This document shows positions 1 to 64,000 of a DNA stretch of 64,000 nt, one piece after another. Each line of letters opens with the position of its first letter. Position 1 is the stretch's first letter. Below the pieces are notes generated by a model. That model was not told the origin of the DNA, ran no database searches, and was given only the letters and a program-made list of their open reading frames with translations. The position numbers and the translations under genes were made by a program. Origin of the DNA: Promicromonospora sukumoe (lineage in GTDB: Bacteria > Actinomycetota > Actinomycetes > Actinomycetales > Cellulomonadaceae); NCBI RefSeq assembly GCF_014137995.1, contig NZ_JACGWV010000001.1, forward strand, positions 744,001-808,000, given 5' to 3'.

Positions 1-719
1 CCGCGCCCGGAGGCGGAGCGCGGCAGGTAGCGGGAGTAGTCGGCGGCCATGTTGACCCAGCCGAGCCCGAAGCCGGTCATCATGAACACGAGCCCGCCGA
101 TCACCTGCGGGCTGCCGCCGGCGGGGATGGCGGCGACCGTGGCCCAGTCGATGTGGTCGAGCACCAGGACGATGTAGACGACGGTGAGCACGGCGGTCAG
201 CACGGTGATGACCACCTGCAGCCGCATCACGAGGTCGAACCCGAAGATGCCGGCGACGACCACGATGCCCGCCACGACCACGAGGGCCACGACCTTGGTG
301 ACGGTGCCGCCGCCCCAGCCGAGCGTCCCGAGCACGGTCGACGTCGCGAGCGTGGCGAGCGCGACCAGCACGGTCTCCCAGCCGACGGTGAGCACCCAGG
401 ACAGCAGGGACGGGAGCTTGTTGCCCCGCACGCCGAACGCCGCCCGGGAGAGCACCATGGTGGGCGCCGACCCGCGCTTGCCGGCCAGCGAGATGAACCC
501 GCAGAACAGGAACGACACCACGATGCCGATGGTGCCGACGATGACGGCCTGCCAGAACGAGACGGCGAACCCGAGCAGGTACGAGCCGTACCCGAGGCCG
601 AGCACCGACACGTTGGCCCCGAACCAGGGCCAGAACAGGTTGCGTGGCGAACCGCGCCGTTCGGCCTCGTCGATGGTGTTCAGGGCATTGGTCTCGACGC
701 TCGTGGGCGCGCTGCTCAT
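1..719 (-). CDS. NCS1-family cytosine/purine permease (3' end cut by window)
   Basis: About 239 N-terminal residues of an integral membrane transporter are visible; the C-terminus lies beyond base 1. The start is the ATG at 717-719 (protein begins MSSAPTSVETNALNTIDEAE). The early motif RGSPRNLFWPWFGANVSVLG is the N-terminal signature of the nucleobase-cation-symport-1 family (cytosine permease, allantoin and hydantoin transporters). At least six hydrophobic segments follow, including GFAVSFWQAVIVGTIGIVVS and VITVLTAVLTVVYIVLVLDH. The likely role is uptake of cytosine or a related purine/pyrimidine base with a proton or sodium. The substrate cannot be read from the sequence. No neighbour in the window belongs to nucleobase catabolism. 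Confidence 0.85.
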   Translation of the reverse strand, partial: MSSAPTSVETNALNTIDEAERRGSPRNLFWPWFGANVSVLGLGYGSYLLGFAVSFWQAVIVGTIGIVVSFLFCGFISLAGKRGSAPTMVLSRAAFGVRGNKLPSLLSWVLTVGWETVLVALATLATSTVLGTLGWGGGTVTKVVALVVVAGIVVVAGIFGFDLVMRLQVVITVLTAVLTVVYIVLVLDHIDWATVAAIPAGGSPQVIGGLVFMMTGFGLGWVNMAADYSRYLPRSASGR

Positions 720-742
720 GGTGGCGATCCTGCCACGACGCA

Positions 743-777
743 CGAAGGGCCCGCACCGTGCTGGTGCGGGCCCTTCG
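743..777 (-). terminator. Hairpin downstream of the NlpC/P60 gene
   Basis: Perfect 15-bp inverted repeat (743-757 with 763-777, arm CGAAGGGCCCGCACC) with a 5-nt loop. It lies just beyond the stop of the minus-strand NlpC/P60 gene and before the permease start. There is no clear U-tract, as is common for actinobacterial terminators. Confidence 0.7.
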
Positions 778-826
778 AGCCGTGCGGGGCGGGCGTCGGC
801 TCCGGGGAAGCCGGAACGCCCGGGGG

Positions 827-1663
827 TCAGCTGATCCGGAGGTAGACCGGGCTGTCCTGCCAGATCTTGGACTCGCGGACGGTCTGGCCGGGGACCGGGG
901 CCTCGATCTGCATGCCGTTGCCGGTGTAGATGGAGACGTGGCCCGGGGACCAGATGATGTCGCCCGGCAGCGCCTCGGCCGCGGAGACCTGCGTGCCGGA
1001 GTTGCGCTGCGCCGCCGAGGAGTGCGGCAGCGTGATACCGATCTGGGCGTAGACGTAGGACGTGAAGCCCGAGCAGTCGAACCCGGCGGGGGTCGAGCCG
1101 CCCCAGACGTACGGGACGCCCAGGTACTGCATCGCGATGTCGACGATCTGCGACCCGGAGGAGGACGCCGGAGCGGCGGCGGCCTTCTGCACGGGCTCCT
1201 CGGCGACGGCGGCGGTCTCGGTGACCTCGGCCTGGACGGGCTCGGCCTCGACGACGGGCTCCGGCTCGGGCTCGGGCTCCGGCTCGGGGGCCGGCGTGAC
1301 CTTGATGGTGCCGGTCTCCAGCGTGAACTCGCTGTCCGCGGCGACCTTCACGGCCGGGGCGGTGTTCACCTTGGCGGTGACCAGCGCGGCGGTGCTCACG
1401 TCGGCGGTGGTCGACTTCGCGGCGGCGTCGCGGACGACGTCGCGCACGGCCTCGAGCTCGGCGGTGTTCGTGCCGGGGTCGCTCGCGGGGGCGGCGTTGG
1501 CCGGGACCCCGAGCAGCGAGACGAGCAGTCCCGATCCTGCGGCGACGACCGCGCCACGGCGGGCGGTCGCGGAGAGGCCGCGGGCTGCGGCGCGTGAGAA
1601 CGGCGTCAGCGGGGTGATGGGCGGGTGGGCAGCACGATGGCGCCCGGGCGTGCGTGTAGTCAC
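827..1663 (-). CDS. Secreted NlpC/P60 peptidoglycan endopeptidase
   Basis: A 278-aa cell-wall hydrolase predicted to cleave peptide stems of peptidoglycan outside the membrane. The GTG start at 1661-1663 is supported by a GGGAG Shine-Dalgarno about 7 nt upstream. Residues about 30-58 form a signal peptide ending PANAA. A Pro/Glu-rich spacer (repeated EP, about residues 125-140) leads to the C-terminal NlpC/P60 domain (about 170-278). Catalytic Cys197 is in FDCSGF and His242 in PGHVSIY. The leader RNA carries a c-di-AMP riboswitch, the usual control of such hydrolases in actinobacteria, so expression should respond to c-di-AMP and thus to osmotic and wall state. It is likely transcribed alone. 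Confidence 0.92.
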   Translation of the reverse strand: MTTRTPGRHRAAHPPITPLTPFSRAAARGLSATARRGAVVAAGSGLLVSLLGVPANAAPASDPGTNTAELEAVRDVVRDAAAKSTTADVSTAALVTAKVNTAPAVKVAADSEFTLETGTIKVTPAPEPEPEPEPEPVVEAEPVQAEVTETAAVAEEPVQKAAAAPASSSGSQIVDIAMQYLGVPYVWGGSTPAGFDCSGFTSYVYAQIGITLPHSSAAQRNSGTQVSAAEALPGDIIWSPGHVSIYTGNGMQIEAPVPGQTVRESKIWQDSPVYLRIS

Positions 1664-1677
1664 AGCATTTCTCCCGG

Positions 1678-1834
1678 CGCCTACGAGGTGAGCTGTCGGA
1701 TTCGGATCGGAGAATGACCCGGCCGCGTCGTGCTGGTGCGGCTTCACCCCAAGGGCACCGTCGGTGCCCACGTACTTGGTTCCCCCGTCCCTGTCATCTG
1801 TTCAGACAACTCGTGGCGGTGACAGGGCTCGGCG
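1678..1834 (-). ncRNA. c-di-AMP riboswitch (ydaO/yuaA class) in the leader of the NlpC/P60 gene
   Basis: On the minus strand the leader holds, in order, the conserved ydaO blocks: an opening CGCCGAG that can pair with the closing CTCGTAGGCG (P1), then GACAGGGACGGGGGAACC, TTGGGGTGAA, GGCCGGG and CCGACAGCTCACCTCGTAGG. The 3' edge is only a few bases from the GGGAG ribosome-binding site, so control could be by termination or by occlusion of the site. This RNA class binds cyclic di-AMP and often precedes NlpC/P60 and Rpf hydrolases in actinobacteria. The ends are set from P1 pairing by eye. Confidence 0.9.
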
Positions 1835-1970
1835 TCCACCACGAGTGCTCACGGAATGCCCGGGAGCGGGACCGACCGTAGCCCGCCTCGGCGCGAAAGT
1901 CACGATCGCGTTACGGGCGCAACCGACCGCCTCGGGCCTATTGACCGGAATGTCCGACCTGCACTAAAGG

Positions 1971-2005
1971 GTGGGCGCCGTCCCGGATCTGCGGACGGCG
2001 CCCAC
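1971..2005 (-). terminator. Intrinsic terminator of the FAD-linked oxidase gene
   Basis: Perfect 13-bp stem (1971-1983 with 1993-2005, GTGGGCGCCGTCC arm) and 9-nt loop, starting 18 nt past the oxidase stop. On the minus strand the stem is followed by CCCTTTAG, a short T-run. Confidence 0.75.
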
Positions 2006-2022
2006 CGGGCCGAAGGTCCCGA

Positions 2023-3426
2023 CTAGGACATCCGTCCAGGTCGCACATTGTGGTTCCGCGCGAAGAGGTTGCTCGGGTCGTACCGCCGCTTGACCGCCGC
2101 GAGCCGCTCGTAGGTCGGCTCCGGGTACACGGTTGTGACGTCGGTCTCATCGGCCGTCGAGAGGAAGTTCGCGTACGCACCGTGGAGGTGCGGAGCGAGC
2201 CTGTCCCACAGCGCGTCCAGCGCCGGCCGGGCGGCCTCGATCGCGGGCGCCGGGCCCCCGGTGAAGGTCGTGACCATGAGCTCTGCCTGCCGGTGCGCGT
2301 ACGCCGTGGCGTCGCCCGGCACCCGCGACATGGCGCCGCCGAGGCTGCGGACCGCGATCGACGGCGAGCCCGGCGTCGTGCCGGCCTCCGCGAGGATCGC
2401 CAGGGTCTCCGCGACCGACTCCCGGTCCACCAGGCCGTCGTGCGCGAGCACGTGGACACCGGGCGGCGGCGTCGCGCCCTCCACCAGGACGTCCGCGTAC
2501 GCCGTCAGCGCGACGTCGTCCGCGACGACCGTCCCGAGCGCGCGGATCGGGGCGAGCGCCCGGTCCGCGGCGTCCGCGTCGTCGCCGTCGAACGCCACGT
2601 GGATCTCCACCGGGGCCTCCGGGCCGCCCGCGAACGGGTTGGCGAGGTTCGCGATCGAGGTCAGCTCCTCCGGCGCCGTGCGCAGGTAGTCCGCCCAGCC
2701 CTGGAGCACGACGGCGGCCTCTGCCGCCGGGAACGAGACCTTGCCGAAGAAGACCCGCGTCGTCGGGTGCGCCACGAACTCGAACGAGGTCACCACGCCG
2801 AAGTTGCCGCCACCGCCGCGGATCGCCCAGAACAGGTCCGGGTGCTCGTCGGCGCTCGCGGTGACGACGGCGCCGTCGGCCGTGACGAGCTGCGCGGCGA
2901 CGAGGCTGTCCAGGGCCAGGCCGTAGCGGCGGACCTTCCAGCCCATGCCGCCGCTCAGCGTCAGCCCGCCGACGCCGACGCTCTTCGTGTCGCCCGAGGA
3001 GATCGCGAGGCCGTGCGGGGCCAGCGCGTCGGCGACCGGTCCCCAGGTGGCGCCGCCGCCGATCCGCACGAGGCGCGCTCCGCCGTCGACCGGAGCTGAG
3101 CCGCCGGCCGGCGTTCCACCGTCGACCCCCGCTGCGCCCTCGACCACCTCCACGCCGGCGAGCGCGCCGAGGTCGATGACGATGCCGCCGTCGTTGGTGC
3201 CGAAGCCGGCGAAGCCGTGCCCGCCGCCGCGGACGGACAGGGCGAGCCCGGAGCCGGAGGCGAACCGGACGGCCGCCTGCACGTCGGCCACGGTCTTGGG
3301 CCGCAGGACGTACGCCGGGCTGCCGGCGACGAGCCGCGACCGGGCGGCCGCCTCGTAGCCGGCGTCGCCCGGTTCGATGAGGTCGCCGCCGAAGTCGCGG
3401 CGCAGGGTGTCGAGTGCTGAGGTCAC
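2023..3426 (-). CDS. FAD-linked oxidase, berberine-bridge-enzyme-like
   Basis: A 467-aa flavoprotein of the FAD_binding_4 plus BBE family, which oxidises sugars, alcohols or secondary metabolites. The start is GTG 3424-3426, preceded at about 7 nt by AAGGA. N-terminal FAD-binding motifs are VAGSPAYVLRPKTVADVQAA, SVRGGGHGFAGFGTNDGG (the usual site of His-linked flavin) and the PP-loop region GGLTLSGGMGW. The C-terminal BBE signature is YDPSNLFARNHNVRP. No signal peptide is seen, so it is probably cytoplasmic. It is monocistronic and divergent from the kinase at 3541. The substrate is unknown. Confidence 0.9.
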   Translation of the reverse strand: MTSALDTLRRDFGGDLIEPGDAGYEAAARSRLVAGSPAYVLRPKTVADVQAAVRFASGSGLALSVRGGGHGFAGFGTNDGGIVIDLGALAGVEVVEGAAGVDGGTPAGGSAPVDGGARLVRIGGGATWGPVADALAPHGLAISSGDTKSVGVGGLTLSGGMGWKVRRYGLALDSLVAAQLVTADGAVVTASADEHPDLFWAIRGGGGNFGVVTSFEFVAHPTTRVFFGKVSFPAAEAAVVLQGWADYLRTAPEELTSIANLANPFAGGPEAPVEIHVAFDGDDADAADRALAPIRALGTVVADDVALTAYADVLVEGATPPPGVHVLAHDGLVDRESVAETLAILAEAGTTPGSPSIAVRSLGGAMSRVPGDATAYAHRQAELMVTTFTGGPAPAIEAARPALDALWDRLAPHLHGAYANFLSTADETDVTTVYPEPTYERLAAVKRRYDPSNLFARNHNVRPGRMS

Positions 3427-3540
3427 GAGAATTCCTTCCAGGGCTGGTGTGCCGAACGGAAGGAAGACTCGGTAGACCCGCCAGGTGTGACCGGACGGCG
3501 CCGTGACCTGGCTCACGCGGCCTGTGCCATCCTTCCGACC

Positions 3541-4059
3541 ATGGATCCCCTGGTCGTCCCGGTGCCGTCGCTCGTGCTGCTGATCGGCCCCTCCGGCTCG
3601 GGCAAGTCCACGTGGGCGGCGCGGCACTTCGGGCCCTACGAGGTGGTCTCGAGCGACCGGTGCCGCGCGATGATCGCCGACTCCGAGGCCGACCAGAGCG
3701 TGACGCCCGCGGCGTTCGAGCTCGTCCGGTTCATCGCCGCGCGGCGCCTGGAGGCAGGGCGCCTCGCCGTCGTCGACGCCACGAACGTGCACGCGGCCGC
3801 CCGGCGGCACAACCTCGACCTCGCGGCGGCCTGCGGGGTGCCCGCCGTCGCGATCGTCCTCGACCTGCCCGTCGAGCGGATGCTGGCGAACAACGCGGGC
3901 CGCGCCGGCCGGGTCGTGGACGACGAGGTGGTCCGGAGGCAGCGGCGCGACCTGGACGAGGCGCTCGGCGTCCTCGGCTCGGAGGGGTACGCCGCGGTCC
4001 ACGTGCTCGACGAGGCGACGATCGACGCCGTGACGATCGAACGGGTCCAGGAGCCCTAG
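3541..4059 (+). CDS. Small P-loop kinase (AAA_33, polynucleotide-kinase-like)
   Basis: A 172-aa ATPase. The Walker A motif GPSGSGKST is near residue 17, followed by VVSSDRCR, where the Asp after the strand is typical of the T4 polynucleotide-kinase/zeta-toxin-like AAA_33 family. VVDATNVHAAARR is the second family motif. It resembles the kinase module of bacterial Pnkp RNA-repair proteins but has no phosphatase or ligase domain. The ATG at 3541 gives a start close to the P-loop; an upstream GTG at 3487 is possible. Its stop overlaps the convergent stop of the STING-like fusion at 4056-4059. The substrate is unknown. Confidence 0.8.
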   Translation: MDPLVVPVPSLVLLIGPSGSGKSTWAARHFGPYEVVSSDRCRAMIADSEADQSVTPAAFELVRFIAARRLEAGRLAVVDATNVHAAARRHNLDLAAACGVPAVAIVLDLPVERMLANNAGRAGRVVDDEVVRRQRRDLDEALGVLGSEGYAAVHVLDEATIDAVTIERVQEP

Positions 4060-5819
4060 CGCAGCCCGGGGTCCAGCCCCGGGAACACGGCTCGCGCCCG
4101 CTCCACCCGGACGACGTCCCGCATGAGCCGCCCGCTCTCGCGCTCGGTGTCCTGCCGTACGCGGTCCAGGAGCCGCAGGTGGAACCGGTCGATCTCCTTG
4201 GCCTCCAGCTCGTCGCGCGCCGTGCGCAGGCGCGCCGTCTCCTCGCCGCCGACGCCGAGGTGCGCCACGCGCTGCTCGATCGTGTCGCTCATGGCCGACA
4301 TCGTGGTCGGGAAGACGTCCAGCAGTCGCAGCGGCTCGCCGCGGCGTGGTGGCAGGGCCTTCATCGAGCGGGGCCGCGACAGGTTGTCGTCGAGCACCGC
4401 GTCGACGATCTGCCCGGCCTCGGCGATCTCGCGCGCGATGAAGTCGTCCTGCGCCCACGACAGGTGCTCCGGCAGGACGACGGTCAGCGTGACCGTCGCG
4501 ACCTGCGCGGCCTTCAGGCGACGCCCGCCGACCGTGAGGTGCGCGCTGCCCGGGTCGTGCCGCAGGCGCCGCAGGATCTGGGAGACCGGCCGGACGAAGT
4601 TCTTGAGGTAGCCCAGGGAGAGCGCGTTCGCCGCCGAGATCTGGGTGAGCGGCGTCCGGAAGTAGGAGGTGAGCGGGTTGTCCGAGTCGGCGCGGCCGAG
4701 CGTCGCGAAGACGGACCGCACGTCGACCAACCGTTCCGCCAGCCGTTCACGGGACCCGGCCGGGTCGGAGGTGTCCAGCTCCAGCACCTGGAACATGCTC
4801 GCGCCGCCCGGGCGGCGCGCGGTGTCGACGATGACGACGTCGGGCACGCCCAGGGCCTGCGCGACACCCAGCTCGTACGTGACGCCCGGGTCCTCGTGGC
4901 TGATGTCGGCCAGCACGACCGCGGCGTCCTCGAGCTGGCGCAGGTCCTCCTCCGCGGTGTCGCCAGGCTGCGACTCGTACAGCTCCAGCCCGAGCTCCCG
5001 CAGCACGGGCATGACGACGTCGTCGCGCAGCGCGTCGCGGCGGCGCGCGTCGCCGTCGGCGGACTGGACGAGCACGCAGGTGCCCTGACGGGACAGCCCG
5101 TCGAGGGCGCGCAGGTCCGGCCAGTCCTGGATCATCCGGACCAGAGGCATGGCGAACGCGGCCGTGGGGTCGAGCCAGGCGCTCGGCCCGGCGGTACCGG
5201 CGCCGACGACGACGCTCTCCGGCAGCTCCGCGAGCGTCTGCAGGCCGATGACGCCGTTGCGGCTGACGCTCCACACCGCCCCGCCGCTGAACCCGCGGTG
5301 GACGAGCATGGGGGACTCGTACTGGAACATCCAGCCGTCGGAGTCGCCGCCCCGGATGGCCTTGCCGACCAGCCTGCCGCGCCCGGTCCGCTGCCAGCCC
5401 CTCGTGTTCTGCCCGTAGCCGCAGACGAGCACCTCGCCCTCGGCCTCCGCGGCGAGCACCACGGGGAGCGCCGAGCGGGTGGTGCTCGCGGTGAGCTGCA
5501 GGACGGCGAGATCGAGGTTCCGGGCCCGGTCGTGGACGGGGGCGAAGGTGAAGGTCGCGGTCTCTGGTGCCCGGGTCTCCGTCGCCGCGGGCTCGGCTGG
5601 CGTGCCCTCGCCGGAGGCGCTCGTCGGGAAGCGCACGTGGACCCGCGCCTCGGCCCCGGCGGCCTGCCACAACGGAGCGACGACGTGGGCCGCGGTCAGC
5701 AGGTGGCCCTGGTCGCTCACGAGCCAGGCCGTGCCGAGCGACGCGTCGCGCCTGCCGGTGACGCCGTCGACGTCGATGACCTCGCAGGTCGCCTGGGACA
5801 GCAGGCTCTCGATGTTCAC
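4056..5819 (-). CDS. Trypsin-like protease / deoxyribosyltransferase-like / STING-like fusion protein
   Basis: A 587-aa protein with three modules. (1) Residues 1-235 form a trypsin-fold serine protease: His45 in TAAHVV, Asp103 in NLDLAVL and Ser178 in GFSGGAV make the triad. (2) About 247-350 resemble a nucleoside 2-deoxyribosyltransferase/TIR-like Rossmann domain, with LADISHEDPGVTYELGVAQA matching the ADI(S/T)..NP.V.YELG signature. (3) About 386-545 look like prokaryotic STING: helix ANALSLGYLKNFVRPV, strand VTLTVVLPEHLS and the DVFPTTM element. No signal peptide or membrane segment is seen. It starts 4 nt after the Trypco1 gene ends (GTG at 5817-5819), so the two are probably co-translated. 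The likely role is a conflict or defence effector whose protease is gated by a nucleotide ligand; this is inference. The STING call rests on motif resemblance only. Confidence 0.72.
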   Translation of the reverse strand: MNIESLLSQATCEVIDVDGVTGRRDASLGTAWLVSDQGHLLTAAHVVAPLWQAAGAEARVHVRFPTSASGEGTPAEPAATETRAPETATFTFAPVHDRARNLDLAVLQLTASTTRSALPVVLAAEAEGEVLVCGYGQNTRGWQRTGRGRLVGKAIRGGDSDGWMFQYESPMLVHRGFSGGAVWSVSRNGVIGLQTLAELPESVVVGAGTAGPSAWLDPTAAFAMPLVRMIQDWPDLRALDGLSRQGTCVLVQSADGDARRRDALRDDVVMPVLRELGLELYESQPGDTAEEDLRQLEDAAVVLADISHEDPGVTYELGVAQALGVPDVVIVDTARRPGGASMFQVLELDTSDPAGSRERLAERLVDVRSVFATLGRADSDNPLTSYFRTPLTQISAANALSLGYLKNFVRPVSQILRRLRHDPGSAHLTVGGRRLKAAQVATVTLTVVLPEHLSWAQDDFIAREIAEAGQIVDAVLDDNLSRPRSMKALPPRRGEPLRLLDVFPTTMSAMSDTIEQRVAHLGVGGEETARLRTARDELEAKEIDRFHLRLLDRVRQDTERESGRLMRDVVRVERARAVFPGLDPGLR

Positions 5820-5823
5820 CGGG

Positions 5824-6186
5824 TCAGGCCGTGAAGTCCCAGGCGAGGGTCGCCGAGATGGCGCCCTCGCCCGTGGCCGACACGATCCACACGTTGCTGG
5901 TGGCGGAGAACGACAGGGACAGCGTCAGCTCCAGCGACTTCGGCGCGGCCGGGCCCTGCTTCTTGATCTCGGTGACGAGCGTGCGGGAGATGTCCTCGGT
6001 GATCTCGGAGAGCACCGCCTTGAGCTGCGTGTAACCGTCCTGGGTGCGCTCCACGAGGGAGCTGCTCTCGACCATGCCGTCCCAGTCCTCGTCGACGGGG
6101 ACCGGGGGCGGCACGTCGACGGTCGCCGTGCTGTTCGGCTCCATGTAGAGCACCGTGCGTCCCACCTGTAGCGGTACCGCCTCCAT
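5824..6186 (-). CDS. Trypco1 (CU044_2847-type) partner of the protease
   Basis: A 120-aa protein with the architecture of trypsin-co-occurring domain 1: an N-terminal beta segment (LQVGRTVLYMEPNSTATVDV), a central helix (LKAVLSEITEDISRTLVTEI) and a C-terminal pair of strands (SLELTLSLSFSATSN and GEGAISATLAWDF). In this family the last strands, ending in a T(V/L)xW-type motif, are the diagnostic part. Trypco1 proteins are typically encoded next to trypsin-like peptidases in actinobacterial conflict systems, and here the gene lies 4 nt upstream of one. It probably binds or is processed by the protease. ATG start at 6184-6186. Confidence 0.75.
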   Translation of the reverse strand: MEAVPLQVGRTVLYMEPNSTATVDVPPPVPVDEDWDGMVESSSLVERTQDGYTQLKAVLSEITEDISRTLVTEIKKQGPAAPKSLELTLSLSFSATSNVWIVSATGEGAISATLAWDFTA

Positions 6187-6286
6187 GGACCCGTCCGCCT
6201 CTTGATGCCGGCCGCCGTGCTGGACGCCTGGAGTCTATGGAGAGATACCCGGGTCCGATAGGGGGCGGTTCGAGCCTTCACCCAGG

Positions 6287-7300
6287 TCACGCACCGTCGA
6301 GCACCGCCTCGGCGACCACGAGGTCCTCCCACGACATGCCCGTGCTCTTGAACACGAGCGGCCGCTTGGGATCGGGGCGGACGGCGCCCGTGACGACGTC
6401 GCGCATCGGCACCAGGTCGCCCGCCGTCAGGGCGCCGTCGGCGATCGCGAGCACGACGTCGCCCGCCTCCCGCAGCGCGGCGCCCGGGTCCTCGACGACG
6501 ACGGTCGCGCGCGCCAGCAGACCGGCCGGCAGCTCCCGCGCGTCCGGCTCGTGGGAGCCCACCGCGATCACGACGGCGTGGTCCGCGACCAGCGCGGCGT
6601 CGAACAGCGGCTCGCGGGCCGACGTCGCGCACACGACGACGTCGGCGGCGCGCAGCGCGTCGTCGGCCTCGGGGCCGCCGAGCCGGACCAGTCGGGCGCC
6701 GGCGATCCGCGCGCCCTCGGTCGCGGCGGTGCGGGCCGGGTCGCGGACGAGCTGGGCGACGTCGAGAGGTCGGCCGGTCAGGGCGTCCGCGAGGGTCGCG
6801 ACGTGGCCGTGGGCCTGCGGGCCGGCGCCGATGACCGCGACGCGGAGCGGGTCGTTTGCGGGGGCTGAGCCGTCGGCGCCGTCGGTGCTGGTTGGGCCTG
6901 CGGTGCCGACCGGGCCCGCGGCTTCCCGCAGCCGGTCCAGCACCGCCGCGACCGACACGGCGGGCGTGCGCAGCGTGGTCAGCGCTATGCCGTCCAGGAC
7001 GGCGACGACGCCGAGGGTCGCGGCGTCGAACAGCACGTACGACCCCTGGATGCGGGGCAGGCCGAGGGCGGCGTTGCCGGGCGCGACGGTGGCCAGCTTG
7101 ATCCCGACGTGCCGCAGGTCGCCGCCGCCGTCGGACGGCATGAGCAGGAGCTCGCCGGCCCCCAGCGACACGCCCTGGCGGGGCAGGTCGGCGGCCGGGT
7201 CGAGACCGCCGGCGAGGGCGGCCCGCAGCGCGGCGACGGCGTCGGCGGGCGAGCAGGCAGCGGTCACGGCCGCGGCGTCCAGGACCAGGGGCGCGCTCAT
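6287..7300 (-). CDS. Ornithine cyclodeaminase / mu-crystallin family reductase
   Basis: A 337-aa NAD(P)-dependent enzyme. The Rossmann motif VAVIGAGPQAHGHVATLADA lies mid-protein, preceded by the family substrate region GDLRHVGIKLATVAPGN and followed by ADVVVCATSAREPLFD and VFKSTGMSWEDLVVAEAV. It overlaps the proline-racemase-family gene by 4 nt (ATGA), so the two form one operon. Paired with a proline racemase homologue, the most likely role is reduction of delta1-pyrroline-2-carboxylate (or another cyclic imino acid) in hydroxyproline or D-amino-acid catabolism, rather than true ornithine deamination. That role is inferred from the neighbour. Confidence 0.85.
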   Translation of the reverse strand: MSAPLVLDAAAVTAACSPADAVAALRAALAGGLDPAADLPRQGVSLGAGELLLMPSDGGGDLRHVGIKLATVAPGNAALGLPRIQGSYVLFDAATLGVVAVLDGIALTTLRTPAVSVAAVLDRLREAAGPVGTAGPTSTDGADGSAPANDPLRVAVIGAGPQAHGHVATLADALTGRPLDVAQLVRDPARTAATEGARIAGARLVRLGGPEADDALRAADVVVCATSAREPLFDAALVADHAVVIAVGSHEPDARELPAGLLARATVVVEDPGAALREAGDVVLAIADGALTAGDLVPMRDVVTGAVRPDPKRPLVFKSTGMSWEDLVVAEAVLDGA

Positions 7301-8349
7301 CGCAGCACGAACCCGGGCACGAGGGTGTCAGCGGCGTCGACGACGAACCGGTGCTCGCCCGTGCGGTACGCCATGCCCGTGACCTGGGGGATCACGGCGG
7401 GCAGGTCACCGACCCGCGTCGTCCCGACGACGGCGCCCGTGAACGCGGACCCGACGATCGAGGTGTGCTCCAGCACGGGTCCGCCGACGCCGACCCGGCC
7501 GTCGTCGGCCAGCACGGCCAGCCGCGCGCAGGTGCCGGAACCGCAGGGCGACCGGTCCACCTGGCCGTCGGCGAAGACGGTCACGTTGCGCTGGCGCACG
7601 GGGGAGCCGGGGCCGTTGCCGGTGCCGGGGCCTGCGCCGGTCCCGGCGTCGGGCTCCTCGAAGAGGATGGTGCCGTAGACGCCGCTCAGGCGCGGGTCGG
7701 TGGGATGGACGGCGAGGCCCTGGGCGTCGATCGCGTGCTTGATCTCGCGGCCCACGGTGATGAGGTCGGCGTAGGCGGCCGGCTCGACCGACAGACCGAG
7801 GCTCGTCGCGTCGACGCTCGCGTAGATCGCGCCCCCGTAGGTCAGCGTCGCGGACGCCGTGCCGCGCGTGGTCGGTACCGCCAGGTCGCGGGCCAGCACA
7901 TAGCTCGGCACGTTGACGAAGTCGACGCCGACGGTGCGTCCGCCGGCCCGGTGCACGCGCGCCGTGACGCGCCCCGAGGGCACGTCCATGACGACGTCGA
8001 CCGCACCGTCGTCGGGCGCAGCCACCAGTCCGGTGTCGACGGCCCAGGCGCCCAGCGCGATGGTGCCGTGACCGCAGGCCGTCGAGAATCCGTCCTTGTG
8101 CCAGAAGAGGACGCCGAGGTGGGCGCCGTCGTCGTCCGGCGGGACGAGGAACCCGCCGTACATGTCGGCGTGCCCGCGCGGCTCCGAGCACAGGAGCTGG
8201 CGCAGCTCCTGGGCCGCGGCGCTGGTCAGGGCGCGGGCCCGGCGGTCGGCCACCGAGTCGCCCGGCAGCGGCACGGGCGGCTCCGCGACAATCCGGAACG
8301 GCTCGCCCGCGGTGTGGTAGTCGGTGGTGGCGACGGTCTGCGTGATCAC
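7297..8349 (-). CDS. Proline racemase / 4-hydroxyproline epimerase family protein
   Basis: About 350 aa of the proline racemase fold. Both catalytic cysteines are present: one in TACGHGTIAL and one in SPCGSGT. Two cysteines favour racemase or epimerase chemistry over the trans-3-hydroxyproline dehydratase branch, where one is replaced by Ser/Thr. Other family motifs are TDYHTAGEPFRIV at the N-terminus and EPRGHADMYGGFL. The GTG at 8347-8349 is chosen because GAGGA lies 7 nt upstream; an in-frame ATG at 8367 is an alternative. It ends in a 4-nt overlap with the cyclodeaminase-family gene, and the two probably interconvert and reduce a proline derivative. A regulator or transporter is not adjacent. 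Confidence 0.88.
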   Translation of the reverse strand: MITQTVATTDYHTAGEPFRIVAEPPVPLPGDSVADRRARALTSAAAQELRQLLCSEPRGHADMYGGFLVPPDDDGAHLGVLFWHKDGFSTACGHGTIALGAWAVDTGLVAAPDDGAVDVVMDVPSGRVTARVHRAGGRTVGVDFVNVPSYVLARDLAVPTTRGTASATLTYGGAIYASVDATSLGLSVEPAAYADLITVGREIKHAIDAQGLAVHPTDPRLSGVYGTILFEEPDAGTGAGPGTGNGPGSPVRQRNVTVFADGQVDRSPCGSGTCARLAVLADDGRVGVGGPVLEHTSIVGSAFTGAVVGTTRVGDLPAVIPQVTGMAYRTGEHRFVVDAADTLVPGFVLR

Positions 8350-8399
8350 GCCGCCATCCTCGGCCATGGGGAAGAGGGCGTCCACGGGGCTTGGTGCGT

Positions 8400-8453
8400 C
8401 TACAGCACGTTCGCGTCGTAGAGGACGGTCGGCGCGACCGTGGCTCCCGTCAT
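8400..8453 (-). pseudogene. Truncated PIN-domain toxin (17-codon stub)
   Basis: The antitoxin-like gene ends in TGATG, so its stop overlaps an ATG at 8451-8453. That frame reads MTGATVAPTVLYDANVL and then stops (TAG, 8400-8402). VLYDANVLYP-type sequence with the first catalytic Asp is the standard N-terminus of PIN-domain RNase toxins, and overlap with a helix-turn-helix antitoxin is the usual arrangement. The rest of the toxin is absent, and the proline racemase gene follows at once. This looks like a deletion remnant of a toxin-antitoxin pair. A very short stub can match by chance, but position, overlap and motif agree. Confidence 0.6.
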
Positions 8454-8890
8454 CAGGCGAGGCCGAGCTCACGGGCCTCCGCGGACAGCGCGTCAGCGGC
8501 GGCTCGGCGTTCGGACTCGTCGGCGCGCATGTACGACACGAGCGAGGCGGCCTGCACGCGGCGGTGGCTGCCGACGGTGCGGAACGCGATCTTCCCCGAC
8601 TCGAGCAGCCCGATGAGGTAGGGGCGCGACACGCGCATCGCGTCCGCCGCCTGCTGAGTGGTCAGCTCGGACCGGGTGGGGAGGACGGTCACGCCCTCGC
8701 CCTGGGCGAAGGTGGACAGGATCTCGCCGAGCGCCGTCAGCGCGCTGCGCGGTACGACGACGTCGCCACCCTCCGCGAAGCGCAGATGAACCGGGCCCTC
8801 GCTCGCCAGCGCGTGCTGAAGGTCCCGAAGGGCTGACCCGGCGAGCTCGGCGTCCGACGGGTCGGGCACGAACGGCGTCGCAACGGACAT
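8453..8890 (-). CDS. Excisionase-type helix-turn-helix protein, likely orphan antitoxin
   Basis: A 145-aa protein whose C-terminal half is a MerR-like/excisionase (HTH_17) domain: LTTQQAADAMRVSRPYLIGL followed by ESGKIAFRTVGSHRRVQAASLVSYM. The N-terminal half (about 1-75) is a conserved but uncharacterised region typical of antitoxins paired with PIN toxins. The ATG at 8888-8890 has GGAGG 5 nt upstream; that GGAGG overlaps an earlier in-frame ATG at 8902, which is therefore less likely. It probably represses its own promoter. The adjoining toxin frame is reduced to a stub, so the gene may persist as a free regulator. It is divergent from the SDR gene. Confidence 0.75.
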   Translation of the reverse strand: MSVATPFVPDPSDAELAGSALRDLQHALASEGPVHLRFAEGGDVVVPRSALTALGEILSTFAQGEGVTVLPTRSELTTQQAADAMRVSRPYLIGLLESGKIAFRTVGSHRRVQAASLVSYMRADESERRAAADALSAEARELGLA

Positions 8891-9062
8891 CGCAGCCTCC
8901 ATTCGAAGCAAGTGAAACAAGTGCAACATTCGAAGTGTAGCCGGAGAGTGGGCTGTCTGTCTCCTCACATCATGCGGATGCATGTAGGCGCCCCGAGCAA
9001 CGATGGGATAGGACTGGAGGAGACGGCAGGCGCCGTCGGAACCGAAGCAAGGAGTGAGTGCG

Positions 9063-9821
9063 ATGACCAGGGACCGTTTCCAGGGCAAGGTAGCGATCGT
9101 CACGGGAGGCGGCAGCGGAATCGGCGCCGAGATCTCGCGCGAGCTCGCCGCCGAGGGTGCCTCCGTGGTCGTCACCGACATCAAGATCGAGTCCGCCCAG
9201 CAGGTCGTCGACCAGATCGTCGCCGCCGGCGGCACCGCCGCGGCCTTCGTGCAGAACACGGCCAAGGCCGACGACTCGCGCGCCGCCGTGGACTTCGCCG
9301 TCGAGCAGTACGGGGCGCTGCACCTCGCGGTGAACAACGCCGGCATCGGCGCGCCGCCCGCCAAGATCGGCGACTACGACGTCGAGGCCTGGGACCGCGT
9401 GCGCGCCGTCGACCTCGACGGCGTCTTCTACGGCCTGCGCTTCCAGCTCCCCGCCATGGTCGCGGCCGGCGGCGGCGCGATCGTCAACATGGCGTCCGTG
9501 CTCGGCTCGGTCGGCATCGCGGAGAACGCCGCGTACGTGGCGAGCAAGCACGCACTCGTCGGCCTGACCAAGGTCGCCGCGCTGGAGTACACCGAGCAGG
9601 GCGTGCGCACCAACGCCGTCGGGCCGGGCTTCATCGACACGCCGCTCGTGCGCGCCTCGCTCAGCCCCGAGGCCCTGACGGCGCTCGAGAACGAGCACGC
9701 CACCAAGCGGCTCGGCACGGACAAGGAGGTCGCGGCGCTCACGCTGTTCCTGCTCAGCGACGAGGCGTCCTTCATCTCCGGCAGCTACCACCTGGTCGAC
9801 GGCGGCTACTCGGCGCACTGA
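9063..9821 (+). CDS. Short-chain dehydrogenase/reductase
   Basis: A 252-aa classical SDR. The cofactor motif TGGGSGIG is near residue 15, NNAG near 90, the catalytic Ser in MASVLGS and YxxxK in AYVASKHALVG. The C-terminal LVDGGYSAH is typical. An acidic residue after strand 2 (VVTDIKIES) favours NAD over NADP. The ATG at 9063 is preceded by AAGGAG at 9 nt. It is monocistronic and convergent with the small membrane protein gene. The substrate is unknown. Confidence 0.9.
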   Translation: MTRDRFQGKVAIVTGGGSGIGAEISRELAAEGASVVVTDIKIESAQQVVDQIVAAGGTAAAFVQNTAKADDSRAAVDFAVEQYGALHLAVNNAGIGAPPAKIGDYDVEAWDRVRAVDLDGVFYGLRFQLPAMVAAGGGAIVNMASVLGSVGIAENAAYVASKHALVGLTKVAALEYTEQGVRTNAVGPGFIDTPLVRASLSPEALTALENEHATKRLGTDKEVAALTLFLLSDEASFISGSYHLVDGGYSAH

Positions 9822-9833
9822 TCGCGCCGGGCG

Positions 9834-10460
9834 TCAGACCTTGTCGGCGGGCGCCGACGTCGGAGCGTCCTCCGGCGTCGGGCCCCCACCTGGCGACAGC
9901 GCCTCGACCGGCGTCGGGCCTTCGCCCGGCGCCGCGCCCGAGGCAGGGCCCTCGCCCGGCGCCGAGGCGTTCCGCGCCGCCCGCCGGCTCGTCCGCTTCG
10001 ACGCCTCGGCGTCCTCGTCCTTGAACACGTTGTCGAGCGTCACGACGAACGTCGTGAACAGGGTCACCAGGATCGCGATGATCCACAGCACCCACTGCAG
10101 GAACGGCACGGGGATCAAGGACCCGAGCCACCAGAGGAACCAGGCGATGCCGCCGCCGATCACCACGATCATGATCGCGCCGATCACCTTGCCGGCGTCC
10201 AGCCTGCGGCGCGGGCGCTGCTTGGCGGTGGTGCGCGTACCCGTCGCCCGGTGCGCGGCGCGGAGCGCGAGCTCGTTGATCGAGTCCGCCAGGGCGTCCT
10301 TGCCCTCGCCCTCCGGCATGTCCCGGTGGATGGTCACGAGCCGGTGCAGCTTGCGGTCGGTGCCGGGCACCACGCCCAGGAACGCCGCGAACGCCGAGAC
10401 GACGGCGCCGAGCGCGGGCAGCCCCACCGACAGGATCGACACCATCTCCGAGGTGATCAC
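9834..10460 (-). CDS. Hypothetical membrane protein with acidic/proline-rich tail
   Basis: About 208 aa, no recognised family. One hydrophobic segment is N-terminal (VSILSVGLPALGAVVSAFAA), and two lie centrally (IGAIMIVVIGGGIAWFLWWL and FLQWVLWIIAILVTLFTTFV). A basic stretch KQRPRRR precedes the central pair. The last 60 residues are low-complexity Ala/Pro/Gly/Glu with repeated GEGP units and are probably cytosolic and disordered. The start is taken as GTG 10458-10460; ATG at 10445 is possible. It lies between a convergent SDR gene and a divergent serine hydrolase gene. The function is unknown. Confidence 0.6.
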   Translation of the reverse strand: MITSEMVSILSVGLPALGAVVSAFAAFLGVVPGTDRKLHRLVTIHRDMPEGEGKDALADSINELALRAAHRATGTRTTAKQRPRRRLDAGKVIGAIMIVVIGGGIAWFLWWLGSLIPVPFLQWVLWIIAILVTLFTTFVVTLDNVFKDEDAEASKRTSRRAARNASAPGEGPASGAAPGEGPTPVEALSPGGGPTPEDAPTSAPADKV

Positions 10461-10643
10461 GCCGCAGAGCCTATCCACGCGCGGGTGAATCCGACCCCTT
10501 GGGGAGGGGGTCTCCGCCAAAGGTCGTAGACGAGGTGGGTGCTCGCGGCCGATGTGCCGGCGGCGGCCGGTCGACAGGCTTGGGTCATCCGGGAAACAGG
10601 CCCGGACCTGATCGAACACCTGCCGAGCGCGAGGAGCGCGACG

Positions 10644-12752
10644 ATGTTCTCGTCCCACGACCACACACCCACCGGGCGGCCCGACGCCGTCCGACGACGC
10701 CCACGCGCACTGGCCGCACTCGGCGTGCTGGCGGCGGTCGCCGTCACGATCGCCGGGGCGCCGGCCGCCGCGGCGACGCCCGCCCCGACAGCGCCCGCAG
10801 CAACACCCACAACCACAGCAGCAGACCAGCCCGCCCCGCCCCCGCCCGTCACGGCCCCGGCCGGCGAGCACACGCTGACCAAGACCGACGTCGACGCCTG
10901 GCTCGACGGCCTGCTGCCGGCCGCTCTGGACAGCGCGGGCATCGCGGGCGGCGTCGTCTCCGTGGTGCACGACGGCGAGATCCTCACCACGCGCGGCTAC
11001 GGCCACGCCGACACGGGCACGACGGGCGGCGAGGCCGTGCCGGTCGACGCCGAGCAGACCCTGTTCCGCCCCGGCTCCGTGTCCAAGCTCTTCACCGCGA
11101 CCGCCGTCATGCAGCTCGTCGAGAGCGGCGACCTCGACCTGGACACCGACGTCGCCGAGTACCTCGACCTCGACGTCCCGCGCCGGTTCGACGAGCCGAT
11201 CACGCTGCGCAACCTGCTGACCCACACGGCCGGCTTCGAAGAGCGGGTCGGCGGGCTGATCGGGTTCGGCGACGAGACGCCCGTCCTGCGCGACTCCCTC
11301 GCCGAGGACCCGCCCGAGCAGATCTACGAGCCCGGCACCGTCCCGGCCTACTCCAACTACGGCAACGCCCTGGCCGGATACATCGTGGAGCGGGTCAGCG
11401 GCGTGCCCTTCGAGGAGTACGTCGAGCGCAACATCTTCGAGCCCGCCGGCATGACGTCGTCGACCTTCGCGCAGCCGCTGCCGTCCGCCCTCCAGGACCG
11501 GATGTCGCAGGGATACGTCACGTCGGCCGACGCGCCCGGACAGTTCGAGATCGTCGGCGGCGCACCCGCCGGGTCACTCACGTCGTCCGCCCCTGACATG
11601 GCCCGCTTCATGCTCGCCCAGCTCGGCGCCCCGGGTGCGGGCACGATCCTGGAGCCCGAGACGCTCGACCTGATGCACGCCCCCGCCCTCGACGAGAGCA
11701 CGCTCGGCGGCCTCGCCGCCGCGCCCCGGATGGGGCTCGGGTTCTTCGACGAGAGCCGCAACGGCCACACGATCGTCGGCCACGGCGGCGACACCCAGTA
11801 CTTCCACTCCCACCTGCAGATCTACCCCGACGAGGGCACCGGCGTCTTCATCTCGCTGAACAGCTCCGGCACCGACGGCTACGCCACGCTGCCGCTGCGC
11901 GAGGCCGTCCTCCAGGGCTTCACCGACCGCTACTTCCCGGCCGACGCCGCCGGCTCCGCCGGCACGACCGCCGCCGCGATCACCCCCGCCCCGGGCACGA
12001 CCGTCGACGAGGCCACCGCCCGTGAGCACGCCGCCCTCGCCGAGGGCAGCTACGTCTCCTCCCGCGGCGTCCAGAGCAACTTCCTGGCGGTCCTCGACGT
12101 CCTCAGCCCGACCCAGGTCACGGCCCGCGACGACGGCCGGCTGCTCATCACGCCCGGCCCCGGCTCGACCACGCCTGCCCTGTACGAGGAGGTCGAGCCC
12201 TGGGTCTGGCGCGAGGTCGACGGCCAGCGCACCCTCGCGATGCGCGTCGCGGACGACCAGGTCCAGGCGATCGTCTACGAGGGCGCCTTCACCATGCTGC
12301 CCGGCCAGCCGGAGCGCGCCCCCGGCGTCGTGCTCCCCGTGGTCGGCGTGTCCGCGCTGATCCTGCTCGTCGCCGCCGTCGCCTGGCCGGTCGGCGCGAT
12401 CCGGCGCCGGGTCCGCAAGCAGACCCTGCCGCAGGGCACCGGCCGCGTCACCCGCATCCTGACCAAGATCGCGGCGACCGCCACCGTGCTCGCCCTCGTC
12501 GGGTGGGTCGTCACCTTCCAGACCGCGATGAGCCTCCAGGAGGTCCCCGAGGCGTCCCTGCGCCAGCTCCAGGCCGTCCAGGCGATCGGCGTGCTCGGCA
12601 TCGTCCCGGCCCTGCTGCAGGCCGTCGGCGCCGTCCGGCACCGGCACGGCTGGCGCCGCGTCGCCGGTACCGTGCTCGTGGTCCTCGCCCTGGCCGGCGT
12701 GGCGTGGCTCGCCTTCGAGCTCCGCCTGCTGGCGCCGTCGGTATCGTACTGA
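10644..12752 (+). CDS. Beta-lactamase-family serine hydrolase with C-terminal membrane domain
   Basis: A 702-aa exported protein. A signal sequence (about residues 17-42, ending AAAAT) is followed by a class-C beta-lactamase/penicillin-binding-protein-like domain. Motif 1 is SVSK (FRPGSVSKLFTATAVMQL), motif 2 is YSNYGN and motif 3 is HGGDTQYF. After about residue 530 the protein ends in about four hydrophobic segments (for example VVGVSALILLVAAVAWPVGA), so the catalytic domain is tethered outside the membrane. Likely activities are D-amino-acid peptidase, esterase or a wall-related hydrolase. The ATG at 10644 has GAGGAG 7 nt upstream. A sensor kinase starts 4 nt after its stop, so regulation by or with that two-component system is likely. 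Confidence 0.88.
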   Translation: MFSSHDHTPTGRPDAVRRRPRALAALGVLAAVAVTIAGAPAAAATPAPTAPAATPTTTAADQPAPPPPVTAPAGEHTLTKTDVDAWLDGLLPAALDSAGIAGGVVSVVHDGEILTTRGYGHADTGTTGGEAVPVDAEQTLFRPGSVSKLFTATAVMQLVESGDLDLDTDVAEYLDLDVPRRFDEPITLRNLLTHTAGFEERVGGLIGFGDETPVLRDSLAEDPPEQIYEPGTVPAYSNYGNALAGYIVERVSGVPFEEYVERNIFEPAGMTSSTFAQPLPSALQDRMSQGYVTSADAPGQFEIVGGAPAGSLTSSAPDMARFMLAQLGAPGAGTILEPETLDLMHAPALDESTLGGLAAAPRMGLGFFDESRNGHTIVGHGGDTQYFHSHLQIYPDEGTGVFISLNSSGTDGYATLPLREAVLQGFTDRYFPADAAGSAGTTAAAITPAPGTTVDEATAREHAALAEGSYVSSRGVQSNFLAVLDVLSPTQVTARDDGRLLITPGPGSTTPALYEEVEPWVWREVDGQRTLAMRVADDQVQAIVYEGAFTMLPGQPERAPGVVLPVVGVSALILLVAAVAWPVGAIRRRVRKQTLPQGTGRVTRILTKIAATATVLALVGWVVTFQTAMSLQEVPEASLRQLQAVQAIGVLGIVPALLQAVGAVRHRHGWRRVAGTVLVVLALAGVAWLAFELRLLAPSVSY

Positions 12753-12755
12753 TCC

Positions 12756-14183
12756 ATGCCCAGGACAGGCGGAGGGCCCGCCACGGACGGCCCCACGGTG
12801 CTCGACGACTGGACCGTCCCGGCGCGTCCCCGCCGGCTCGACGCGCTGCTGAACCGGCTCGGCCTGACCGGCACGGTGGCGCGTGACGCCCTCCTGGCCG
12901 CGGTGGTCCTCGTCCTGACGGCGTCCCTGCTGGTCGCGCTGTTCGGGTTCGTGGTCGACGAGCAGGGCCTGACGATCGGCCCGGTGCAGGGGGTGCTGCT
13001 GACGGTCGCCGCGTGCGTCCAGGCGCTGCCGCTCGTCCTGCGCCGGGTCCGCCCGGTCCTGTGCCTCGGCCTCGTGGTGGCCTGCCAGGTGGTCATCACC
13101 GCGGTCTCGCCCGACGACCTGTCGGTCGGCGGCATCCCACAGATCATCGCGGGCTACACGGTGGGCACCCTGCTGCCGGCCCGGCGGGCGCTCGCGGTGA
13201 CGGCGGCGGCCGCCCCGGTCGCGGCGCTCGCCGCGGGGGCCACTGCCCTCGTCACCGGGAACGACCTGCTGGTGCCGGTGCTCAACCACCTCGCCTCGGG
13301 TCTGATCAGCTACGTGGTCAGCGCCCTGGTCGGCACCACGGTCGCCACCCGCCGCGACTACACCGAGCTGGTCCGGCTCCGGGCCGCCGAGGTGGTGCGC
13401 ACGCAGCACGCCACCACGCAGGCCGCGATCTTCGCGGAGCGGTCCCGCATGGCGCGCGAGCTGCACGACGTCGCCGCGCACCACCTCTCGGGGCTGGTCG
13501 TGCAGGCGGCCGCCGTCGAGCGGCAGATCGACACCGACCCCGAGGCCGCGAAGAAGGGCACCGCCTGGATCCGCGGGCAGGGCAAGGAGACGCTCGACAG
13601 CCTGCGGCTCATCGTCGGGGTGCTCCGCGAGCGCCCCGGCTCGGGCGGGCCCGGCGAGGACGCGCACGACGCGCCGCCGCCCGGGCTCGGCGCCCTCGAC
13701 GACCTGGTCCGGACGGCGCGCGCCCTGGGCGACACCGTGGACCTGGAACGGTCGGGACGGCCGCGTGCGCTCGCCCCCATCGCCGACGCCGCGTTCTACC
13801 GCGTGGCCCAGGAGTCGCTCTCCAACGCCCGCCAGCACGCGCCGGGCGCCGCCGTGCGGACGGCGGTGCGGTTCGGGGAGCGGGAGGTCGAGCTCGAGGT
13901 GGTCAACGCGCCCGCCGTCGGGCAGGGTGCGCGGAACGGGGCGCGGGCCTCGAACGTGGCTCGGGCCTCGAACGGGGCGCGCGGGTCGGTTTCGAACGGA
14001 GGCCCGGAGCGGGCCGGGATGGGCCTGATCGGCATGCGGGAGCGGGCGCAGCTCGTGGGGGCCACGCTCACCACGGGGACGACGCCGTCGGGCGGGTGGC
14101 GGGTGCTGCTCACGCTGCCGGTGCCGCACGACAGCCGGCCGCACGACAACCAGCAGCGGGAAACTCAAGGGGGACAGGGATGA
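12756..14183 (+). CDS. Sensor histidine kinase, HisKA_3 (NarL/DesK type)
   Basis: 475 aa. Transmembrane segments lie in about residues 45-200 (for example AALLAAVVLVLTASLLVALF-like stretches). The dimerisation and phospho-acceptor box ERSRMARELHDVAAHHLSGL places the phosphorylated His near 237. A HATPase domain follows (FYRVAQESLSNARQHAP, then GMGLIGMRERAQLVGATL). A low-complexity Asn/Gly/Ala/Arg insertion (about 390-420) sits inside the ATPase lid region. It starts 4 nt after the serine hydrolase and overlaps its response regulator by ATGA at 14180. The sensed signal is unknown; an envelope signal is plausible from the neighbour. Confidence 0.92.
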   Translation: MPRTGGGPATDGPTVLDDWTVPARPRRLDALLNRLGLTGTVARDALLAAVVLVLTASLLVALFGFVVDEQGLTIGPVQGVLLTVAACVQALPLVLRRVRPVLCLGLVVACQVVITAVSPDDLSVGGIPQIIAGYTVGTLLPARRALAVTAAAAPVAALAAGATALVTGNDLLVPVLNHLASGLISYVVSALVGTTVATRRDYTELVRLRAAEVVRTQHATTQAAIFAERSRMARELHDVAAHHLSGLVVQAAAVERQIDTDPEAAKKGTAWIRGQGKETLDSLRLIVGVLRERPGSGGPGEDAHDAPPPGLGALDDLVRTARALGDTVDLERSGRPRALAPIADAAFYRVAQESLSNARQHAPGAAVRTAVRFGEREVELEVVNAPAVGQGARNGARASNVARASNGARGSVSNGGPERAGMGLIGMRERAQLVGATLTTGTTPSGGWRVLLTLPVPHDSRPHDNQQRETQGGQG

Positions 14184-14869
14184 TCAGGGTCATGCTCGTC
14201 GACGACCAGGCGGTGGTCCGGGCGGGGTTCCGGTTCCTCCTGGAGCAGGCCGAGGACATCGAGGTGGTCGCCGAGGCGTCCAACGGCCCGACGGCGGTCG
14301 AGCTCGCGCGCCGGCACCACCCCGACGTCGTCTGCATGGACGTGCGGATGCCGGGCGGCGACGGGCTCGCCGCGACGCGCGAGATCACCGCGCGCGGGCC
14401 GGGCGCGAACGGCGACGGCGCGGGCGCGAAGACGCCGGCCGTGCTCGTCGTGACCACGTTCGACCTCGACGAGTACGTGTTCGGCGCGCTGGAGGCGGGC
14501 GCGAGCGGGTTCATCCTCAAGGACTGCGAGCCCGAGGAGCTGATCGACGCCGTCCGCCGCCTGGCCGACGGCCACGGCCTGATCGACCAGGCGGTGACCC
14601 GCCGGGTGATCAGCGAGTTCGCGCGCCGCACGGCCCCGCCGCGGTCCGCCGCGGAGGAGGCGGCCGCGGCGGCGCAGCTCACGGCCCGCGAGGCCGAGAT
14701 CGTGCGGCAGCTCGCCCGCGGGCTGTCCAACGCCGAGATCGCGCGGGAGCTCGTGGTCGAGACGAGCACCGTGAAGTCACACCTGGGCCGCGCCATGGCC
14801 AAGGTCGGCACCCGCGACCGCCTCCAGACGGTCGTCTGGGCCTACCAGAACGGCCTGGTCCCGGGCTGA
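14180..14869 (+). CDS. LuxR/NarL-family response regulator
   Basis: 229 aa. The receiver domain begins MIRVMLVDDQAVVRAGF, with acidic residues DD near 8-9, phospho-acceptor Asp54 in MDVRMPGGDG and a Lys in FILKDC. The LuxR-type DNA-binding domain is at the C-terminus (LTAREAEIVRQLARGLSNAE, then TSTVKSHLGRAMAKVG). The start codon overlaps the kinase stop (ATGA). It is cognate to the upstream kinase. The likely targets are the adjacent serine hydrolase or a wall-stress regulon. Confidence 0.93.
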   Translation: MIRVMLVDDQAVVRAGFRFLLEQAEDIEVVAEASNGPTAVELARRHHPDVVCMDVRMPGGDGLAATREITARGPGANGDGAGAKTPAVLVVTTFDLDEYVFGALEAGASGFILKDCEPEELIDAVRRLADGHGLIDQAVTRRVISEFARRTAPPRSAAEEAAAAAQLTAREAEIVRQLARGLSNAEIARELVVETSTVKSHLGRAMAKVGTRDRLQTVVWAYQNGLVPG

Positions 14870-14893
14870 CCCGGCTGTGCCGGGCCGCGCCCG

Positions 14894-14977
14894 GGTGGTC
14901 GGCAGAATGTCAGGTGGTCGGCAGAATGTCAGGTGGTCGGCACCTCGGACTACCGATCACCTGACATTCTGCCGACC
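14894..14977. repeat. Palindromic element D with a direct repeat in one arm
   Basis: The unit GGTGGTCGGCAGAATGTCA occurs twice in tandem (14894-14912 and 14913-14931) and begins a third time (14932-14940). A 20-nt inverted partner, CACCTGACATTCTGCCGACC, lies at 14958-14977 and pairs perfectly with 14916-14935 around a 22-nt loop. It lies between the convergent response regulator and monooxygenase genes, and the monooxygenase stop codon (14950-14952) is inside the loop. It may act as a bidirectional terminator. The AT-richer arm stands out from the surrounding GC-rich DNA. Confidence 0.85.
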
Positions 14978-16521
14978 GCCCGGATCCTCGTACCCTCGAA
15001 CGGGGTCGGGTCGAAGGTGGCGAAGCGGGCGCGGAACTCCGCCGCCCGGCCCGGCCAGAGGAGGGTGAGGCGGCCCGAGCGCTCGTCCACGTACCAGCTC
15101 CGGCAGCCGCCACGCAGCCAGACAGTCTCCGCGGCGCGGCGGTCCACCTCCTGGGTGTAGGCCGCCTCGGCGTCGGCGGACACCTCCAGCGGCACGCCCG
15201 TCGCGTCCAGGTGGTCGAGCGCTCCGAGCACGTAGCCGATCTGCGCCTCGATCACCTCCAGCGCCGAGTGGTGCCCCAGGCCCGCGTTCGGGCCGTCCAG
15301 CACGAACAGGTTCGGGAACCCGTGCACCACCGTCGAGGCGTGGCTCGTCATGCCGCCCGACCAGTGCTCCGCGAGCGTGCGCCCGTCCCGGCCCGTGACG
15401 AGGTGAGCGAACGGCGGGCGCGTCGTCTCGAAACCCGTGGCCAGCACGAGCACGTCCACCTCGTACCGGGCGCCCGACGCCGCGACCACCGTCGACCCCT
15501 CGACCGCGACCGGCGCGCTGGGCTCCAGCGTCACGTGCGGCTCCTGGAGCGCCGGGTACCAGTCGTCGCTGAACAGGGCGCGCTTGCACCCCACCGCGTA
15601 GTCCGGCGTGAGCAGTTCGCGCAGCGCGGGGTCGGGTACCTGGGCGCGCAGGTGGTCCTGGGCGCGATCACGCAGCTCGGCCTCGGCCCGCGTCCCTGCG
15701 ATCCGCGCGTCGAACAGCCGCTCCGCCTCCGCGGCGAGCGCCGCCCGGTCCGGCTGCGCCTCCCCGGGCGCGTACGCCCGGTCCCCGCGCGGCAGCACCC
15801 ACGGCGGGGTGCGCTGCAGCACGACGACGGACGCCGCCCGGCGCGCCACCTCCGGCACGAGCTGCACGGCGCTCGCCCCGGTGCCGACCACGGCGACGCG
15901 CAGCCCGGCGGGCAGGTCTCGGTCCCAGCGCGCGGAGTGGAACACCCGGCCCGGGAACGTGCCGAGTCCCGGAATCTCGGGCACGCGCGGCTCGCTCAGC
16001 CGTCCGACGGCGGTGGCCAGCACCCGCGCCGTCAGCGGCCCGCGCGACGTCGTCAGGCGCCACGTCGCGGCGTCGTCGTCCCAGCGCGCGCCGGTGAGGT
16101 CGGTGCCGAGGCGCAGGTGCGGGGCCAGCCCCTCGGAGCGCACGACGTCGCGGACGTACCCGTGGATCTCCGCACCCGGCGCGAACACCCGCGACCAGGA
16201 CGGCTGCGGCAGGAAGGAATAGGAGTACAGGGCGCTCGGGATGTCGCACGCGACGCCCGGGTAGACGTTGTCGCGCCAGGTGCCACCCACGTCGTCGGCC
16301 CGCTCCAGGACCGTGAACCCGGTGCGCCCGGCGCGCCGCAGGCGGGCACCGAGCCCGACGCCGGCCAGCCCCGCGCCCACGACCGCCACGTCGAGGTCGG
16401 GGCCCGGGCCGTCGTCGCCGTCCCAGCCCGAGGCGTCCCAGCCCCGGCCGCCGTCGGACGAGCGGCCCGGGCCGTCCGAGCCCGGGCCGCCGTCGTGCCT
16501 GTCCGCGTACGCGGCCGTCAC
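14950..16521 (-). CDS. Flavin-dependent Baeyer-Villiger-type monooxygenase
   Basis: 523 aa. The FAD Rossmann motif VVGAGLAGVGLGARL is near residue 45 and the NADPH motif VAVVGTGASAVQLVPEVA is mid-protein. Between them lies the Baeyer-Villiger fingerprint FxGxxxHxxxW (FPGRVFHSARWDRDL). VLATGFETTRPPF and the C-terminal ATG-type motif are also typical. It should oxygenate ketones or similar substrates in the cytosol using NADPH and O2. Its GTG start (16519-16521) overlaps the fbiC stop as GTGA, so it is translationally coupled to fbiC. The last residues (GRMSGDR) are encoded by palindrome D. The N-terminal 40 residues are Gly/Asp-rich and disordered. Confidence 0.9.
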   Translation of the reverse strand: MTAAYADRHDGGPGSDGPGRSSDGGRGWDASGWDGDDGPGPDLDVAVVGAGLAGVGLGARLRRAGRTGFTVLERADDVGGTWRDNVYPGVACDIPSALYSYSFLPQPSWSRVFAPGAEIHGYVRDVVRSEGLAPHLRLGTDLTGARWDDDAATWRLTTSRGPLTARVLATAVGRLSEPRVPEIPGLGTFPGRVFHSARWDRDLPAGLRVAVVGTGASAVQLVPEVARRAASVVVLQRTPPWVLPRGDRAYAPGEAQPDRAALAAEAERLFDARIAGTRAEAELRDRAQDHLRAQVPDPALRELLTPDYAVGCKRALFSDDWYPALQEPHVTLEPSAPVAVEGSTVVAASGARYEVDVLVLATGFETTRPPFAHLVTGRDGRTLAEHWSGGMTSHASTVVHGFPNLFVLDGPNAGLGHHSALEVIEAQIGYVLGALDHLDATGVPLEVSADAEAAYTQEVDRRAAETVWLRGGCRSWYVDERSGRLTLLWPGRAAEFRARFATFDPTPFEGTRIRAVGRMSGDR

Positions 16522-18959
16522 CCCACCTGCTCGTACGTGGTCGTGCGCTGCCGCACCGGCCGGCCGAGCTCGGCGGCCAGCCGCGTCACGTCCGACACCG
16601 TGAGCTCGCGGCCCTGCTCGGGTCCGGCGTCGGGGTCGAGGACGCCGTCGAGCAGCACGCCGCCCAGGTCGTCGGCGCCGCCGGCGAGCACGCGCTGGGC
16701 CCCGCGCATGCCGAGCTTGGTCCAGGCGGCCTGCACGTGGTCGATCCGTCCGGCGAGCATCAGCCGCGCGACGGCGTGCAGGGCACGGCTCTCGCGCAGG
16801 GTCGCGACGCGGGCGCCGGGCACCGGGACGGGCGACTCCGACGGCAGCCACGGCATGGGGATCAGCTCCGTGAACCCGCCGGTCGCGTCCTGCACGCGGG
16901 CCAGCACCCGCAGGTGCCGCACCTGGTCGCGGGCCGACTCGACGTGCCCGTACACGATCGTCGCCGTCGACCGCAGGCCCGCCGTGTGGGCGGCGGTGAC
17001 CAGCTCGATCCAGCGCTCGGCGGGGATGTCGCTGCCGCCGGTGAGCAGGCCGCGGACTCGGTCGTCGAGGATGCGCGCGCCCGTGCCCGGCACGGTGTCG
17101 ACGCCGGCCTCGCGCAGGAGCGCCAGCCAGTCGGCCAGGGGCAGCCCGGCGCGGGCGGCGCCGTCGGCCAGCTCGGCGGGGCGGAACGCGTGCAGGTGCA
17201 GGCCGGGCCCGCCCTGCTTCACGGCCCGCGCGAGGTCGAGGTAGGCGTCGGCGCCCTGCTCGGCGGGCGGCGCGCCCTGCGCGCACACCTCGGTGGCGCC
17301 CAGCGCGACGGCCTCGGCCGCGAGCTCGGCGACCCGCTCGGGCGGTAGACCCAGCGACGCGTCGATGTTGCGGTTCACGGCGTAGGTCACGGCGTCGCCG
17401 ACCCGCTCGCGGCGCACCTGGTCGGCGAGCGCGGCGAGGTCCTCGAGGTCGGCGCCGTAGGCCCCGAGCAGCTCGACCCACCCGGCGTCGTCCACCCCAC
17501 GCGGGTCGCTCTGAACGTCGCCCAACAACCCACCCAACCGCCCCCCTCCGTTGAGTGCTGGGTATTTGTTGAATTCCGGCCCGGAATCCAACAAATACCC
17601 AGCACTCAACGAGGCGGGTGGGGCGGGCGGGACGGGGGAGGAGGGGAACTCGCCCAGGAGGGCGTCGTGCCGGGCCAGGCCGTAGTCGTCCGCGAGGGCC
17701 AGGGCCCGGTCGCGGAGCCGGTCGTCGAGCCACTCCGCGCCCGCGCGCGCCTCGCGCAGGTAGTGCGGGTGCGCGGTCAGCCGCTCGCGCAGCGTGTACC
17801 CGCCCTCGGCGGTGAGCCGGGCCAGGTCCTCGATGTGCGGCCAGGGCCGCTCGGGGTTCACGTGGTCCGGGGTGAGCGGGCTGACGCCGCCCCAGTCGTC
17901 GATGCCGGCGCGCACCAGGAGCTGGAGCTCGGCGGCGTCGGTCAGGTTCGGCGGGGCCTGAACGCGCATGGCCGGGCCGAGCAGCACCCGCGTGACGGCG
18001 ACGGCGGCCGCGTACTCCTGCGTCTCCAGGTCGGCGGCGCCCATCATGGCCGTGGCCGACTTGGCGCGGAAGTTCTGCACGATCACCTCCTGCACGTGAC
18101 CGTGCCGGGCGTGGGCGTCGCGCAGCGCGAGGATCGAGTCGACGCGCTCGGCGTAGTTCTCGCCGATGCCGAGCAGCACGCCCGTGGTGAACGGGATGCG
18201 GGACCGGCCGGCGTCGTCGATCACGCGCAGCCGCAGGGCGGGGTCCTTGTCGGGGGAGCCGAAGTGCGCCTCACCCTTCTCGGTCCACAGCCGCGCGGAG
18301 GTGGTCTCCAGCATCATGCCCATCGACGGGCCGACCGGCTTGAGCCGCTGCAGCTCCGCCCACGACATGACGCCGGGGTTGAGGTGGGGGAGCAGCCCCG
18401 TCTCGTCGAGGATGAGGCGCGCCATGTGGCCCACGTAGTCGAGCGTCGACTCGTACCTGTGGTCGTCGAGCCACTGCCGGGCGACGGGCCAGCGGTTCTC
18501 CGGGCGGTCACCGAGGGTGAGCAGGGCCTCCTTGCAGCCCAGCGCCGCACCCTGCCGGGCGACCTCCAGCACCTCCTCGGCCGACATGTACGGCGAGATG
18601 CCCGCCTTGGCGAGCTTGCCCGGCGTCTGCACGAAGATGCAGTAGTGGCAGCGGTCCTGGCACAGGTGCGTCAGCGGCACGAACACCTTGCGCGAGTACG
18701 TGATGACGCCGGGCCGCCCGGCCTCCGCCAGGCCCTGGTCGCGCAGCGCGCCGGCCACGGCGAGGAGCCGGTCCAGGTCGGCGCCGCGCGCGTGCAGCAG
18801 CGTCTCGGCGTCGGCCCGGGTCTCGGTGTCCGGCTTCTCCGGCGGGCTGCCGCCGTTCGCCTCCAGCCGGTCGAGGGCCGCGCCCAGGACGGCGGGGTCC
18901 GGGGGCCGGGGCCGGTCGGCGGGTCGCGCGGGCGTGCGCAGTGTCAGGGGAACAGTCAT
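16518..18959 (-). CDS. fbiC: FO synthase FbiC (CofG-CofH fusion) with a defective CofH module
   Basis: 813 aa. FbiC makes 7,8-didemethyl-8-hydroxy-5-deazariboflavin, the F420 chromophore, with two radical-SAM modules. The N-terminal CofG module is intact: C100, C104 and C107 form the cluster motif (HLCQDRCHYCIF), and HLNPGVMSWAELQRLKPVGP follows. The linker contains an in-frame palindromic insert (residues about 449-470). The C-terminal CofH-like module keeps TYAVNRNID (about 525-533), GATEVCAQG, PGTGARILDD, ATIVYGHVES, TGGFTELIP and NDLGG-like blocks. The segment that normally follows NRNI and carries CxxxCxxC is missing, so NRNIDAS runs straight on to LGLPPERVAEL. The module therefore appears unable to hold its [4Fe-4S] cluster. 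It overlaps the monooxygenase by 4 nt. Confidence 0.85.
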   Translation of the reverse strand: MTVPLTLRTPARPADRPRPPDPAVLGAALDRLEANGGSPPEKPDTETRADAETLLHARGADLDRLLAVAGALRDQGLAEAGRPGVITYSRKVFVPLTHLCQDRCHYCIFVQTPGKLAKAGISPYMSAEEVLEVARQGAALGCKEALLTLGDRPENRWPVARQWLDDHRYESTLDYVGHMARLILDETGLLPHLNPGVMSWAELQRLKPVGPSMGMMLETTSARLWTEKGEAHFGSPDKDPALRLRVIDDAGRSRIPFTTGVLLGIGENYAERVDSILALRDAHARHGHVQEVIVQNFRAKSATAMMGAADLETQEYAAAVAVTRVLLGPAMRVQAPPNLTDAAELQLLVRAGIDDWGGVSPLTPDHVNPERPWPHIEDLARLTAEGGYTLRERLTAHPHYLREARAGAEWLDDRLRDRALALADDYGLARHDALLGEFPSSPVPPAPPASLSAGYLLDSGPEFNKYPALNGGGRLGGLLGDVQSDPRGVDDAGWVELLGAYGADLEDLAALADQVRRERVGDAVTYAVNRNIDASLGLPPERVAELAAEAVALGATEVCAQGAPPAEQGADAYLDLARAVKQGGPGLHLHAFRPAELADGAARAGLPLADWLALLREAGVDTVPGTGARILDDRVRGLLTGGSDIPAERWIELVTAAHTAGLRSTATIVYGHVESARDQVRHLRVLARVQDATGGFTELIPMPWLPSESPVPVPGARVATLRESRALHAVARLMLAGRIDHVQAAWTKLGMRGAQRVLAGGADDLGGVLLDGVLDPDAGPEQGRELTVSDVTRLAAELGRPVRQRTTTYEQVG
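17549..17611. repeat. Palindromic element A, copy 1, inside the fbiC coding sequence
   Basis: Inverted repeat of 31 bp (17549-17579 with 17581-17611) with one mismatch and a 1-nt centre. The outer 20 bases CGTTGAGTGCTGGGTATTTG are identical to copy 2 at 58013. The inner arms differ from copy 2 but still pair. On the minus strand it is read in frame in fbiC as LSAGYLLDSGPEF then NKYPALN, between the CofG and CofH modules. Confidence 0.92.
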
Positions 18960-19029
18960 GGGCCCACCTCGGGTGCGGGAACCGGATCGTGAGGGTCCGG
19001 AGGGGACGGCCCGACACTATGTCATCGAT

Positions 19030-19326
19030 TCACCCGAGCTCCGCGAGGGTGCCTTCCTCGGACGTGACCAGCGAGGCGATGGTCGCGAAGAACCGCGCGA
19101 TCCCGGGCAGGTTCGCTCCCTTCGCCCGCGACGCCGCGAAGTCCTCCGACGTGCGCCACTCGACGATGTCGAGCCACTCGTCGTCCGGAAGCTGCACGAG
19201 GCGCGCTCCGAGGAAGCCGGTGCGGTCGGCCTCGAAGTCGGCCAGCATGCCCGGCCGGGCCGCCAGCATCGCGTCGATCCTCTCGGGAAGCACCCGGAAT
19301 CGGGTCAGCTCCACGGTGGTGCTCAT
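19030..19326 (-). CDS. Antibiotic-biosynthesis-monooxygenase (ABM) domain protein
   Basis: A 98-aa ferredoxin-like-fold protein of the ABM/quinol-monooxygenase family: MSTTVELTRFRVLPERID, then FLGARLVQLPDDEWLDIVEW and a C-terminal helix. Such small dimers act as cofactor-free monooxygenases or haem-degrading enzymes, or have unknown roles. The ATG at 19324-19326 has AGGAGA 6 nt upstream. It is transcribed divergently from the cellulase, upstream of fbiC on the same strand with a 70-nt gap. The exact function is uncertain. Confidence 0.8.
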   Translation of the reverse strand: MSTTVELTRFRVLPERIDAMLAARPGMLADFEADRTGFLGARLVQLPDDEWLDIVEWRTSEDFAASRAKGANLPGIARFFATIASLVTSEEGTLAELG

Positions 19327-19526
19327 CAGGTCTCCTGGGGTGTGACGAGTCGTGTTGGCGCTCACCGTAGGACATGAAACGGGTCATCCGGCAGCAACCG
19401 ACCCGTACTCGTGGTGTGGTAATCCCGGATATCACCCGCTCCGTCATCTTGCTAGCGTCCTGACGACCAGCGGGCGGGCGATGTCGCCGGCCTGTTCCGG
19501 CTCCCGACCGACCGAGGTGGTTCCCC

Positions 19527-20633
19527 ATGGTTCTCCGTCGCGCCCCGCTCTTCGTCGCCGTCGCCACGGCCGCGCTCCTGGCAGGGACGGCCGCCGCGCC
19601 CGCCCTGTCGGCGACAGCCGTCGCCACCCACGAGGCTCCCCCGGCGGCAGCCGCGCCCGACGCCGCTCCCGTGTCCGACGTCGCGCCCGTCGCCGCCCCC
19701 GCCGCGGCGACGCCCGTCGAGGCGAACGGACAGCTGAGCGTCTGCGGCGTACGCCTGTGCAACGAGCAGGGCAAGGAGATCCAGCTGCGCGGCATGAGCA
19801 CGCACGGCACGCAGTGGTACTCCCAGTGCGTCGACGACGCCTCGCTCGACACCCTCGCGTACGACTGGAACGCCGACGTCGTGCGCGTCTCGACGTACGT
19901 GCAGGAGGACGGTTACGAGACCGACCCGGCGCGGTTCACCGCGCTGGTCAACCGGTACATCGACATGCTCACCGCGCGCGGCCTGTACGTCATCGTGGAC
20001 TGGCACATGCTCAGCCCGGGCGACCCGAACTTCAACCTGGACCGCGCCAAGACGTTCTTCACCGCCATCGCGGAGCGGAACAACGGCAACGACAACATCA
20101 TCTACGAGGTCGCGAACGAGCCCAACGGGGTGTCGTGGCAGACCATCAAGGGCTACCACGAGCAGATCGTGCCGGTGGTCCGCGCCGAGGACCCGGACGC
20201 CGTCATCCTGCTCGGCACCCGCGCCTGGTCGTCCCTCGGTGTGTCCGACGGCGCCAGCGAGTCCGAGGTCGTGAACAACCCCGTCAACGCCTCCAACGTG
20301 ATGTACACGTTCCACTTCTACGCGGCGTCGCACGGCCAGGAGTACCTGGACGCCCTGTCCCGCGCCGCCGACCGGATCCCGATGTTCATCACCGAGTTCG
20401 GCACCCAGGACTACGCCGGCGAGGGCGCCAACGACTTCGCCATGGCGCAGCGATACCTCGACCTGGCGGTGGACAAGAAGATCAGCTGGGTCAACTGGAA
20501 CTTCTCCGACGACCACCGCTCGGGCGCCGTCTTCACGCAGGGCACCTGCGGCAGCGGCAACTACGGGACGGGCCGGCTCAAGGAGGCCGGCACCTGGATC
20601 CGCGACCAGATCCGCACCCCGGACGACTTCTAG
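19527..20633 (+). CDS. Secreted GH5 endoglucanase (cellulase)
   Basis: 368 aa. The signal peptide is about residues 1-30 (LFVAVATAALLAGTAAAPAL) and an Ala/Pro linker runs to about 68. The GH5 catalytic domain (about 70-365) opens with LSVCGVRLCNEQGKEIQLRG. The acid/base Glu is in IIYEVANEPNG and the nucleophile Glu in MFITEFGTQDY. HGTQWYS and VNWNFSDDHRSGA, with the conserved active-site Trp, are also present, which fits subfamily GH5_2. No carbohydrate-binding module is attached. It should hydrolyse beta-1,4-glucans outside the cell. The sugar ABC importer 2 kb downstream could take up products, though it is not in the same operon. GAGGTGG precedes the ATG at about 8 nt. Confidence 0.93.
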   Translation: MVLRRAPLFVAVATAALLAGTAAAPALSATAVATHEAPPAAAAPDAAPVSDVAPVAAPAAATPVEANGQLSVCGVRLCNEQGKEIQLRGMSTHGTQWYSQCVDDASLDTLAYDWNADVVRVSTYVQEDGYETDPARFTALVNRYIDMLTARGLYVIVDWHMLSPGDPNFNLDRAKTFFTAIAERNNGNDNIIYEVANEPNGVSWQTIKGYHEQIVPVVRAEDPDAVILLGTRAWSSLGVSDGASESEVVNNPVNASNVMYTFHFYAASHGQEYLDALSRAADRIPMFITEFGTQDYAGEGANDFAMAQRYLDLAVDKKISWVNWNFSDDHRSGAVFTQGTCGSGNYGTGRLKEAGTWIRDQIRTPDDF

Positions 20634-20675
20634 GCAGTTCCCCCGGCTGCCCCCGGACAGCAAGGTGCACTCGAC

Positions 20676-20804
20676 CAGGGGTGGCCGGGTGGGCTGAATT
20701 CCGACCACCCGGGCCCCGCCCGATTCGGCTGCGCAGGACAATCCTGCTGAGCCAGATCGGCCGGGGCCCAGCCGACCGGAATCAGGCCCACCCGGCCACC
20801 CCTG
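20676..20804. repeat. Palindromic element F (long imperfect hairpin)
   Basis: Outer arms of 19 bp pair perfectly (20676-20694 CAGGGGTGGCCGGGTGGGC with 20786-20804). Inside, the arms continue with partial pairing (CTGAATTCCGAC against the complement of GACCGGAATCAG, and GGGCCCC against GGGGCCC), so almost the whole 129 bp folds into one imperfect hairpin. It lies between the convergent cellulase and P-loop NTPase genes. Confidence 0.8.
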
Positions 20805-20832
20805 CAAGGACGCAACGCACCCCGCCGGGGAC

Positions 20833-21498
20833 CTACGTCGCCCTGCCCTCCAGCCAGGGCGCGAACTGCTCGGCCACCTCGGCAGCGACCGCCGCCGCGT
20901 CGCGCGTCCCGTCCACCTCGATGACCGGCACGCCGAGGCGCCGCGCGTTGCGGACCGCGTCGTCGGCGATCAGGCGGTCCCGGGCGATGCGGTTGGCCTG
21001 GGCGAGGCCGGGGTCGCTGACGGCGGCGTCGACCGCCAGGGCGCGCGGCACGGTGCGGAGCTGGTGCTGCCGGAACTCCTCCGTGGGCACGAGGACGACC
21101 ATGCGCCGCGGCGAGTCGACCAGCGGTGCGACCAGCTCGGGCCGCAGGCCCCAGCCCTCGGCGATCGCGGGTCGCGCGGTGAACCACGCGCGCAGGTCGT
21201 CGAGCACCCACTCGAACCGCTCCGGGAAGTCGGCCAGGACCTGGGCGGCCAAGGCCGTCGGGCCGCCGTTGACCCAGACGTCCTCGACGTCCGGGTCCGT
21301 GACGGGCTCGCCGCGTGCGACCCGCCCCGCGATCCGCCGGGCCTGGTGGCCGCGGGAGTCGTGGAAGTCGTAGTGGTAGGCGGTCAGCCCGTGCCGCTCG
21401 GCGACCAGGTCGCTGACGGTCGTCTTGCCGGCCCACTGCGCTCCGCCGACCCACAGCGCGCGGCGCAGGCTGCCGTGCGGGTCCCAGATCTCTGACAT
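20833..21498 (-). CDS. P-loop NTPase, probable small-molecule kinase
   Basis: 221 aa. Walker A GGAQWAGKTT is at about residues 18-27, followed by DLVAERHGL and YHYDFHDSRGHQARR. A downstream Asp/Arg-rich lid (QANRIARDRLIADDAVRNAR) and VPVIEVDGTRD are typical of adenylate-kinase-like or chloramphenicol-phosphotransferase-like folds. No known family name can be assigned with confidence. It is monocistronic, convergent with the cellulase and divergent from the flavin monooxygenase. Confidence 0.7.
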   Translation of the reverse strand: MSEIWDPHGSLRRALWVGGAQWAGKTTVSDLVAERHGLTAYHYDFHDSRGHQARRIAGRVARGEPVTDPDVEDVWVNGGPTALAAQVLADFPERFEWVLDDLRAWFTARPAIAEGWGLRPELVAPLVDSPRRMVVLVPTEEFRQHQLRTVPRALAVDAAVSDPGLAQANRIARDRLIADDAVRNARRLGVPVIEVDGTRDAAAVAAEVAEQFAPWLEGRAT

Positions 21499-21634
21499 CG
21501 CTGTCCTCCGGTGCGGACTACGCCCCTCGCCGCCCGCCCTCCGAGTGTCCGGGTTTCGCCGTCAGAACTGCAGTCTTGTTCTCACCCCGCCCGGACCCTG
21601 ACCCAAGGGGCAGGGTCGGCACTACGCTCCCTCC

Positions 21635-22777
21635 ATGGTTCTCACCGTGTCCGTCATCGGCGCCGGACCCGCAGGCCTCGCCGCCGCAGCCACCCTCCAG
21701 GCCAGGGGTGCCGACGTCACCGTGCTCGAGAAGTCGGAGCACGTCGGCGACGCCTGGCGCCACCACTACGACCGCCTCCACCTGCACACCACGCGCGGGC
21801 TCTCGAAGCTGCCCGGCCTCGCCATCCCGCGCGAGTACGGCCGCTGGGTCGCCCGGGACGACGTCGTCCGCTACCTGGAGGCGTACGCCGTCCACCACGA
21901 CCTGCGGATCGAGCACGGCGTCGAGGTCACCCGCCTCGACCGCCCCGCCGGCGTGCGCGCGGGTGGCAGCGCGGACCGCATCTGGGAGATCACCACCACC
22001 GACGGCGCCCGCGCCGCCGACGCCGTCGTCGTCGCGACCGGCTACAACCACAGCCCGCACGTACCGGACTGGCCCGGCCGGGACGGCTTCACCGGCGAGA
22101 TCGTCCACGCGAGCGCGTACCGCAACCCCGCCCCGTACGCGGGCAGGCACGTGCTCGTGGCGGGCGTGGGCAACACGGGTGCCGAGATCGCGCACGACCT
22201 CGTCGAGGGCGGCGCCGCGAGCGTCCACCTCGCCGTCCGCACGCCGCCGCACATCGTGCCCCGCAACCAGGGCCCGTGGGCCGCGCAGTACACGGGCGTC
22301 CTGGTGCGCCACCTGCCCGCCCGCCTCGTCGACACCGTCGGCATCGCCGTCCGCAAGGCGAGCGTCCCGGACCTGTCCGACCTCGGGCTGCCGATCCCCG
22401 ACGTCGGCATCGCGTCCCGGGTCGCCCAGGGCTCCGTGCCGCTGCAGGACGTCGGCATCGTCGCCGCCGTCCTGGCCGGCACCGTCCGCGTCGTCCCCGC
22501 GATCGAGCGGTTCGACGGCGCCGAGGTGGTCCTGGCCGACGGCGCCCGGCTGACCCCCGACGTCGTGCTGGCCGCCACGGGGTACCGGCGCGCGCTCGAA
22601 CCCGTGGTGGGCCACCTGGGCGTGCTCGGCGACCACGGCAAGCCGCTCGCGACGCTCGGCCGCCCGGCCGCGCCCGGCCTCTACTTCACGGGCTTCACCA
22701 ACCCGATCAGCGGCATGCTGCTGGAGATGGCGGCCGACGCCCGCCGGATCGCGCGCAACGTGACCCGCGGCAGATAG
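21635..22777 (+). CDS. Flavin-containing monooxygenase (YUCCA/CzcO-like)
   Basis: 380 aa. FAD-binding motif VIGAGPAGLAAAATLQARG, then DAWRHHYDRLHLHTTRGLSK, a FMO-type signature FTGEIVHASAYRNP (FxGxxxHxxxY) and the NADPH motif VLVAGVGNTGAEIAHDLVEG. VVLAATGYRRALEP and LYFTGFTNPISGMLLEMAAD close the protein. It is shorter than Baeyer-Villiger enzymes and closest in outline to single-component N- or S-oxygenating FMOs. Soluble. The substrate is unknown. Confidence 0.87.
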   Translation: MVLTVSVIGAGPAGLAAAATLQARGADVTVLEKSEHVGDAWRHHYDRLHLHTTRGLSKLPGLAIPREYGRWVARDDVVRYLEAYAVHHDLRIEHGVEVTRLDRPAGVRAGGSADRIWEITTTDGARAADAVVVATGYNHSPHVPDWPGRDGFTGEIVHASAYRNPAPYAGRHVLVAGVGNTGAEIAHDLVEGGAASVHLAVRTPPHIVPRNQGPWAAQYTGVLVRHLPARLVDTVGIAVRKASVPDLSDLGLPIPDVGIASRVAQGSVPLQDVGIVAAVLAGTVRVVPAIERFDGAEVVLADGARLTPDVVLAATGYRRALEPVVGHLGVLGDHGKPLATLGRPAAPGLYFTGFTNPISGMLLEMAADARRIARNVTRGR

Positions 22778-22851
22778 TCGGATCCCGACACGACGTATCG
22801 ATTCGGTCGAAATGCTTGACACCTCGACCGCTGACCGGCAGCGTCCGCCGC

Positions 22852-24156
22852 ATGAACCGCCGAACGACCCTCGCACCAGCCGTCGCAGCCCTCGCGGTCC
22901 TGACCCTCGGTGCCTGCGCACCGTCGGCGGACAGCCCCGAGCCCGGCGCGGTCGCGGGGGAGGGCTGCGACGGCGAGGCCGTCGCCCTGGACGTCTGGTC
23001 CTGGCGCACCGAGGACGTCAAGACCTACGAGGGGATCTTCGACGTCTTCGAGGAGGCCAACCCCTGCATCACGGTGAACTTCCAGGCCCACCTCAACACC
23101 GAGTACGACCAGATCCTGCGCACCGGCCTGACCGGCTCCGACGGGCCCGACATCGCCCAGGTGCGGTCCTACGGCCTGCTCCAGCCCCTGGTCGAGGGCG
23201 GCAACCTGGAGCCGCTGGAGGACGTCGTCCCGGCGCTCGCGGACTTCGACGACGCGATCCTCGACGGCTCCCGCGGCCGGGAGGACGGAGCGGTCTACGG
23301 CGTGCCGCTGGCCAGCCAGACCATCCAGGTCTACTACAACACCGCGATCTTCGAGGAGCACGGCCTCCAGGAGCCCGAGACCTGGGACGACTTCATCGCG
23401 CTGAACGACACGCTCCTGGCGGACGACGTGACACCGCTCGCCGTGGGCGCGCGTGACGGCTGGTTCGTGCCGACGGTGCACGACGCCCTGACCGCGGCCC
23501 AGTACGGCGGCGCCGACTTCCAGCAGGCCCTGCGCGACGGCGCGACGGACTTCACGGACCCGGCCTACGTCGACTCGATCCAGACGCTCAAGGACCTCCA
23601 GCAGTACATGCCCGACGACGTGACCGGCGTGCCGTACACGGACGCGCAGGTGCTGTTCACGTCGGAGCAGGCCGCGATGTTCGCCGGTGGCTCGTACGAG
23701 CTCGCGTTCTTCCAGGACGCCAACCCCGACCTGGACCTCGGCGTCTTCCAGGTGCCCCCGCCGCCCGGCTCGGCCCTGGACCACCCGGTCAGCGCCGGGT
23801 ACGCGGACGGGAGCTGGGGCCTGTCGGCCACGACGGAGCACCCGGACGAGGCGAGGACGCTGCTGAACTGGCTCGCCACGCCCGAGTTCGGGCAGCTCGT
23901 GGCCGACGAGCTCAAGCAGTTCTCGCCGATCCCCGGCGTCGAGTTCTCCGACCCGCTCCAGCAGGAGATGTGGGACCTGTACCAGGAGAACCCCGCGCCG
24001 TACCTGCTGCTCGTCGACTACCGCTACGGCGACCCCGTCGGCACGGACCTGATGGGTGAGGCCGGGCAGAAGCTCTTCCTCGGCGACACCGACGCCTCCG
24101 GCGCCGCCGACGTGATCCAGGACGGCCTGTCGGCCTGGTGGACGCCGGGCGAGTGA
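22852..24156 (+). CDS. Sugar ABC transporter substrate-binding lipoprotein
   Basis: 434 aa. The N-terminus MNRRTTLAPAVAALAVLTLG followed by ACA is a lipobox, so the mature protein starts at Cys and is lipid-anchored outside the membrane. The fold is the family-1 extracellular solute-binding protein: VWSWRTEDVKTYEGIFDVFE, then SDGPDIAQVRSYGLL, VYGVPLASQTIQVYYNT, FEEHGLQEPETWDDF and MFAGGSYELAFFQD. It delivers an oligosaccharide to the two permeases that follow. It is the first gene of the operon, and its stop overlaps the next start (GTGA). A TTGACA at 22816-22821 could be a -35 element, but no good -10 is evident. Confidence 0.92.
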   Translation: MNRRTTLAPAVAALAVLTLGACAPSADSPEPGAVAGEGCDGEAVALDVWSWRTEDVKTYEGIFDVFEEANPCITVNFQAHLNTEYDQILRTGLTGSDGPDIAQVRSYGLLQPLVEGGNLEPLEDVVPALADFDDAILDGSRGREDGAVYGVPLASQTIQVYYNTAIFEEHGLQEPETWDDFIALNDTLLADDVTPLAVGARDGWFVPTVHDALTAAQYGGADFQQALRDGATDFTDPAYVDSIQTLKDLQQYMPDDVTGVPYTDAQVLFTSEQAAMFAGGSYELAFFQDANPDLDLGVFQVPPPPGSALDHPVSAGYADGSWGLSATTEHPDEARTLLNWLATPEFGQLVADELKQFSPIPGVEFSDPLQQEMWDLYQENPAPYLLLVDYRYGDPVGTDLMGEAGQKLFLGDTDASGAADVIQDGLSAWWTPGE

Positions 24157-25073
24157 GCCGGCGTCGTACCGCGGCACTGCCCAAGCCGGTCGCGCTCCTC
24201 TTCCTGCTGCCCGCCGCCGCGCTGTTCGCGGTGTTCGTGCTCTACCCGATGGCGACGGCGCTGACCTACTCGCTGTTCTCGTGGCGCGGCACCGCGCAGG
24301 ACGCGTTCGTCGGGCTGGACAACTTCGTCGCGCTGTTCACGACCGAGCCGTACGCCACCCAGCTCCCGCGCGCGTTCGGGCACAACGCGCTGCTGTTCGC
24401 CGGGGCGATGGTGGTGCAGAACTCGGTGGGCCTGCTGCTGGCCTACGTGCTGCACCGGCGGGGCCGCCTGCGCCGCCTCTTCCAGGTGCTGTACACGATG
24501 CCGTACCTCGTCTCGCCGCTGGTCGTCGGGTACCTCTGGTCGCTGCTGCTGTCGCCGCTGTTCGGCCCGGTCAACGCCGCCCTGCGCGCCGTCGGCCTGG
24601 AGGCCGTGGCCCAGCCCTGGCTGGGCGACCCCGACACCGCCCTGTGGGTGGTCGTCCTGGTGACCGCCTGGCAGTGGGTCGGCTTCCCGCTCCTCGTCTA
24701 CGGGGCCGCCCTCGGCGCGCTCGACCCGACGCTGGAGGAGGCCGCGATGCTCGACGGCGCGAGCTCGCGCCAGCGGTTCTGGCACGTCACGCTGCCCCTC
24801 CTGACGCCGGTGATCGGCACGGTGAGCGTGCTGACGTTCATCTTCTCCATGGAGGCGTTCCCGATCCCGTACGCCCTGGGCGGGTCCAGCGGCAGCCCGG
24901 CCGGCGCCACGGACGTCATGTCGCTCCTCTTCTACCGGACGGCGTTCCACTCCGGGGCGTCCAACGCGATCGGCATCTCCTCGGCGGTCGCGATCGTGCT
25001 GTTCCTCGTGATCGTCGTCATCTCGGTGCTGTTCACGCGCTGGTTCCGGAGCGTCGAACGGCGGCTGACGTGA
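24153..25073 (+). CDS. Sugar ABC transporter permease (MalF-like)
   Basis: 306 aa with about six membrane segments, starting with VALLFLLPAAALFAVFVLYP. The EAA loop that contacts the ATPase is EEAAMLDGASSRQRFWHVTL. The GTG start (24153) overlaps the stop of the binding protein as GTGA, and the stop overlaps the next permease in the same way, so the three genes are coupled. It forms the heterodimeric channel with the next gene. Confidence 0.93.
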   Translation: MSRRRTAALPKPVALLFLLPAAALFAVFVLYPMATALTYSLFSWRGTAQDAFVGLDNFVALFTTEPYATQLPRAFGHNALLFAGAMVVQNSVGLLLAYVLHRRGRLRRLFQVLYTMPYLVSPLVVGYLWSLLLSPLFGPVNAALRAVGLEAVAQPWLGDPDTALWVVVLVTAWQWVGFPLLVYGAALGALDPTLEEAAMLDGASSRQRFWHVTLPLLTPVIGTVSVLTFIFSMEAFPIPYALGGSSGSPAGATDVMSLLFYRTAFHSGASNAIGISSAVAIVLFLVIVVISVLFTRWFRSVERRLT

Positions 25074-25879
25074 GGCGCGCCGCGGTCAGCACCCTGCTGT
25101 GGGGCTACGCCGCCGTGGCACTGCTCCCGCTGCTGATCATGGTGTGGAACTCGTTCCGGACCGACCAGGAGCTGGTCGTCGAACCGCTCGGCCTGCCGCA
25201 CAGCCCGTCGCTGGACGCCTACCGCGAGGCGTGGGTCGAGGCGTCGTTCTCGACCTACTTCCTCAACTCCGTGCTGGTCACCACCGCGTCGGTGCTGCTG
25301 TCGACGGCGGTCTCGCTGCTGGCCGCGTACGCGCTGGCGCGGTCGCGCTCGCGGCTGATGACCGTGATCGAGCAGGTCTTCGTCTCGGGCCTGATGATGC
25401 CGGTGTTCCTGATGATCGTGCCGATCTTCTACCTGCTCGACACGATCGGGCTGGCCTCCACCCGCACCGGCCTGATCCTGGTCTACTCGGCCGTCTCGAT
25501 CCCGTTCTCGGTGTTCGTGCTTGCCACGTTCCTGCGCCAGCTCCCGGACGAGCTGGAGGACGCCGCCCGCATCGACGGCGCCGGCCCCCTGCGCACCTTC
25601 TGGTCGGTGCTGCTGCCGCTCGTGAAGCCGGCGGTCGCCACCGTCGTCGTCTTCCGCTTCGTGCCCATCTGGAACGACTTCTTCTACCCGCTGATCCTCG
25701 TGCGGGACCGCGCGCAGTACACGCTGCCCGTGGGCCTGACCACGTTCTTCGGGGAGTACCAGACCTCCTGGTCCACGCTGTTCGCGGGCCTGGTCATCGC
25801 GACGCTCCCGCTGGTGGTGCTGTTCCTCGTCGCGACCCGGCAGATCGTCACGGGGCTCACGGCCGGGATGGGACGCTGA
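25070..25879 (+). CDS. Sugar ABC transporter permease (MalG-like)
   Basis: 269 aa, six membrane segments (first LLWGYAAVALLPLLIMVWNS). The EAA motif is ELEDAARIDGAGPLRTFWSV, and VPIWNDFFYPLILVRD near the C-terminus is typical of the MalG branch. GTG start at 25070 overlapping the upstream stop. No ATPase gene follows; actinobacterial importers of this type usually share a common MsiK ATPase encoded elsewhere. Confidence 0.93.
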   Translation: MRRAAVSTLLWGYAAVALLPLLIMVWNSFRTDQELVVEPLGLPHSPSLDAYREAWVEASFSTYFLNSVLVTTASVLLSTAVSLLAAYALARSRSRLMTVIEQVFVSGLMMPVFLMIVPIFYLLDTIGLASTRTGLILVYSAVSIPFSVFVLATFLRQLPDELEDAARIDGAGPLRTFWSVLLPLVKPAVATVVVFRFVPIWNDFFYPLILVRDRAQYTLPVGLTTFFGEYQTSWSTLFAGLVIATLPLVVLFLVATRQIVTGLTAGMGR

Positions 25880-26160
25880 CATCGGCTGTTGAAGCCGCCC
25901 GCCGACGCCGCTCGCGGCTTGCGCTCTGGGCTGACAACAGTGGCTCCGGCGCGCGGCTGTGGGAGGGTGGAGGGTGTGCGGCACGCCACCGGCCCCCATT
26001 CGGCGCCTGTGGTCGTGAGGCGTACTATTGACGGGTTGCCCGTGCGCCTGTCGTACGTCGCTGCCAGCGAGCAGCCGCAACTGAAGCAGAGCATCCCCGC
26101 GCCACCCGGGACGCAGTACGCCGGCGTGCGCGCACCCCCGACATTCTGGAGACCATCGAA

Positions 26161-27549
26161 GTGAAGAGCGCCGTCGAGACCTTGGAGCCCACCAAGGTCA
26201 AGCTGACCGTCGAGGTGGACTACGACGAGCTCAAGCCGAGCATCGATCACGCCTACGAGCACATCGCCGAGCAGGTGAACGTCCCCGGGTTCCGCAAGGG
26301 CAAGGTTCCCCCGCGCATCATCGAGCAGCGGGTCGGCTGGGGCGCCGTGATCGAGCACGCCGTCAACGACGGACTCTCCGGGTTCTACCGTGACGCGCTC
26401 GGCGAGACCGACCTGCGTCCGCTCGCCCAGCCCGAGGTCGACGTGACCGAGGTCCCGGCCAAGGTCGGCGAGGGCCAGCTGAAGTTCACGGCCGAGGTCG
26501 AGGTGCGCCCCGAGATCGAGCTCCCCGAGCTCTCCGACGTCGAGCTGACCGTCGACTCCACCGTCGTGACCGACGAGGACGTCACCGAGCGCCTGGACGC
26601 CCTGCGCGAGCGCTTCGGCACCCTCGTGGGCGTCGACCGCCCGGCCGTCGAGGGCGACTACGTCGTCATCGACCTCAAGGCCGTCATCGGTGACGAGGAG
26701 GTCGACTCCGTGTCGGGCGTCTCGTACCAGATCGGCTCCGGCAACATGCTCGAGGGGCTCGACGAGGCCCTGACCGGCCTGTCCGGCGGCGAGACCACCA
26801 CGTTCAAGGCGCCGCTGGCCGGCGGCGACCACGAGGGCCAGGACGCCGACGTGACCGTCACCGCGACGTCGGTCAAGCAGCGCGACCTGCCCGAGGTGGA
26901 CGACGACTTCGCCCAGCTCGCCTCGGAGTTCGACACGCTGGAGGAGCTGACGGACGACCTGAAGACCCAGGTCGCCGGCATCAAGACCTCCAACCAGGCC
27001 GTCACCGCGCGTGACGCCCTCATGGAGAAGCTCCTGGAGACCGTCGAGGTCCCCGTGCCGACCGGCGTCGTCGAGGCCGAGGTGCACCGTCACCTCGAGT
27101 CCGAGAGCCGCCTGGAGGACGACGAGCACCGCGCCGAGGTCACCGAGGACGCGACCAAGGCGATCAAGAACCAGATCCTGCTCGACACCCTCGCCGAGAA
27201 GCTCAAGGTGCAGGTCAGCCAGGGCGAGCTCGTCGAGTACCTGGTGAGCGCGTCGCAGCAGTACGGCATGGAGCCGAGCGAGTTCATCAAGACCCTCGAG
27301 CAGGGCGGTCAGATCCCCGCCATGGTCGGCGAGGTCGCGCGCTCCAAGGCCCTCGCGGTCGCGCTGCGCCAGATCGAGGTCAAGGACTCCGACGGCAACG
27401 TCGTGGACCTGAGCGAGTTCATCGGGTCGGACGAGGCCGACGAGGCCCAGTCCGCGCTGAGCGAGGCCGTGGCGCAGGCCCAGGAGGCCGCCGACGCCGA
27501 GGCACCCGAGGGCGCCGAGCCCGAGACGTCGGAGCCCGCCAAGGCCTGA
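26161..27549 (+). CDS. tig: Trigger factor
   Basis: A 462-aa ribosome-associated chaperone. The N-terminal ribosome-binding domain contains the signature GFRKGKVPP after SIDHAYEHIAEQVNVP. The central FKBP-type prolyl isomerase domain (about 150-245) includes GDYVVIDLKAVIGDEEVDS and FKAPLAGGDHEGQDADV. A helical C-terminal chaperone domain follows, and the last 45 residues are an acidic, Ala/Glu-rich tail common in actinobacteria. The GTG start at 26161 fits the family N-terminus and has GGAGA just upstream. It precedes clpP1-clpP2-clpX, the conserved order, but an 18-bp hairpin separates it from clpP1. Confidence 0.97.
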   Translation: MKSAVETLEPTKVKLTVEVDYDELKPSIDHAYEHIAEQVNVPGFRKGKVPPRIIEQRVGWGAVIEHAVNDGLSGFYRDALGETDLRPLAQPEVDVTEVPAKVGEGQLKFTAEVEVRPEIELPELSDVELTVDSTVVTDEDVTERLDALRERFGTLVGVDRPAVEGDYVVIDLKAVIGDEEVDSVSGVSYQIGSGNMLEGLDEALTGLSGGETTTFKAPLAGGDHEGQDADVTVTATSVKQRDLPEVDDDFAQLASEFDTLEELTDDLKTQVAGIKTSNQAVTARDALMEKLLETVEVPVPTGVVEAEVHRHLESESRLEDDEHRAEVTEDATKAIKNQILLDTLAEKLKVQVSQGELVEYLVSASQQYGMEPSEFIKTLEQGGQIPAMVGEVARSKALAVALRQIEVKDSDGNVVDLSEFIGSDEADEAQSALSEAVAQAQEAADAEAPEGAEPETSEPAKA

Positions 27550-27586
27550 CGCACGCCCGGCCCACCGGGGCCCGCGCGGGACGTCC

Positions 27587-27629
27587 GACGGCGGTCCGCA
27601 CCCTTCGAGCGAGGGTGCGGACCGCCGTC
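27587..27629 (+). terminator. Terminator hairpin after tig
   Basis: Perfect 18-bp stem (27587-27604 with 27612-27629, arm GACGGCGGTCCGCACCCT) and 7-nt loop, about 38 nt past the tig stop. No strong T-run follows. Confidence 0.8.
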
Positions 27630-27663
27630 CGCGTTCCCCTCGGCTTCGCCGTGGGCAGCACCG

Positions 27664-27681
27664 GTGCGCTGTAGGCGAAAC
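27664..27681 (+). promoter_or_regulatory. Candidate ClgR box upstream of clpP1
   Basis: The stretch GTGCGCTGTAGGCGAAAC contains CGC-N5-GCG (27667-27669 and 27675-27677), the core reported for the actinobacterial Clp regulator ClgR. It sits about 120 bp upstream of the clpP1 start, where ClgR sites usually occur. The flanks match only partly. Confidence 0.5.
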
Positions 27682-27786
27682 GGCCGCCGAATCGGAAGTT
27701 CTGGCGGCACGAGGCACGTTAGGGTCGAGCGACACGACGTCTTAGGACGTGGTCCACAGACGAGAGTCAGAACCGAGGAGATGGAC

Positions 27787-28416
27787 GTGAACGATCTGCT
27801 GCGGATGGATGCCGGGCCGGTAGCACGGGCGGAGGGTGCTGGATTCGGGCTCAACGACTCCATCTACAACCGGCTGCTCAAGGAACGCATCATCTGGCTG
27901 GGGTCGGAGGTGCGCGACGAGAACGCGAACGCGATCAGCGCGCAGATGATGCTTCTCGCGGCCGAGGACCCCGACAAGGACATCTGGCTGTACATCAACT
28001 CGCCCGGCGGCTCCATCACGGCCGGCATGGCGATCTACGACACGATGCAGTTCATCAAGCCGGACGTGGCGACGGTCGCGATGGGCATGGCGGCCTCCAT
28101 GGGGCAGTTCCTGCTGTCCTCCGGCACGAAGGGCAAGCGCTACATCACGCCGCACGCCCGCGTGCTGATGCACCAGCCGTCCGGCGGCATCGGCGGCACG
28201 GCCACCGACGTGCGGATCGGCGCGCAGCTCATCATGCACATGAAGAAGGTGCTCGCCGAGCTGACCGCCGAGCAGACGGGTCAGTCGCTCGAGACCATCA
28301 TCAAGGACAACGACCGCGACAACTGGTTCACGGCCTCCGAGGCACTGGAGTACGGCTTCGTCGACCACGTCGTCGAGACCGCTGCGCTGGCCGGCGGCGG
28401 CGGCATGAACAGCTGA
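27787..28416 (+). CDS. clpP1: ATP-dependent Clp protease proteolytic subunit 1
   Basis: 209 aa from GTG 27787, chosen because GAGGAG (27775-27780) lies 6 nt upstream; the ATG at 27781 abuts the GAGGAG and is less likely. Catalytic triad: Ser104 in GMAASMGQ, His129 in LMHQPSGG and Asp178 in NDRDNWF. The family blocks [20 protein letters not shown] and [14 protein letters not shown] are present. It forms a mixed ClpP1P2 tetradecamer with the next gene, fed by ClpX or ClpC, which is usually essential in actinobacteria. It is followed by clpP2 after 43 nt and lies in an operon likely driven by ClgR. Confidence 0.96.
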
Positions 28417-28459
28417 CCGCCCGGAAACGCATCAAGAGCTTTCTCAAGAGGAGACAACC

Positions 28460-29173
28460 GTGAGTCCTGAAGCCCAGTTCGTCGCAGCCGCAGAGCGCCT
28501 TGCCGGCGCCCGTTCGGGTGCGGGGATGCCTTTCGCCACCGCAGGCGCCATGCCGTCCGCACGCTACGTGCTCCCGCAGTTCGAGGAGCGCACCGCGTAC
28601 GGCTTCAAGCGCCAGGACCCTTACACCAAGCTGTTCGAGGACCGCATCATCTTCCTGGGCGTCCAGGTCGACGACGCGTCCGCGGACGACGTCATGGCCC
28701 AGCTCCTGGTCCTCGAGACCCAGGACCCGGACCGCGACGTGATGATGTACATCAACTCGCCGGGTGGCTCGTTCACGGCCATGACGGCGCTGTACGACAC
28801 CATGCAGTTCATCAAGCCGCAGATCCAGACCGTGTGCCTGGGCCAGGCGGCGTCGGCCGCGGCCGTCCTGCTGGCCGCCGGCCAGCCGGGCAAGCGCCTC
28901 GCCCTGCCGAACTCCCGCGTGCTGATCCACCAGCCCGCGATGGAGGGTGGCGGCTACGCGCAGGCCTCGGACATCGAGATCCACGCGAACGAGCTGATCC
29001 GCATGCGCGAGTGGCTCGAGCTGACGCTCGCGACGCACAGCGGCAAGACGCAGGAGCAGGTGCGCAACGACATCGAGCGCGACAAGATCCTCACCGCCGC
29101 GCAGGCCAAGGAGTACGGCCTGGTCGACGAGGTGCTCGAGTCGCGCAAGCCCGTCGTGGTCGTGACGAACTGA
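28460..29173 (+). CDS. clpP2: ATP-dependent Clp protease proteolytic subunit 2
   Basis: 237 aa from GTG 28460 (AGGAG 7 nt upstream). Catalytic Ser132 in QAASAAA, His157 in VLIHQPAM and Asp in IERDKI. It has a longer N-terminus than ClpP1 (about 40 residues before [13 protein letters not shown]), expected to include a propeptide removed in maturation. It partners ClpP1 in the heteromeric protease core. Confidence 0.96.
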
Positions 29174-29207
29174 CCGCTGAGGTCTGGTCCGTCGAGACCG
29201 CAGGCGT

Positions 29208-29260
29208 CCGACGCCGGGGCCGTGCCACCAATACCGGTGGACGATCCGCCCCGGCGTCGG
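29208..29260 (+). terminator. Nested hairpin after clpP2
   Basis: Outer 13-bp stem (29208-29220 with 29248-29260, arm CCGACGCCGGGGC) enclosing a 5-bp hairpin (CCACC/GGTGG, 29225-29240). It lies between clpP2 and clpX, so clpX probably has its own promoter as well. Confidence 0.6.
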
Positions 29261-29287
29261 GCATTGTGGGACACGCCGCGCAGAATC

Positions 29288-29340
29288 TGACAAAATTGTC
29301 ATGATCTGGTGAAAATCGGTCAGGCGACCCGCCGGGTCGC
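29288..29340 (+). promoter_or_regulatory. Palindromic operator candidates upstream of clpX
   Basis: A perfect 14-bp palindrome TGACAAAATTGTCA (29288-29301) is followed by an inverted repeat GCGACCC-GCC-GGGTCGC (29324-29340), 120-175 bp before the clpX start. The AT-rich palindrome is rare in this GC-rich sequence and may bind a dimeric regulator. The regulator is not identified. Confidence 0.45.
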
Positions 29341-29462
29341 CCGGCTGACAACAGGGCAGCAGTGGTGTGAAATGGATCTGAGACCGCTCGACGTCGCGGA
29401 TCTGCTGGGCCAGCCGGCTCGTGCAGGACTCCGCGAGGGTGCACAAGGCGAGGAGACAGGTA

Positions 29463-30752
29463 GTGGCGCGAATCGGTGACGGCGCGGAACTGCTGAAGTG
29501 CAACTTCTGTGGCAAGTCGCAGAAGCAGGTGAAGAAGCTGATCGCCGGACCCGGCGTCTACATCTGCGACGAGTGCATCGAGCTGTGCAACGAGATCATC
29601 GAGGAAGAGCTCGGTGAGGCTGCGGAGCTCGGCCTGACAGAGTTGCCCAAGCCTCGCGAGATCTTCGACTTCCTCGAGCAGTACATCATCGGCCAGGACC
29701 CCGCCAAGCGCGCCCTGGCCGTTGCCGTCTACAACCACTACAAGCGCATCCAGGCCGGCGAGGCGGGGCGCTCGATCGGCCCCGACGACCAGGACCCGGT
29801 CGAGATCGCCAAGTCGAACATCCTGCTCATCGGCCCCACGGGCACGGGCAAGACCTATCTGGCGCAGACGCTCGCCAAGATGCTCAACGTGCCGTTCGCC
29901 ATCGCGGACGCGACCGCGCTGACCGAGGCCGGCTACGTGGGCGAGGACGTCGAGAACATCCTGCTGAAGCTGATCCAGGCCGCGGACTACGACGTCAAGA
30001 AGGCCGAGACCGGCATCATCTACATCGACGAGGTCGACAAGGTGGCCCGCAAGGCCGAGAACCCGTCGATCACGCGCGACGTCTCCGGCGAGGGCGTCCA
30101 GCAAGCACTCCTGAAGATCATCGAGGGCACCACGGCCTCCGTGCCCCCGCAGGGCGGGCGCAAGCACCCGCACCAGGAGTTCATCCAGATCGACACGACG
30201 AACGTGCTGTTCATCGTGGCCGGCGCCTTCGCCGGCCTGGACGACATCGTCGCCGCCCGCTCCCGCAAGCGCGGCATCGGGTTCAGCGCCCCCATGGAGT
30301 CCATCGCCCTGGACGAGGACCTCTTCGCCGAGGTGCGACCCGAGGACCTGCAGAAGTACGGCCTGATCCCCGAGTTCATCGGCCGCCTGCCCGTCATCGC
30401 CTCCGTCTCCTCGCTCGACCGGGACGCGCTGGTGCGCATCCTCACGGAGCCCAAGAACGCGCTGGTGAAGCAGTACAAGCGCATGTTCGAGATCGACGGC
30501 GTGGAGCTCGAGTTCGACGAGGCCGCCGTCGAGGCGATCGCCGAGCAGGCCCTGCTCCGGGGCACCGGGGCGCGCGGCCTGCGGGCCATCCTCGAAGAGG
30601 TGCTCCAGCAGGTCATGTTCGACGTGCCGAGCCGCGACGACGTCGAGCGCGTGGTCATCACCCGCTCCGTGGTGCTCGACAACGTGAACCCGACCGTGGT
30701 GCCGCGCAAGAGCCCCGTGCGGGGCCGTCAGCCGCGCGAGAAGAGCGCCTGA
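29463..30752 (+). CDS. clpX: ATP-dependent Clp protease ATP-binding subunit ClpX
   Basis: A 429-aa AAA+ unfoldase. The N-terminal zinc-binding domain has CNFC and CDECIELC. Walker A is GPTGTGKT and Walker B is IIYIDEVDK, with the pore loop GYVGED and sensor-2 region [14 protein letters not shown]. The IGF-type loop that docks on ClpP is in [13 protein letters not shown]. The GTG at 29463 follows a GAGGAG about 9 nt upstream. It delivers substrates to ClpP1P2 and closes the tig-clp block. Confidence 0.97.
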
Positions 30753-30780
30753 CCCACCGGGCTCGACCCAGCCGCAGACG

Positions 30781-30817
30781 GAACGGGAGCGCACCCTCAG
30801 GGGGTGCGCTCCCGTTC
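30781..30817. terminator. Bidirectional terminator between clpX and the acyl-CoA ligase gene
   Basis: Perfect 16-bp stem (30781-30796 with 30802-30817, arm GAACGGGAGCGCACCC) with a 5-nt loop, in the 91-nt gap between two convergent genes. Confidence 0.85.
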
Positions 30818-30843
30818 TGCGTGTTGCGGGGTCGGGGCGCCGG

Positions 30844-32682
30844 TCAGCGGGTCGCGGCCGCCTGGGAGCTCGCCGCCGGGGCCGGTGCACCGTAGAGGGC
30901 GTCGATCGTGCCCGCGAAGTCGGCGATGACCTTGGACCGCTTCACCTTGATGGACGGTGTGAGGTACCCGTTCGCCTCGGTGAAGTCGAGGTCGAGCACC
31001 ATGATCTTGCGGATCGACTCGGCCTTGGAGACGGCCTCGTTCGCCTGCGCGACCACCTTGTCGAGCTCGGCCAGCACACGCTCGTGCACGCGGGCCTCGC
31101 TCACCGACAGCTTCGGCAGCCCGTTCGCGGCGCACCAGCCGGGCAGCATCTCGGCGTCGAGCGTGACGAGGGCGCCGATGAACGGGCGCTGGTCGCCGAC
31201 CACCACGACCTGGCTGACGATCGGGTGGGCCCGCATCCGGTCCTCGAGGACGGCCGGGGCGACGTTCTTGCCGCCGGCCGTCACGATGATCTCCTTCTTG
31301 CGGCCCGTGATGTGCAGGTGGTTGTGCTCGTCGAGGCGGCCGATGTCGCCGGTGCGGAACCAGCCGTCCACGAAGGCCTCGCGGGTCAGCTCCGGCTGGT
31401 TGCGGTAGCCGCGGAAGATGTGCGGGCCGCGCAGCAGCACCTCGCCGTCGTCGGCGATGGAGACGTCCGTGCCGAAGAACGCCGGGCCCACGGAGCCCAT
31501 GACGATCTTGCCGGGCAGGTTGACCGACGTCGGGGCCGTGGTCTCGGTGAGGCCGTAGCCCTCCAGGATGGTGACGCACGCGCCGCGGAAGAAGTGGCCG
31601 AGGCGGTCGCCCAGCGGCGCGCCGCCCGAGACGGCCCAGCTGAGCTGGCCGCCCATGGTGGCCTTGAGCTTGCTGTACACGAGGCGGTCGGCGATCGCGT
31701 GCTGCACCTTGAGCGCGCCGCCGGGGCCGGCGGGCACGTCCAGGGCACGCGAGTAGTCCTCGGCGACGCGGGCGGACCAGGCGAAGATCTTGGCCTTCAG
31801 GCCCGACGACGCCTTCTGCTCCGCGCTGTTGTAGACCTTCTCGAACACGCGCGGCACGGCCAGCAGGTAGGTCGGGCGGAAGGTGCCGAGGTCGGCGACC
31901 AGGTTCTTGATGTCGGGCGCGTGGCCCAGCACGGCCTGGCCGGCGATGGTCGCCACCTCGACGAAGCGCGCGAACACGTGCGCCAGCGGCAGGAACAGCA
32001 GCGTGCGCGCGTTCTCGGCCCGGAGCAGCTCCGGGATGCCGACGGCGGCGTTCATGGTCAGGTGCGCGAAGTTGCCGTGCGTCAGCTCGACGCCCTTCGG
32101 GCGGCCGGTCGACCCGGACGTGTAGATGACGGTCGCCAGGTCGTCGCGCCGGACGGCGTCGCGCCGCTCGGCCACGATGCCGGCGGAGAGGTTGGTGCCG
32201 GCCTTGCGCAGGTCGAGTACGGCGTCCTCGTCGAGCACGAGGATGTCCTCCAGGCTCGGCAGGGCGGACCGCACCTGCTTGACCGTCTCGGCGTGCGCGG
32301 CCGTCTCGACCACGATCAGGCGGACGTCGGAGTCCGACAGGATCCACTGGACCTGCTCGGCCGACGAGGTCTCGTAGACCGGCACGGCGCCGGCGCCGGC
32401 GGCCCAGATCGCGAAGTCGAGCAGCGTCCACTCGTACCGGGTGCGCGACATGATGGCGACCCGGTCGCCGGCCTTGATGCCACGCGCCACCAGGCCACGG
32501 GCGACGGCGAGCACCTCGTCCTCGAACTGGCTCGCCGACACCTTGATCCACGGGCCGTCCGGTGCGTCACGCCGCTCGATGAGCGCCTCGTCCCCGGAGC
32601 GGGCCACCCGGTCCGCGAGGATCGTGTTGATGCTGGTGCCTTCAGGCACCTCCACCAAGGCCGGCGACGTGGCAAGTGTCAT
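30844..32682 (-). CDS. Long-chain fatty-acid-CoA ligase (FadD15-like)
   Basis: A 612-aa ANL-family adenylating enzyme. The AMP-binding P-loop is YTSGSTGRPKG. Other core motifs are GYGLTETTAP, GWFRTGDIGRLDEHNHLHIT and GRKKEIIVTAGGKNVAP (the hinge and catalytic-Lys region), with a C-terminal YLTPSIKVKRSKV. It activates fatty acids as acyl-adenylates and then acyl-CoA, probably at the inner membrane face. It starts at ATG 32680-32682. A near-palindrome in its leader (32711-32738) could be an operator. Confidence 0.93.
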   Translation of the reverse strand: MTLATSPALVEVPEGTSINTILADRVARSGDEALIERRDAPDGPWIKVSASQFEDEVLAVARGLVARGIKAGDRVAIMSRTRYEWTLLDFAIWAAGAGAVPVYETSSAEQVQWILSDSDVRLIVVETAAHAETVKQVRSALPSLEDILVLDEDAVLDLRKAGTNLSAGIVAERRDAVRRDDLATVIYTSGSTGRPKGVELTHGNFAHLTMNAAVGIPELLRAENARTLLFLPLAHVFARFVEVATIAGQAVLGHAPDIKNLVADLGTFRPTYLLAVPRVFEKVYNSAEQKASSGLKAKIFAWSARVAEDYSRALDVPAGPGGALKVQHAIADRLVYSKLKATMGGQLSWAVSGGAPLGDRLGHFFRGACVTILEGYGLTETTAPTSVNLPGKIVMGSVGPAFFGTDVSIADDGEVLLRGPHIFRGYRNQPELTREAFVDGWFRTGDIGRLDEHNHLHITGRKKEIIVTAGGKNVAPAVLEDRMRAHPIVSQVVVVGDQRPFIGALVTLDAEMLPGWCAANGLPKLSVSEARVHERVLAELDKVVAQANEAVSKAESIRKIMVLDLDFTEANGYLTPSIKVKRSKVIADFAGTIDALYGAPAPAASSQAAATR

Positions 32683-32710
32683 GTGCTGATCTCCGTTGAA
32701 GTCTTGAACA

Positions 32711-32738
32711 GGTGAAAGCCCGGTATCGGGTCTTCACC
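32711..32738 (-). promoter_or_regulatory. Inverted repeat in the leader of the acyl-CoA ligase gene
   Basis: GGTGAAAGCCCG (32711-32722) pairs at 10 of 12 positions with CGGGTCTTCACC (32727-32738). It lies about 30-55 bp upstream of the minus-strand ATG, a position suited to a repressor. The regulator is unknown. Confidence 0.35.
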
Positions 32739-32833
32739 AAGTTGCGTGGCCTGCTCGGCAGACTGTAGCCGATCCCTGTCTCAGGTCGGAACAGTCTTCG
32801 CCCGCGACGGGCGCGGGCGGTTAGCCTCTTCTT

Positions 32834-33181
32834 GTGTCTGACAACGAACCGACCAGCGCTCCGGTGCCGTCCGAGATCATCCGGCTCCGCGGGAGCATCG
32901 ACAACATCGACGCGGCGCTGGTCTACCTCCTGGCCGAGCGGTTCCGCGTGACCCGACGGGTCGGGGAGCTCAAGGCCGTGGGCGGCCTCCCGCCGGCCGA
33001 CCCGGCGCGCGAGCAGGAGCAGATCGCCCGGCTCACGAGCATCGCCGAGGAGTCCGGGCTGGACCCGGAGTTCGCCGAGCAGTTCCGCCAGTTCATCGTG
33101 AGCGAGGTGATCCGCCACCACGAGCTGATCGCCGCGCAGCACAAGGGCGACAACCTGCCTGAGGTCGACACCTACGCTTGA
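32834..33181 (+). CDS. Chorismate mutase (AroQ fold)
   Basis: A 115-aa all-helical protein. RLRGSIDNIDAALVYLLAER, RFRVTRRVGELKA and IVSEVIRHHELIAAQ correspond to the three helices of the AroQ class, with the active-site Arg (LRGSID) and Lys (GELKA) in place. It converts chorismate to prephenate for Phe and Tyr synthesis. GTG start at 32834. It is divergent from the acyl-CoA ligase. The short intracellular form usually depends on DAHP synthase for full activity, though that partner is not in the window. Confidence 0.9.
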   Translation: MSDNEPTSAPVPSEIIRLRGSIDNIDAALVYLLAERFRVTRRVGELKAVGGLPPADPAREQEQIARLTSIAEESGLDPEFAEQFRQFIVSEVIRHHELIAAQHKGDNLPEVDTYA

Positions 33182-33240
33182 AGGTGACCTGCGCCTGGGG
33201 TGACTTTGCCTTTTCCGGGGGAATGGCAGACGTCGGGTCC

Positions 33241-33285
33241 AAATATCTCCTGTAGGGGTCACAGATATTTCCACCACAGGGGTGG
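33241..33285 (+). other. Structured leader with AT-rich inverted repeat
   Basis: AAATATCT (33241-33248) pairs with AGATATTT (33263-33270) across 14 nt. It is followed directly by CCACC-ACAGG-GGTGG (33271-33285). This lies 100-140 bp before the baeRF2 gene. It could be a tandem-hairpin terminator for chorismate mutase or a promoter element. Confidence 0.4.
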
Positions 33286-33382
33286 CGTGTGCCCGAGATC
33301 CGTCGTTTCCTGGAGTCAACGCCGGGGCGGGGTTCTGCGGTAGGGCACCACCTCGACCTCGGCGGGTGATGCGGAGGTGTGT

Positions 33383-34561
33383 ATGAAGATCGATTGGCTC
33401 AAGCCCCTCCTCGGCCACCCGGGACCGTTCGCCACCCTGTGCCTGGACGCGACGCCGTCCGAGCACGCCGCCGACCGCGACGTCGGCGGGCGCTGGAACG
33501 CCGTGCGCAGGGAGCTGGCTCAGCAGAAGGCCCCGGACGCCGTGCTGGACGCGATCGAAGAGGTGGTGCTGCGACCCACGAGGGTCCCGGGACCGCACGG
33601 CCGGGTCGTCATCGCCGACGAGACGGGCGTGCTGGTGGACCGCGTGGTCAACAACCCACCGACCGCGAGCTCCGGCTCCTGGGAGGCGGTACCGGCTCTC
33701 CTGCAGGCGGCCCTGGCGGCCGACGAGTCGGTGGAGCTGCTCAAGGTCACCGTCGACCGGGCGGGCGCGGACTTCCTCCGCGCGGGGCCGGACGCCAAGG
33801 TGCGCAGCACGTTCCAGGCGCCGCACGACGAGATCGAGAAGACCAGCTCCTCGGGCATCAAGCGGGCGCGGATCGAGTCCCGTGCCGAGGACTCGTGGGA
33901 CCGCAACGCCGCCGCCGTGGCGGCCGAGATCGAGCGGCACGTGGCCGCCACCGATCCCGAGCTGGTGCTGCTCACGGGAGACAAGCGGGCGGTCTCGCTC
34001 ACGCGGTCCGCGCTGACCGGGCCGACGGCCGAGAAGCTGGTCGAGGTGGCCGGCGGCGGGCGTGGTCCCGGCGTCAACGAGAGCGCCTTCGCGGAACGGG
34101 TCTCGGACGCCCTGGACTCCTACCGCGAGCGGCGCCGGGAACGCGTCCTGGCGGAGCTGCGGCAGGAGCTCGGCCGGGAGTCGAACGCCGTGACCTCGGT
34201 GGACGACGTCGTGGCGGTGCTCTCGCGCGGCCAGGTCAAGGAGCTCGTGCTGGCGGAGGAGTACGGCACCACGCCCGGGCGGATGAACGGGCGCAAGCTG
34301 TGGATCGGCCCCGAGCCGATGCACATCGCGGCCGACCGGTCCGACCTCGAGTCGATGGGGGTGACGGAGCGGCTGGAGGAGCTCCCCGCGACCGTCGCGC
34401 TCGTCCGGGCGGCGGTGGGGCAGGACGCCGGGCTGACGTTCGCACCCGAGGGCTCGGTGGAGCTGATGGACGGCGTCGGCGCGACCCTGCGCTGGCGGGA
34501 CGACGGCACCCCCACGGAGGTGCTCGCGAGCATGTCGGGGGACGACCGCCGGCTGCACTGA
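33383..34561 (+). CDS. baeRF2 / Vms1-type peptidyl-tRNA release-factor homologue
   Basis: A 392-aa protein resembling mycobacterial Rv2629 and the bacterial archaeo-eukaryotic release factor family 2. The eRF1-like central region has VIADETGVLVDRVV and the downstream segment LVLLTGDKRAVSLTRSAL, and the C-terminal part is LTSVDDVVAVLSRGQVKELV-like. In this superfamily the eRF1-like fold hydrolyses or binds peptidyl-tRNA in ribosome rescue; a catalytic Gln/GGQ is not obvious here. The ATG at 33383 has GGAGG 5 nt upstream. The protein may be induced under stress or hypoxia as in mycobacteria, but that is extrapolation. Confidence 0.75.
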   Translation: MKIDWLKPLLGHPGPFATLCLDATPSEHAADRDVGGRWNAVRRELAQQKAPDAVLDAIEEVVLRPTRVPGPHGRVVIADETGVLVDRVVNNPPTASSGSWEAVPALLQAALAADESVELLKVTVDRAGADFLRAGPDAKVRSTFQAPHDEIEKTSSSGIKRARIESRAEDSWDRNAAAVAAEIERHVAATDPELVLLTGDKRAVSLTRSALTGPTAEKLVEVAGGGRGPGVNESAFAERVSDALDSYRERRRERVLAELRQELGRESNAVTSVDDVVAVLSRGQVKELVLAEEYGTTPGRMNGRKLWIGPEPMHIAADRSDLESMGVTERLEELPATVALVRAAVGQDAGLTFAPEGSVELMDGVGATLRWRDDGTPTEVLASMSGDDRRLH

Positions 34562-34749
34562 CCCGCTCAGCTCACGCGCCCACGTGAATTCGATGTGAAT
34601 TCTCGCGCGGTCGATCGGACAAAAGGCGCCCAGAACGGACGCCAGACTGGATGGAATTTCCGATTTACCGCGTATGGGAAATTGTTGCACCGGAATGTGT
34701 CCGTTTTGCCCATACACACGGAAACGCATTATCGGTACGGTCTCGGGCC

Positions 34750-35256
34750 ATGGGGATGATTCATTGTGAGTACGCGCGGCTTGCCGCCGATGACTTCGAC
34801 AAGGCACGGACCGACCTGACCTGGGCGCTCGAGCACATCGACGAGCTCGCCGGCGAGTGGACTCAGGTCGACCTTCCGGCAAAGGAGGCGAGGTACTTCA
34901 GCATCGGCACCGTGTGGGGTCCGCTCCACACGGTGCTCCGGGTGCACGGCGGCATGCCCGTCGACCCGGTGCACGGTGGTGCCGCGCTGGCGTCCACCGG
35001 CGGGATCACGCCGGCGCGCTACCTGGGCCCGGAGGACGTGGAAAAAGCCGCGGCGTTCCTGGTGGGGACGTCGTTCGACATCCTGGCACCGCTCGCCGTC
35101 GCCGACCACGTCTGCGACGAGGACGTCTGCCCGGACCCGGCCGAGCACGCCGCGGAGACCGACGCCGCCCTGCTCGCGGAGGCGTACGGCGAGCTCGCCG
35201 CGTTCTACGGTGCGGCGGCCGAGGCGGGCGACGCGGTGGTGCTGATGCTCAACTGA
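34750..35256 (+). CDS. DUF1877 (YfbM-like) protein
   Basis: 168 aa. The family begins MGMIxx; here MGMIHCEYARLAADDFDKAR. It continues with WALEHIDELAG, GTVWGPLHTVLRVHGG and ITPARYLGPEDVEKAAAFL, matching the DUF1877 outline. The function is unknown; similar proteins often occur as isolated or polymorphic-toxin-associated genes. The upstream 180 bp is much less GC-rich than its surroundings and has two copies of GTGAATTC in tandem (within 34584-34601). The reading frame stays open upstream to 34651, but the family start supports ATG 34750. Convergent with valS. Confidence 0.7.
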   Translation: MGMIHCEYARLAADDFDKARTDLTWALEHIDELAGEWTQVDLPAKEARYFSIGTVWGPLHTVLRVHGGMPVDPVHGGAALASTGGITPARYLGPEDVEKAAAFLVGTSFDILAPLAVADHVCDEDVCPDPAEHAAETDAALLAEAYGELAAFYGAAAEAGDAVVLMLN

Positions 35257-35263
35257 GCCGACC

Positions 35264-35396
35264 GAGGTAGAACTACGGCGAGATAGAACCGTGGCGAGAT
35301 GGAACTGGGGCGGAGGCGCTGATCAGCGCTCCCGCCCCAGTTCTATCTCGCTCTGGTTCTACCTCGCCACGGTTCTACTTCGGCAGAGCTACCTCG
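35264..35396. repeat. Palindromic element E built from tandem GAGATAGAAC units
   Basis: Three tandem variants of a 16-19-bp unit (CGAGGTAGAACTACGG, CGAGATAGAACCGTGG, CGAGATGGAACTGGGG) run on the plus strand. A perfect 14-bp centre GCGCTGATCAGCGC (35316-35329) follows, then four variants of the same unit inverted (35335-35396). The two halves can fold on each other in several registers. It lies between the convergent DUF1877 and valS genes. Confidence 0.85.
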
Positions 35397-35407
35397 GCGG
35401 GGTGGGC

Positions 35408-38173
35408 TCAGCCCTTGTTGCGCGGCGGGGCCTCGCCCAGCTCGCTGGACGTCACGACGATCCCGCCCTGGACTGCCGGGTCGCCCTGGCCCTCCGCGGC
35501 GGCGACCAGGTCGAGCGGGCCGGTGACGCGGCCGGCGGCCTTGACGTCCTCGACCGCGGTCTCGACCGCTGTCAGCGACCCGGCCGGGACGGCCAGCGAG
35601 GCCGCCACGATCGGCGTACGCATCGACGCCTTGGCCTCGGACTTCACCTTGCGCAGCGCGGCCAGCGCGTGGCCCGCCGCCGCTAGGTCGGTCGGGTCGG
35701 CGTCGCCGCCGGCCGCGCGCAGCGGCCCCGCGACGGGCCACGGCGCGCGGTGCACCGAACCCTCGCGCCACCAGGACCAGACCTCTTCCGTGGCGAACGG
35801 GAGGTAGGGCGCCAGCAGGCGGAGCATGGTGTCGAGCGCGAGGGCCAGCGCGGTCCGCGCCGACGCCGTCTCGGCCGTGATGTCCGCCGAGTCGGCGCCC
35901 GCGCCGTACGCGCGGTCCTTGACCAGCTCGAGGTAGTCGTCGCAGAACGTCCAGAAGAACGTCTCGGTCAGCTCGAGGGCGCGGGTGTGGTCGTACGCCT
36001 CGAGCGCGGCCGTGGCCTGCTCGACGACGCCGGCCAGGCCCGCGAGCATCGACCGGTCCAGGGAGACGGTGACCGCCGCCGGGTCCAGCGCGATCTCGCT
36101 GCCCGCGCCGCCGCCGAACGACAGCGCGAACTTCGAGGCGTTGAGGACCTTGATCGCCAGGCGGCGACCGATCTTCATCTGACCCACCTCGAACGCCGCG
36201 TCGGTGCCCAGACGGGCGGAGGCCGCCCAGTACCGCACCGCGTCCGAGCCGTGCTCGACGAGCAGGTCCATCGGCGTGACGACGTTGCCCTTGGACTTCG
36301 ACATCTTCTTGCGGTCCGGGTCGAGGATCCAGCCGCTGATCGTCGCGTTCTTCCAGGGCAGCACCTTGTTCTCCAGGTGCGAGCGCACCACGGTGGAGAA
36401 CAGCCACGTGCGGATGATGTCCTGGCCCTGGGGGCGCAGGTCCATCGGGTACACGCGGTCGAACAGGTCCTGGTCCCGCTCCCAGCCGCCGACGATCTGC
36501 GGGGTCAGGGACGAGGTGGCCCAGGTGTCCATGACGTCCGCGTCGCCCACGAAGCCGCCGGCCTGGCCGCGCTGCTCCTCGGAGTAGCCGGCGGGCGCCT
36601 GCGACGTCGGGTCGACGGGCAGGATCTCCTCGGCCGGGACGATCGGGTGGTCGTAGTCGACCTCGCCCGACGCGTCGACCGGATACCAGAGCGGGATCGC
36701 GACGCCGAAGAAGCGCTGGCGGCTGACCAGCCAGTCGCCGTTGAGGCCGTTGACCCAGTTCTGGTAGCGCACCCGCATGAAGTCGGGGTGGAAGTCGAGC
36801 TCCTTGCCGCGGCCCAGCAGCTCCTCGCGGAGCGCCTGGTCGCGGCCGCCGTTGCGGATGTACCACTGGCGCGAGGTCACGATCTCGAGGGGCTTGTCGC
36901 CCTTCTCGAAGAAGTTGGCCTTGCGCTGCGTGGCGACCGGCTCGGTGGGCATGTCGCCCGACGCGGTGAGGGCGTCGACGATCGCCTTGCGGGCGCTGAA
37001 CGTCGTCTTGCCCGCGACCTCGGCCTCGAACAGCTCGGCGCCCGGGCCGGCGGAGAGCCACTCGGGCACCTCACGCGTGATGCGGCCGTCGCGGTTGATG
37101 ATCGACCGCGTCGGCAGCTGCAGCTCGCGCCACCACTGCACGTCGGTGAGGTCACCGAAGGTGCAGCACATCGCGATGCCGGCGCCCTTGTCGGGCTCCG
37201 CCAGGTGGTGCGCCAGCACCGGGACCTCGACGCCGAACAGCGGCGACGTCACCGTGGTGCCGAAGAGGTGCTGGTAGCGCTCGTCGTCCGGGTGGGCGAT
37301 CAGCGCCACCGCCGCCGGGATCAGCTCGGGGCGGGTGGTCTCGATGTACACGGGGGAGCCGTCGGCCTGGTGGAAGGCGACCTTGTGGAAGTGGCCCGGG
37401 TAGTCGCGGGCCTCCAGCTCGGCCTGGGCGACGGCGGTCTGGAACGTGACGTCCCAGAGGCCCGGCGCCTCGGCCTGGTACGCCTCGCCGCGCTGGAAGT
37501 TGCGCACGAACGCCCGCTGCGCCGTGGCGCGCGAGGAGTCGCCGATGGTCTGGTACGTCTGCGCCCAGTCCACGGAGATGCCGAGGCGGCGCCACAGCTC
37601 CTCGAACTGCTTCTCGTCCTCGGCGGTCAGGCGCTCGCACAGCTCGACGAAGTTGCGCCGGCTGATCGGCACCTGGTCCGCGGCCTTGACGCTCTTGCCC
37701 GTGCCCTCGAAGGGCGGCGTGAACTCGGGGTCGTACGGCAGGGACAGGTCGACGCGCACGCCGTAGTAGTTCTGGACGCGCCGCTCGGTCGGCAGGCCGT
37801 TGTCGTCCCAGCCCATGGGGTAGAAGACCTCGAGGCCGCGCATGCGCTTGTAGCGCGCCACGATGTCGGTGTGGGTGTAGCTGAACACGTGCCCCACGTG
37901 CAGGGAGCCCGACGCCGTGGGCGGCGGGGTGTCGATCGAGTAGATCTCGTCGCGGGTCTTGGTGCGGTCGAAGGCGAAGGTCTGCTCGGCGGTCCAGCGC
38001 TCGTCGAACTTGACCTCGAGGCCGTCCGTGCTGACCTTGTCCGGTACCTCCTTGACCACCGCGCGTACGACCTCGGAACCCTGTACCGCGGAGGCGGCGG
38101 GAGTCGGTGTCGTGTCAGGTGCGGGTGTGGTCGCAGCCGGGTCCGTCGGCCCGGTGGAGGCGGGAATGCTCAT
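35408..38173 (-). CDS. valS: Valyl-tRNA synthetase
   Basis: A 921-aa class I aminoacyl-tRNA synthetase. HIGH motif is HVGH (PTASGSLHVGHVFSYTHTDI); KMSKS is in DRKKMSKSKGN. MGWDDNGLPTERRVQNYYGV is characteristic of the actinobacterial-type ValS. The editing (CP1) domain is present (YIETTRPELIPAAVALIAHP). The N-terminus has a 40-residue Pro/Thr/Ala-rich extension before the catalytic core. It charges tRNA-Val. The ATG at 38171-38173 is chosen, with no strong ribosome-binding site. No T-box is seen upstream. Confidence 0.95.
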   Translation of the reverse strand: MSIPASTGPTDPAATTPAPDTTPTPAASAVQGSEVVRAVVKEVPDKVSTDGLEVKFDERWTAEQTFAFDRTKTRDEIYSIDTPPPTASGSLHVGHVFSYTHTDIVARYKRMRGLEVFYPMGWDDNGLPTERRVQNYYGVRVDLSLPYDPEFTPPFEGTGKSVKAADQVPISRRNFVELCERLTAEDEKQFEELWRRLGISVDWAQTYQTIGDSSRATAQRAFVRNFQRGEAYQAEAPGLWDVTFQTAVAQAELEARDYPGHFHKVAFHQADGSPVYIETTRPELIPAAVALIAHPDDERYQHLFGTTVTSPLFGVEVPVLAHHLAEPDKGAGIAMCCTFGDLTDVQWWRELQLPTRSIINRDGRITREVPEWLSAGPGAELFEAEVAGKTTFSARKAIVDALTASGDMPTEPVATQRKANFFEKGDKPLEIVTSRQWYIRNGGRDQALREELLGRGKELDFHPDFMRVRYQNWVNGLNGDWLVSRQRFFGVAIPLWYPVDASGEVDYDHPIVPAEEILPVDPTSQAPAGYSEEQRGQAGGFVGDADVMDTWATSSLTPQIVGGWERDQDLFDRVYPMDLRPQGQDIIRTWLFSTVVRSHLENKVLPWKNATISGWILDPDRKKMSKSKGNVVTPMDLLVEHGSDAVRYWAASARLGTDAAFEVGQMKIGRRLAIKVLNASKFALSFGGGAGSEIALDPAAVTVSLDRSMLAGLAGVVEQATAALEAYDHTRALELTETFFWTFCDDYLELVKDRAYGAGADSADITAETASARTALALALDTMLRLLAPYLPFATEEVWSWWREGSVHRAPWPVAGPLRAAGGDADPTDLAAAGHALAALRKVKSEAKASMRTPIVAASLAVPAGSLTAVETAVEDVKAAGRVTGPLDLVAAAEGQGDPAVQGGIVVTSSELGEAPPRNKG

Positions 38174-38282
38174 GCGCACCAGTGTCCCAGATTCGAGCAA
38201 GCCGAAGCGCACGTTTTCCACAGGTTGCGACGGGGGTGCGCGCGGGGTGCGCGGCGGCCGTTCCGGGCGGCCCGGGCGCCCC

Positions 38283-41200
38283 TCAGCCGGCCAGGTGGGA
38301 CCAGCGCGGTTCCAGGTCGGCCCAGTGCCCGACGGCGGCCATGCGCCCGCCGTCGAGCACCACGACCCGGTCGGCGACGGCGAGGGTCGCTGCCCGCGAC
38401 GTCGTGCCGAGCACCGTGCTGCCCGCCGCCCGCAGGCCGGTCCACACCTCGGCCTCGGTGACGGCGTCGAGCGCGGAGGAGACGTCGTCCACGAGCAGCA
38501 GGTCGGAGCCCGTGGCCAGGGCGCGGGCCAGGCCGAGCCGCTGCACCTGGCCGCCCGAGAGCCGCAGGCCACGGTGCCCGACGACCGTGCCGGTGCCGCC
38601 CGCCTCGGCGACGTCCCGGTCGAGGCCCGCGGACCGCACCGGGCCGTCGACGGGGCGGTCGTGGTCGAGCCGCACGTTGTCCGCGACGGTCCCCGAGACG
38701 ACGTGCGGCACCTGGGCGACGTGCGCGACGCGCGGCGGGCGCAGGAACAGCTCCGGGTCGGTGACGGCGGTGCCGTTCCACGAGAGCCGTCCGCCGACGT
38801 CGACCAGCCCCGACAGGGCGCCGAGCAGCGACGACTTGCCGGAGCCGACGCGCCCCACCACGAGCACCAGGTCGCCGCGCCGCACGGTGAGGTCGACGCC
38901 GGAGACGCCCACGGTTCCGTCGTCGTGCCGTGCGCTGAGGTCGTGCAGGCGGAGCTCGCGCAGGCGGAGCTCGCGCAGGTCGCTGGGCGTGGCGGCCGAC
39001 GTCGAGGTCAGCCGGCCCGGCGTGGCGGCCGACGGCGCCGCGCCGGCTCCCGACGGCACACGGGTCTGGGCGGTCGTGGGTTCGGGGGTCGCGCGGCCGG
39101 CGGTCGCGGGGCCGGCCGGGAGCGCGGTGCCCGCGAAGAGGTCGACGTCATCGGGCACGTCCGCGAGGCGCTGGGTGCCCGCGTAGCGGGATGTGACCTC
39201 CACCCAGCGGCGGGCGGACGCGGCACTGGTGACGAGGGCGCCCAGACTGTACCCGATCCAGCTGAAGGTCCCGATCGACGTGCTGACCAGCAGCGTCGTG
39301 CCCAGCGACCAGGTGCCGGCCAGGTGCAGCGTCCAGGCGAGCACAGTCGCGACGCGGCTCAGCACCGACGGGGCGAGCCCGACCAGGAAGCTGGTGCGCT
39401 CCTCGACCAGGGACGCGTGCACGCGGCGCCCGTCGACGCGGGCGACCTGCCCGAGGACGCCCCCGGTGGCCGACGCGAGCTTGACGGTGCGCACGGAGTC
39501 CAGGGCCGAACCGAGCAGGCGGCCCAGCTCCGCCGCGGCGTCGCCCGCCTGCCGCGCCGCCGCGGCGACCGACCGGGTACCCAGCACCTGCGCCGCGAAC
39601 ATCACGCCCGCCATCGCCAGCCCGATCGCGCCGGCCAGCAGGCTGTCGCTCAGCACGACGAGCAGGGCGAGGGTGAGGGGCGCCGTCAGGAGCTCGCGCC
39701 AGGCGCTGGTGTGCCCCGTGAGCCGGTAGTCCTCCTGCGCGCGGGCCGCGATCTCTCCCGGGGCGTCGCGGACGGTGCGCCGCTGCGCTGTCTGCCCGCG
39801 CAGCAGCGAGAGGTGCAGCCGCAGCCGGGAGTCGACCCACCAGCGGGTGCTGGACAGCCGGACCGTGAGCGGCAGCAGGGTGTTCGCCAGCACCGCCACG
39901 ACGATGCCGCCCACCAGCAGCCAGGGCGCCGAACCCTGCTCCAGGCCCACGACAGCCGATGCCCACAGCCAGCCGACCACGAGGCCCGTCGAGCTGAGGT
40001 AGTCCGTCACCTCGAAGACGACCGCCGGGAGCAGCAGCCCGAGCGGCCGGGCGCGCAGGGTGCTCCACACGGCGCGCGCGATCGGGGTGCGCCGCCGGGA
40101 CGTGGGCGGCCGTTTCTCGCGAGCTTTGGACGTGCGGGGCTCGAACGTGCCTGTCTCGGACACATGCGGTTCGGAGTCCACGTCGGGATCGAGGGTCCCG
40201 TCCGGGGCACTGTCGGGCGTCGGTGACGGGCCCTGCCCCGGGTTCGACGGCGTCGGGTCCGACGGCGCCCGGAGCGTCTGCGACTGGTTCGTCGGCGCCA
40301 GACGTGCCGGCACCGAGTCCGCGGCTCCCGAGTCGGCGGGCCCCGCCCCCGGGACGTTCGGGTCGTCCCGCCCCGTCTCCGTGCCCCCCGCCTCCGTGAC
40401 CCCTGCTTCCACAGGACCCGCCCCCGTCAGCCCCGCCGCCGCGACCAGCCGGGCGAAGTGTCCGTCCGCCGCCGCCAGCCGGTCCCAGGGTCCGTGCTCG
40501 ACGAGGCGCCCGCCGTCGAGCACCGCGACGGCGTCGGCGTGCCGGGCGGTGGGCAGCCGGTGCGCGACCACGATCGCCGTCCGCCCGGCCAGGAGCCGCT
40601 GTGCGGCGAGCGTGACCCGCTCCGCGGTCGCGGGGTCCATGCGGGCGGTGGCCTCGTCGAGCACGACCACCTCGACGTCGCGCACCAGGAGCCGCGCGAA
40701 GGCGACGAGCTGCTCCTCGCCCGCGGACAGCGTTACGCCGTCGGGCCCCAGCCGGGTGTCGAGCCCATCAGGCAGCGAGGCCACCCAGGCCGTCAGGCCG
40801 AGCGCGTCGACCGCCTGCTCCACCCGGGAGGCCGCCACGGGCGCCCAGAGCGTGATGTTGTCGGCGAGCGTCGCGGCCAGGATCTCGGTGCGCTGCCCCA
40901 CGACGCCGACGCGCGAGCGCAGGCCGTGCACGTCCAGGCCGGTGACGTCCCGGCCGCCCAGGAAGACGCTCCCGGCGGGCGGCTCGACCGCGCGGGAGAG
41001 CACCTTGGTCAGCGTCGTCTTGCCCGACCCGGTGCGCCCCACGAGCGCGCAGGTGGTGCCCGCCGGGACGGGACAGCGGACCCAGCGTGAAGCCCTCGCC
41101 GTACGCGAAGGTGAGGTCGCGCAGCTCCACCTCGACGCCACCCGCCCCGGCCGCCTGTCCGCCGGCGCCGGCCACACCCGGGAACGGCGCGCCGCCGTCG

Positions 41201-42171
41201 GGCTCCTGGGGCGCGGCCAGCAGGTCGCGCACCCGCTGGAACGTGCCCATCGCCTCCTCGACCCGGGGCAGCAGCCTGCCCAGCACGTCGACCCGGCCGA
41301 CGAACGCCGTCACCAGGAGCCACAGCGTGACCAGCCGGGCGACGTCGAGCGCGCCGCCGGTCACGGCCCACACCCCGCCGACGAGCACCGCGCCCACCAG
41401 CGCGTCGAGCGGCAGCTCCGTGCGCAGCCGCACGCGGGAGAACGCCACGGACCAGTCCTCCCGGAGCCGGATCTGGCGCGCGGCGAGCTCGGCGTACCGG
41501 CGCAGCACGTACCGCTGCCCCTGGGCGGTGCGCAGGTCGTCCCGGGCCGCGACGGCCTCCTCGAACTGCGCCATGTGCTCCGAGGCGGCCGCGGAGCTCT
41601 CCTTGCTCAGCTTGCGCAGGGGCCGCGCCGACCGCCGCGCGAACAGCAGCACCGCCGCCGCGACCAGTGGAAACGCGAACCACGCCGGCCACCAGACCAG
41701 GCCCGCGGCCACCCAGCCCACGACGAGGCTGATCCCGGCCTGGCCCAGCGTGATGCCGATCCCGCTGATCGCGCGGGTCAGCCGCTCGGGGTCGCCGTTG
41801 ACCCGGTCCAGGAGCTCGCCCACGGCCTGCTCCTCCAGCGAGGGCAGCGGCTGGCCCAGCGCCGCCGCGGCCAGGTCGGACCGGAGCAGCGCCTCCGCGC
41901 GGGCCACGCCGCGCTGCACCACCAGCCACGTCACGGCGTCGAACACGACGACCGCCATGCTCACGACCGCGAGCAGGATCATGGTGTCCCGCGCCGGGTC
42001 CGCCGCCATCCGCCCCGTGACCACCGCGGCGTACGACGACGCCCCCGCCGCAAGCAGCGCGGCCGGGAGCGCGACGGCTCCGACCCGCAGCGCGCGGCGG
42101 TGCCACGGGCCGTGGCGCTGTTCGCGGGGCAGGCGGAGCCTGCGGCTCGGCCGAGCCGGTACGAGGGGCAT
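38283..42171 (-). pseudogene. Tandem ABC exporter (TMD-NBD-TMD-NBD), interrupted by a frameshift
   Basis: From ATG 42171 the frame encodes an exporter membrane domain and the start of its ATPase (VEVELRDLTFAYGEGFTLGP). It then slips near 41065-41072, where a GGG run on the plus strand makes one base too many. In the next frame the ATPase resumes at VPAGTTCALVGRTGSGKTTL and continues to 38283, through a second membrane domain and a second ATPase (GRVGSGKSS, LSGGQVQRLGLARALA). Corrected, the product is about 1,295 aa, a single-chain full transporter. A Pro/Glu/Thr-rich linker of about 110 residues joins the halves. The first signature motif is degenerate (LSAGEEQLV), as in asymmetric exporters. 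The slip may be real inactivation or a sequencing error in a G-run. The substrate is unknown. Confidence 0.8.
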
Positions 42172-42218
42172 GGCACGACTCTGTCACCCGCCACTGACAC
42201 TCCACCGCCCCCCGGACA

Positions 42219-42260
42219 TGTCAGACGTACAGGTCCCCCGGGGGACCTGTACGTCTGACA
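42219..42260. repeat. Palindromic element C, copy 1
   Basis: A perfect 42-bp palindrome without a loop (21-bp arm TGTCAGACGTACAGGTCCCCC, of which the centre is CCCCC/GGGGG). It lies in the divergent gap between the ABC exporter and the AraC-type regulator. The same element with a compensated change recurs at 43949. Confidence 0.95.
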
Positions 42261-42297
42261 CGGGGGAGTGTCATAGGGGCCGCGTAGCGTGGCTGCC

Positions 42298-43053
42298 ATG
42301 ACCCCGTACCGAGAGCTCGCGCCGCCGGCAGACCTGTTGCCGGTGGTGGCGTGCCTGTGGGAGCACGAGGCCCCGCCGGGCCACGAGCAGCGGATCATCC
42401 CGGACGGCTGCGTCGACCTCATCAGGCTGGACGGCGAGCTCGTGGTCGTCGGCGCCGACACCGGGCCCGTCGTCTCCGCAGCGGGCGTCGCGCCGGCGCC
42501 GTCGCGCACCAGCGGCATCCGGCTCCGCCCCGGCGCGGCGGGCGCCGTGCTCGGCATCCCGGCGTCCGAGGTACGGGACCAGCGCGTACCGCTCACCGAG
42601 GTGTGGCCCGACGTCGGCCCGGCGCTCGCCGACGCGCTCGACGCCGCGGACCCCGCCGGGCGCCTGGACCTCCTCGCCCGCACCGTGCTGAGGCGCAAGG
42701 CGCAGCGCGACGGGCTCGTCGCGGCCGCCGCGCGGCGGCTAGGTGAGCCGGGGGCGCGCATCTCCGGCGTCGCCGGGGACCTCGGCGTCAGCGAACGCCA
42801 CCTGCACCGGCGCACGGTGGACGCCGTCGGCTACGGGCCCAAGATGCTGGGCCGCGTGGCCCGGCTGCGCCGGCTGATCGGCCTCTCCTCCGGCCGCCCG
42901 ACGTCGCACTCGTCCGGCGCCCCGGCAGCCCTCGCGGACCGCGCCGCGGCGGCGGGCTACGCGAGCCAGGCGCACATGTCGGACGAGGTCCGCCGGCTGA
43001 CGGGCCTCACACCCGTCCGATTCCTGGAAGACGCGACGCTGACCGCCGCCTAG
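42298..43053 (+). CDS. AraC-family transcriptional regulator
   Basis: 251 aa. The N-terminal domain (YRELAPPADLLPVVACLWEH, IIPDGCVDLIRLDGELVVVG) matches the DUF6597-type sensory domain often fused to AraC. The C-terminal AraC helix-turn-helix has ISGVAGDLGVSERHLHRRTV and a second helix pair ending YASQAHMSDEVRRLTGLTPV. It starts at ATG 42298 and is followed by a toroid-fold gene 10 nt later, so the two are probably co-transcribed. Its targets are unknown. Confidence 0.85.
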   Translation: MTPYRELAPPADLLPVVACLWEHEAPPGHEQRIIPDGCVDLIRLDGELVVVGADTGPVVSAAGVAPAPSRTSGIRLRPGAAGAVLGIPASEVRDQRVPLTEVWPDVGPALADALDAADPAGRLDLLARTVLRRKAQRDGLVAAAARRLGEPGARISGVAGDLGVSERHLHRRTVDAVGYGPKMLGRVARLRRLIGLSSGRPTSHSSGAPAALADRAAAAGYASQAHMSDEVRRLTGLTPVRFLEDATLTAA

Positions 43054-43063
43054 CGTCGTGCCC

Positions 43064-43939
43064 ATGAGCACATCGACGAGCACCGACCTCGAAGCCGCCC
43101 GGCGGTTCGTCTACGACGACGCCCGCCTGCTGGAACGGCACCGCCTCGCGGTGCTCTTCGACGGCGCGCCGCCCGCGCGCGTCCTGGACGCCCTGCGCCC
43201 CTACCGGAACGACGACGGCGGCTGGGGGCACGCCCTGGAACCCGACCTGCGCGGCCCCGACAGCCAGGTCTCGGGCGCCCTGTCCGCGCTGGAGGTGCTC
43301 GCCGAGCTGGGCACCGCCGCCGACCCCGAGGTCGCGTCACTGGCCCGCGGGACCGCCGACTGGCTGACCGGCGTCACGCTGCCCGACGGCCGGGCGCCAC
43401 ACGTGCTGCCCAGCGCCGCCGGCTACCCGGCCGCGCCGTGGATGGTGCCGAACGACGGCGGGTTCCTCACCTACGCCATCGCCGCCCATCTCTGGGAGCT
43501 CGGCCTGGACCACCCCTGGCTCGACGCGGCGACCGCCTGGTGCTGGAAGCAGCTCGACGGCGAGCTGCCCGTGGACGGGTACACCGTGAAGTTCGCGCTC
43601 AACTTCTTGGACGCCGTGCCGGAGCCGGACCGCGTGGCGGCCGCCGTCGAGCGGCTGCGGCCCGCCCTGCGCGAGGACGGGACGATCTCCGTCTCGGGCG
43701 GGGAGGACGACGAGAAGCTGCGGCCCCTGCTGCTGTCCCCGAAGCCCGGCGCGCCCAGCCGGGCGCTGTTCACCGAGCAGCAGATCGCCGCCGAGCTGGA
43801 CCTGCTGGAGCGGGAGCAGCTCGACGACGGCGGCTGGGACTTCGACTACCTGCACTGGTCGCCGGGCCAGACCGTGGACGCCCGCGGCCTCGCCACGCTC
43901 GGCGCGCTCCAGACGCTCCGCACGCACGGCCGCGTCTAG
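43064..43939 (+). CDS. Prenyltransferase/squalene-cyclase-like alpha-alpha toroid protein
   Basis: 291 aa with no catalytic motif of true cyclases. Repeated motifs NDDGGWGHALEPDLRGP, NDGGFLTYAIAAHLWELG and LDDGGWDFDYLHWSPGQ are QW-like repeats of the (alpha/alpha)6 barrel. No signal peptide. Such stand-alone proteins are common and uncharacterised in actinobacteria. It shares an operon with the AraC regulator. ATG at 43064 is used; the GTG at 43058 is possible. Confidence 0.65.
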   Translation: MSTSTSTDLEAARRFVYDDARLLERHRLAVLFDGAPPARVLDALRPYRNDDGGWGHALEPDLRGPDSQVSGALSALEVLAELGTAADPEVASLARGTADWLTGVTLPDGRAPHVLPSAAGYPAAPWMVPNDGGFLTYAIAAHLWELGLDHPWLDAATAWCWKQLDGELPVDGYTVKFALNFLDAVPEPDRVAAAVERLRPALREDGTISVSGGEDDEKLRPLLLSPKPGAPSRALFTEQQIAAELDLLEREQLDDGGWDFDYLHWSPGQTVDARGLATLGALQTLRTHGRV

Positions 43940-43948
43940 ATCCTGCCG

Positions 43949-43996
43949 ACGTGTCAGACGCTCAGGTCCCCCGGGGGACCTGAGCGTCTGACACGT
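43949..43996. repeat. Palindromic element C, copy 2
   Basis: A perfect 48-bp palindrome (arm ACGTGTCAGACGCTCAGG then TCCCCC, 43949-43972 with 43973-43996). Compared with copy 1, the arm has CT where copy 1 has TA, and the opposite arm has AG where copy 1 has TA, so pairing is kept. It lies between the toroid-protein gene and the F420 oxidoreductase gene, 9 nt after the stop. Confidence 0.95.
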
Positions 43997-44025
43997 CCGG
44001 GAGCGGGGGTCGTAGGCTGTCCCGC

Positions 44026-45018
44026 GTGGTGACGATCGGCTATGCCGCGATGCTCGAACAGTTCGCGCCCCGCGAGGCGGTGGAGCTGGCGGCGTTCGCC
44101 GAGGCGCACGGCTTCTCGGGCGTCATGGCCGCCGACCACTTCCAGCCCTGGACCCCGCAGCAGGGGCAGGCCGGCTTCGTCTGGAACGTGCTCGCCGCCG
44201 CCGCCGAGCACACGACGGGCGACCTGGGGCCCGTGACGGCGCCGACCTTCCGGTGGCACCCAGCGGTCGTGGCCCAGGCGTCCGCGACCCTGGCGGCGAT
44301 GAACCCGGGCCGGCACTGGCTCGGGGTGGGCTCGGGCGAGGCGCTGAACGAGCACGTCGTGGGCGGGTACTGGCCCGAGGCCGCCGAGCGGATCAACCGC
44401 ATGTTCGAGGCCGTCGAGATCATCCGGAAGCTCTTCGCCGGGTCCCTCGCGGGCCGCGACGTCAAGCACGCGGGCACGTACTTCAAGCTGGAGTCGACGC
44501 GGCTGTGGACCATGCCCGACGTCGCCCCCGAGATCCTGGTCGCCACGGCCGGCCCGGTCACCGCGCGTCGTGCCGGGCGGACGGCGGACGGGCTGATCAC
44601 GCAGGCCGCGCCCCTGGACCGCATGGCGTCCCTGCTGACGCGGTTCGCCGACGGCGCCCGCGAGTCCGGCCGCGACCCCGAGCGGATGCCCCGCGCGCTC
44701 CAGCTCCACCTCTCCTGGGCGCCGACCCACGAGGAGGCGGTGGCGAACGCCCTGACCGAGTGGCCGGTGGGCGGCATGCGCTTCCCGCGGTCCGACATCC
44801 GCTCCCCGCACGACTTCGCGCAGCTCGCCCGGATGGTCCGGCCAGAGGACTTCGAGGGGCGGATGCTGGTCTCCGCCGACCCCGACGAGCACCGCGCGTC
44901 GATCCAGCGCTACGTGGACCTCGGGTTCGACCGCATCTACCTGCACAACGCGGGCCGCAATCAGCGGGAGTGGATCGAGACGTTCGGCCGCGAGGTGCTG
45001 CCCAAGCTCGTCCGGTGA
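44026..45018 (+). CDS. Luciferase-like (LLM) F420-dependent oxidoreductase
   Basis: A 330-aa TIM-barrel flavin/F420 enzyme. Motifs: GFSGVMAADHFQPW near residue 30, RWHPAVVAQASATLAAMNPG, WLGVGSGEALNEHVVG and ATAGPVTARRAGRTADG. The GSGEALNEH motif fits the F420-dependent glucose-6-phosphate-dehydrogenase-like (TIGR03557) group. It would reduce F420 or use F420H2 for hydride transfer. GTG start at 44026. The cofE gene for the cofactor lies 1.7 kb away, which supports F420 use, though related LLM proteins use FMN. Confidence 0.85.
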   Translation: MVTIGYAAMLEQFAPREAVELAAFAEAHGFSGVMAADHFQPWTPQQGQAGFVWNVLAAAAEHTTGDLGPVTAPTFRWHPAVVAQASATLAAMNPGRHWLGVGSGEALNEHVVGGYWPEAAERINRMFEAVEIIRKLFAGSLAGRDVKHAGTYFKLESTRLWTMPDVAPEILVATAGPVTARRAGRTADGLITQAAPLDRMASLLTRFADGARESGRDPERMPRALQLHLSWAPTHEEAVANALTEWPVGGMRFPRSDIRSPHDFAQLARMVRPEDFEGRMLVSADPDEHRASIQRYVDLGFDRIYLHNAGRNQREWIETFGREVLPKLVR

Positions 45019-45040
45019 GGAGCAGAGGCACCCCGTGTCG

Positions 45041-46570
45041 TCACCCTGCGGCGGCCCAGTCCCCGCCGTAGCCGTTCTCGGTGTGCCGCACGGAAACCCG
45101 GGCCAGCTCCCCGACGTCGGGCAGCGTGACGGTCAGTGTCACGTCCGCCGGGTCGGTGAGGTTGCCCTGCTCGAAGAACGTGTCGTCCGGGCCCGCGTCC
45201 ACGGCGGTGCTGCGGGCGGTGGTCCCGTCCTGGCCGACGGCGGAGACCGTCAGCCACTGGCTCGGCGTCGGGGTGCCGTACTGGGCGGTCCCGGCCTGGT
45301 CGCACGAGATCGTCAGCGTGGCCTGCCGCCCCTCGACCGCGTCGACGCTGACGATCCAGCACGAACCCTCGCCGAGGCGCTGCGTGCTGCCCAGCGCCCA
45401 GGGCTGGTCCTGGCTCTCGCCCGCGGGCTCCGCTGGCCCCGCGCTGTCGCCGGTGTCCGTGCTCTCGTCGGTCGGGTCGACCAGGTCCTCCGGAGCGCCG
45501 GCCGACTCGCTCGGCCGGTCCGACGTCGTCGTCCCGCCCGCTTCCTCCCGTTCGCCCGGGCCGTCGAGCGCCTGCCAGAGGCCGAATGCCGACGCGGCCA
45601 GCACCACGGCCGCGACGCCCCCGCCGACCGCGACCCGTACCCGACGCCGGCCGCGCTCCGGCGCGTCGCGCCGGGCGGCCCGAACTCGCCCGTGACCGCC
45701 CGCCGGGACCGGGGACCAGGTCGACTCCGGGACGCCGAGGGAGCGCAGGATCTCGTCGAGCGACGGCCGCTGCTCCGGGTCCCTGGACAGGAGGCCGTCG
45801 AGGAACGGGCGCAGGTAGGCGGGGCTGTCCGCGTAGGACGGCTCCTCCGACGACACGCGGTACAGCACCACGGCCGGGTGGTCGCCCTCGAAGAGGTGGT
45901 TGCCCGTGGCGGCGTAGTAGGCCAGCGCGCCCAGGGCCCAGACGTCGACGGCGGACGTCGCGCGGCTGCCCGTCGCCTGCTCCGGGGCCATGTACATCGG
46001 GGTGCCGACCGGCTGCCCGGTCAGCGTCAGCCGCGTCGCGTCGACGGCGGCGACCACGCCCAGGTCGATCAGGCGCGGCCCGTCCGCCCCGAGGATCACG
46101 TTGGCCGGCTTGACGTCGCGGTGCACCAGCCCGGCCCGGTGGATGCCGTACAGCGCCTCGGCGACGCCCGCGACCAGGTTCAGCACGTCCGCCTGGGGCA
46201 GCGGCCCGTTGGCCGCCAGCTCCTGCGAGAGGGTCGGCCCGGCCACGTACTCGGTCGCGAGCCAGGGCAGGTCGGCGTCGGGGTCGGCGTCGACCAGGTT
46301 GGCGATGAACCGGCTGCGCACCTGGGCGGCGGCGCGCACCTCGCGGCGGAACCGGGTGCGGAACTCGTCGTCGTCGAGCTGTGCACCGCGGATCAGCTTG
46401 ATGGCGACCTGCTGCCCCCGGCGCGTGGCCCCGAGGTAGACGTCCCCCATGCCGCCGCTGCCGAGCCGGCTCCGGACCCGGAACGGGCCGATGGTGCGGG
46501 GTTCGCCGGGCCGCAAGGCTGCCGGCTCCGGTCCGGGCCCCGTCCTTCGAACGGGCAGGTCGTGCAGCAC
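45041..46570 (-). CDS. Membrane Ser/Thr protein kinase (PknB-like)
   Basis: 509 aa. The kinase domain (about 25-280) has the glycine loop [13 protein letters not shown], catalytic Lys in VAIKLIRG, catalytic loop [12 protein letters not shown] in place of DFG (LIDLGVV) and activation/APE motif [11 protein letters not shown] basic juxtamembrane segment and one membrane helix ([20 protein letters not shown], about 310-330) follow. An exported Ser/Asp/Glu-rich linker leads to a beta-rich C-terminal domain (about 390-509). The external domain is not PASTA, so its ligand differs from classical PknB. GTG start at 46568-46570. It is divergent from cofE. Confidence 0.9.
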
Positions 46571-46674
46571 CGGGACGGTTCCCCCATCGATCGCGGCATC
46601 AAACGGACATATGTGACTGCGCGGAGGATATCGCGCCGGGCACGTCCGCCGCCGGAAAATGTGAGGATGGTCCC

Positions 46675-47547
46675 GTGGAACGACTCAGCGTCTGGGCCCC
46701 CGACGGGCTGCCCGAGATCACGCCCGGCGACGACCTCGGCGAGCTGATCGCCGGTCTCCTGGAGGGTCTGGAGGAGCAGGACCGGCCCCGGGACGGCGAC
46801 GTCGTCGTCGTGACCTCGAAGATCGTGTCCAAGGCCGAAGGTCGGGTCGTGGCCGCCGCGGACCGCGAGCAGGCGATCACGGACGAGACCGTCCGCGTGG
46901 TCGCCCAGCGCGCCCGTCCAGGGCTGCCGCCGCTGCGGATCGTCGAGAACAAGCTCGGCCTGGTGATGGCCGCGGCGGGCGTCGACGCGAGCAACACGCC
47001 CGAGGGCACCGTCCTGCTGCTGCCCGTGGACCCGGACGCCTCGGCACGCGCCCTCCGGTCGGCGCTGACCCAGCGGCTGGGGCCGGCCCGGATCGGCGTC
47101 GTCGTCACCGACACCGCGGGGCGGCCCTGGCGCGACGCCCTGGTCGACATCGCGATCGGCTGCGCCGGGATCAGCCCGACCGACGACCTGCGCGGCAGCA
47201 CCGACACGCACGGGCGCCCGCTGAACGTGACGGTCACCGCCGTCGTCGACGAGATCGCCGCCGCGTCCGAGCTGGTGCGCGGCAAGTCCGCGGGCCGGGC
47301 CGTCGCCGTCGTGCGCGGGATGGGCCGGCACGTGACCGACGACGACGGGCCGGGTGCCAGGGCCCTGGTGCGGGGCAGCGCCGACGACCTCTTCCGCGAG
47401 GGCTCGGCCGAGGCCTATGCCCGCGGGCTGGCGGACGGTCGCGAGGACAGCCGGGCGGTAGGGCGAGTCGGGTTGTGGGCGAGTCGGATTTCCCCTTCGA
47501 GACCTAAGTTTCTTCGCTTTCGGCCAGCTGAGAGCGAAGAAACTTAG
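46675..47547 (+). CDS. cofE: Coenzyme F420-0:L-glutamate ligase
   Basis: A 290-aa CofE-family protein that adds gamma-linked glutamates to F420-0 using GTP. Core motifs: [35 protein letters not shown] and [12 protein letters not shown], with [20 protein letters not shown] and [10 protein letters not shown]. The stop lies inside palindrome B copy 1, so the last 19 residues ([11 protein letters not shown] and on) are encoded by the palindrome. CofE usually ends near this point. Other F420 genes in the window are fbiC and two F420-using enzymes. GTG start at 46675. Confidence 0.93.
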
Positions 47548-47560
47548 GTCTCGAAGGGGA
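47491..47560. repeat. Palindromic element B, copy 1
   Basis: 28-bp perfect arms (47491-47518 and 47533-47560) around a 14-nt loop. The arm core CGAGACCTAAGTTTCTTCGC is AT-rich against its setting and identical to copy 2 at 59288. Flanking bases GAGTCG before and GGGGA-TGGTC after are also shared. It lies between convergent cofE and jetC and contains the cofE stop codon. Confidence 0.92.
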
Positions 47561-47584
47561 TGGTCCTGCGCGGACCTGGCGGAC

Positions 47585-50500
47585 CTACAGGGACGGGCGG
47601 CGCGACGTCATCCGGACGACCGGCGAGGCCGCGTCGGCCTCCTCGGCCGTCACGGTCACGGACCAGTCCGGCTCCGGCTCGCCGTCGTCGACCGTGTCCG
47701 ACGGCGTCCCGGCCGGGGTCTCCGACGCGACAGGGCCGGGCGGCGGCGGGGGCGTGACGGAGGTCAGCGGCTGGAGTCCGGTCCGGGGCGGGGCGGGCGG
47801 CGGGGGTGCGTCCGCGGTGAGCGGCTGGAGCCCGGTCCGGGGCGGGCCGGGCGGCGGCGGTGCGTCCGCCGTCAGCGGCTGGAGCCCCGTCGGCGCAGGC
47901 CCGGGCGGGGGAGGCGGCACCGCGGGCAGCCCGCGCGCCGGGGTCGCCGTGTTGTCGCCCGCCGGGGCGGCGGTCGCAGGCGCCACCCCGCCGGCCTGGG
48001 CCGGTCCGGTGGACGACGGCGGCTGCGCGGTCGGCGTCTGCCCCTGGGCCGACGACGGCCCGTTCGACGGGGTCACCGGCACGCTGGGGTTTTGCGCCGT
48101 CGCGGTGCCGGACGCCGGAGCACCCGTCGAGGCCCCGGCCCCCGCCGCTCCGGCGCCAGCGCCGGCAACAGCACCGCCGCTGCCACCGCGCGACGGCGGC
48201 GTCGTCGGCCCACCACCGAGACCGCCACCGGAACCACCGGACCCCGAACCCCCGCCAGAGCCAGGACCAGTACCAGACCCGGAACCACCACCAGAACCCG
48301 ACCCCCCACCGGCCCCGCCCCGCCTCGTGGAGGCGACCGGGTCGACGTCGGGCAGGGGCTTCTCCAGCAGCACCACGTCCACGCGCGACTCCCGCATCTC
48401 GCGGCAGGTCGCCAGGCCGATGCCGCCCACGTAGTCCTCCAGCGTCTGGAGCAGCTTGAGCGGCGTGGCCAGGATCATGTGGAACCCGAACGCGGCGAAG
48501 GTGTCCATCGCGGTGCGGGTGAACGCCGTGTCGGCCTTGTCGAACGCCTCGTCCAGCAGGATCGTGCCGTAGGCGGGCGTGGCCGACTCGGAGGCCCCGG
48601 CGAGCTGGTAGCGCAGCGCCGCGGCCAGGCAGAACACGACGAGCTTCTGCCGCTGACCGCCCGAGAGGCCGGCCGAGGAGTCGTGCACCGCGAGGGCGAT
48701 GCCGCCCGCCGTGACCTCGACGCCGGTGAAGTGCACGTGTCGGCGCGTGTCCAGGCACAGGGACCGCCAGGCGCGGTCGGCGGGGTCGCTGGACCCGAGC
48801 CGGCGCACCAGCCGCTCCAGCACCTCGTACTCGGGCTCGGTGTCGCCGGTGAGGGTGTCGAGCGTGGTCAGGAACTCTTCGACGGCGGCCGGACGGCGCT
48901 CCTTGACGCGGATCTCCAGGTACCGGTCGGTGTCGAACGGCGACCGGCGCAGCGACGTGTTCACGCCGACGATGCGCTCGCGGATGGTCGCGGGCGCCTG
49001 CCGGATCTCGGCGGCGAGCTTGCGCAGGGCACGGCGCGCCTGGTCGGTCAGCAGGTCGGAGAACCGGGCCTCCTGCTCCGGCAGCCGCGACGTGCGGATG
49101 CGCTCCAGCACCTCGAGGTAGCGCGTCCGGTCGCCCACCTGGGCGGTCAGGTCGCGCGTGATCGCGGGCCAGCGGCGGCGGAACTCGGACAGCAGCCCGA
49201 CGATCTCCCGCTCCGCCGCGCCGGACGTGCGCAGCCCGGCCTCGCGCTCCGCGTCGAGCGTGCGGGACACGGTGAGCGAGACGTCGTCGATCACCTCGTG
49301 CGTGACGGTCTTGCGGACGGCGGCGTACCGCTTCTCCAGCTCCTGGCGGTGCGCGAGCGGGATCGCGGTGGTCGGCGCGTCCCCGAGGTCGGCGACCACG
49401 TGCTCCAGGGAGCGGCGGTGGGCGCGGGCCTCGGCGAGCGCGTCGGCGGCCTCGGCGGCGGCGGCGCGGGCCAGGTCGAGCCGGTTCTCGGCCGCCGCGA
49501 CGTCCTGCGACGCCTGGAGCAGGTCCATCGTGCCGTCGAGCAGCCGGTCGAACGACGCCTGGGCGTCGGTCAGGTCGGCCTCGGCGGTCTCGATGTCGAC
49601 CTCGCGCCACTCGCGGCGCGCCACGTGCCGCAGCGTGAGCTGACGGCGCACGGCCTCGCGCTGCTCGGCGACGGCGTCGGCCACGTCCTCGTCGGCCCGG
49701 GCCAGGCGGGCCTGGGTCTCGCGGGCGAGCTCCAGGAGCTGGTCGAGCCGGTCGTCGGCGTCCCAGCCGAGCGCCCAGTCCTCGACGTCGGACAGCACCG
49801 GCTGCTCGATCTCCTCGGGCCCGTGCTTGATGAGGCCCTCGCGGGTGACTGCCCGTTCGTGCAGGTCGAGCCCGGACGGCTCCTCGACGCACAGGTAGTC
49901 GTACTGCTCGGACAGGCGGCGGTGCAGCCAGCCCGACATCGGGCCGTCCTTGACCTCGACCTTGTGCACCAGCGACGAGTCGTCCGTGGACCGCGGCGCG
50001 TCATTGCGGACGCCGACGACGCGGTAGCGCAGACCGGGCCCGGCCTCCACGGCGCGGGCGACGGCGGCGCGGTGCGCGGGGGAGACCAGCACGAGCGTGC
50101 CGAGGGGGCGCAGGATCTCCTCGATCACGGGCCGCCAGGCGGCCTCCTCCTCGCGGACGCGCAGCAGCTCGGCCGCGAACGGCAGCACGGAGATGTCGAG
50201 CCCGGCGGCCTCGGCCACGGCGCGGCGCGCCTCGGCGAGCGCGGCCGGCACGTTCGTCTGGGTCTGCCGCACGGCCTGGATGCGCGTCGCGACGGCCTCG
50301 TGCCGCAGCCCGACGGCGGAGCGCGCCGCCAGGGCCTCCCGGATGCGGCCGTCGAGCGCCTCGGGGGCGCGTGACCGCCCCGCGACGGTCGGGACCGTGC
50401 CGGTCGCGGTAGCCCCCGTCGCGGTCGCGCCCGTCACGGGGGCGACGGTCGCCACGGCACCCGTCGCGACCGCAGCCTGCGCCCCCGTCTCGACCGAGGG

Positions 50501-51862
50501 CACCGCCCCGGTCGACACCTCGGGCACCTGCCCGGTCGGCGCGGAAGCCGCGGCGGGGACCGCCGGGATCGCGCCCGTCAGGGTCGGCAGCGCCCCGGTG
50601 GCCGGCGGCTTCGTGCCACCCAGCTCCCAGCGGGCCTTCTCCTTCAGGGCCGCGAACTCGGCGAAGGTCTCGGGCATGTTCATGCCGACCGACTCGAGGT
50701 CCGTCGCGAGCTCGCCGCGCCGCGTGCGGACCAGGGCGGCGATCTCGCCGGCCCGCTGGAGGCGGTCCGCCTGCGTGGCCAGCGCCTGCCCGCCGCGTGC
50801 GCCCAGCACGTTGACGGCCTGCTGGTGCGTGTTCGCGGCGACGTCCACCTCGGTGTCCGCGGCCTTGCGGTGGTGCTGCGCCCGCTCCTCCGCGGCGCGT
50901 GCGCCCGCGAGGGCGCCGTGCGCGAGGTCGAGCTTCCACGCGTCCTTGAAGGTCTCCAGCGAGCCACGCAGCGTCGCCGCGCGCACGCCCGCCGTCGAGC
51001 CCTCGTCGTACGTCTTGGTCAGCGCCGCGAGCCGGCCCAGGTGGTCGATCTGCCGGCGGGAGGTCTCGATGTCGGCGTAGGCGCGCGCCACGTCCGCGAA
51101 CTGGTGCACGGCCTGCGCCGCCAGCTCGAACGTGCCCGGCTCGTCGAGCATGTGCCCGCGGAACAGGTCGTCCAGGCTGCCCAGGTTCTTCGCCGACTGC
51201 GTGCGGTGCAGCAGCACCAGCGCCTGCTCCGAGCCGATGCCCAGCGCCTGGGTGAACGCCGCCGCGAACGGCGCGTGCCGCTCGCTCACGGTCGCGTCCG
51301 GCCAGGCGGCGGTCACGCCGGCGACGTCGGGCCCGGAGCGCACGAACCGCTCGAAGTCCAGCAGCCCCGCCTCGCCTCGCACGACGACGTGCAGCATCGA
51401 CGGCGCCGAGGAACCGCGCGTCAGGTGGAACAGCCGCACCAGGGTCACGGTGCCGTCGTCGGCGTCGGTGCCGTTCGAGTACCGCAGCAGCACGCCCGAC
51501 CAGGTGGCGCCCTGACGCAGGTGGTCGGCCACCACCTCGCCCGTGCTCTCGTCGGTCCGGTGCCGCCACGCGCCGCGCACGTACGACACGACGTCGCGGT
51601 CGCCCGCCTCCCGCTCCGTGGCCGCGGTACCGGCCGCCGCCACGTTGAACCGCAGGTGCTCGGGCGGGGTCAGGACCGCGGCGACGGCGTCGACCAGCGA
51701 CGACTTGCCCGAGCCCGAGTGGCCCGTGAGCAGGAAGCCCTCGCGGGGCACGGGCACCACGTGGTGGCCCGAGAACGTGCCCCAGTTGACCAGCTCGACG
51801 CGCGACAGGCGCCACTGCCCGGTGTGGGACTGCCCGGTGTGGGACGTACGGGGGGTGCTCAT
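47585..51862 (-). CDS. jetC: Wadjet/MksB-type SMC-like ATPase JetC
   Basis: A 1,425-aa SMC-like protein. The N-terminal ATPase half has LVNWGTFSGHHVVPVPREGF and Walker A GHSGSGKSS at about 47-54. The C-terminal half has the signature SAGLSGGQRQKLVVF and Walker B GTILLDEAFDKAD. Long helical regions between form the coiled-coil arm, which contains an odd Thr/Gly/Ala-Val-rich insert (about 420-490, repeats of TGA). The core ends near residue 1172 with ESRVDVVLLEKPLPDVD. A disordered tail of about 250 residues follows, Gly/Ser-rich then Pro-rich, with three 18-aa repeats (RTGLQPLTADAPPPP). The start overlaps the jetB stop (ATGA, 51859-51862). It forms a loop-extruding complex with JetA and JetB. 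A jetD gene does not follow. Confidence 0.88.
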   Translation of the reverse strand: MSTPRTSHTGQSHTGQWRLSRVELVNWGTFSGHHVVPVPREGFLLTGHSGSGKSSLVDAVAAVLTPPEHLRFNVAAAGTAATEREAGDRDVVSYVRGAWRHRTDESTGEVVADHLRQGATWSGVLLRYSNGTDADDGTVTLVRLFHLTRGSSAPSMLHVVVRGEAGLLDFERFVRSGPDVAGVTAAWPDATVSERHAPFAAAFTQALGIGSEQALVLLHRTQSAKNLGSLDDLFRGHMLDEPGTFELAAQAVHQFADVARAYADIETSRRQIDHLGRLAALTKTYDEGSTAGVRAATLRGSLETFKDAWKLDLAHGALAGARAAEERAQHHRKAADTEVDVAANTHQQAVNVLGARGGQALATQADRLQRAGEIAALVRTRRGELATDLESVGMNMPETFAEFAALKEKARWELGGTKPPATGALPTLTGAIPAVPAAASAPTGQVPEVSTGAVPSVETGAQAAVATGAVATVAPVTGATATGATATGTVPTVAGRSRAPEALDGRIREALAARSAVGLRHEAVATRIQAVRQTQTNVPAALAEARRAVAEAAGLDISVLPFAAELLRVREEEAAWRPVIEEILRPLGTLVLVSPAHRAAVARAVEAGPGLRYRVVGVRNDAPRSTDDSSLVHKVEVKDGPMSGWLHRRLSEQYDYLCVEEPSGLDLHERAVTREGLIKHGPEEIEQPVLSDVEDWALGWDADDRLDQLLELARETQARLARADEDVADAVAEQREAVRRQLTLRHVARREWREVDIETAEADLTDAQASFDRLLDGTMDLLQASQDVAAAENRLDLARAAAAEAADALAEARAHRRSLEHVVADLGDAPTTAIPLAHRQELEKRYAAVRKTVTHEVIDDVSLTVSRTLDAEREAGLRTSGAAEREIVGLLSEFRRRWPAITRDLTAQVGDRTRYLEVLERIRTSRLPEQEARFSDLLTDQARRALRKLAAEIRQAPATIRERIVGVNTSLRRSPFDTDRYLEIRVKERRPAAVEEFLTTLDTLTGDTEPEYEVLERLVRRLGSSDPADRAWRSLCLDTRRHVHFTGVEVTAGGIALAVHDSSAGLSGGQRQKLVVFCLAAALRYQLAGASESATPAYGTILLDEAFDKADTAFTRTAMDTFAAFGFHMILATPLKLLQTLEDYVGGIGLATCREMRESRVDVVLLEKPLPDVDPVASTRRGGAGGGSGSGGGSGSGTGPGSGGGSGSGGSGGGLGGGPTTPPSRGGSGGAVAGAGAGAAGAGASTGAPASGTATAQNPSVPVTPSNGPSSAQGQTPTAQPPSSTGPAQAGGVAPATAAPAGDNTATPARGLPAVPPPPPGPAPTGLQPLTADAPPPPGPPRTGLQPLTADAPPPPAPPRTGLQPLTSVTPPPPPGPVASETPAGTPSDTVDDGEPEPDWSVTVTAEEADAASPVVRMTSRRPSL
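47760..47921. repeat. Three 54-bp tandem repeats in the jetC 3' end
   Basis: The block beginning AGCGGCTGGAG recurs at 47766, 47820 and 47874, an exact 54-bp spacing, and translates to the Pro-rich 18-residue repeats of the JetC tail. The copies differ by a few bases each. Confidence 0.8.
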
Positions 51863-52575
51863 GCGCTCTCCTTCGCCAGCCGGGCGTACTCGCCGCTCAA
51901 CGCCGCCACCTGGTCCGCCCCGAACACGGTCCGCAGCACGGGGGAGACCAGGCACCGGTCCCCGCTGAGCGGCTCCAGCATGCCCGACTCGACCAGCCGC
52001 GCCCACGTCGCGTCGAGCTGCCGCGTGAAGTCCATCGGCGAGCCGCCGCCGCGCCGCCGGTACACGGCGAGGTGGTCGGCCGCCTCGTCGCGGCTGATCG
52101 CCACGCGCCCGTCCGAGGAGTCCAGGAGCAGCGCGCGCAGGTGCAGCAGCAGCGCCGTGTCCAGGAACGTCAGCGCGACCTCGCGCACCACCTGCGGGGC
52201 GTCGGCCGCCGGCACGTCGCGCACGAACGCGACCTGCGCGTCGGCGTCGACCACCAGGTCCAGGTACTGGTCGGCGAGGCGCTCGCGGACCACGTCCTCG
52301 TGCGCCAGGAGCGCGCGCCAGGTGTCGGGCTCGGGCTCGGCGGCCAGGTAGGGGCCGCGCACGAGCCGCGCCAGCGCGAGGCGGGCGGGGGCGGGCAGCG
52401 TGCCGTGGTCGCCGGGCCACAGCCGGCTGCCGGCCTCGCCGCCGGACCCGCTGCCCGACGACGCGGACCGGGCGGACGGCGCGCTCCCGCCGGCCGGCCG
52501 GCCGGGGCGCGCGGTGCGGAGGTCTGCCGGGTCGGGCCGCGCCGGACCGGTTCCGGGAACGCCGGGTTCTGTCAC
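51859..52575 (-). CDS. jetB: Wadjet/MksE-type subunit JetB (DUF4194)
   Basis: 238 aa. After a low-complexity N-terminal 55 residues, the DUF4194 domain shows LARLVRGPYLAAEPEPDTWR, VVREVALTFLDTALLLHLRA, VAISRDEAADHLAVYRRRGG and FTRQLDATWARLVESGMLEP, with the typical winged-helix ending. It bridges JetA (kleisin) and JetC. Its GTG (52573-52575) overlaps the jetA stop and its stop overlaps the jetC start, so the three are tightly coupled. Confidence 0.85.
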   Translation of the reverse strand: MTEPGVPGTGPARPDPADLRTARPGRPAGGSAPSARSASSGSGSGGEAGSRLWPGDHGTLPAPARLALARLVRGPYLAAEPEPDTWRALLAHEDVVRERLADQYLDLVVDADAQVAFVRDVPAADAPQVVREVALTFLDTALLLHLRALLLDSSDGRVAISRDEAADHLAVYRRRGGGSPMDFTRQLDATWARLVESGMLEPLSGDRCLVSPVLRTVFGADQVAALSGEYARLAKESA

Positions 52576-54086
52576 GGGACATGCTCCTCGAACTGGTGCT
52601 GGGGAAGTGCGGCCCGCCGGGGGACGCCGCGCGAGGACCGCCAGCCGACGTCCTCGCGCTCTCCGGTGGGGGTGCCGTGCTGCTCGGCGAGCGTCAGCAG
52701 GCCGACGACGCTCGCCGCGCCCTGGGTCGCGGGGTGCGCGTCGAGCACGGAGCCGACCGTGGCCCGGCCCGCCCGGTCGACGGTGTCGTTCACGTGCCCG
52801 CGCAGCTCGTCCACGTCGATCTCCGAGTCGCGGGCCATGGCGCGCAGCGCCGTGAGCGAGACGGGCCGCGGCGGCAGGGCGGGCTCGGCGGCCGGTGCCT
52901 CGGCGTCCTCCCCGCCCGGGTTGTGCGGCGCGAGGCCGCCCACGGACCGGGGGGCCACGGCGCCTAGGGGCAGGGTCAGCCGCAGCTCGGTGCCCGGCCC
53001 GACGTCGGGGGCAGCGGCGAGGGCGGCGTCCTGCGCTTCGCCGATCAGCCGGCGCAGGGCACGCTCGGCCGGGAGCGCGCCGGAGCGCACCGTGCGCTGC
53101 AGCGCGCGGCGCAGCACGCCCATCGTGTCGGTGAGCTCGTCGGCGGCGTCGTGCAGCGTGGGCAGGAGGCGGCGCAGCGCGGAGGCCTCGCCGGGCGCGA
53201 GGTGGACCGAGTCGAGCACGCGGCCGAGGTCGTCCTGCGCCGAGTGCTCCGACTGCCGCAGCAGCTCGCGGAACGCGACCAGGCCGCGGCCCGCCTCGGA
53301 CTCGGCGAGGTGGTCGACGCCGCGGTAGATGTCGTCGAGGAAGGTGTCGCGGGAGCCGTCGGACTCCAGGAGCCGGCGGCGCAGCTCCCGGTCCGTGCGC
53401 TCCAGCTCGGTGCGCACCCGGGCCAGGTCGGCCGGGATGTCGCCGGCCAGGGCCAGGATCTCGCGGGCCCGCTCCGCGGCGACGTCGGCCGGCAGGGCCT
53501 CGGAGTCGCCCCGGCGGGCGCGCTCGATCTTCGCGTCGAGGGCGGCGCGCTGCTCCAGGAGGGCGGCGAGGCGGGCCTCGGGGTCGGGGTCGGCCTCGTC
53601 GGCGAGCCGGTGCAGCCCGTCGAGCACGGCGCCGAGCCGCGACGGCGTCACCGCGGGGTGCGGCCGGCGCAGGCGCGAGACGAAGCGGATGGCGAGCAGC
53701 GCGCCGTCGGACAGCTCAACGGTCTCCGCGCCGGGCTCGCCCCCGGTCTGCGGGGCGCGGCGGCGCACCAGGACACCCTCGTCGATCCACTCGGAGACGT
53801 AGAAGTAGCCCGAGTAGGGCAGCTCGAAGCCGGCCCGGCGCAGCTCGGGGACGTCGTCGTCGATGCGGTCGGCGAGCTGCTCCACGGGCAGCCGGCGGCG
53901 GGACGCGCCGAGGTTGCGGTCGAGCAGCACGACGGCGGCCGCGGCGTTCCTCGATCGCAGCAGCACCCAGGCAGGATGCTCCTGGAGAAGGGCGCGCACG
54001 GCGCGCGCCGCCTGGCCGCGGCGACCTGTCCCGTGCCCGGCGGCCGGCCGGGGCGCGGCGTCGCCCGGTGAGCTCGCAGTACCCAT
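52572..54086 (-). CDS. jetA: Wadjet/MksF-type kleisin JetA (DUF3375)
   Basis: 504 aa, close to the DUF3375 norm. ARAVRALLQEHPAWVLLRSR opens the domain, then LPYSGYFYVSEWIDEGVLVR, AALLEQRAALDAKIERARRG and FLDDIYRGVDHLAESEAGRG. The C-terminal part includes VSLTALRAMARDSEIDVDEL. It is the kleisin that closes the JetC ring. ATG at 54084-54086 without a Shine-Dalgarno; on the minus strand a TACTCT box lies 8 nt before the ATG, so the mRNA may be leaderless. First gene of the jetABC operon. Confidence 0.85.
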   Translation of the reverse strand: MGTASSPGDAAPRPAAGHGTGRRGQAARAVRALLQEHPAWVLLRSRNAAAAVVLLDRNLGASRRRLPVEQLADRIDDDVPELRRAGFELPYSGYFYVSEWIDEGVLVRRRAPQTGGEPGAETVELSDGALLAIRFVSRLRRPHPAVTPSRLGAVLDGLHRLADEADPDPEARLAALLEQRAALDAKIERARRGDSEALPADVAAERAREILALAGDIPADLARVRTELERTDRELRRRLLESDGSRDTFLDDIYRGVDHLAESEAGRGLVAFRELLRQSEHSAQDDLGRVLDSVHLAPGEASALRRLLPTLHDAADELTDTMGVLRRALQRTVRSGALPAERALRRLIGEAQDAALAAAPDVGPGTELRLTLPLGAVAPRSVGGLAPHNPGGEDAEAPAAEPALPPRPVSLTALRAMARDSEIDVDELRGHVNDTVDRAGRATVGSVLDAHPATQGAASVVGLLTLAEQHGTPTGEREDVGWRSSRGVPRRAALPQHQFEEHVP

Positions 54087-54199
54087 GGGGGCTGAGAGTA
54101 GTAGGCCAACGTGTCGGTGCGGCACCCCCGGGCGAAACATGGCGACACATGGTTCGTCGCTGAGCCGCGACGGCCATAGACGTATAGAGTCTGGTCTCA

Positions 54200-54243
54200 C
54201 AGGGCTTGCCGGAAAACAGATCTCTACTTTCCGGCAGGCCCTG
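54200..54243. repeat. Inverted repeat between jetA and an XRE regulator
   Basis: CAGGGCTTGCCGGAAA (54200-54215) pairs with TTTCCGGCAGGCCCTG (54228-54243) at 15 of 16 positions with a 12-nt loop. It lies in the divergent gap between jetA and the XRE gene and could be the operator of that regulator, controlling both directions. Confidence 0.5.
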
Positions 54244-54292
54244 TCGTGCGTCATGGCACGTTTCGATGGCAGAGCATCGACGGGAGGGCATC

Positions 54293-54580
54293 TTGCTCAC
54301 GAACGCAGCCCAGATCATCGCCCGGATCCGTGCCGAGCGAGGGCTCAGCATGAGTTCCCTCGGGGTGCTCGCGGGCGTGCCCACGTCGACGATCAGCCGA
54401 ATCGAGTCGGGACACATCGAGCCGACGCTCGGCATGATCCGGCGTATCGCGCTGGGTGCCGGCTACCACCTCCACGTGCAGTACCTCGACCTTTTCTCGG
54501 GCGTGCTCGAGGACGACGTCGCGAAGGTCGGCGCGGACGCGGTGACGGACGAGGAGGAAGACGACGATCCCGCGGGCTAG
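54293..54580 (+). CDS. XRE-family helix-turn-helix regulator
   Basis: 95 aa from TTG 54293, chosen because GGGAGGG lies just upstream; ATG 54266 in the same frame gives 104 aa. The helix-turn-helix is IIARIRAERGLSMSSLGVLA followed by GVPTSTISRIESGHIEPTLG. An acidic tail (EEEDDDPAG) ends the protein. It is divergent from jetA and may repress the jet operon through the adjacent inverted repeat, which is conjecture. The antitoxin of an XRE-based toxin-antitoxin pair is another possibility, but no toxin gene follows. Confidence 0.75.
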   Translation: MLTNAAQIIARIRAERGLSMSSLGVLAGVPTSTISRIESGHIEPTLGMIRRIALGAGYHLHVQYLDLFSGVLEDDVAKVGADAVTDEEEDDDPAG

Positions 54581-54760
54581 GGCGGTTTCATCCGGTCCGC
54601 TACCTTGTCCGGTTATGGGATGTCGGTGCGGGGGGCGGGGGCACGCGGGGGCGCGGCGCGTTCCTGATGAATGTGACATTGCACGCAATTCCCGTGGAAT
54701 CCGGGCGCGCACTCTCGCTCTGGTTGTGCCCCTCATTCCTCCGAGCAATATGGTCGTCAT

Positions 54761-55444
54761 ATGCCGAACGTCATGATCCCCGCCGCAGTGCGGGAGGACG
54801 TAGAGACGCTGTGGGTCTTCCACGACCTGCAGCACGAGCCGCGGCCTGTCGACGTCTGCATCGGCCTGGGCGGCCACGACCTCGGGGTGGCCGACTACAC
54901 CGCCGACCTCTACCACGAGGGGCTGTTCCCCCGGATCGTCTTCACGGGTGCGAACGCGCCCACGACCATCGACGCCTTTCCCCAGGGCGAGGCGCTCGGC
55001 TACCGCGACCACGCGATCGCGCGCGGCGTGCCCGCGGAGGCGGTGCTCGTCGAGCCCGCCGCCACCAACACGAGCGAGAACCTGGAGTACAGCCGCAAGG
55101 TGCTCGCGGAGCACCGGGTCGAGCCGGCCTCCGTGCTCCTCGTCTCGCACCCCTACCAGCAGCGTCGCGCGTTCGCGACGGCGCAGATGGTCTGGCCCGA
55201 CATCGATCTGCTGTGCGTGTCGCGGCCCATGGCGCTCGACGCCTACGTGGGCACCATCGGCGACGCCGACCGGGTCGTGGACATGCTCGTCGGCGAGACG
55301 CAGCGCCTCACGCTCTACGCCGAGCTCGGCTTCATCTCCCACGAGGAGGACATGCCGGCCGAGGTCGTCGCCGCCTTCGACCGGCTCGTGGCCGCCGGGT
55401 ACACGTCGCGGCTGGTGGAGGACCGGCGCCCGATCGACGTCTGA
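54761..55444 (+). CDS. YdcF family (DUF218) protein
   Basis: 227 aa. The DUF218 fold is shown by VDVCIGLGGHDLGVADYTAD, RIVFTGANAPTT, EPAATNTSENLEYSRKVLAE and VLLVSHPYQQRRAFATAQMV. Some homologues bind S-adenosylmethionine, others act in vancomycin resistance or envelope processes. No signal peptide or membrane helix, so it is a cytosolic member. Monocistronic between the XRE and YkvA genes. Confidence 0.82.
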   Translation: MPNVMIPAAVREDVETLWVFHDLQHEPRPVDVCIGLGGHDLGVADYTADLYHEGLFPRIVFTGANAPTTIDAFPQGEALGYRDHAIARGVPAEAVLVEPAATNTSENLEYSRKVLAEHRVEPASVLLVSHPYQQRRAFATAQMVWPDIDLLCVSRPMALDAYVGTIGDADRVVDMLVGETQRLTLYAELGFISHEEDMPAEVVAAFDRLVAAGYTSRLVEDRRPIDV

Positions 55445-55559
55445 TCCTGCCGTCTGGGCGGCCCGGAGGCTGGTCCGGGGCGGCGTCGAGGCGCACGTCA
55501 CGAAACGGGCTTCCGGGACATCCCTGGCGAGTCGCCCCGTTTTTCGTTACGTTCCGGGC

Positions 55560-55925
55560 ATGCGCGAGGAAAACAAGCGGGGCAAGGATCCCAGGAAGTT
55601 CACCTGGCAGGAGATCCTCACGTTCGTCGCGGGCGCCGGGTACGTGGCCAGCCCGATCGACCTCCTTTCGGAAGGCGTGCTGGGGCCGCTCGGCCTCGGC
55701 GACGACGCGATCGCGATCATCATCGCGGGCGTCACCCTTTACAAGGCGGTGCGCCGCTTCCGCGAGCACCGCACCGTGCCCGGCACGGCCGACGACAAGA
55801 CCCCGGGCGGTGGCGCGCAGGGCGGCACGACGGCGGGCGACGGCACGCCGGGTCCCGCACCGCACGGCAAGACCGTCCCGGGTACGGCCGAGGACGTCAC
55901 GCCGAACCGCAAGCCGCACCGCTGA
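55560..55925 (+). CDS. YkvA-like (DUF1232) small membrane protein
   Basis: 121 aa. The core GYVASPIDLLSEGVLGPLGL and DDAIAIIIAGVTLYKAVRRF corresponds to DUF1232 (VSPIDLIPD...LDDAI). One or two membrane-associated helices are expected. The C-terminal 55 residues are Gly/Thr/Pro-rich, with two VPGTAxD units. ATG at 55560. The function is unknown. Confidence 0.7.
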   Translation: MREENKRGKDPRKFTWQEILTFVAGAGYVASPIDLLSEGVLGPLGLGDDAIAIIIAGVTLYKAVRRFREHRTVPGTADDKTPGGGAQGGTTAGDGTPGPAPHGKTVPGTAEDVTPNRKPHR

Positions 55926-55991
55926 CCCGCCTGACCTGCCCCGCTCGTCCTGCCCTGGCTACCGGGTCCGGGCGGGGCTAGGGTCGACGAC

Positions 55992-57320
55992 GTGGCCAGC
56001 AGCAACGCACCCCGAGTCCTTGTCGTCGGGGGCGGGCCCGCCGGCTCCGCCACGGCGATCGCGCTGCGGCAGGAGGTGCCCGGCGCGCACGTGACCGTCG
56101 TCGACAAGGCGACGTTCCCGCGCGACAAGACCTGCGGCGACGGCCTGGGGCCGGGTGCCCGCCGGGTGCTGGACGGGCTCGGCCTGTCGGAGCTGCTGAA
56201 GCCGTTCCACATGCCGATGTCGGTGGCGATCAGCGGCCCCGGCGGGGTCGAGGCCCTCGCCCGCGGCCCGCTCATGGAGGGCCACGACCTCGCCGGGTAC
56301 GTCACGCCCCGGCTCGCCCTGGACGACCTGCTGCTGACCGCGGCACGTGACGCCGGCGCCGAGGTCCGCGAGGGCGTCTCGTTCGAGGGGGCGACGCCGT
56401 CCGGCGACGGGCGGGAACGGGTCGCCCTGTCGGGCGGCTCGGGCTCCGGCTCGGGCTCGGGCTCCGGAGCCGGCGGCGAGGAGACGTTCGACCTGGTCGT
56501 CGGCGCGGACGGTGCCTACTCCGCGGTGCGGCGCGCGATCGGCGTCGAACGCCCGGACATGCGGCACACCCACATCGCGATGCGCGCCTACGGCACGGTG
56601 ACCCACCCGGACAAGCCCGTCAGCGACACCCTCCGGTTCGACTTCCTGGAGGCGCTCCTGCCGGTCTACGGCTGGGTCTTCCCCCTGCCCGACGACGGCG
56701 CCAACATCGGCGTCGGCCTCCCCGTGAGCCACCTCAAGCGGCAGACGGCGCGACACGGACGCACCCTGCGCGACCTCTTCGACCTGTACGTCGAGGACCT
56801 GGAGCGGCGCGGCTTCTCGGTGTCCGGGGTGGAGCGGGTCGCCACGCACCAGCTTCCCCACGCCGCCGCCCGCACGCCGCTGACCGCCCCGGGCCGGGCC
56901 GCGGTGCTGGTCGGGGACGCCGCCGCGATGATCAACCCGCTCAGCGGCGAGGGGATCTTCTACGGCATGGCCGCGGGCGTGCAGCTCGCCGAGCAGCTCG
57001 GTGCGCTGGAGCGCTCCGGCACCGACTGGCGCGGGCCGGGGCTGCCCGGCGCCCTGGCGGCGTTCGAGGGGGCACACCGCCGCCGGTTCGCCCGGCACTA
57101 CCGCGAGTGCCACCGGGCGCAGCGGCTCATGCGCTCGCGGACCTGGGCGGGCATCGCGACGCGCGCGGTGGCGGCGTCGGACGAGGCGATGACGCACGTG
57201 GCGCTCATGCTGTTCGATGAGCAGTCCGCGGGGTCGCGGGGGCTGGTGCGGCTGGCGGCCAACAGCGTGCGGCCGCTGCTGCGGCGTGGTGGAGACGGCG
57301 GAACGGGTGGCGGACGGTAA
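55992..57320 (+). CDS. Geranylgeranyl-reductase-family FAD oxidoreductase
   Basis: 442 aa. FAD motif VLVVGGGPAGSATAIALRQE, then DKTCGDGLGPGARRVLDGLG (family CGDGxxP-type block), VVGADGAYSAVRR and VLVGDAAAMINPLSGEGIFY. It probably reduces isoprenoid double bonds, for example of menaquinone or a polyprenyl chain, at the membrane. A (GS)n insert near residue 150 comes from a GGCTCG-type microsatellite. GTG start at 55992. The acyltransferase that follows may be co-transcribed. Confidence 0.87.
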   Translation: MASSNAPRVLVVGGGPAGSATAIALRQEVPGAHVTVVDKATFPRDKTCGDGLGPGARRVLDGLGLSELLKPFHMPMSVAISGPGGVEALARGPLMEGHDLAGYVTPRLALDDLLLTAARDAGAEVREGVSFEGATPSGDGRERVALSGGSGSGSGSGSGAGGEETFDLVVGADGAYSAVRRAIGVERPDMRHTHIAMRAYGTVTHPDKPVSDTLRFDFLEALLPVYGWVFPLPDDGANIGVGLPVSHLKRQTARHGRTLRDLFDLYVEDLERRGFSVSGVERVATHQLPHAAARTPLTAPGRAAVLVGDAAAMINPLSGEGIFYGMAAGVQLAEQLGALERSGTDWRGPGLPGALAAFEGAHRRRFARHYRECHRAQRLMRSRTWAGIATRAVAASDEAMTHVALMLFDEQSAGSRGLVRLAANSVRPLLRRGGDGGTGGGR

Positions 57321-57398
57321 TCGTTGACCGATCGTGGTTCTGTCACACTGCAGACCCTGATTCGCCCTGACCCGACCCACCCTGACTCGAGGACGACG

Positions 57399-57989
57399 AT
57401 GTCACGCACCATCCGCCGGGCCGTTGCACGACTGATCTGGGCCGGCACCGGCTACCGGATGCGCTCGGAACCCGCTCCGACCAGGCCGTCCGTCTTCATC
57501 GGCGCGCCGCACACGTCGAACACCGACTTCTTCCTGATGCTGGCCATCGCGTTCGACATGGACCTCAAGATCCGGTTCCTCATCAAGGACTCGTGGTTCA
57601 AGGGGCCGATCGGCAGCCTCATGCGGTCGCTGGGCGGCATCCCCGTCGACCGGAAGGACCCGGCGAGCATCGTGAACGAGATCCTCGCCGCCGTCGAGCG
57701 GGGCGAGGAGTTCCACCTCGTCGTGACGCCGGAGGGTACGCGGGGCGCCGGCTCCGGCTACTGGAAGTCGGGGTTCTACCGCATCGCGCTCAAGGCCGGC
57801 TTCCCGGTCACCCTCGGGTACGTCGACGGCGTCGCGAAGGTCGCCGGCCTCGGGCCTAGCATCGAGCTGACCGGCGACGTCGGCGCCGACATGGACGTGA
57901 TCCGCGCTTTCTACGCGGACAAGTCGGGGGTCAAGCCGGCCAACCGCACGGAGCCCCGCCTCCGCTCGGAGGACCCGACCCCCGCCTGA
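57399..57989 (+). CDS. 1-acylglycerol-3-phosphate acyltransferase family (PlsC-like)
   Basis: 196 aa. Motif HTSNTDFF is the HX4D catalytic box and VTPEGTR the substrate-phosphate box. IRFLIKDSWFKGPIGSLMRS matches the conserved middle. The small size and the lack of a membrane anchor fit the short soluble branch. It adds a fatty acyl chain to lysophosphatidate or a related acceptor. ATG at 57399 with GAGGA upstream. It precedes palindrome A copy 2 by 23 nt. Confidence 0.87.
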   Translation: MSRTIRRAVARLIWAGTGYRMRSEPAPTRPSVFIGAPHTSNTDFFLMLAIAFDMDLKIRFLIKDSWFKGPIGSLMRSLGGIPVDRKDPASIVNEILAAVERGEEFHLVVTPEGTRGAGSGYWKSGFYRIALKAGFPVTLGYVDGVAKVAGLGPSIELTGDVGADMDVIRAFYADKSGVKPANRTEPRLRSEDPTPA

Positions 57990-58012
57990 CCCTCCCCACG
58001 CGCTCAAACCCT

Positions 58013-58075
58013 CGTTGAGTGCTGGGTATTTGCCCTTTCCCTGGCCGGGAAAGGGCAAATACCCAGCACTCAACG
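58013..58075. repeat. Palindromic element A, copy 2
   Basis: Perfect 29-bp arms (58013-58041 and 58047-58075) with a 5-nt loop. The outer 20 bases are the same as copy 1 at 17549. The inner arm CCCTTTCCC/GGGAAAGGG differs wholly from copy 1 but pairs fully. It lies between the convergent acyltransferase and TetR genes, and the TetR stop codon (58070-58072) is in the right arm. Confidence 0.95.
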
Positions 58076-58792
58076 ACCGGGTTCGGGGGAGAGGGAGTCC
58101 AGGACCCTCGCCAGGCCGTAGGTCCAGGCGTGGGCCGGGCTGGACGGGGCGTTCATCGCCTCGCCCGCGGCGGCCCCGACCCGCTGCGCGAGCTCGTGGT
58201 CGTCGCCGAGGTACTCCGCGAGCCGTCCGGACCAGCGCCCCCAGAGCTGCGGCATCTCCTCCGCCCGCGGGTCCGGGCGCTGAGCCCGGGCCGCCGCGCG
58301 GACGAAGTCGAGCACGAAGGTCAGCGCGGCGTCGCGGGCGACGTCGTCCAGGGGCAGCGGGTCCAGCGCGTGCAGCTCGTGGTCGTACTTGGCGATGGTG
58401 CCGGGGCCGAACACCGTGCGCTCGTCGTCGATCTCCAGCAGCCACGGGTGCTCGCGGAGCACCGCGAGGTTCGACTCGGCGACGTCGCGCACCCGCGTGC
58501 GCCACCCGGCGTCCCCGAACGCGGGCCGCGGCATGCGCGCACAGGCGGCGTCGGCCATCAGGACGAGCAGGTCGTCGCGGCTGTTCACGTGCGTGTAGAC
58601 GGACATGGCCGACACGCCCAGCACGTCGCCGAGGCGCCGGACGGTGACGGCGGCGAGGCCCTCGGCGTCGGCCATCTCTCCGGCGGCGTCGACCACCGCG
58701 CCCGTGCTGATGCGGGTCCGCGGACCGCGCGCGCCGCCCTGCGGGGCCGCCGGGTGATCGCGCCACAGCAGGTCGATCAGCTCGCGGGGCAT
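58070..58792 (-). CDS. TetR-family repressor
   Basis: 240 aa. The N-terminal domain has ISTGAVVDAAGEMADAEGLA and VTVRRLGDVLGVSAMSVYTH, the TetR helix-turn-helix. The C-terminal ligand domain (about 100-230) resembles the TetR_C tetracyclin-like class. ATG at 58790-58792 with GGAGA 5 nt upstream. It is divergent from a VOC-fold gene with a TGTAC-GCC-GTACA operator between them, so it probably represses both itself and the VOC gene. Confidence 0.87.
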   Translation of the reverse strand: MPRELIDLLWRDHPAAPQGGARGPRTRISTGAVVDAAGEMADAEGLAAVTVRRLGDVLGVSAMSVYTHVNSRDDLLVLMADAACARMPRPAFGDAGWRTRVRDVAESNLAVLREHPWLLEIDDERTVFGPGTIAKYDHELHALDPLPLDDVARDAALTFVLDFVRAAARAQRPDPRAEEMPQLWGRWSGRLAEYLGDDHELAQRVGAAAGEAMNAPSSPAHAWTYGLARVLDSLSPEPGR

Positions 58793-58846
58793 CGGGTCTC
58801 CAGGATCGGGGTGACGGTCCGGGAACATTCTGCAACCATCTTACGT

Positions 58847-58859
58847 TGTACGCCGTACA
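58847..58859. promoter_or_regulatory. Probable TetR operator TGTAC-GCC-GTACA
   Basis: A perfect 5+5-bp inverted repeat with a 3-nt centre in the 91-nt divergent gap between the TetR and VOC genes, about 25 bp before the VOC start. Its symmetry and position suit a TetR dimer. Confidence 0.6.
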
Positions 58860-58883
58860 GAGTTTCAGATCCGAGGAGTCAGC

Positions 58884-59261
58884 TTGAAGATCACCGGTAC
58901 CGCCCTGTCCCTCAACGTGCCCGACGTCGCCGCGTCGGCCGAGTTCGCCACGCGCCACCTCGGCTTCACGGAGGCCATGTCCGACGACGGTTTCGTGTCC
59001 CTGCAGCACGACTCGGCCGGCGTCAACATCGTGTTCCTGCGGGTCGGCCTCGGCACGTTCAAGCCCGAGCGGATCGCCGGACCCGCGGGGCAGGGCCTGC
59101 TCATCGCGTTCGTCGTCGACGACCTCGACGCCGAGTTCGCCCGCATCTCCGCCGCCGGGGCCGAGGTCGTCACGCCGCCCGAGACCGAGCCCTGGGGCGA
59201 GCGCTACTGCCAGTTCGCGGACCCCAACGGGATCGTGTGGCAGCTGGTCCAGTGGGTCTGA
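58884..59261 (+). CDS. VOC-superfamily (glyoxalase/bleomycin-resistance) protein
   Basis: 125 aa from a TTG start at 58884 (GAGGAG 6 nt upstream). Two beta-alpha-beta-beta-beta modules: ALSLNVPDVAASAEFATRHL and LLIAFVVDDLDAEFARISAA, ending FADPNGIVWQLVQWV with the conserved metal-site Glu/Gln region. It could be a lyase, an isomerase or a drug-binding protein. Regulation by the divergent TetR is likely. Confidence 0.87.
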   Translation: MKITGTALSLNVPDVAASAEFATRHLGFTEAMSDDGFVSLQHDSAGVNIVFLRVGLGTFKPERIAGPAGQGLLIAFVVDDLDAEFARISAAGAEVVTPPETEPWGERYCQFADPNGIVWQLVQWV

Positions 59262-59287
59262 CCGTTTCCTGACTCGGGAGTCGCCTT

Positions 59288-59343
59288 CGAGACCTAAGTT
59301 TCTTCGCTTTGAGCCGCCGGAGAGCGAAGAAACTTAGGTCTCG
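59288..59343. repeat. Palindromic element B, copy 2
   Basis: 21-bp arms (59288-59308 and 59323-59343, CGAGACCTAAGTTTCTTCGC core) with a 14-nt loop. Identical arms to copy 1 (47491-47560), but the loop differs (TTGAGCCGCCGGAG against TTCGGCCAGCTGAG). It lies between the convergent VOC and PPOX genes. Confidence 0.92.
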
Positions 59344-59371
59344 TAGGGGAGTGGTCGCGCCGGGTCCACGG

Positions 59372-59881
59372 TCAGCCGTGCGCCCAGCCCGACCAGCGCG
59401 CCACCCGGACCCGGATCACCGGACCGTCCGGGCGGCGCTCGCGGTATTGCGGGTAGCGATCGGCGAGCGCGTCCAGCGCCGCCGCGCGAGGCGCGCCGTC
59501 GTGCTCGACGACGGCGACGCCGTCCGCCCGCACCCACCACAGGTGCGTCCAGTCGTCGTCGTACCGGTCCGCGAGCAGCGCGACGCGCGGGTTCTCCGCG
59601 ATGTTGCGCAGCCGCTTGAGGTTCAGGGTGGTCTTCGGCTTGTGGTCGACGGCGACGACGACCTCGTCGGCCGGTGCGCCCGTCGAGGTGCTCTCCTGGG
59701 TGCCTCCGGGGCCGTCGGACGCCGGGCTGCCACCTGCCGGGGTCTGTCCGCCGACGGCGGTGCTGACCAGCGCGAACGTGACCGGCACGAGCTGCGGCAC
59801 GCCGTCGCCGTCGGCCGTGGCGAGGTAGGCGTGCCGGGCCGCGGCGAACCGGGAGCGGCAGACATCGGCATCGAGGCGCAC
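59372..59881 (-). CDS. PPOX-class F420-dependent oxidoreductase
   Basis: A 169-aa split-barrel flavin/F420 protein. HAYLATADGDGVPQLVPVTF, DHKPKTTLNLKRLRNIAENP, VALLADRYDDDWTHLWWVRA and PRVALLAD-type blocks match the TIGR03668 (Rv0121c-like) group, which uses F420 or FMN. A disordered Gly/Ser/Thr insert (about 45-70) interrupts the first sheet. GTG start at 59879-59881. It should use the cofactor completed by CofE. Confidence 0.82.
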   Translation of the reverse strand: MRLDADVCRSRFAAARHAYLATADGDGVPQLVPVTFALVSTAVGGQTPAGGSPASDGPGGTQESTSTGAPADEVVVAVDHKPKTTLNLKRLRNIAENPRVALLADRYDDDWTHLWWVRADGVAVVEHDGAPRAAALDALADRYPQYRERRPDGPVIRVRVARWSGWAHG

Positions 59882-59940
59882 TCCGCCATTCTGCCTCGCG
59901 TCGGTCGCGTGGCGGACCGTGCCGCAGGGATGCTGTGGGC

Positions 59941-61077
59941 ATGAGCAACCAGCAGCAGCCCCGGCGGGTGCGGGACCTCGGCATCGTGGTGGGCGCGCGG
60001 CCCCCCGGCGTCCTCAACGCGATCACCGACGTGCCTGGCGTGCGGGTGGGGCACACCACGATCGTGGACGCGCCGCGCCTGCACACGGGGGTCACCGCGA
60101 TCGTCCCCGATGCGCTGGGCGCGACCCGGCGGAGCCTGCCGTGCGGGCTGTTCGTCGGCAACGGGTTCGGCAAGCTGATCGGCGCCACGCAGGTGGTCGA
60201 GCTGGGCGCGATCGAGACGCCCATCCTCCTGACCGCGACCCTGAGCGCCTTCCGCGCCGCGGACGCCCTGGTCACGCACGTGCTCGCCACCCCGGGCCAC
60301 GAGGAGACCCGCACGCTCAACCCCGTGGTGGGCGAGACCAACGACGGCCGCCTCAGCGACATCCGCGCACGCCCCGTCACCGAGGCGCACGTGCTCGCCG
60401 CGCTCGGCGGCGCGACGTCCGGCCTGCCCGGCGAGGGCTGCGTCGGCGCCGGGACCGGCACCATGGCGCCCGGGTTCAAGGGCGGCATCGGCACGTCGTC
60501 GCGCAGGGTCGGGGACTGGACGGTGGGCGCGCTGGTCCAGTCCAACTTCTCCGGCACGCTCACGGTGCGCGGGGTTCCGATCATGCCCGACGACGGCGCG
60601 GTGCCGGTCGCCGCGACCTCGTCGGCCAGCGCCGCCGCGGGCCGAGGAGCAACAGGCGACGCACCCGCCGACCCGCGCCAGCCCGAGGGCAACTCCTGCA
60701 TGATCGTCGTCGCCACCGACGCACCGCTGGACGCTCGGCAGCTCGGCCGTGTCGCGCGCCGGGCGGTGTTCGCGATGGCCCGCGTGGGCTCCGACTTCGC
60801 CGGTGGCAGCGGCGACTACGCCCTCGCGTTCAGCACGGCGGACACCCCGTCGTCGGACCGCGAGGCTCCGGGCCGGGTGGACGACGGCGACCTGGACCCG
60901 GTCTTCGTCGCGACGACGGAGGCCGTGGAGGAGGCCCTGCTGAACTCGCTGTTCATGGCGACCACGACCGTGGGGCACCGCGGCACGGCGACCGCCGTGC
61001 CCCACGACCTGGTGCTCGACCGCCTGCGCGCGGCCGGGGTGCTGCCTCAGCCCTGGGCGGCCGGTCCGGCCTCGTAG
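59941..61077 (+). CDS. P1-family (DmpA-like) aminopeptidase/ornithine-acyltransferase fold
   Basis: 378 aa. The family blocks NAITDVPGVRVGHTTIVDAP, CGLFVGNGFGKLIGATQVVE, LLTATLSAFRAADALVTHVL, NPVVGETNDGRLSDIRARPV and GCVGAGTGTMAPGFKGGIGT are all present. The autocatalytic site is at GNSCMIVVATDAPL, with Ser at the new N-terminus after self-cleavage. The intact protein should split into alpha and beta chains and act as a beta-peptidyl aminopeptidase. The last 31 bp overlap the convergent SIMPL gene. Confidence 0.88.
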   Translation: MSNQQQPRRVRDLGIVVGARPPGVLNAITDVPGVRVGHTTIVDAPRLHTGVTAIVPDALGATRRSLPCGLFVGNGFGKLIGATQVVELGAIETPILLTATLSAFRAADALVTHVLATPGHEETRTLNPVVGETNDGRLSDIRARPVTEAHVLAALGGATSGLPGEGCVGAGTGTMAPGFKGGIGTSSRRVGDWTVGALVQSNFSGTLTVRGVPIMPDDGAVPVAATSSASAAAGRGATGDAPADPRQPEGNSCMIVVATDAPLDARQLGRVARRAVFAMARVGSDFAGGSGDYALAFSTADTPSSDREAPGRVDDGDLDPVFVATTEAVEEALLNSLFMATTTVGHRGTATAVPHDLVLDRLRAAGVLPQPWAAGPAS

Positions 61078-61730
61078 TCGGCGGACAGCGTGATCTCGAC
61101 GTCGATGTCCCGGGGCTGCAGCTCGACCTGCGCGCCGCCGCCCGGGGCGGCCATCGCGCCGGCCCGCATCGCGTACATCGGGGTGTTGCCGCCGTCGTTC
61201 CCGCCGCGCAGGCCCGCCTCGTAGATCGCGACGGGCGCCACGGGGCCGAGGCCCAGGGCGTCGGCGTACGACTGCGCGCGGGTCACGGTCTCGCCCGCGG
61301 CCTCGACCCGGGCCTCCGCCTGGAGCGCCTTGCGCGTCTCGTCGGTCAGGGTCCAGTTCAGCCAGTCGATCTCGACGCCCTCGACGTCCATGATGTCGGC
61401 GAGCCAGGTGGACAGGACCTCGAAGTCGCTGAACGTGACCGACAGTCGCGCCGAGGCCCGGAAGCGCCGGATCCGCTGCTTGCCGCCCGACCCGGAGTCC
61501 TTGACCCGGTCGTCGTAGACGTAGGAGTGCACCGAGGCGGAGTCCCACTTCTCCGCCGCGCCGGACGCGACGTGCGCCTTGGCCTGGTCCACGAGGATCG
61601 TGTGGGTGCGCGCCACCCGTTCCACGACGTCGTTGCGGAGGGTGCCGGAGAACGCGACGTGCAGGTTGACGGTCCCGCGCTCGGCGGGGCTGGTGCGCTT
61701 GGCCTGACCTTCGACGGCGATACGAGTCAT
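61047..61730 (-). CDS. SIMPL-domain (DUF541) protein
   Basis: 227 aa. IAVEGQAKRTSPAERGTVNL, VARTHTILVDQAKAHV, FRASARLSVTFSDFEVLSTW, LQAEARVEAAGETVTRAQSY and VEITLSADYEAGP follow the SIMPL outline (oxidative-stress-linked periplasmic family), but there is no signal peptide here, so the protein is cytosolic. ATG at 61728-61730. The function is unknown. Its 3' end overlaps the P1 peptidase gene. Confidence 0.8.
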   Translation of the reverse strand: MTRIAVEGQAKRTSPAERGTVNLHVAFSGTLRNDVVERVARTHTILVDQAKAHVASGAAEKWDSASVHSYVYDDRVKDSGSGGKQRIRRFRASARLSVTFSDFEVLSTWLADIMDVEGVEIDWLNWTLTDETRKALQAEARVEAAGETVTRAQSYADALGLGPVAPVAIYEAGLRGGNDGGNTPMYAMRAGAMAAPGGGAQVELQPRDIDVEITLSADYEAGPAAQG

Positions 61731-61803
61731 GTGCGGAGTCTGCCCACGATGCCGCGGGCCACGCCACCCTGCCGCGCCGGGCCACGCGTGATGCGGCGGC
61801 AGG

Positions 61804-62907
61804 TCAGCCGATCGTGCCCTTGCCGACGGCGCCGCGCATCAGCGTGGGTTCGAGCCCGCAGAACGCCCCGTAGCGCGCGGCCTCTGCCTCCAGCGCCGCC
61901 CATACCGCGGCGGTGGGCTCGTCCGTGAGCTCGACGGTGATCTCCACCGTCTGCGCCTTGAGCACCCGCGACCACCCGCCGGCGATGAGGCCGTCGACGG
62001 CGACCAGACCGGTGTAGAGCCAGCGGCTCGGCATGCCGTCGCGGGTCAGCGAGGGCCAGCTCTTGAAGTCGTGGCAGAAGAACTCGTCGTAGACCGACAG
62101 CAGGCGCGCTGTACCCGCTGGCGCCGGCTCAGGCAGGTCGCCGTCGGCCCAGAGGTCCAGCCCGGCCACCTCGTGGCGGGTGAGCCCGGCGTCGGCCACG
62201 GCGGCGCGGGCCGCCGTCTTGGTCAGGGTTCCCCACCAGGCGACGTCCTCCGCACGGCAGGGTCCGTGCCCCCGTACGTAGGCGCGGGCCAGGTGCACGC
62301 GGGCGGTGTCCTCGTCCCAGGCCTTCTGCTCCGGCAGCAGGCGGTAGGTGGCCTGCTTGCCCCGCATCGGGCCGCTCGCGACGATCAGGTCCAGCTCCGC
62401 GTGCATCATGAGCTGACCCAGGTGCCAGGCGTCCAGCGGCGCGCCCTCGGCCTCGGCGATGGCGACGCCGATCTCCTTGCGCGTCAGCGGGCCGTCCGCC
62501 AGCGCGTCCGCGACGACGCCCTGCCGGCGCGCGAGCACCGAGTGGTCGAAGCCGTAGGACCGCTCCGTCGACGCCATCGCCTTGCGGACCCGGGGCGCGG
62601 TGGCCGTCATCAGCGGCGCCAGGTCGTCGGGGACCACGTAGTGCCAGGTGGGGCGCAGGACGTGCGTGCGCAGGATCGAACCGTCGGCCAGGGCGCCCTG
62701 CACCTGTTCGAGCGTGGCCGGCGTCGCCAGGCGCTGCGCCACACCCCACGCGGACGAGTGCAGCTCCTGCGACTGGACGGCGCCGAGCCGGGCGACGACG
62801 CCGGCCACCGTGTCGCCGTCGTCGTCCCCCGGCGCGCGCAGCGTGCCCAGGCCCACCGAGGTGAGCCGGGCCCGCTGGATCGCGACGACGTCAGACGTAG
62901 TAGGCAT
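61804..62907 (-). CDS. Winged-helix DNA-binding-domain protein (HTH_42/YcaQ-like)
   Basis: About 367 aa. QRARLTSVGLGTLRAPGDDD, AVQSQELHSSAWGVAQRLAT, LRTHVLRPTWHYVVPDDLAP and LLSVYDEFFCHDFKSW match the HTH_42 family. YcaQ/AlkX-type relatives are DNA glycosylases for crosslinks (QxQ or QxD motif: QSQ is seen at about 45). Either DNA repair or transcription control is possible. ATG 62907 is used; ATG 62919 in the same frame is an alternative. Overlaps the DUF4126 gene. Confidence 0.8.
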   Translation of the reverse strand: MPTTSDVVAIQRARLTSVGLGTLRAPGDDDGDTVAGVVARLGAVQSQELHSSAWGVAQRLATPATLEQVQGALADGSILRTHVLRPTWHYVVPDDLAPLMTATAPRVRKAMASTERSYGFDHSVLARRQGVVADALADGPLTRKEIGVAIAEAEGAPLDAWHLGQLMMHAELDLIVASGPMRGKQATYRLLPEQKAWDEDTARVHLARAYVRGHGPCRAEDVAWWGTLTKTAARAAVADAGLTRHEVAGLDLWADGDLPEPAPAGTARLLSVYDEFFCHDFKSWPSLTRDGMPSRWLYTGLVAVDGLIAGGWSRVLKAQTVEITVELTDEPTAAVWAALEAEAARYGAFCGLEPTLMRGAVGKGTIG

Positions 62908-63514
62908 CTTCGCCGCCATGGCCCGCCGCCCGGGCGCGCCGGTGCTTGGCCAGGCTTCGGATCAGCAGGATCACCCCGACCACGAACAGGATCAGCACGG
63001 GGATGATCGCGAGCGGGGCCAGGACGGCCAGGAACGAGACACCGATGCTCGTGGCGTCCTCCGCGGCGCTGACCACGGGCGCCGCGGTGCCGCCCGAGAT
63101 CGTGTTGGCGACCACCCGTCCGCCCGCCTTGGCCGCGTGCGTGCCCAGTGCGAGCACCACGCCCGCGACGATCGGGATCCACTGGCCCGACTGCACGAAC
63201 GCCGCCGGGTCCGTGACCGTCGCCGTCTCCGACATCGAGCCCGCGCCGAAGGCGATACCGCCTGCCGTGGGGCGGATGACGGTCTGCACCACGTCGTTGA
63301 TCGAGTCCAGCACCGGGATCTTGTCCGCGGCGAACTCCAGCACCAGGAGCACGACCAGGATCGCCATCACCCAGCCGTTCTCCAGCCACGCCCACGTGCC
63401 CGGCAGCTCCACGAGGTCCGTGAAGCGCGAGAGCACGCCGAGGAAGATGAGCGGGATCCATGCGTTGAGGCCCGCTGACAAGGCGAGTCCGCTACCGGTG
63501 GCAATTTCGAGCAT
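62891..63514 (-). CDS. DUF4126 membrane protein
   Basis: 207 aa with four to five membrane segments (SGLALSAGLNAWIPLIFLGV, WVMAILVVLLVLEFAADKIP, WIPIVAGVVLALGTHAAKAG, FLAVLAPLAIIPVLILFVVG). The N-terminal AxSxGLNAxxPL and PVLDSINDVVQTVIRPTAGG blocks define DUF4126. ATG at 63512-63514. The function is unknown. It overlaps the winged-helix gene, so the two form an operon. Confidence 0.83.
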   Translation of the reverse strand: MLEIATGSGLALSAGLNAWIPLIFLGVLSRFTDLVELPGTWAWLENGWVMAILVVLLVLEFAADKIPVLDSINDVVQTVIRPTAGGIAFGAGSMSETATVTDPAAFVQSGQWIPIVAGVVLALGTHAAKAGGRVVANTISGGTAAPVVSAAEDATSIGVSFLAVLAPLAIIPVLILFVVGVILLIRSLAKHRRARAAGHGGEDAYYV

Positions 63515-63695
63515 GACTCGAAGTGTTCCACGGCACACCGACACTCCGTGGGCGAAACGTGTCCGGTGTGCCCGATCTGTTATCGGTCTGTCACAGGCGC
63601 CGTTTCTCCTGTGGGCGAAGGTCTGGAACCGGCGGACCCGTTCGTGGAAGAGTTGCCGGTACCCACCGCAACGCTGCGCTGACCTGGAGGCTCGG

Positions 63696-64000
63696 ATGGC
63701 CTGGACGATCTTCGCCGTCGTATCGGTGGTGCTGCTGGGCCTGTCGGCCGGCGTCTTCTTCGCGTTCTCCTCGTTCGTCATGAGCGGCCTCGCCCGCGCG
63801 TCCGACGACGCCGCCGGCCAGGCGATGACCGGCGTCAACGAGACCGCGGTGCTGCCCGCGTTCATGAGCGTCTTCTTCGGCGCGCTCCTCGTCCCGGCGG
63901 GCACCGGCATCTGGGGCCTCGTCGACGGGCGCGACGGCGGCGCCTGGATCCTCTGCGGCGCCGCCGTCTACCTGGTCGGCACCTTCGGCGTGACGATGGC
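63696..64000 (+). CDS. Anthrone-oxygenase-like (DUF1772) membrane protein, cut by the window end
   Basis: 101 residues are visible: MAWTIFAVVSVVLLGLSAGV, then FFAFSSFVMSGLARASDDAA, LPAFMSVFFGALLVPAGTGI and ILCGAAVYLVGTFGVTM. Three hydrophobic helices and the FAFSSFVMxGL motif fit the DUF1772/anthrone-oxygenase family. ATG at 63696 with GGAGG 5 nt upstream. The end lies beyond base 64000. Confidence 0.75.
   Translation, partial: MAWTIFAVVSVVLLGLSAGVFFAFSSFVMSGLARASDDAAGQAMTGVNETAVLPAFMSVFFGALLVPAGTGIWGLVDGRDGGAWILCGAAVYLVGTFGVTM

Follow-up and report, generated by a model that had tools for sequence, protein, structure and literature searches.

A trypsin-like protease, DRHyd and STING fusion protein encoded with a Trypco1 partner in Promicromonospora sukumoe

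The window, a stretch of 64,000 nucleotides from the soil-type actinobacterium Promicromonospora sukumoe, carries on its reverse strand a two-gene operon in which a small Trypco1 gene precedes the gene for a three-domain protein (Table 1). As the initial annotation had stated, the Trypco1 gene ends 4 nt upstream of the fusion gene, with a gap at positions 5820-5823. The fusion reading frame begins with GTG, encodes 587 amino acids and has a GC fraction of 0.97 at codon position 3. Pfam calls all three domains of the product above the curated cut-offs, namely Trypsin_2 (1.8e-13, residues 29-193), Nuc_deoxyrib_tr (PF05014; 2.2e-7, residues 267-336, scoring 31.5 bits where the cut-off is 28.8) and prok_STING (PF20300; 1.2e-12, residues 396-550, 48.5 bits against a cut-off of 27.1). 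The sequence blocks that had been picked out earlier, LADISHEDPGVTYELG, SLGYLKNFVRPV, VVLPEHLS and FPTT, are all present in the protein. Since the protein is without a long hydrophobic stretch, the highest 19-residue Kyte-Doolittle mean being 1.37, it is predicted to be cytosolic. The AF2 model of the full-length protein has a mean pLDDT of 77.4 and a pTM of 0.44, a value at which the domain arrangement is unreliable.

Table 1. Features of the fusion gene, its partner and the surrounding segment
Feature	Position	Strand	Basis
Segment missing from congener G832	3521..6285	.	blastn alignment of the window to L021 and L032
Stand-alone Pnkp-type polynucleotide kinase domain (AAA_33)	3541..4059	+	AAA_33 3.6e-28 (ORF 3487-4059); 4gp6 5.6e-37
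Three-domain protein: trypsin-like protease, DRHyd and STING	4056..5819	-	Pfam, 14 relatives, AF2
STING domain, residues 396-587; pocket Y404, N407, F408, R482-P-R484, D501, T505	4059..4634	-	PF20300, PDB profile matches, Foldseek
DRHyd (nucleoside deoxyribosyltransferase-like) domain, residues 246-374, with D292 and E316 as candidate catalytic pair	4698..5084	-	PF05014 2.2e-7
Trypsin/HtrA-like protease domain, residues 1-238; triad H45, D103, S178	5106..5819	-	
Trypco1 protein, 120 aa, first gene of two-gene operon	5824..6186	-	PF19493 1.4e-8

The Trypsin_2 fold and the His-Asp-Ser triad of the N-terminal domain were found by Pfam, by the family alignment and by VIA-align of the AF2 model, and the sequence places the three catalytic residues exactly where the initial annotation had put them. 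In the 23-row family alignment, which includes three proteins translated from loci, S178 is kept in every row (23/23), and H45 and D103 are kept in all 21 rows that cover them; P0015 and P0017, which are without N-terminal residues, stand outside the latter count. In trypsin, the residue six before the catalytic serine sets the specificity for arginine or lysine. The residue at this position here, L172, is a nearly invariant leucine in the family alignment, and a hydrophobic, HtrA-like specificity appears more likely for that reason. The protease part also gives a weak NCBIfam match to Avs1b, at 15.4 bits against a cut-off of 1500.

The central deoxyribohydrolase (DRHyd) region is matched to Rcl (2khz, 7.5e-5) when the family profile is run against the PDB. 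The candidate pair D292 and E316 is present in 23/23 rows and has as its counterparts what we take to be the catalytic residues of Rcl. The domain is like the deoxynucleoside 5'-monophosphate N-hydrolase DNPH1/Rcl in the 24-residue spacing between the aspartate and the glutamate and in its YEL motif. It is unlike Rcl, which has a sugar-phosphate binding loop, in that no such loop is evident. PF05014 is below cut-off in two of three re-scanned relatives and unlisted in the other, and the protein search lists it for 1 of 14 relatives, with Trypsin_2 and prok_STING listed for all 14. The domain is probably a nucleotide-cutting enzyme. DRHyd belongs to the TIR-DrHyd-SLOG clade, and some versions are described as an NADase effector equivalent to TIR (PMC9503650).

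A domain of the STING kind, the bacterial counterpart of the human immune sensor, completes the protein, and prok_STING is likewise above cut-off in the three re-scanned relatives. A profile search with the family recovers STING chains from the PDB. With Foldseek, the top match is a TIR-STING/c-di-GMP chain (9lmq, 3.2e-11), and among the best 50 matches TIR-STING chains hold ranks 1-3, 9 and 22, the other 45 being serine proteases. Because the top alignment runs to 355 columns for a chain of 312 residues, it presumably spans both DRHyd and STING, with the rmsd of 15.4 and TM values of 0.24/0.42 indicating that the alignment does not superpose the two domains jointly. The 50 rows returned by VIA-align are all proteases and have no bearing on the STING fold. 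In PADLOC the region has a weak match to a TIR effector (2.4e-5), and a profile search of the genome found no second prok_STING match. The STING-like C-terminus proposed in the initial annotation, which was to be abandoned if no such fold was predicted or if its ligand site was mutated throughout the family, therefore stands: structure prediction gave STING matches (AF2 and Foldseek), and the main ligand-site residues are unmutated in the 23-row alignment.

Eight residues of this region, Y404, N407, F408, R482, R484, D501, P504 and T505, are each kept in 23/23 rows, and P483 is kept in 21/23. The RPR of the lid (R482-P-R484) is aligned to the RPR of PDB chains 6wt5 and 8hy9; in the alignment to 8hwj, which has a class I-type lid, proline falls on proline, two columns off the RxR reading, and the alignment to 6wt4 is weak. 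RxR is described as the motif of class II bacterial STING (PMC8748872). The residues listed for the c-di-AMP-bound pocket of ElSTING include Y165, N168, F169, R230, D251 and T254 (PMC10739871), which, on our own reading of the positions, correspond to Y404, N407, F408, R482, D501 and T505. After the lid motif, S485 and M486 occur here against P233 and L234 in ElSTING, and P411 and I415 are found in place of its T172 and A176. The sequence of the pocket favours c-di-GMP or 3'3'-cGAMP as the putative ligand.

Two known groups of STING proteins are close to this one. TIR-STING, the Cap12 of CBASS (9lmq; SfSTING, 7un8), likewise has a C-terminal STING domain after a Rossmann-like domain and is the best Foldseek match, whereas here DRHyd replaces TIR, a protease is added at the N-terminus, Trypco1 is the partner and the operon is without a CD-NTase. 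Class II (RxR) STING (PMC8748872; RiSTING in PMC10739871) shares the RPR lid seen in 6wt5 and 8hy9, but its effector domains differ from the protease and DRHyd found here.

A search of 5.8 billion proteins, in which scoring was limited to the 7995 candidates with the most shared words, returned at least 14 relatives with 39-96% identity over 97-100% of the length, the closest scored one (P0001, 96% identity) also being from Promicromonospora sukumoe. A profile search returned the same 14 proteins without addition, and the STING region alone as query brought in five more, P0015 and P0017 among them. Scanning of genomes gave 11 loci, of which six are true relatives, three from Myceligenerans and three from Nocardioides; L008-L012, where the match is to residues 17-237 or less, were excluded from all counts. 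Of the six within-genus pairs that can be formed, five (three in Myceligenerans, two in Nocardioides) have a dN/dS of 0.10-0.32 in each domain, which points to purifying selection on all three; in the single cross-genus pair, where divergence is high, it is 0.47-0.56. With at least 14 full-length relatives and low dN/dS in all three domains, the sequences indicate that the fusion gene is more than chance. The module is rare and patchy: prok_STING turned up once among 396 sampled genomes of the order and once among 394 of the class, the samples overlapping and the one being the present genome, which is also the single genome with the fusion among the 13 searched from the genus.

Trypco1 is the constant companion of this protein. 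In all seven loci (the window and six relatives) its gene lies directly upstream, within a few bases of the fusion start, and PF19493 is above the Pfam cut-off in 7/7, always beside the trypsin-like gene. The other neighbours, judged by eye on predicted ORFs, vary between loci, and in the window the two immediate flanking genes of the module are not defence genes by Pfam. The predicted structure of Trypco1 has a mean pLDDT of 52.4 and is unusable. Trypco1 genes also adjoin trypsin-like peptidase genes in the ternary conflict systems of MoxR, vWA and VMAP genes (Kaur et al. 2020, PMC7159879), in the text on which STING is mentioned 0 times.

Comparison with congeners defines the extent of the segment. 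The flanking OCD gene occurs in seven congeners, three of which keep both flanks, the remaining four aligning on the OCD side alone and being uninformative for the site. In G832, the parts aligned to window positions 1-3520 and 6286-8386 are separated by 23 bases; G758 has 110 bases between the flanks; and in G837 the flanks enclose about 1.1 kb without alignment to the window. The site is hence empty in two congeners and holds other DNA in one. Searched by tblastn (E 0.01), all three congener stretches are without the fusion, Trypco1 and the adjacent kinase, and thus the module was gained or lost whole, in one piece of about 2.8 kb. As terminal repeats, the inserted segment shows a 10-base inverted match only, both copies falling within the aligned flanks or on their margins. 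Mobile carriage of the module was considered and rejected: the plasmid search gave no match, no relative was confirmed in viral contigs, and the phage search gave three weak matches (E 1e-3) restricted to residues 268-385, in the DRHyd region. The kinase ORF lies tail to tail with the STING gene within the inserted segment and adjoins the module in three of seven loci; whether it belongs to the module is uncertain.

Class II STING systems are fed by a CD-NTase. That no cyclase lies nearby, as the initial annotation had it, holds for the window, searched with the SMODS profile, but not for the genome (98.8% complete), which has two SMODS CD-NTases at C1:674828-677967 (139.7 and 40.8 bits), about 70 kb from the fusion gene. 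For one, the nearest PDB entries are a cyclic GMP-AMP synthase and CdnG; the other has an AGS_C domain. Their neighbours, an E2 gene (PADLOC 1.9e-40) and a SLATT-like gene (of 177 aa, scoring 20.9 bits where the cut-off is 27), provide them with an effector candidate of their own.

Cyclic dinucleotides are made by three known synthase families, GGDEF, DAC/DisA and CD-NTase (PMC8204762). A single Pfam profile per family (PF18144 for SMODS, PF00990 for GGDEF) was run over six module-bearing genomes, comprising the present one and those of the six relative loci minus L004. No SMODS-type CD-NTase was found by PF18144 in the five relatives' genomes (0/5). GGDEF has no profile match in the present genome and one among the five relatives' genomes (1/5); that match is probably inactive because it reads GADSF where GG[DE]EF is expected, and PF00990 found no intact GGDEF in the six. 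DisA, of which the present genome has one, is the only family found in all six (6/6), and this genome content favours c-di-AMP as the ligand. Because three of the six genomes share one genus, these absences are taken as suggestive only. In the taxonomic family, 99 of 150 genomes gave a GGDEF match (for 34 of these, by hand count, the best E-value was weaker than 1e-20), as did 87 of 147 Nocardioides genomes and 4 of the 13 searched from the genus itself; the absence of GGDEF was set aside as weak proof on c-di-GMP use, as 9 of these 13 genomes are without it anyway. For checking the SMODS profile, a STING-CdnE locus was sought in plasmids and viral contigs and none was found, and the PDB relatives of the two CD-NTases offered no clade E case for such a check. 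CBASS is defined by a CD-NTase encoded with its effector; as this linked gene is absent, the nearest by the SMODS profile being the pair described above, the module is classed with the STING proteins and kept apart from CBASS.

A c-di-AMP riboswitch (RF00379, 62.5 bits) at positions 1664-1818 of the reverse strand, outside the inserted segment, had led to the suggestion that c-di-AMP is a conceivable ligand. The suggestion survives through DisA, but the riboswitch fails as a pointer to it: it occupies the same place in 3/3 congener stretches, all without the module, and was found in none of the six module-bearing relative loci (0/6; about 21.6 kb each, within about 10 kb of the module). Its proximity is hence a coincidence.

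In TIR-STING, the ligand closes the lid and the dimers stack into filaments, turning on the TIR NADase (PMC9402430). By analogy we infer, with a confidence somewhat above even, that the two genes form an abortive-infection module for phage defence, gated by a cyclic dinucleotide and with its signal supplied in trans. This dinucleotide, synthesised at some other place in the cell, would bind the RxR-type STING dimer, which may then oligomerise, gathering and switching on DRHyd, in the place of TIR, together with the HtrA-like protease. DRHyd would hydrolyse a nucleotide, either NAD or a deoxynucleotide, and the protease would cut proteins, such that growth stops. Trypco1 may act as the constant partner of the protease, whether as adaptor, inhibitor or substrate. 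Several observations count against this model: with SMODS unmatched in the five relatives' genomes and no intact GGDEF in the six, the ligand predicted from the pocket has no source; the lid departs from that of ElSTING; the modelled domain arrangement is unreliable; PF05014 is weak in the relatives; and the flanking genes scanned are not of the defence kind.

Other sources of the signal have to be weighed. STING may be wired to the housekeeping c-di-AMP of DisA, so that DNA damage or a phage attacking the chromosome would, by altering c-di-AMP, gate the protease with no need of a CD-NTase, which we regard as rather unlikely. The distribution of synthases described above, with DisA throughout, no SMODS match in the relatives and GGDEF unmatched in 5/6 genomes and degenerate in the sixth, is consistent with this, as are the binding of c-di-AMP by ElSTING and the DisA genes that certain species carry in linkage with STING (PMC10739871, the latter after Burroughs and Aravind 2020). 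The same source reports that ElTIR-STING is not activated by c-di-AMP, and P411 and I415 replace the T172 and A176 that favour c-di-AMP in ElSTING (PMC10739871). The RxR lid is moreover typical of c-di-GMP or cGAMP binders, and the genome does carry two CD-NTases. DisA is common in actinobacteria, which makes its presence weak evidence. A CD-NTase-free STING pathway, fed by housekeeping c-di-AMP from the DNA-integrity scanner DisA and coupling genome damage caused by phage directly with proteolytic arrest of the cell, is a tentative idea of low probability. Still less probable is that STING serves in this genome as the trans-acting effector of the two CBASS CD-NTases. The kinship of one with cyclic GMP-AMP synthase and CdnG, and the AGS_C domain of the other, would suit such a role, but both adjoin the E2 and SLATT-like genes, and the module occurs without any SMODS match in 5/5 relatives' genomes.

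The profiles may instead have missed, in the relatives, a CD-NTase of the STING-linked clade E or a diguanylate cyclase that has diverged, in which case this would be an ordinary CBASS acting in trans. Reliance on PF18144 and PF00990, with no STING-CdnE locus from plasmids or viral contigs to confirm that PF18144 detects such enzymes, leaves room for this; that PF18144 detected two quite different CD-NTases in one genome, and that the cyclase described in PMC8748872 sits in the STING operon, unlike the arrangement here, make it improbable. The constant linkage of Trypco1 and the missing cyclase would also fit a STING domain that serves for oligomerisation only, with Trypco1 or another partner as the sensor, but the ligand-contacting residues would then be unlikely to stay invariant, and this is the least credible of the explanations. 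The favoured reading thus remains a cyclic-dinucleotide-gated module whose signal is made in trans.

The class of fusion is already known. Trypsin-STING and deoxyribohydrolase-STING fusions, the same kinds as here, are noted in one sentence of PMC10732462 and go back to Burroughs and Aravind 2020 (J Bacteriol 202), compared here as cited in PMC10732462 and PMC10739871. In the mostly open literature searched, no description was found of the three-domain form, of an operon that pairs Trypco1 with STING, or of STING from a genome without a CD-NTase. In the usual description a CD-NTase of the same operon feeds bacterial STING (PMC8748872), with hints of DisA-linked exceptions (PMC10739871). If the searched genomes truly lack a CD-NTase and an active diguanylate cyclase, there would be either an unrecognised synthase or STING signalling by a housekeeping messenger. 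STING would in this protein gate proteolysis, a logic comparable to that of caspases and inflammasomes in animals, and the candidate residues and the two-gene operon provide an easy experimental handle.

The gene for the STING fusion and that for a Pnkp-type kinase are tail-to-tail neighbours in the window, and such a kinase is found near the module in three of the seven loci. In the other two, the relative loci L005 and L006, a kinase relative (62–67% identical) is located immediately upstream of Trypco1, an arrangement that differs from that of the window, and perhaps the kinase and the module were brought together twice, independently. The congener G837, which lacks the module and retains both flanks, has at the module's site ~1.1 kb (L034 9850-10979) without alignment to the window, and the site may thus be a recurrent insertion spot.

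Features in the window and in the genomes compared
Feature	Location	Strand	Note
Stand-alone Pnkp polynucleotide kinase domain homologue	window 3541-4059	+	4gp6 match, 5.6e-37
c-di-AMP riboswitch, RF00379	window 1664-1818	-	
CBASS cluster: two CD-NTases, E2 gene, SLATT-like gene	G000:C1:674000-678100 (own genome) = L015 9001-13100		
GGDEF-like protein, Myceligenerans pegani (genome of L003)	L016 1333-2655	-	

The CBASS cluster lies about 70 kb from the module in the same genome, and the product of the gene adjoining it carries AAA_30, DnaG-like and Toprim domains. The GGDEF-like protein of M. pegani has GADSF where GG[DE]EF is expected; many genomes of the window's family give weak single GGDEF matches, which may represent the same kind of gene. 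The riboswitch, which is retained in three congeners at an unchanged position, is located near the start of an ORF whose predicted product, on a reading of its sequence, looks like an NlpC/P60 protein.
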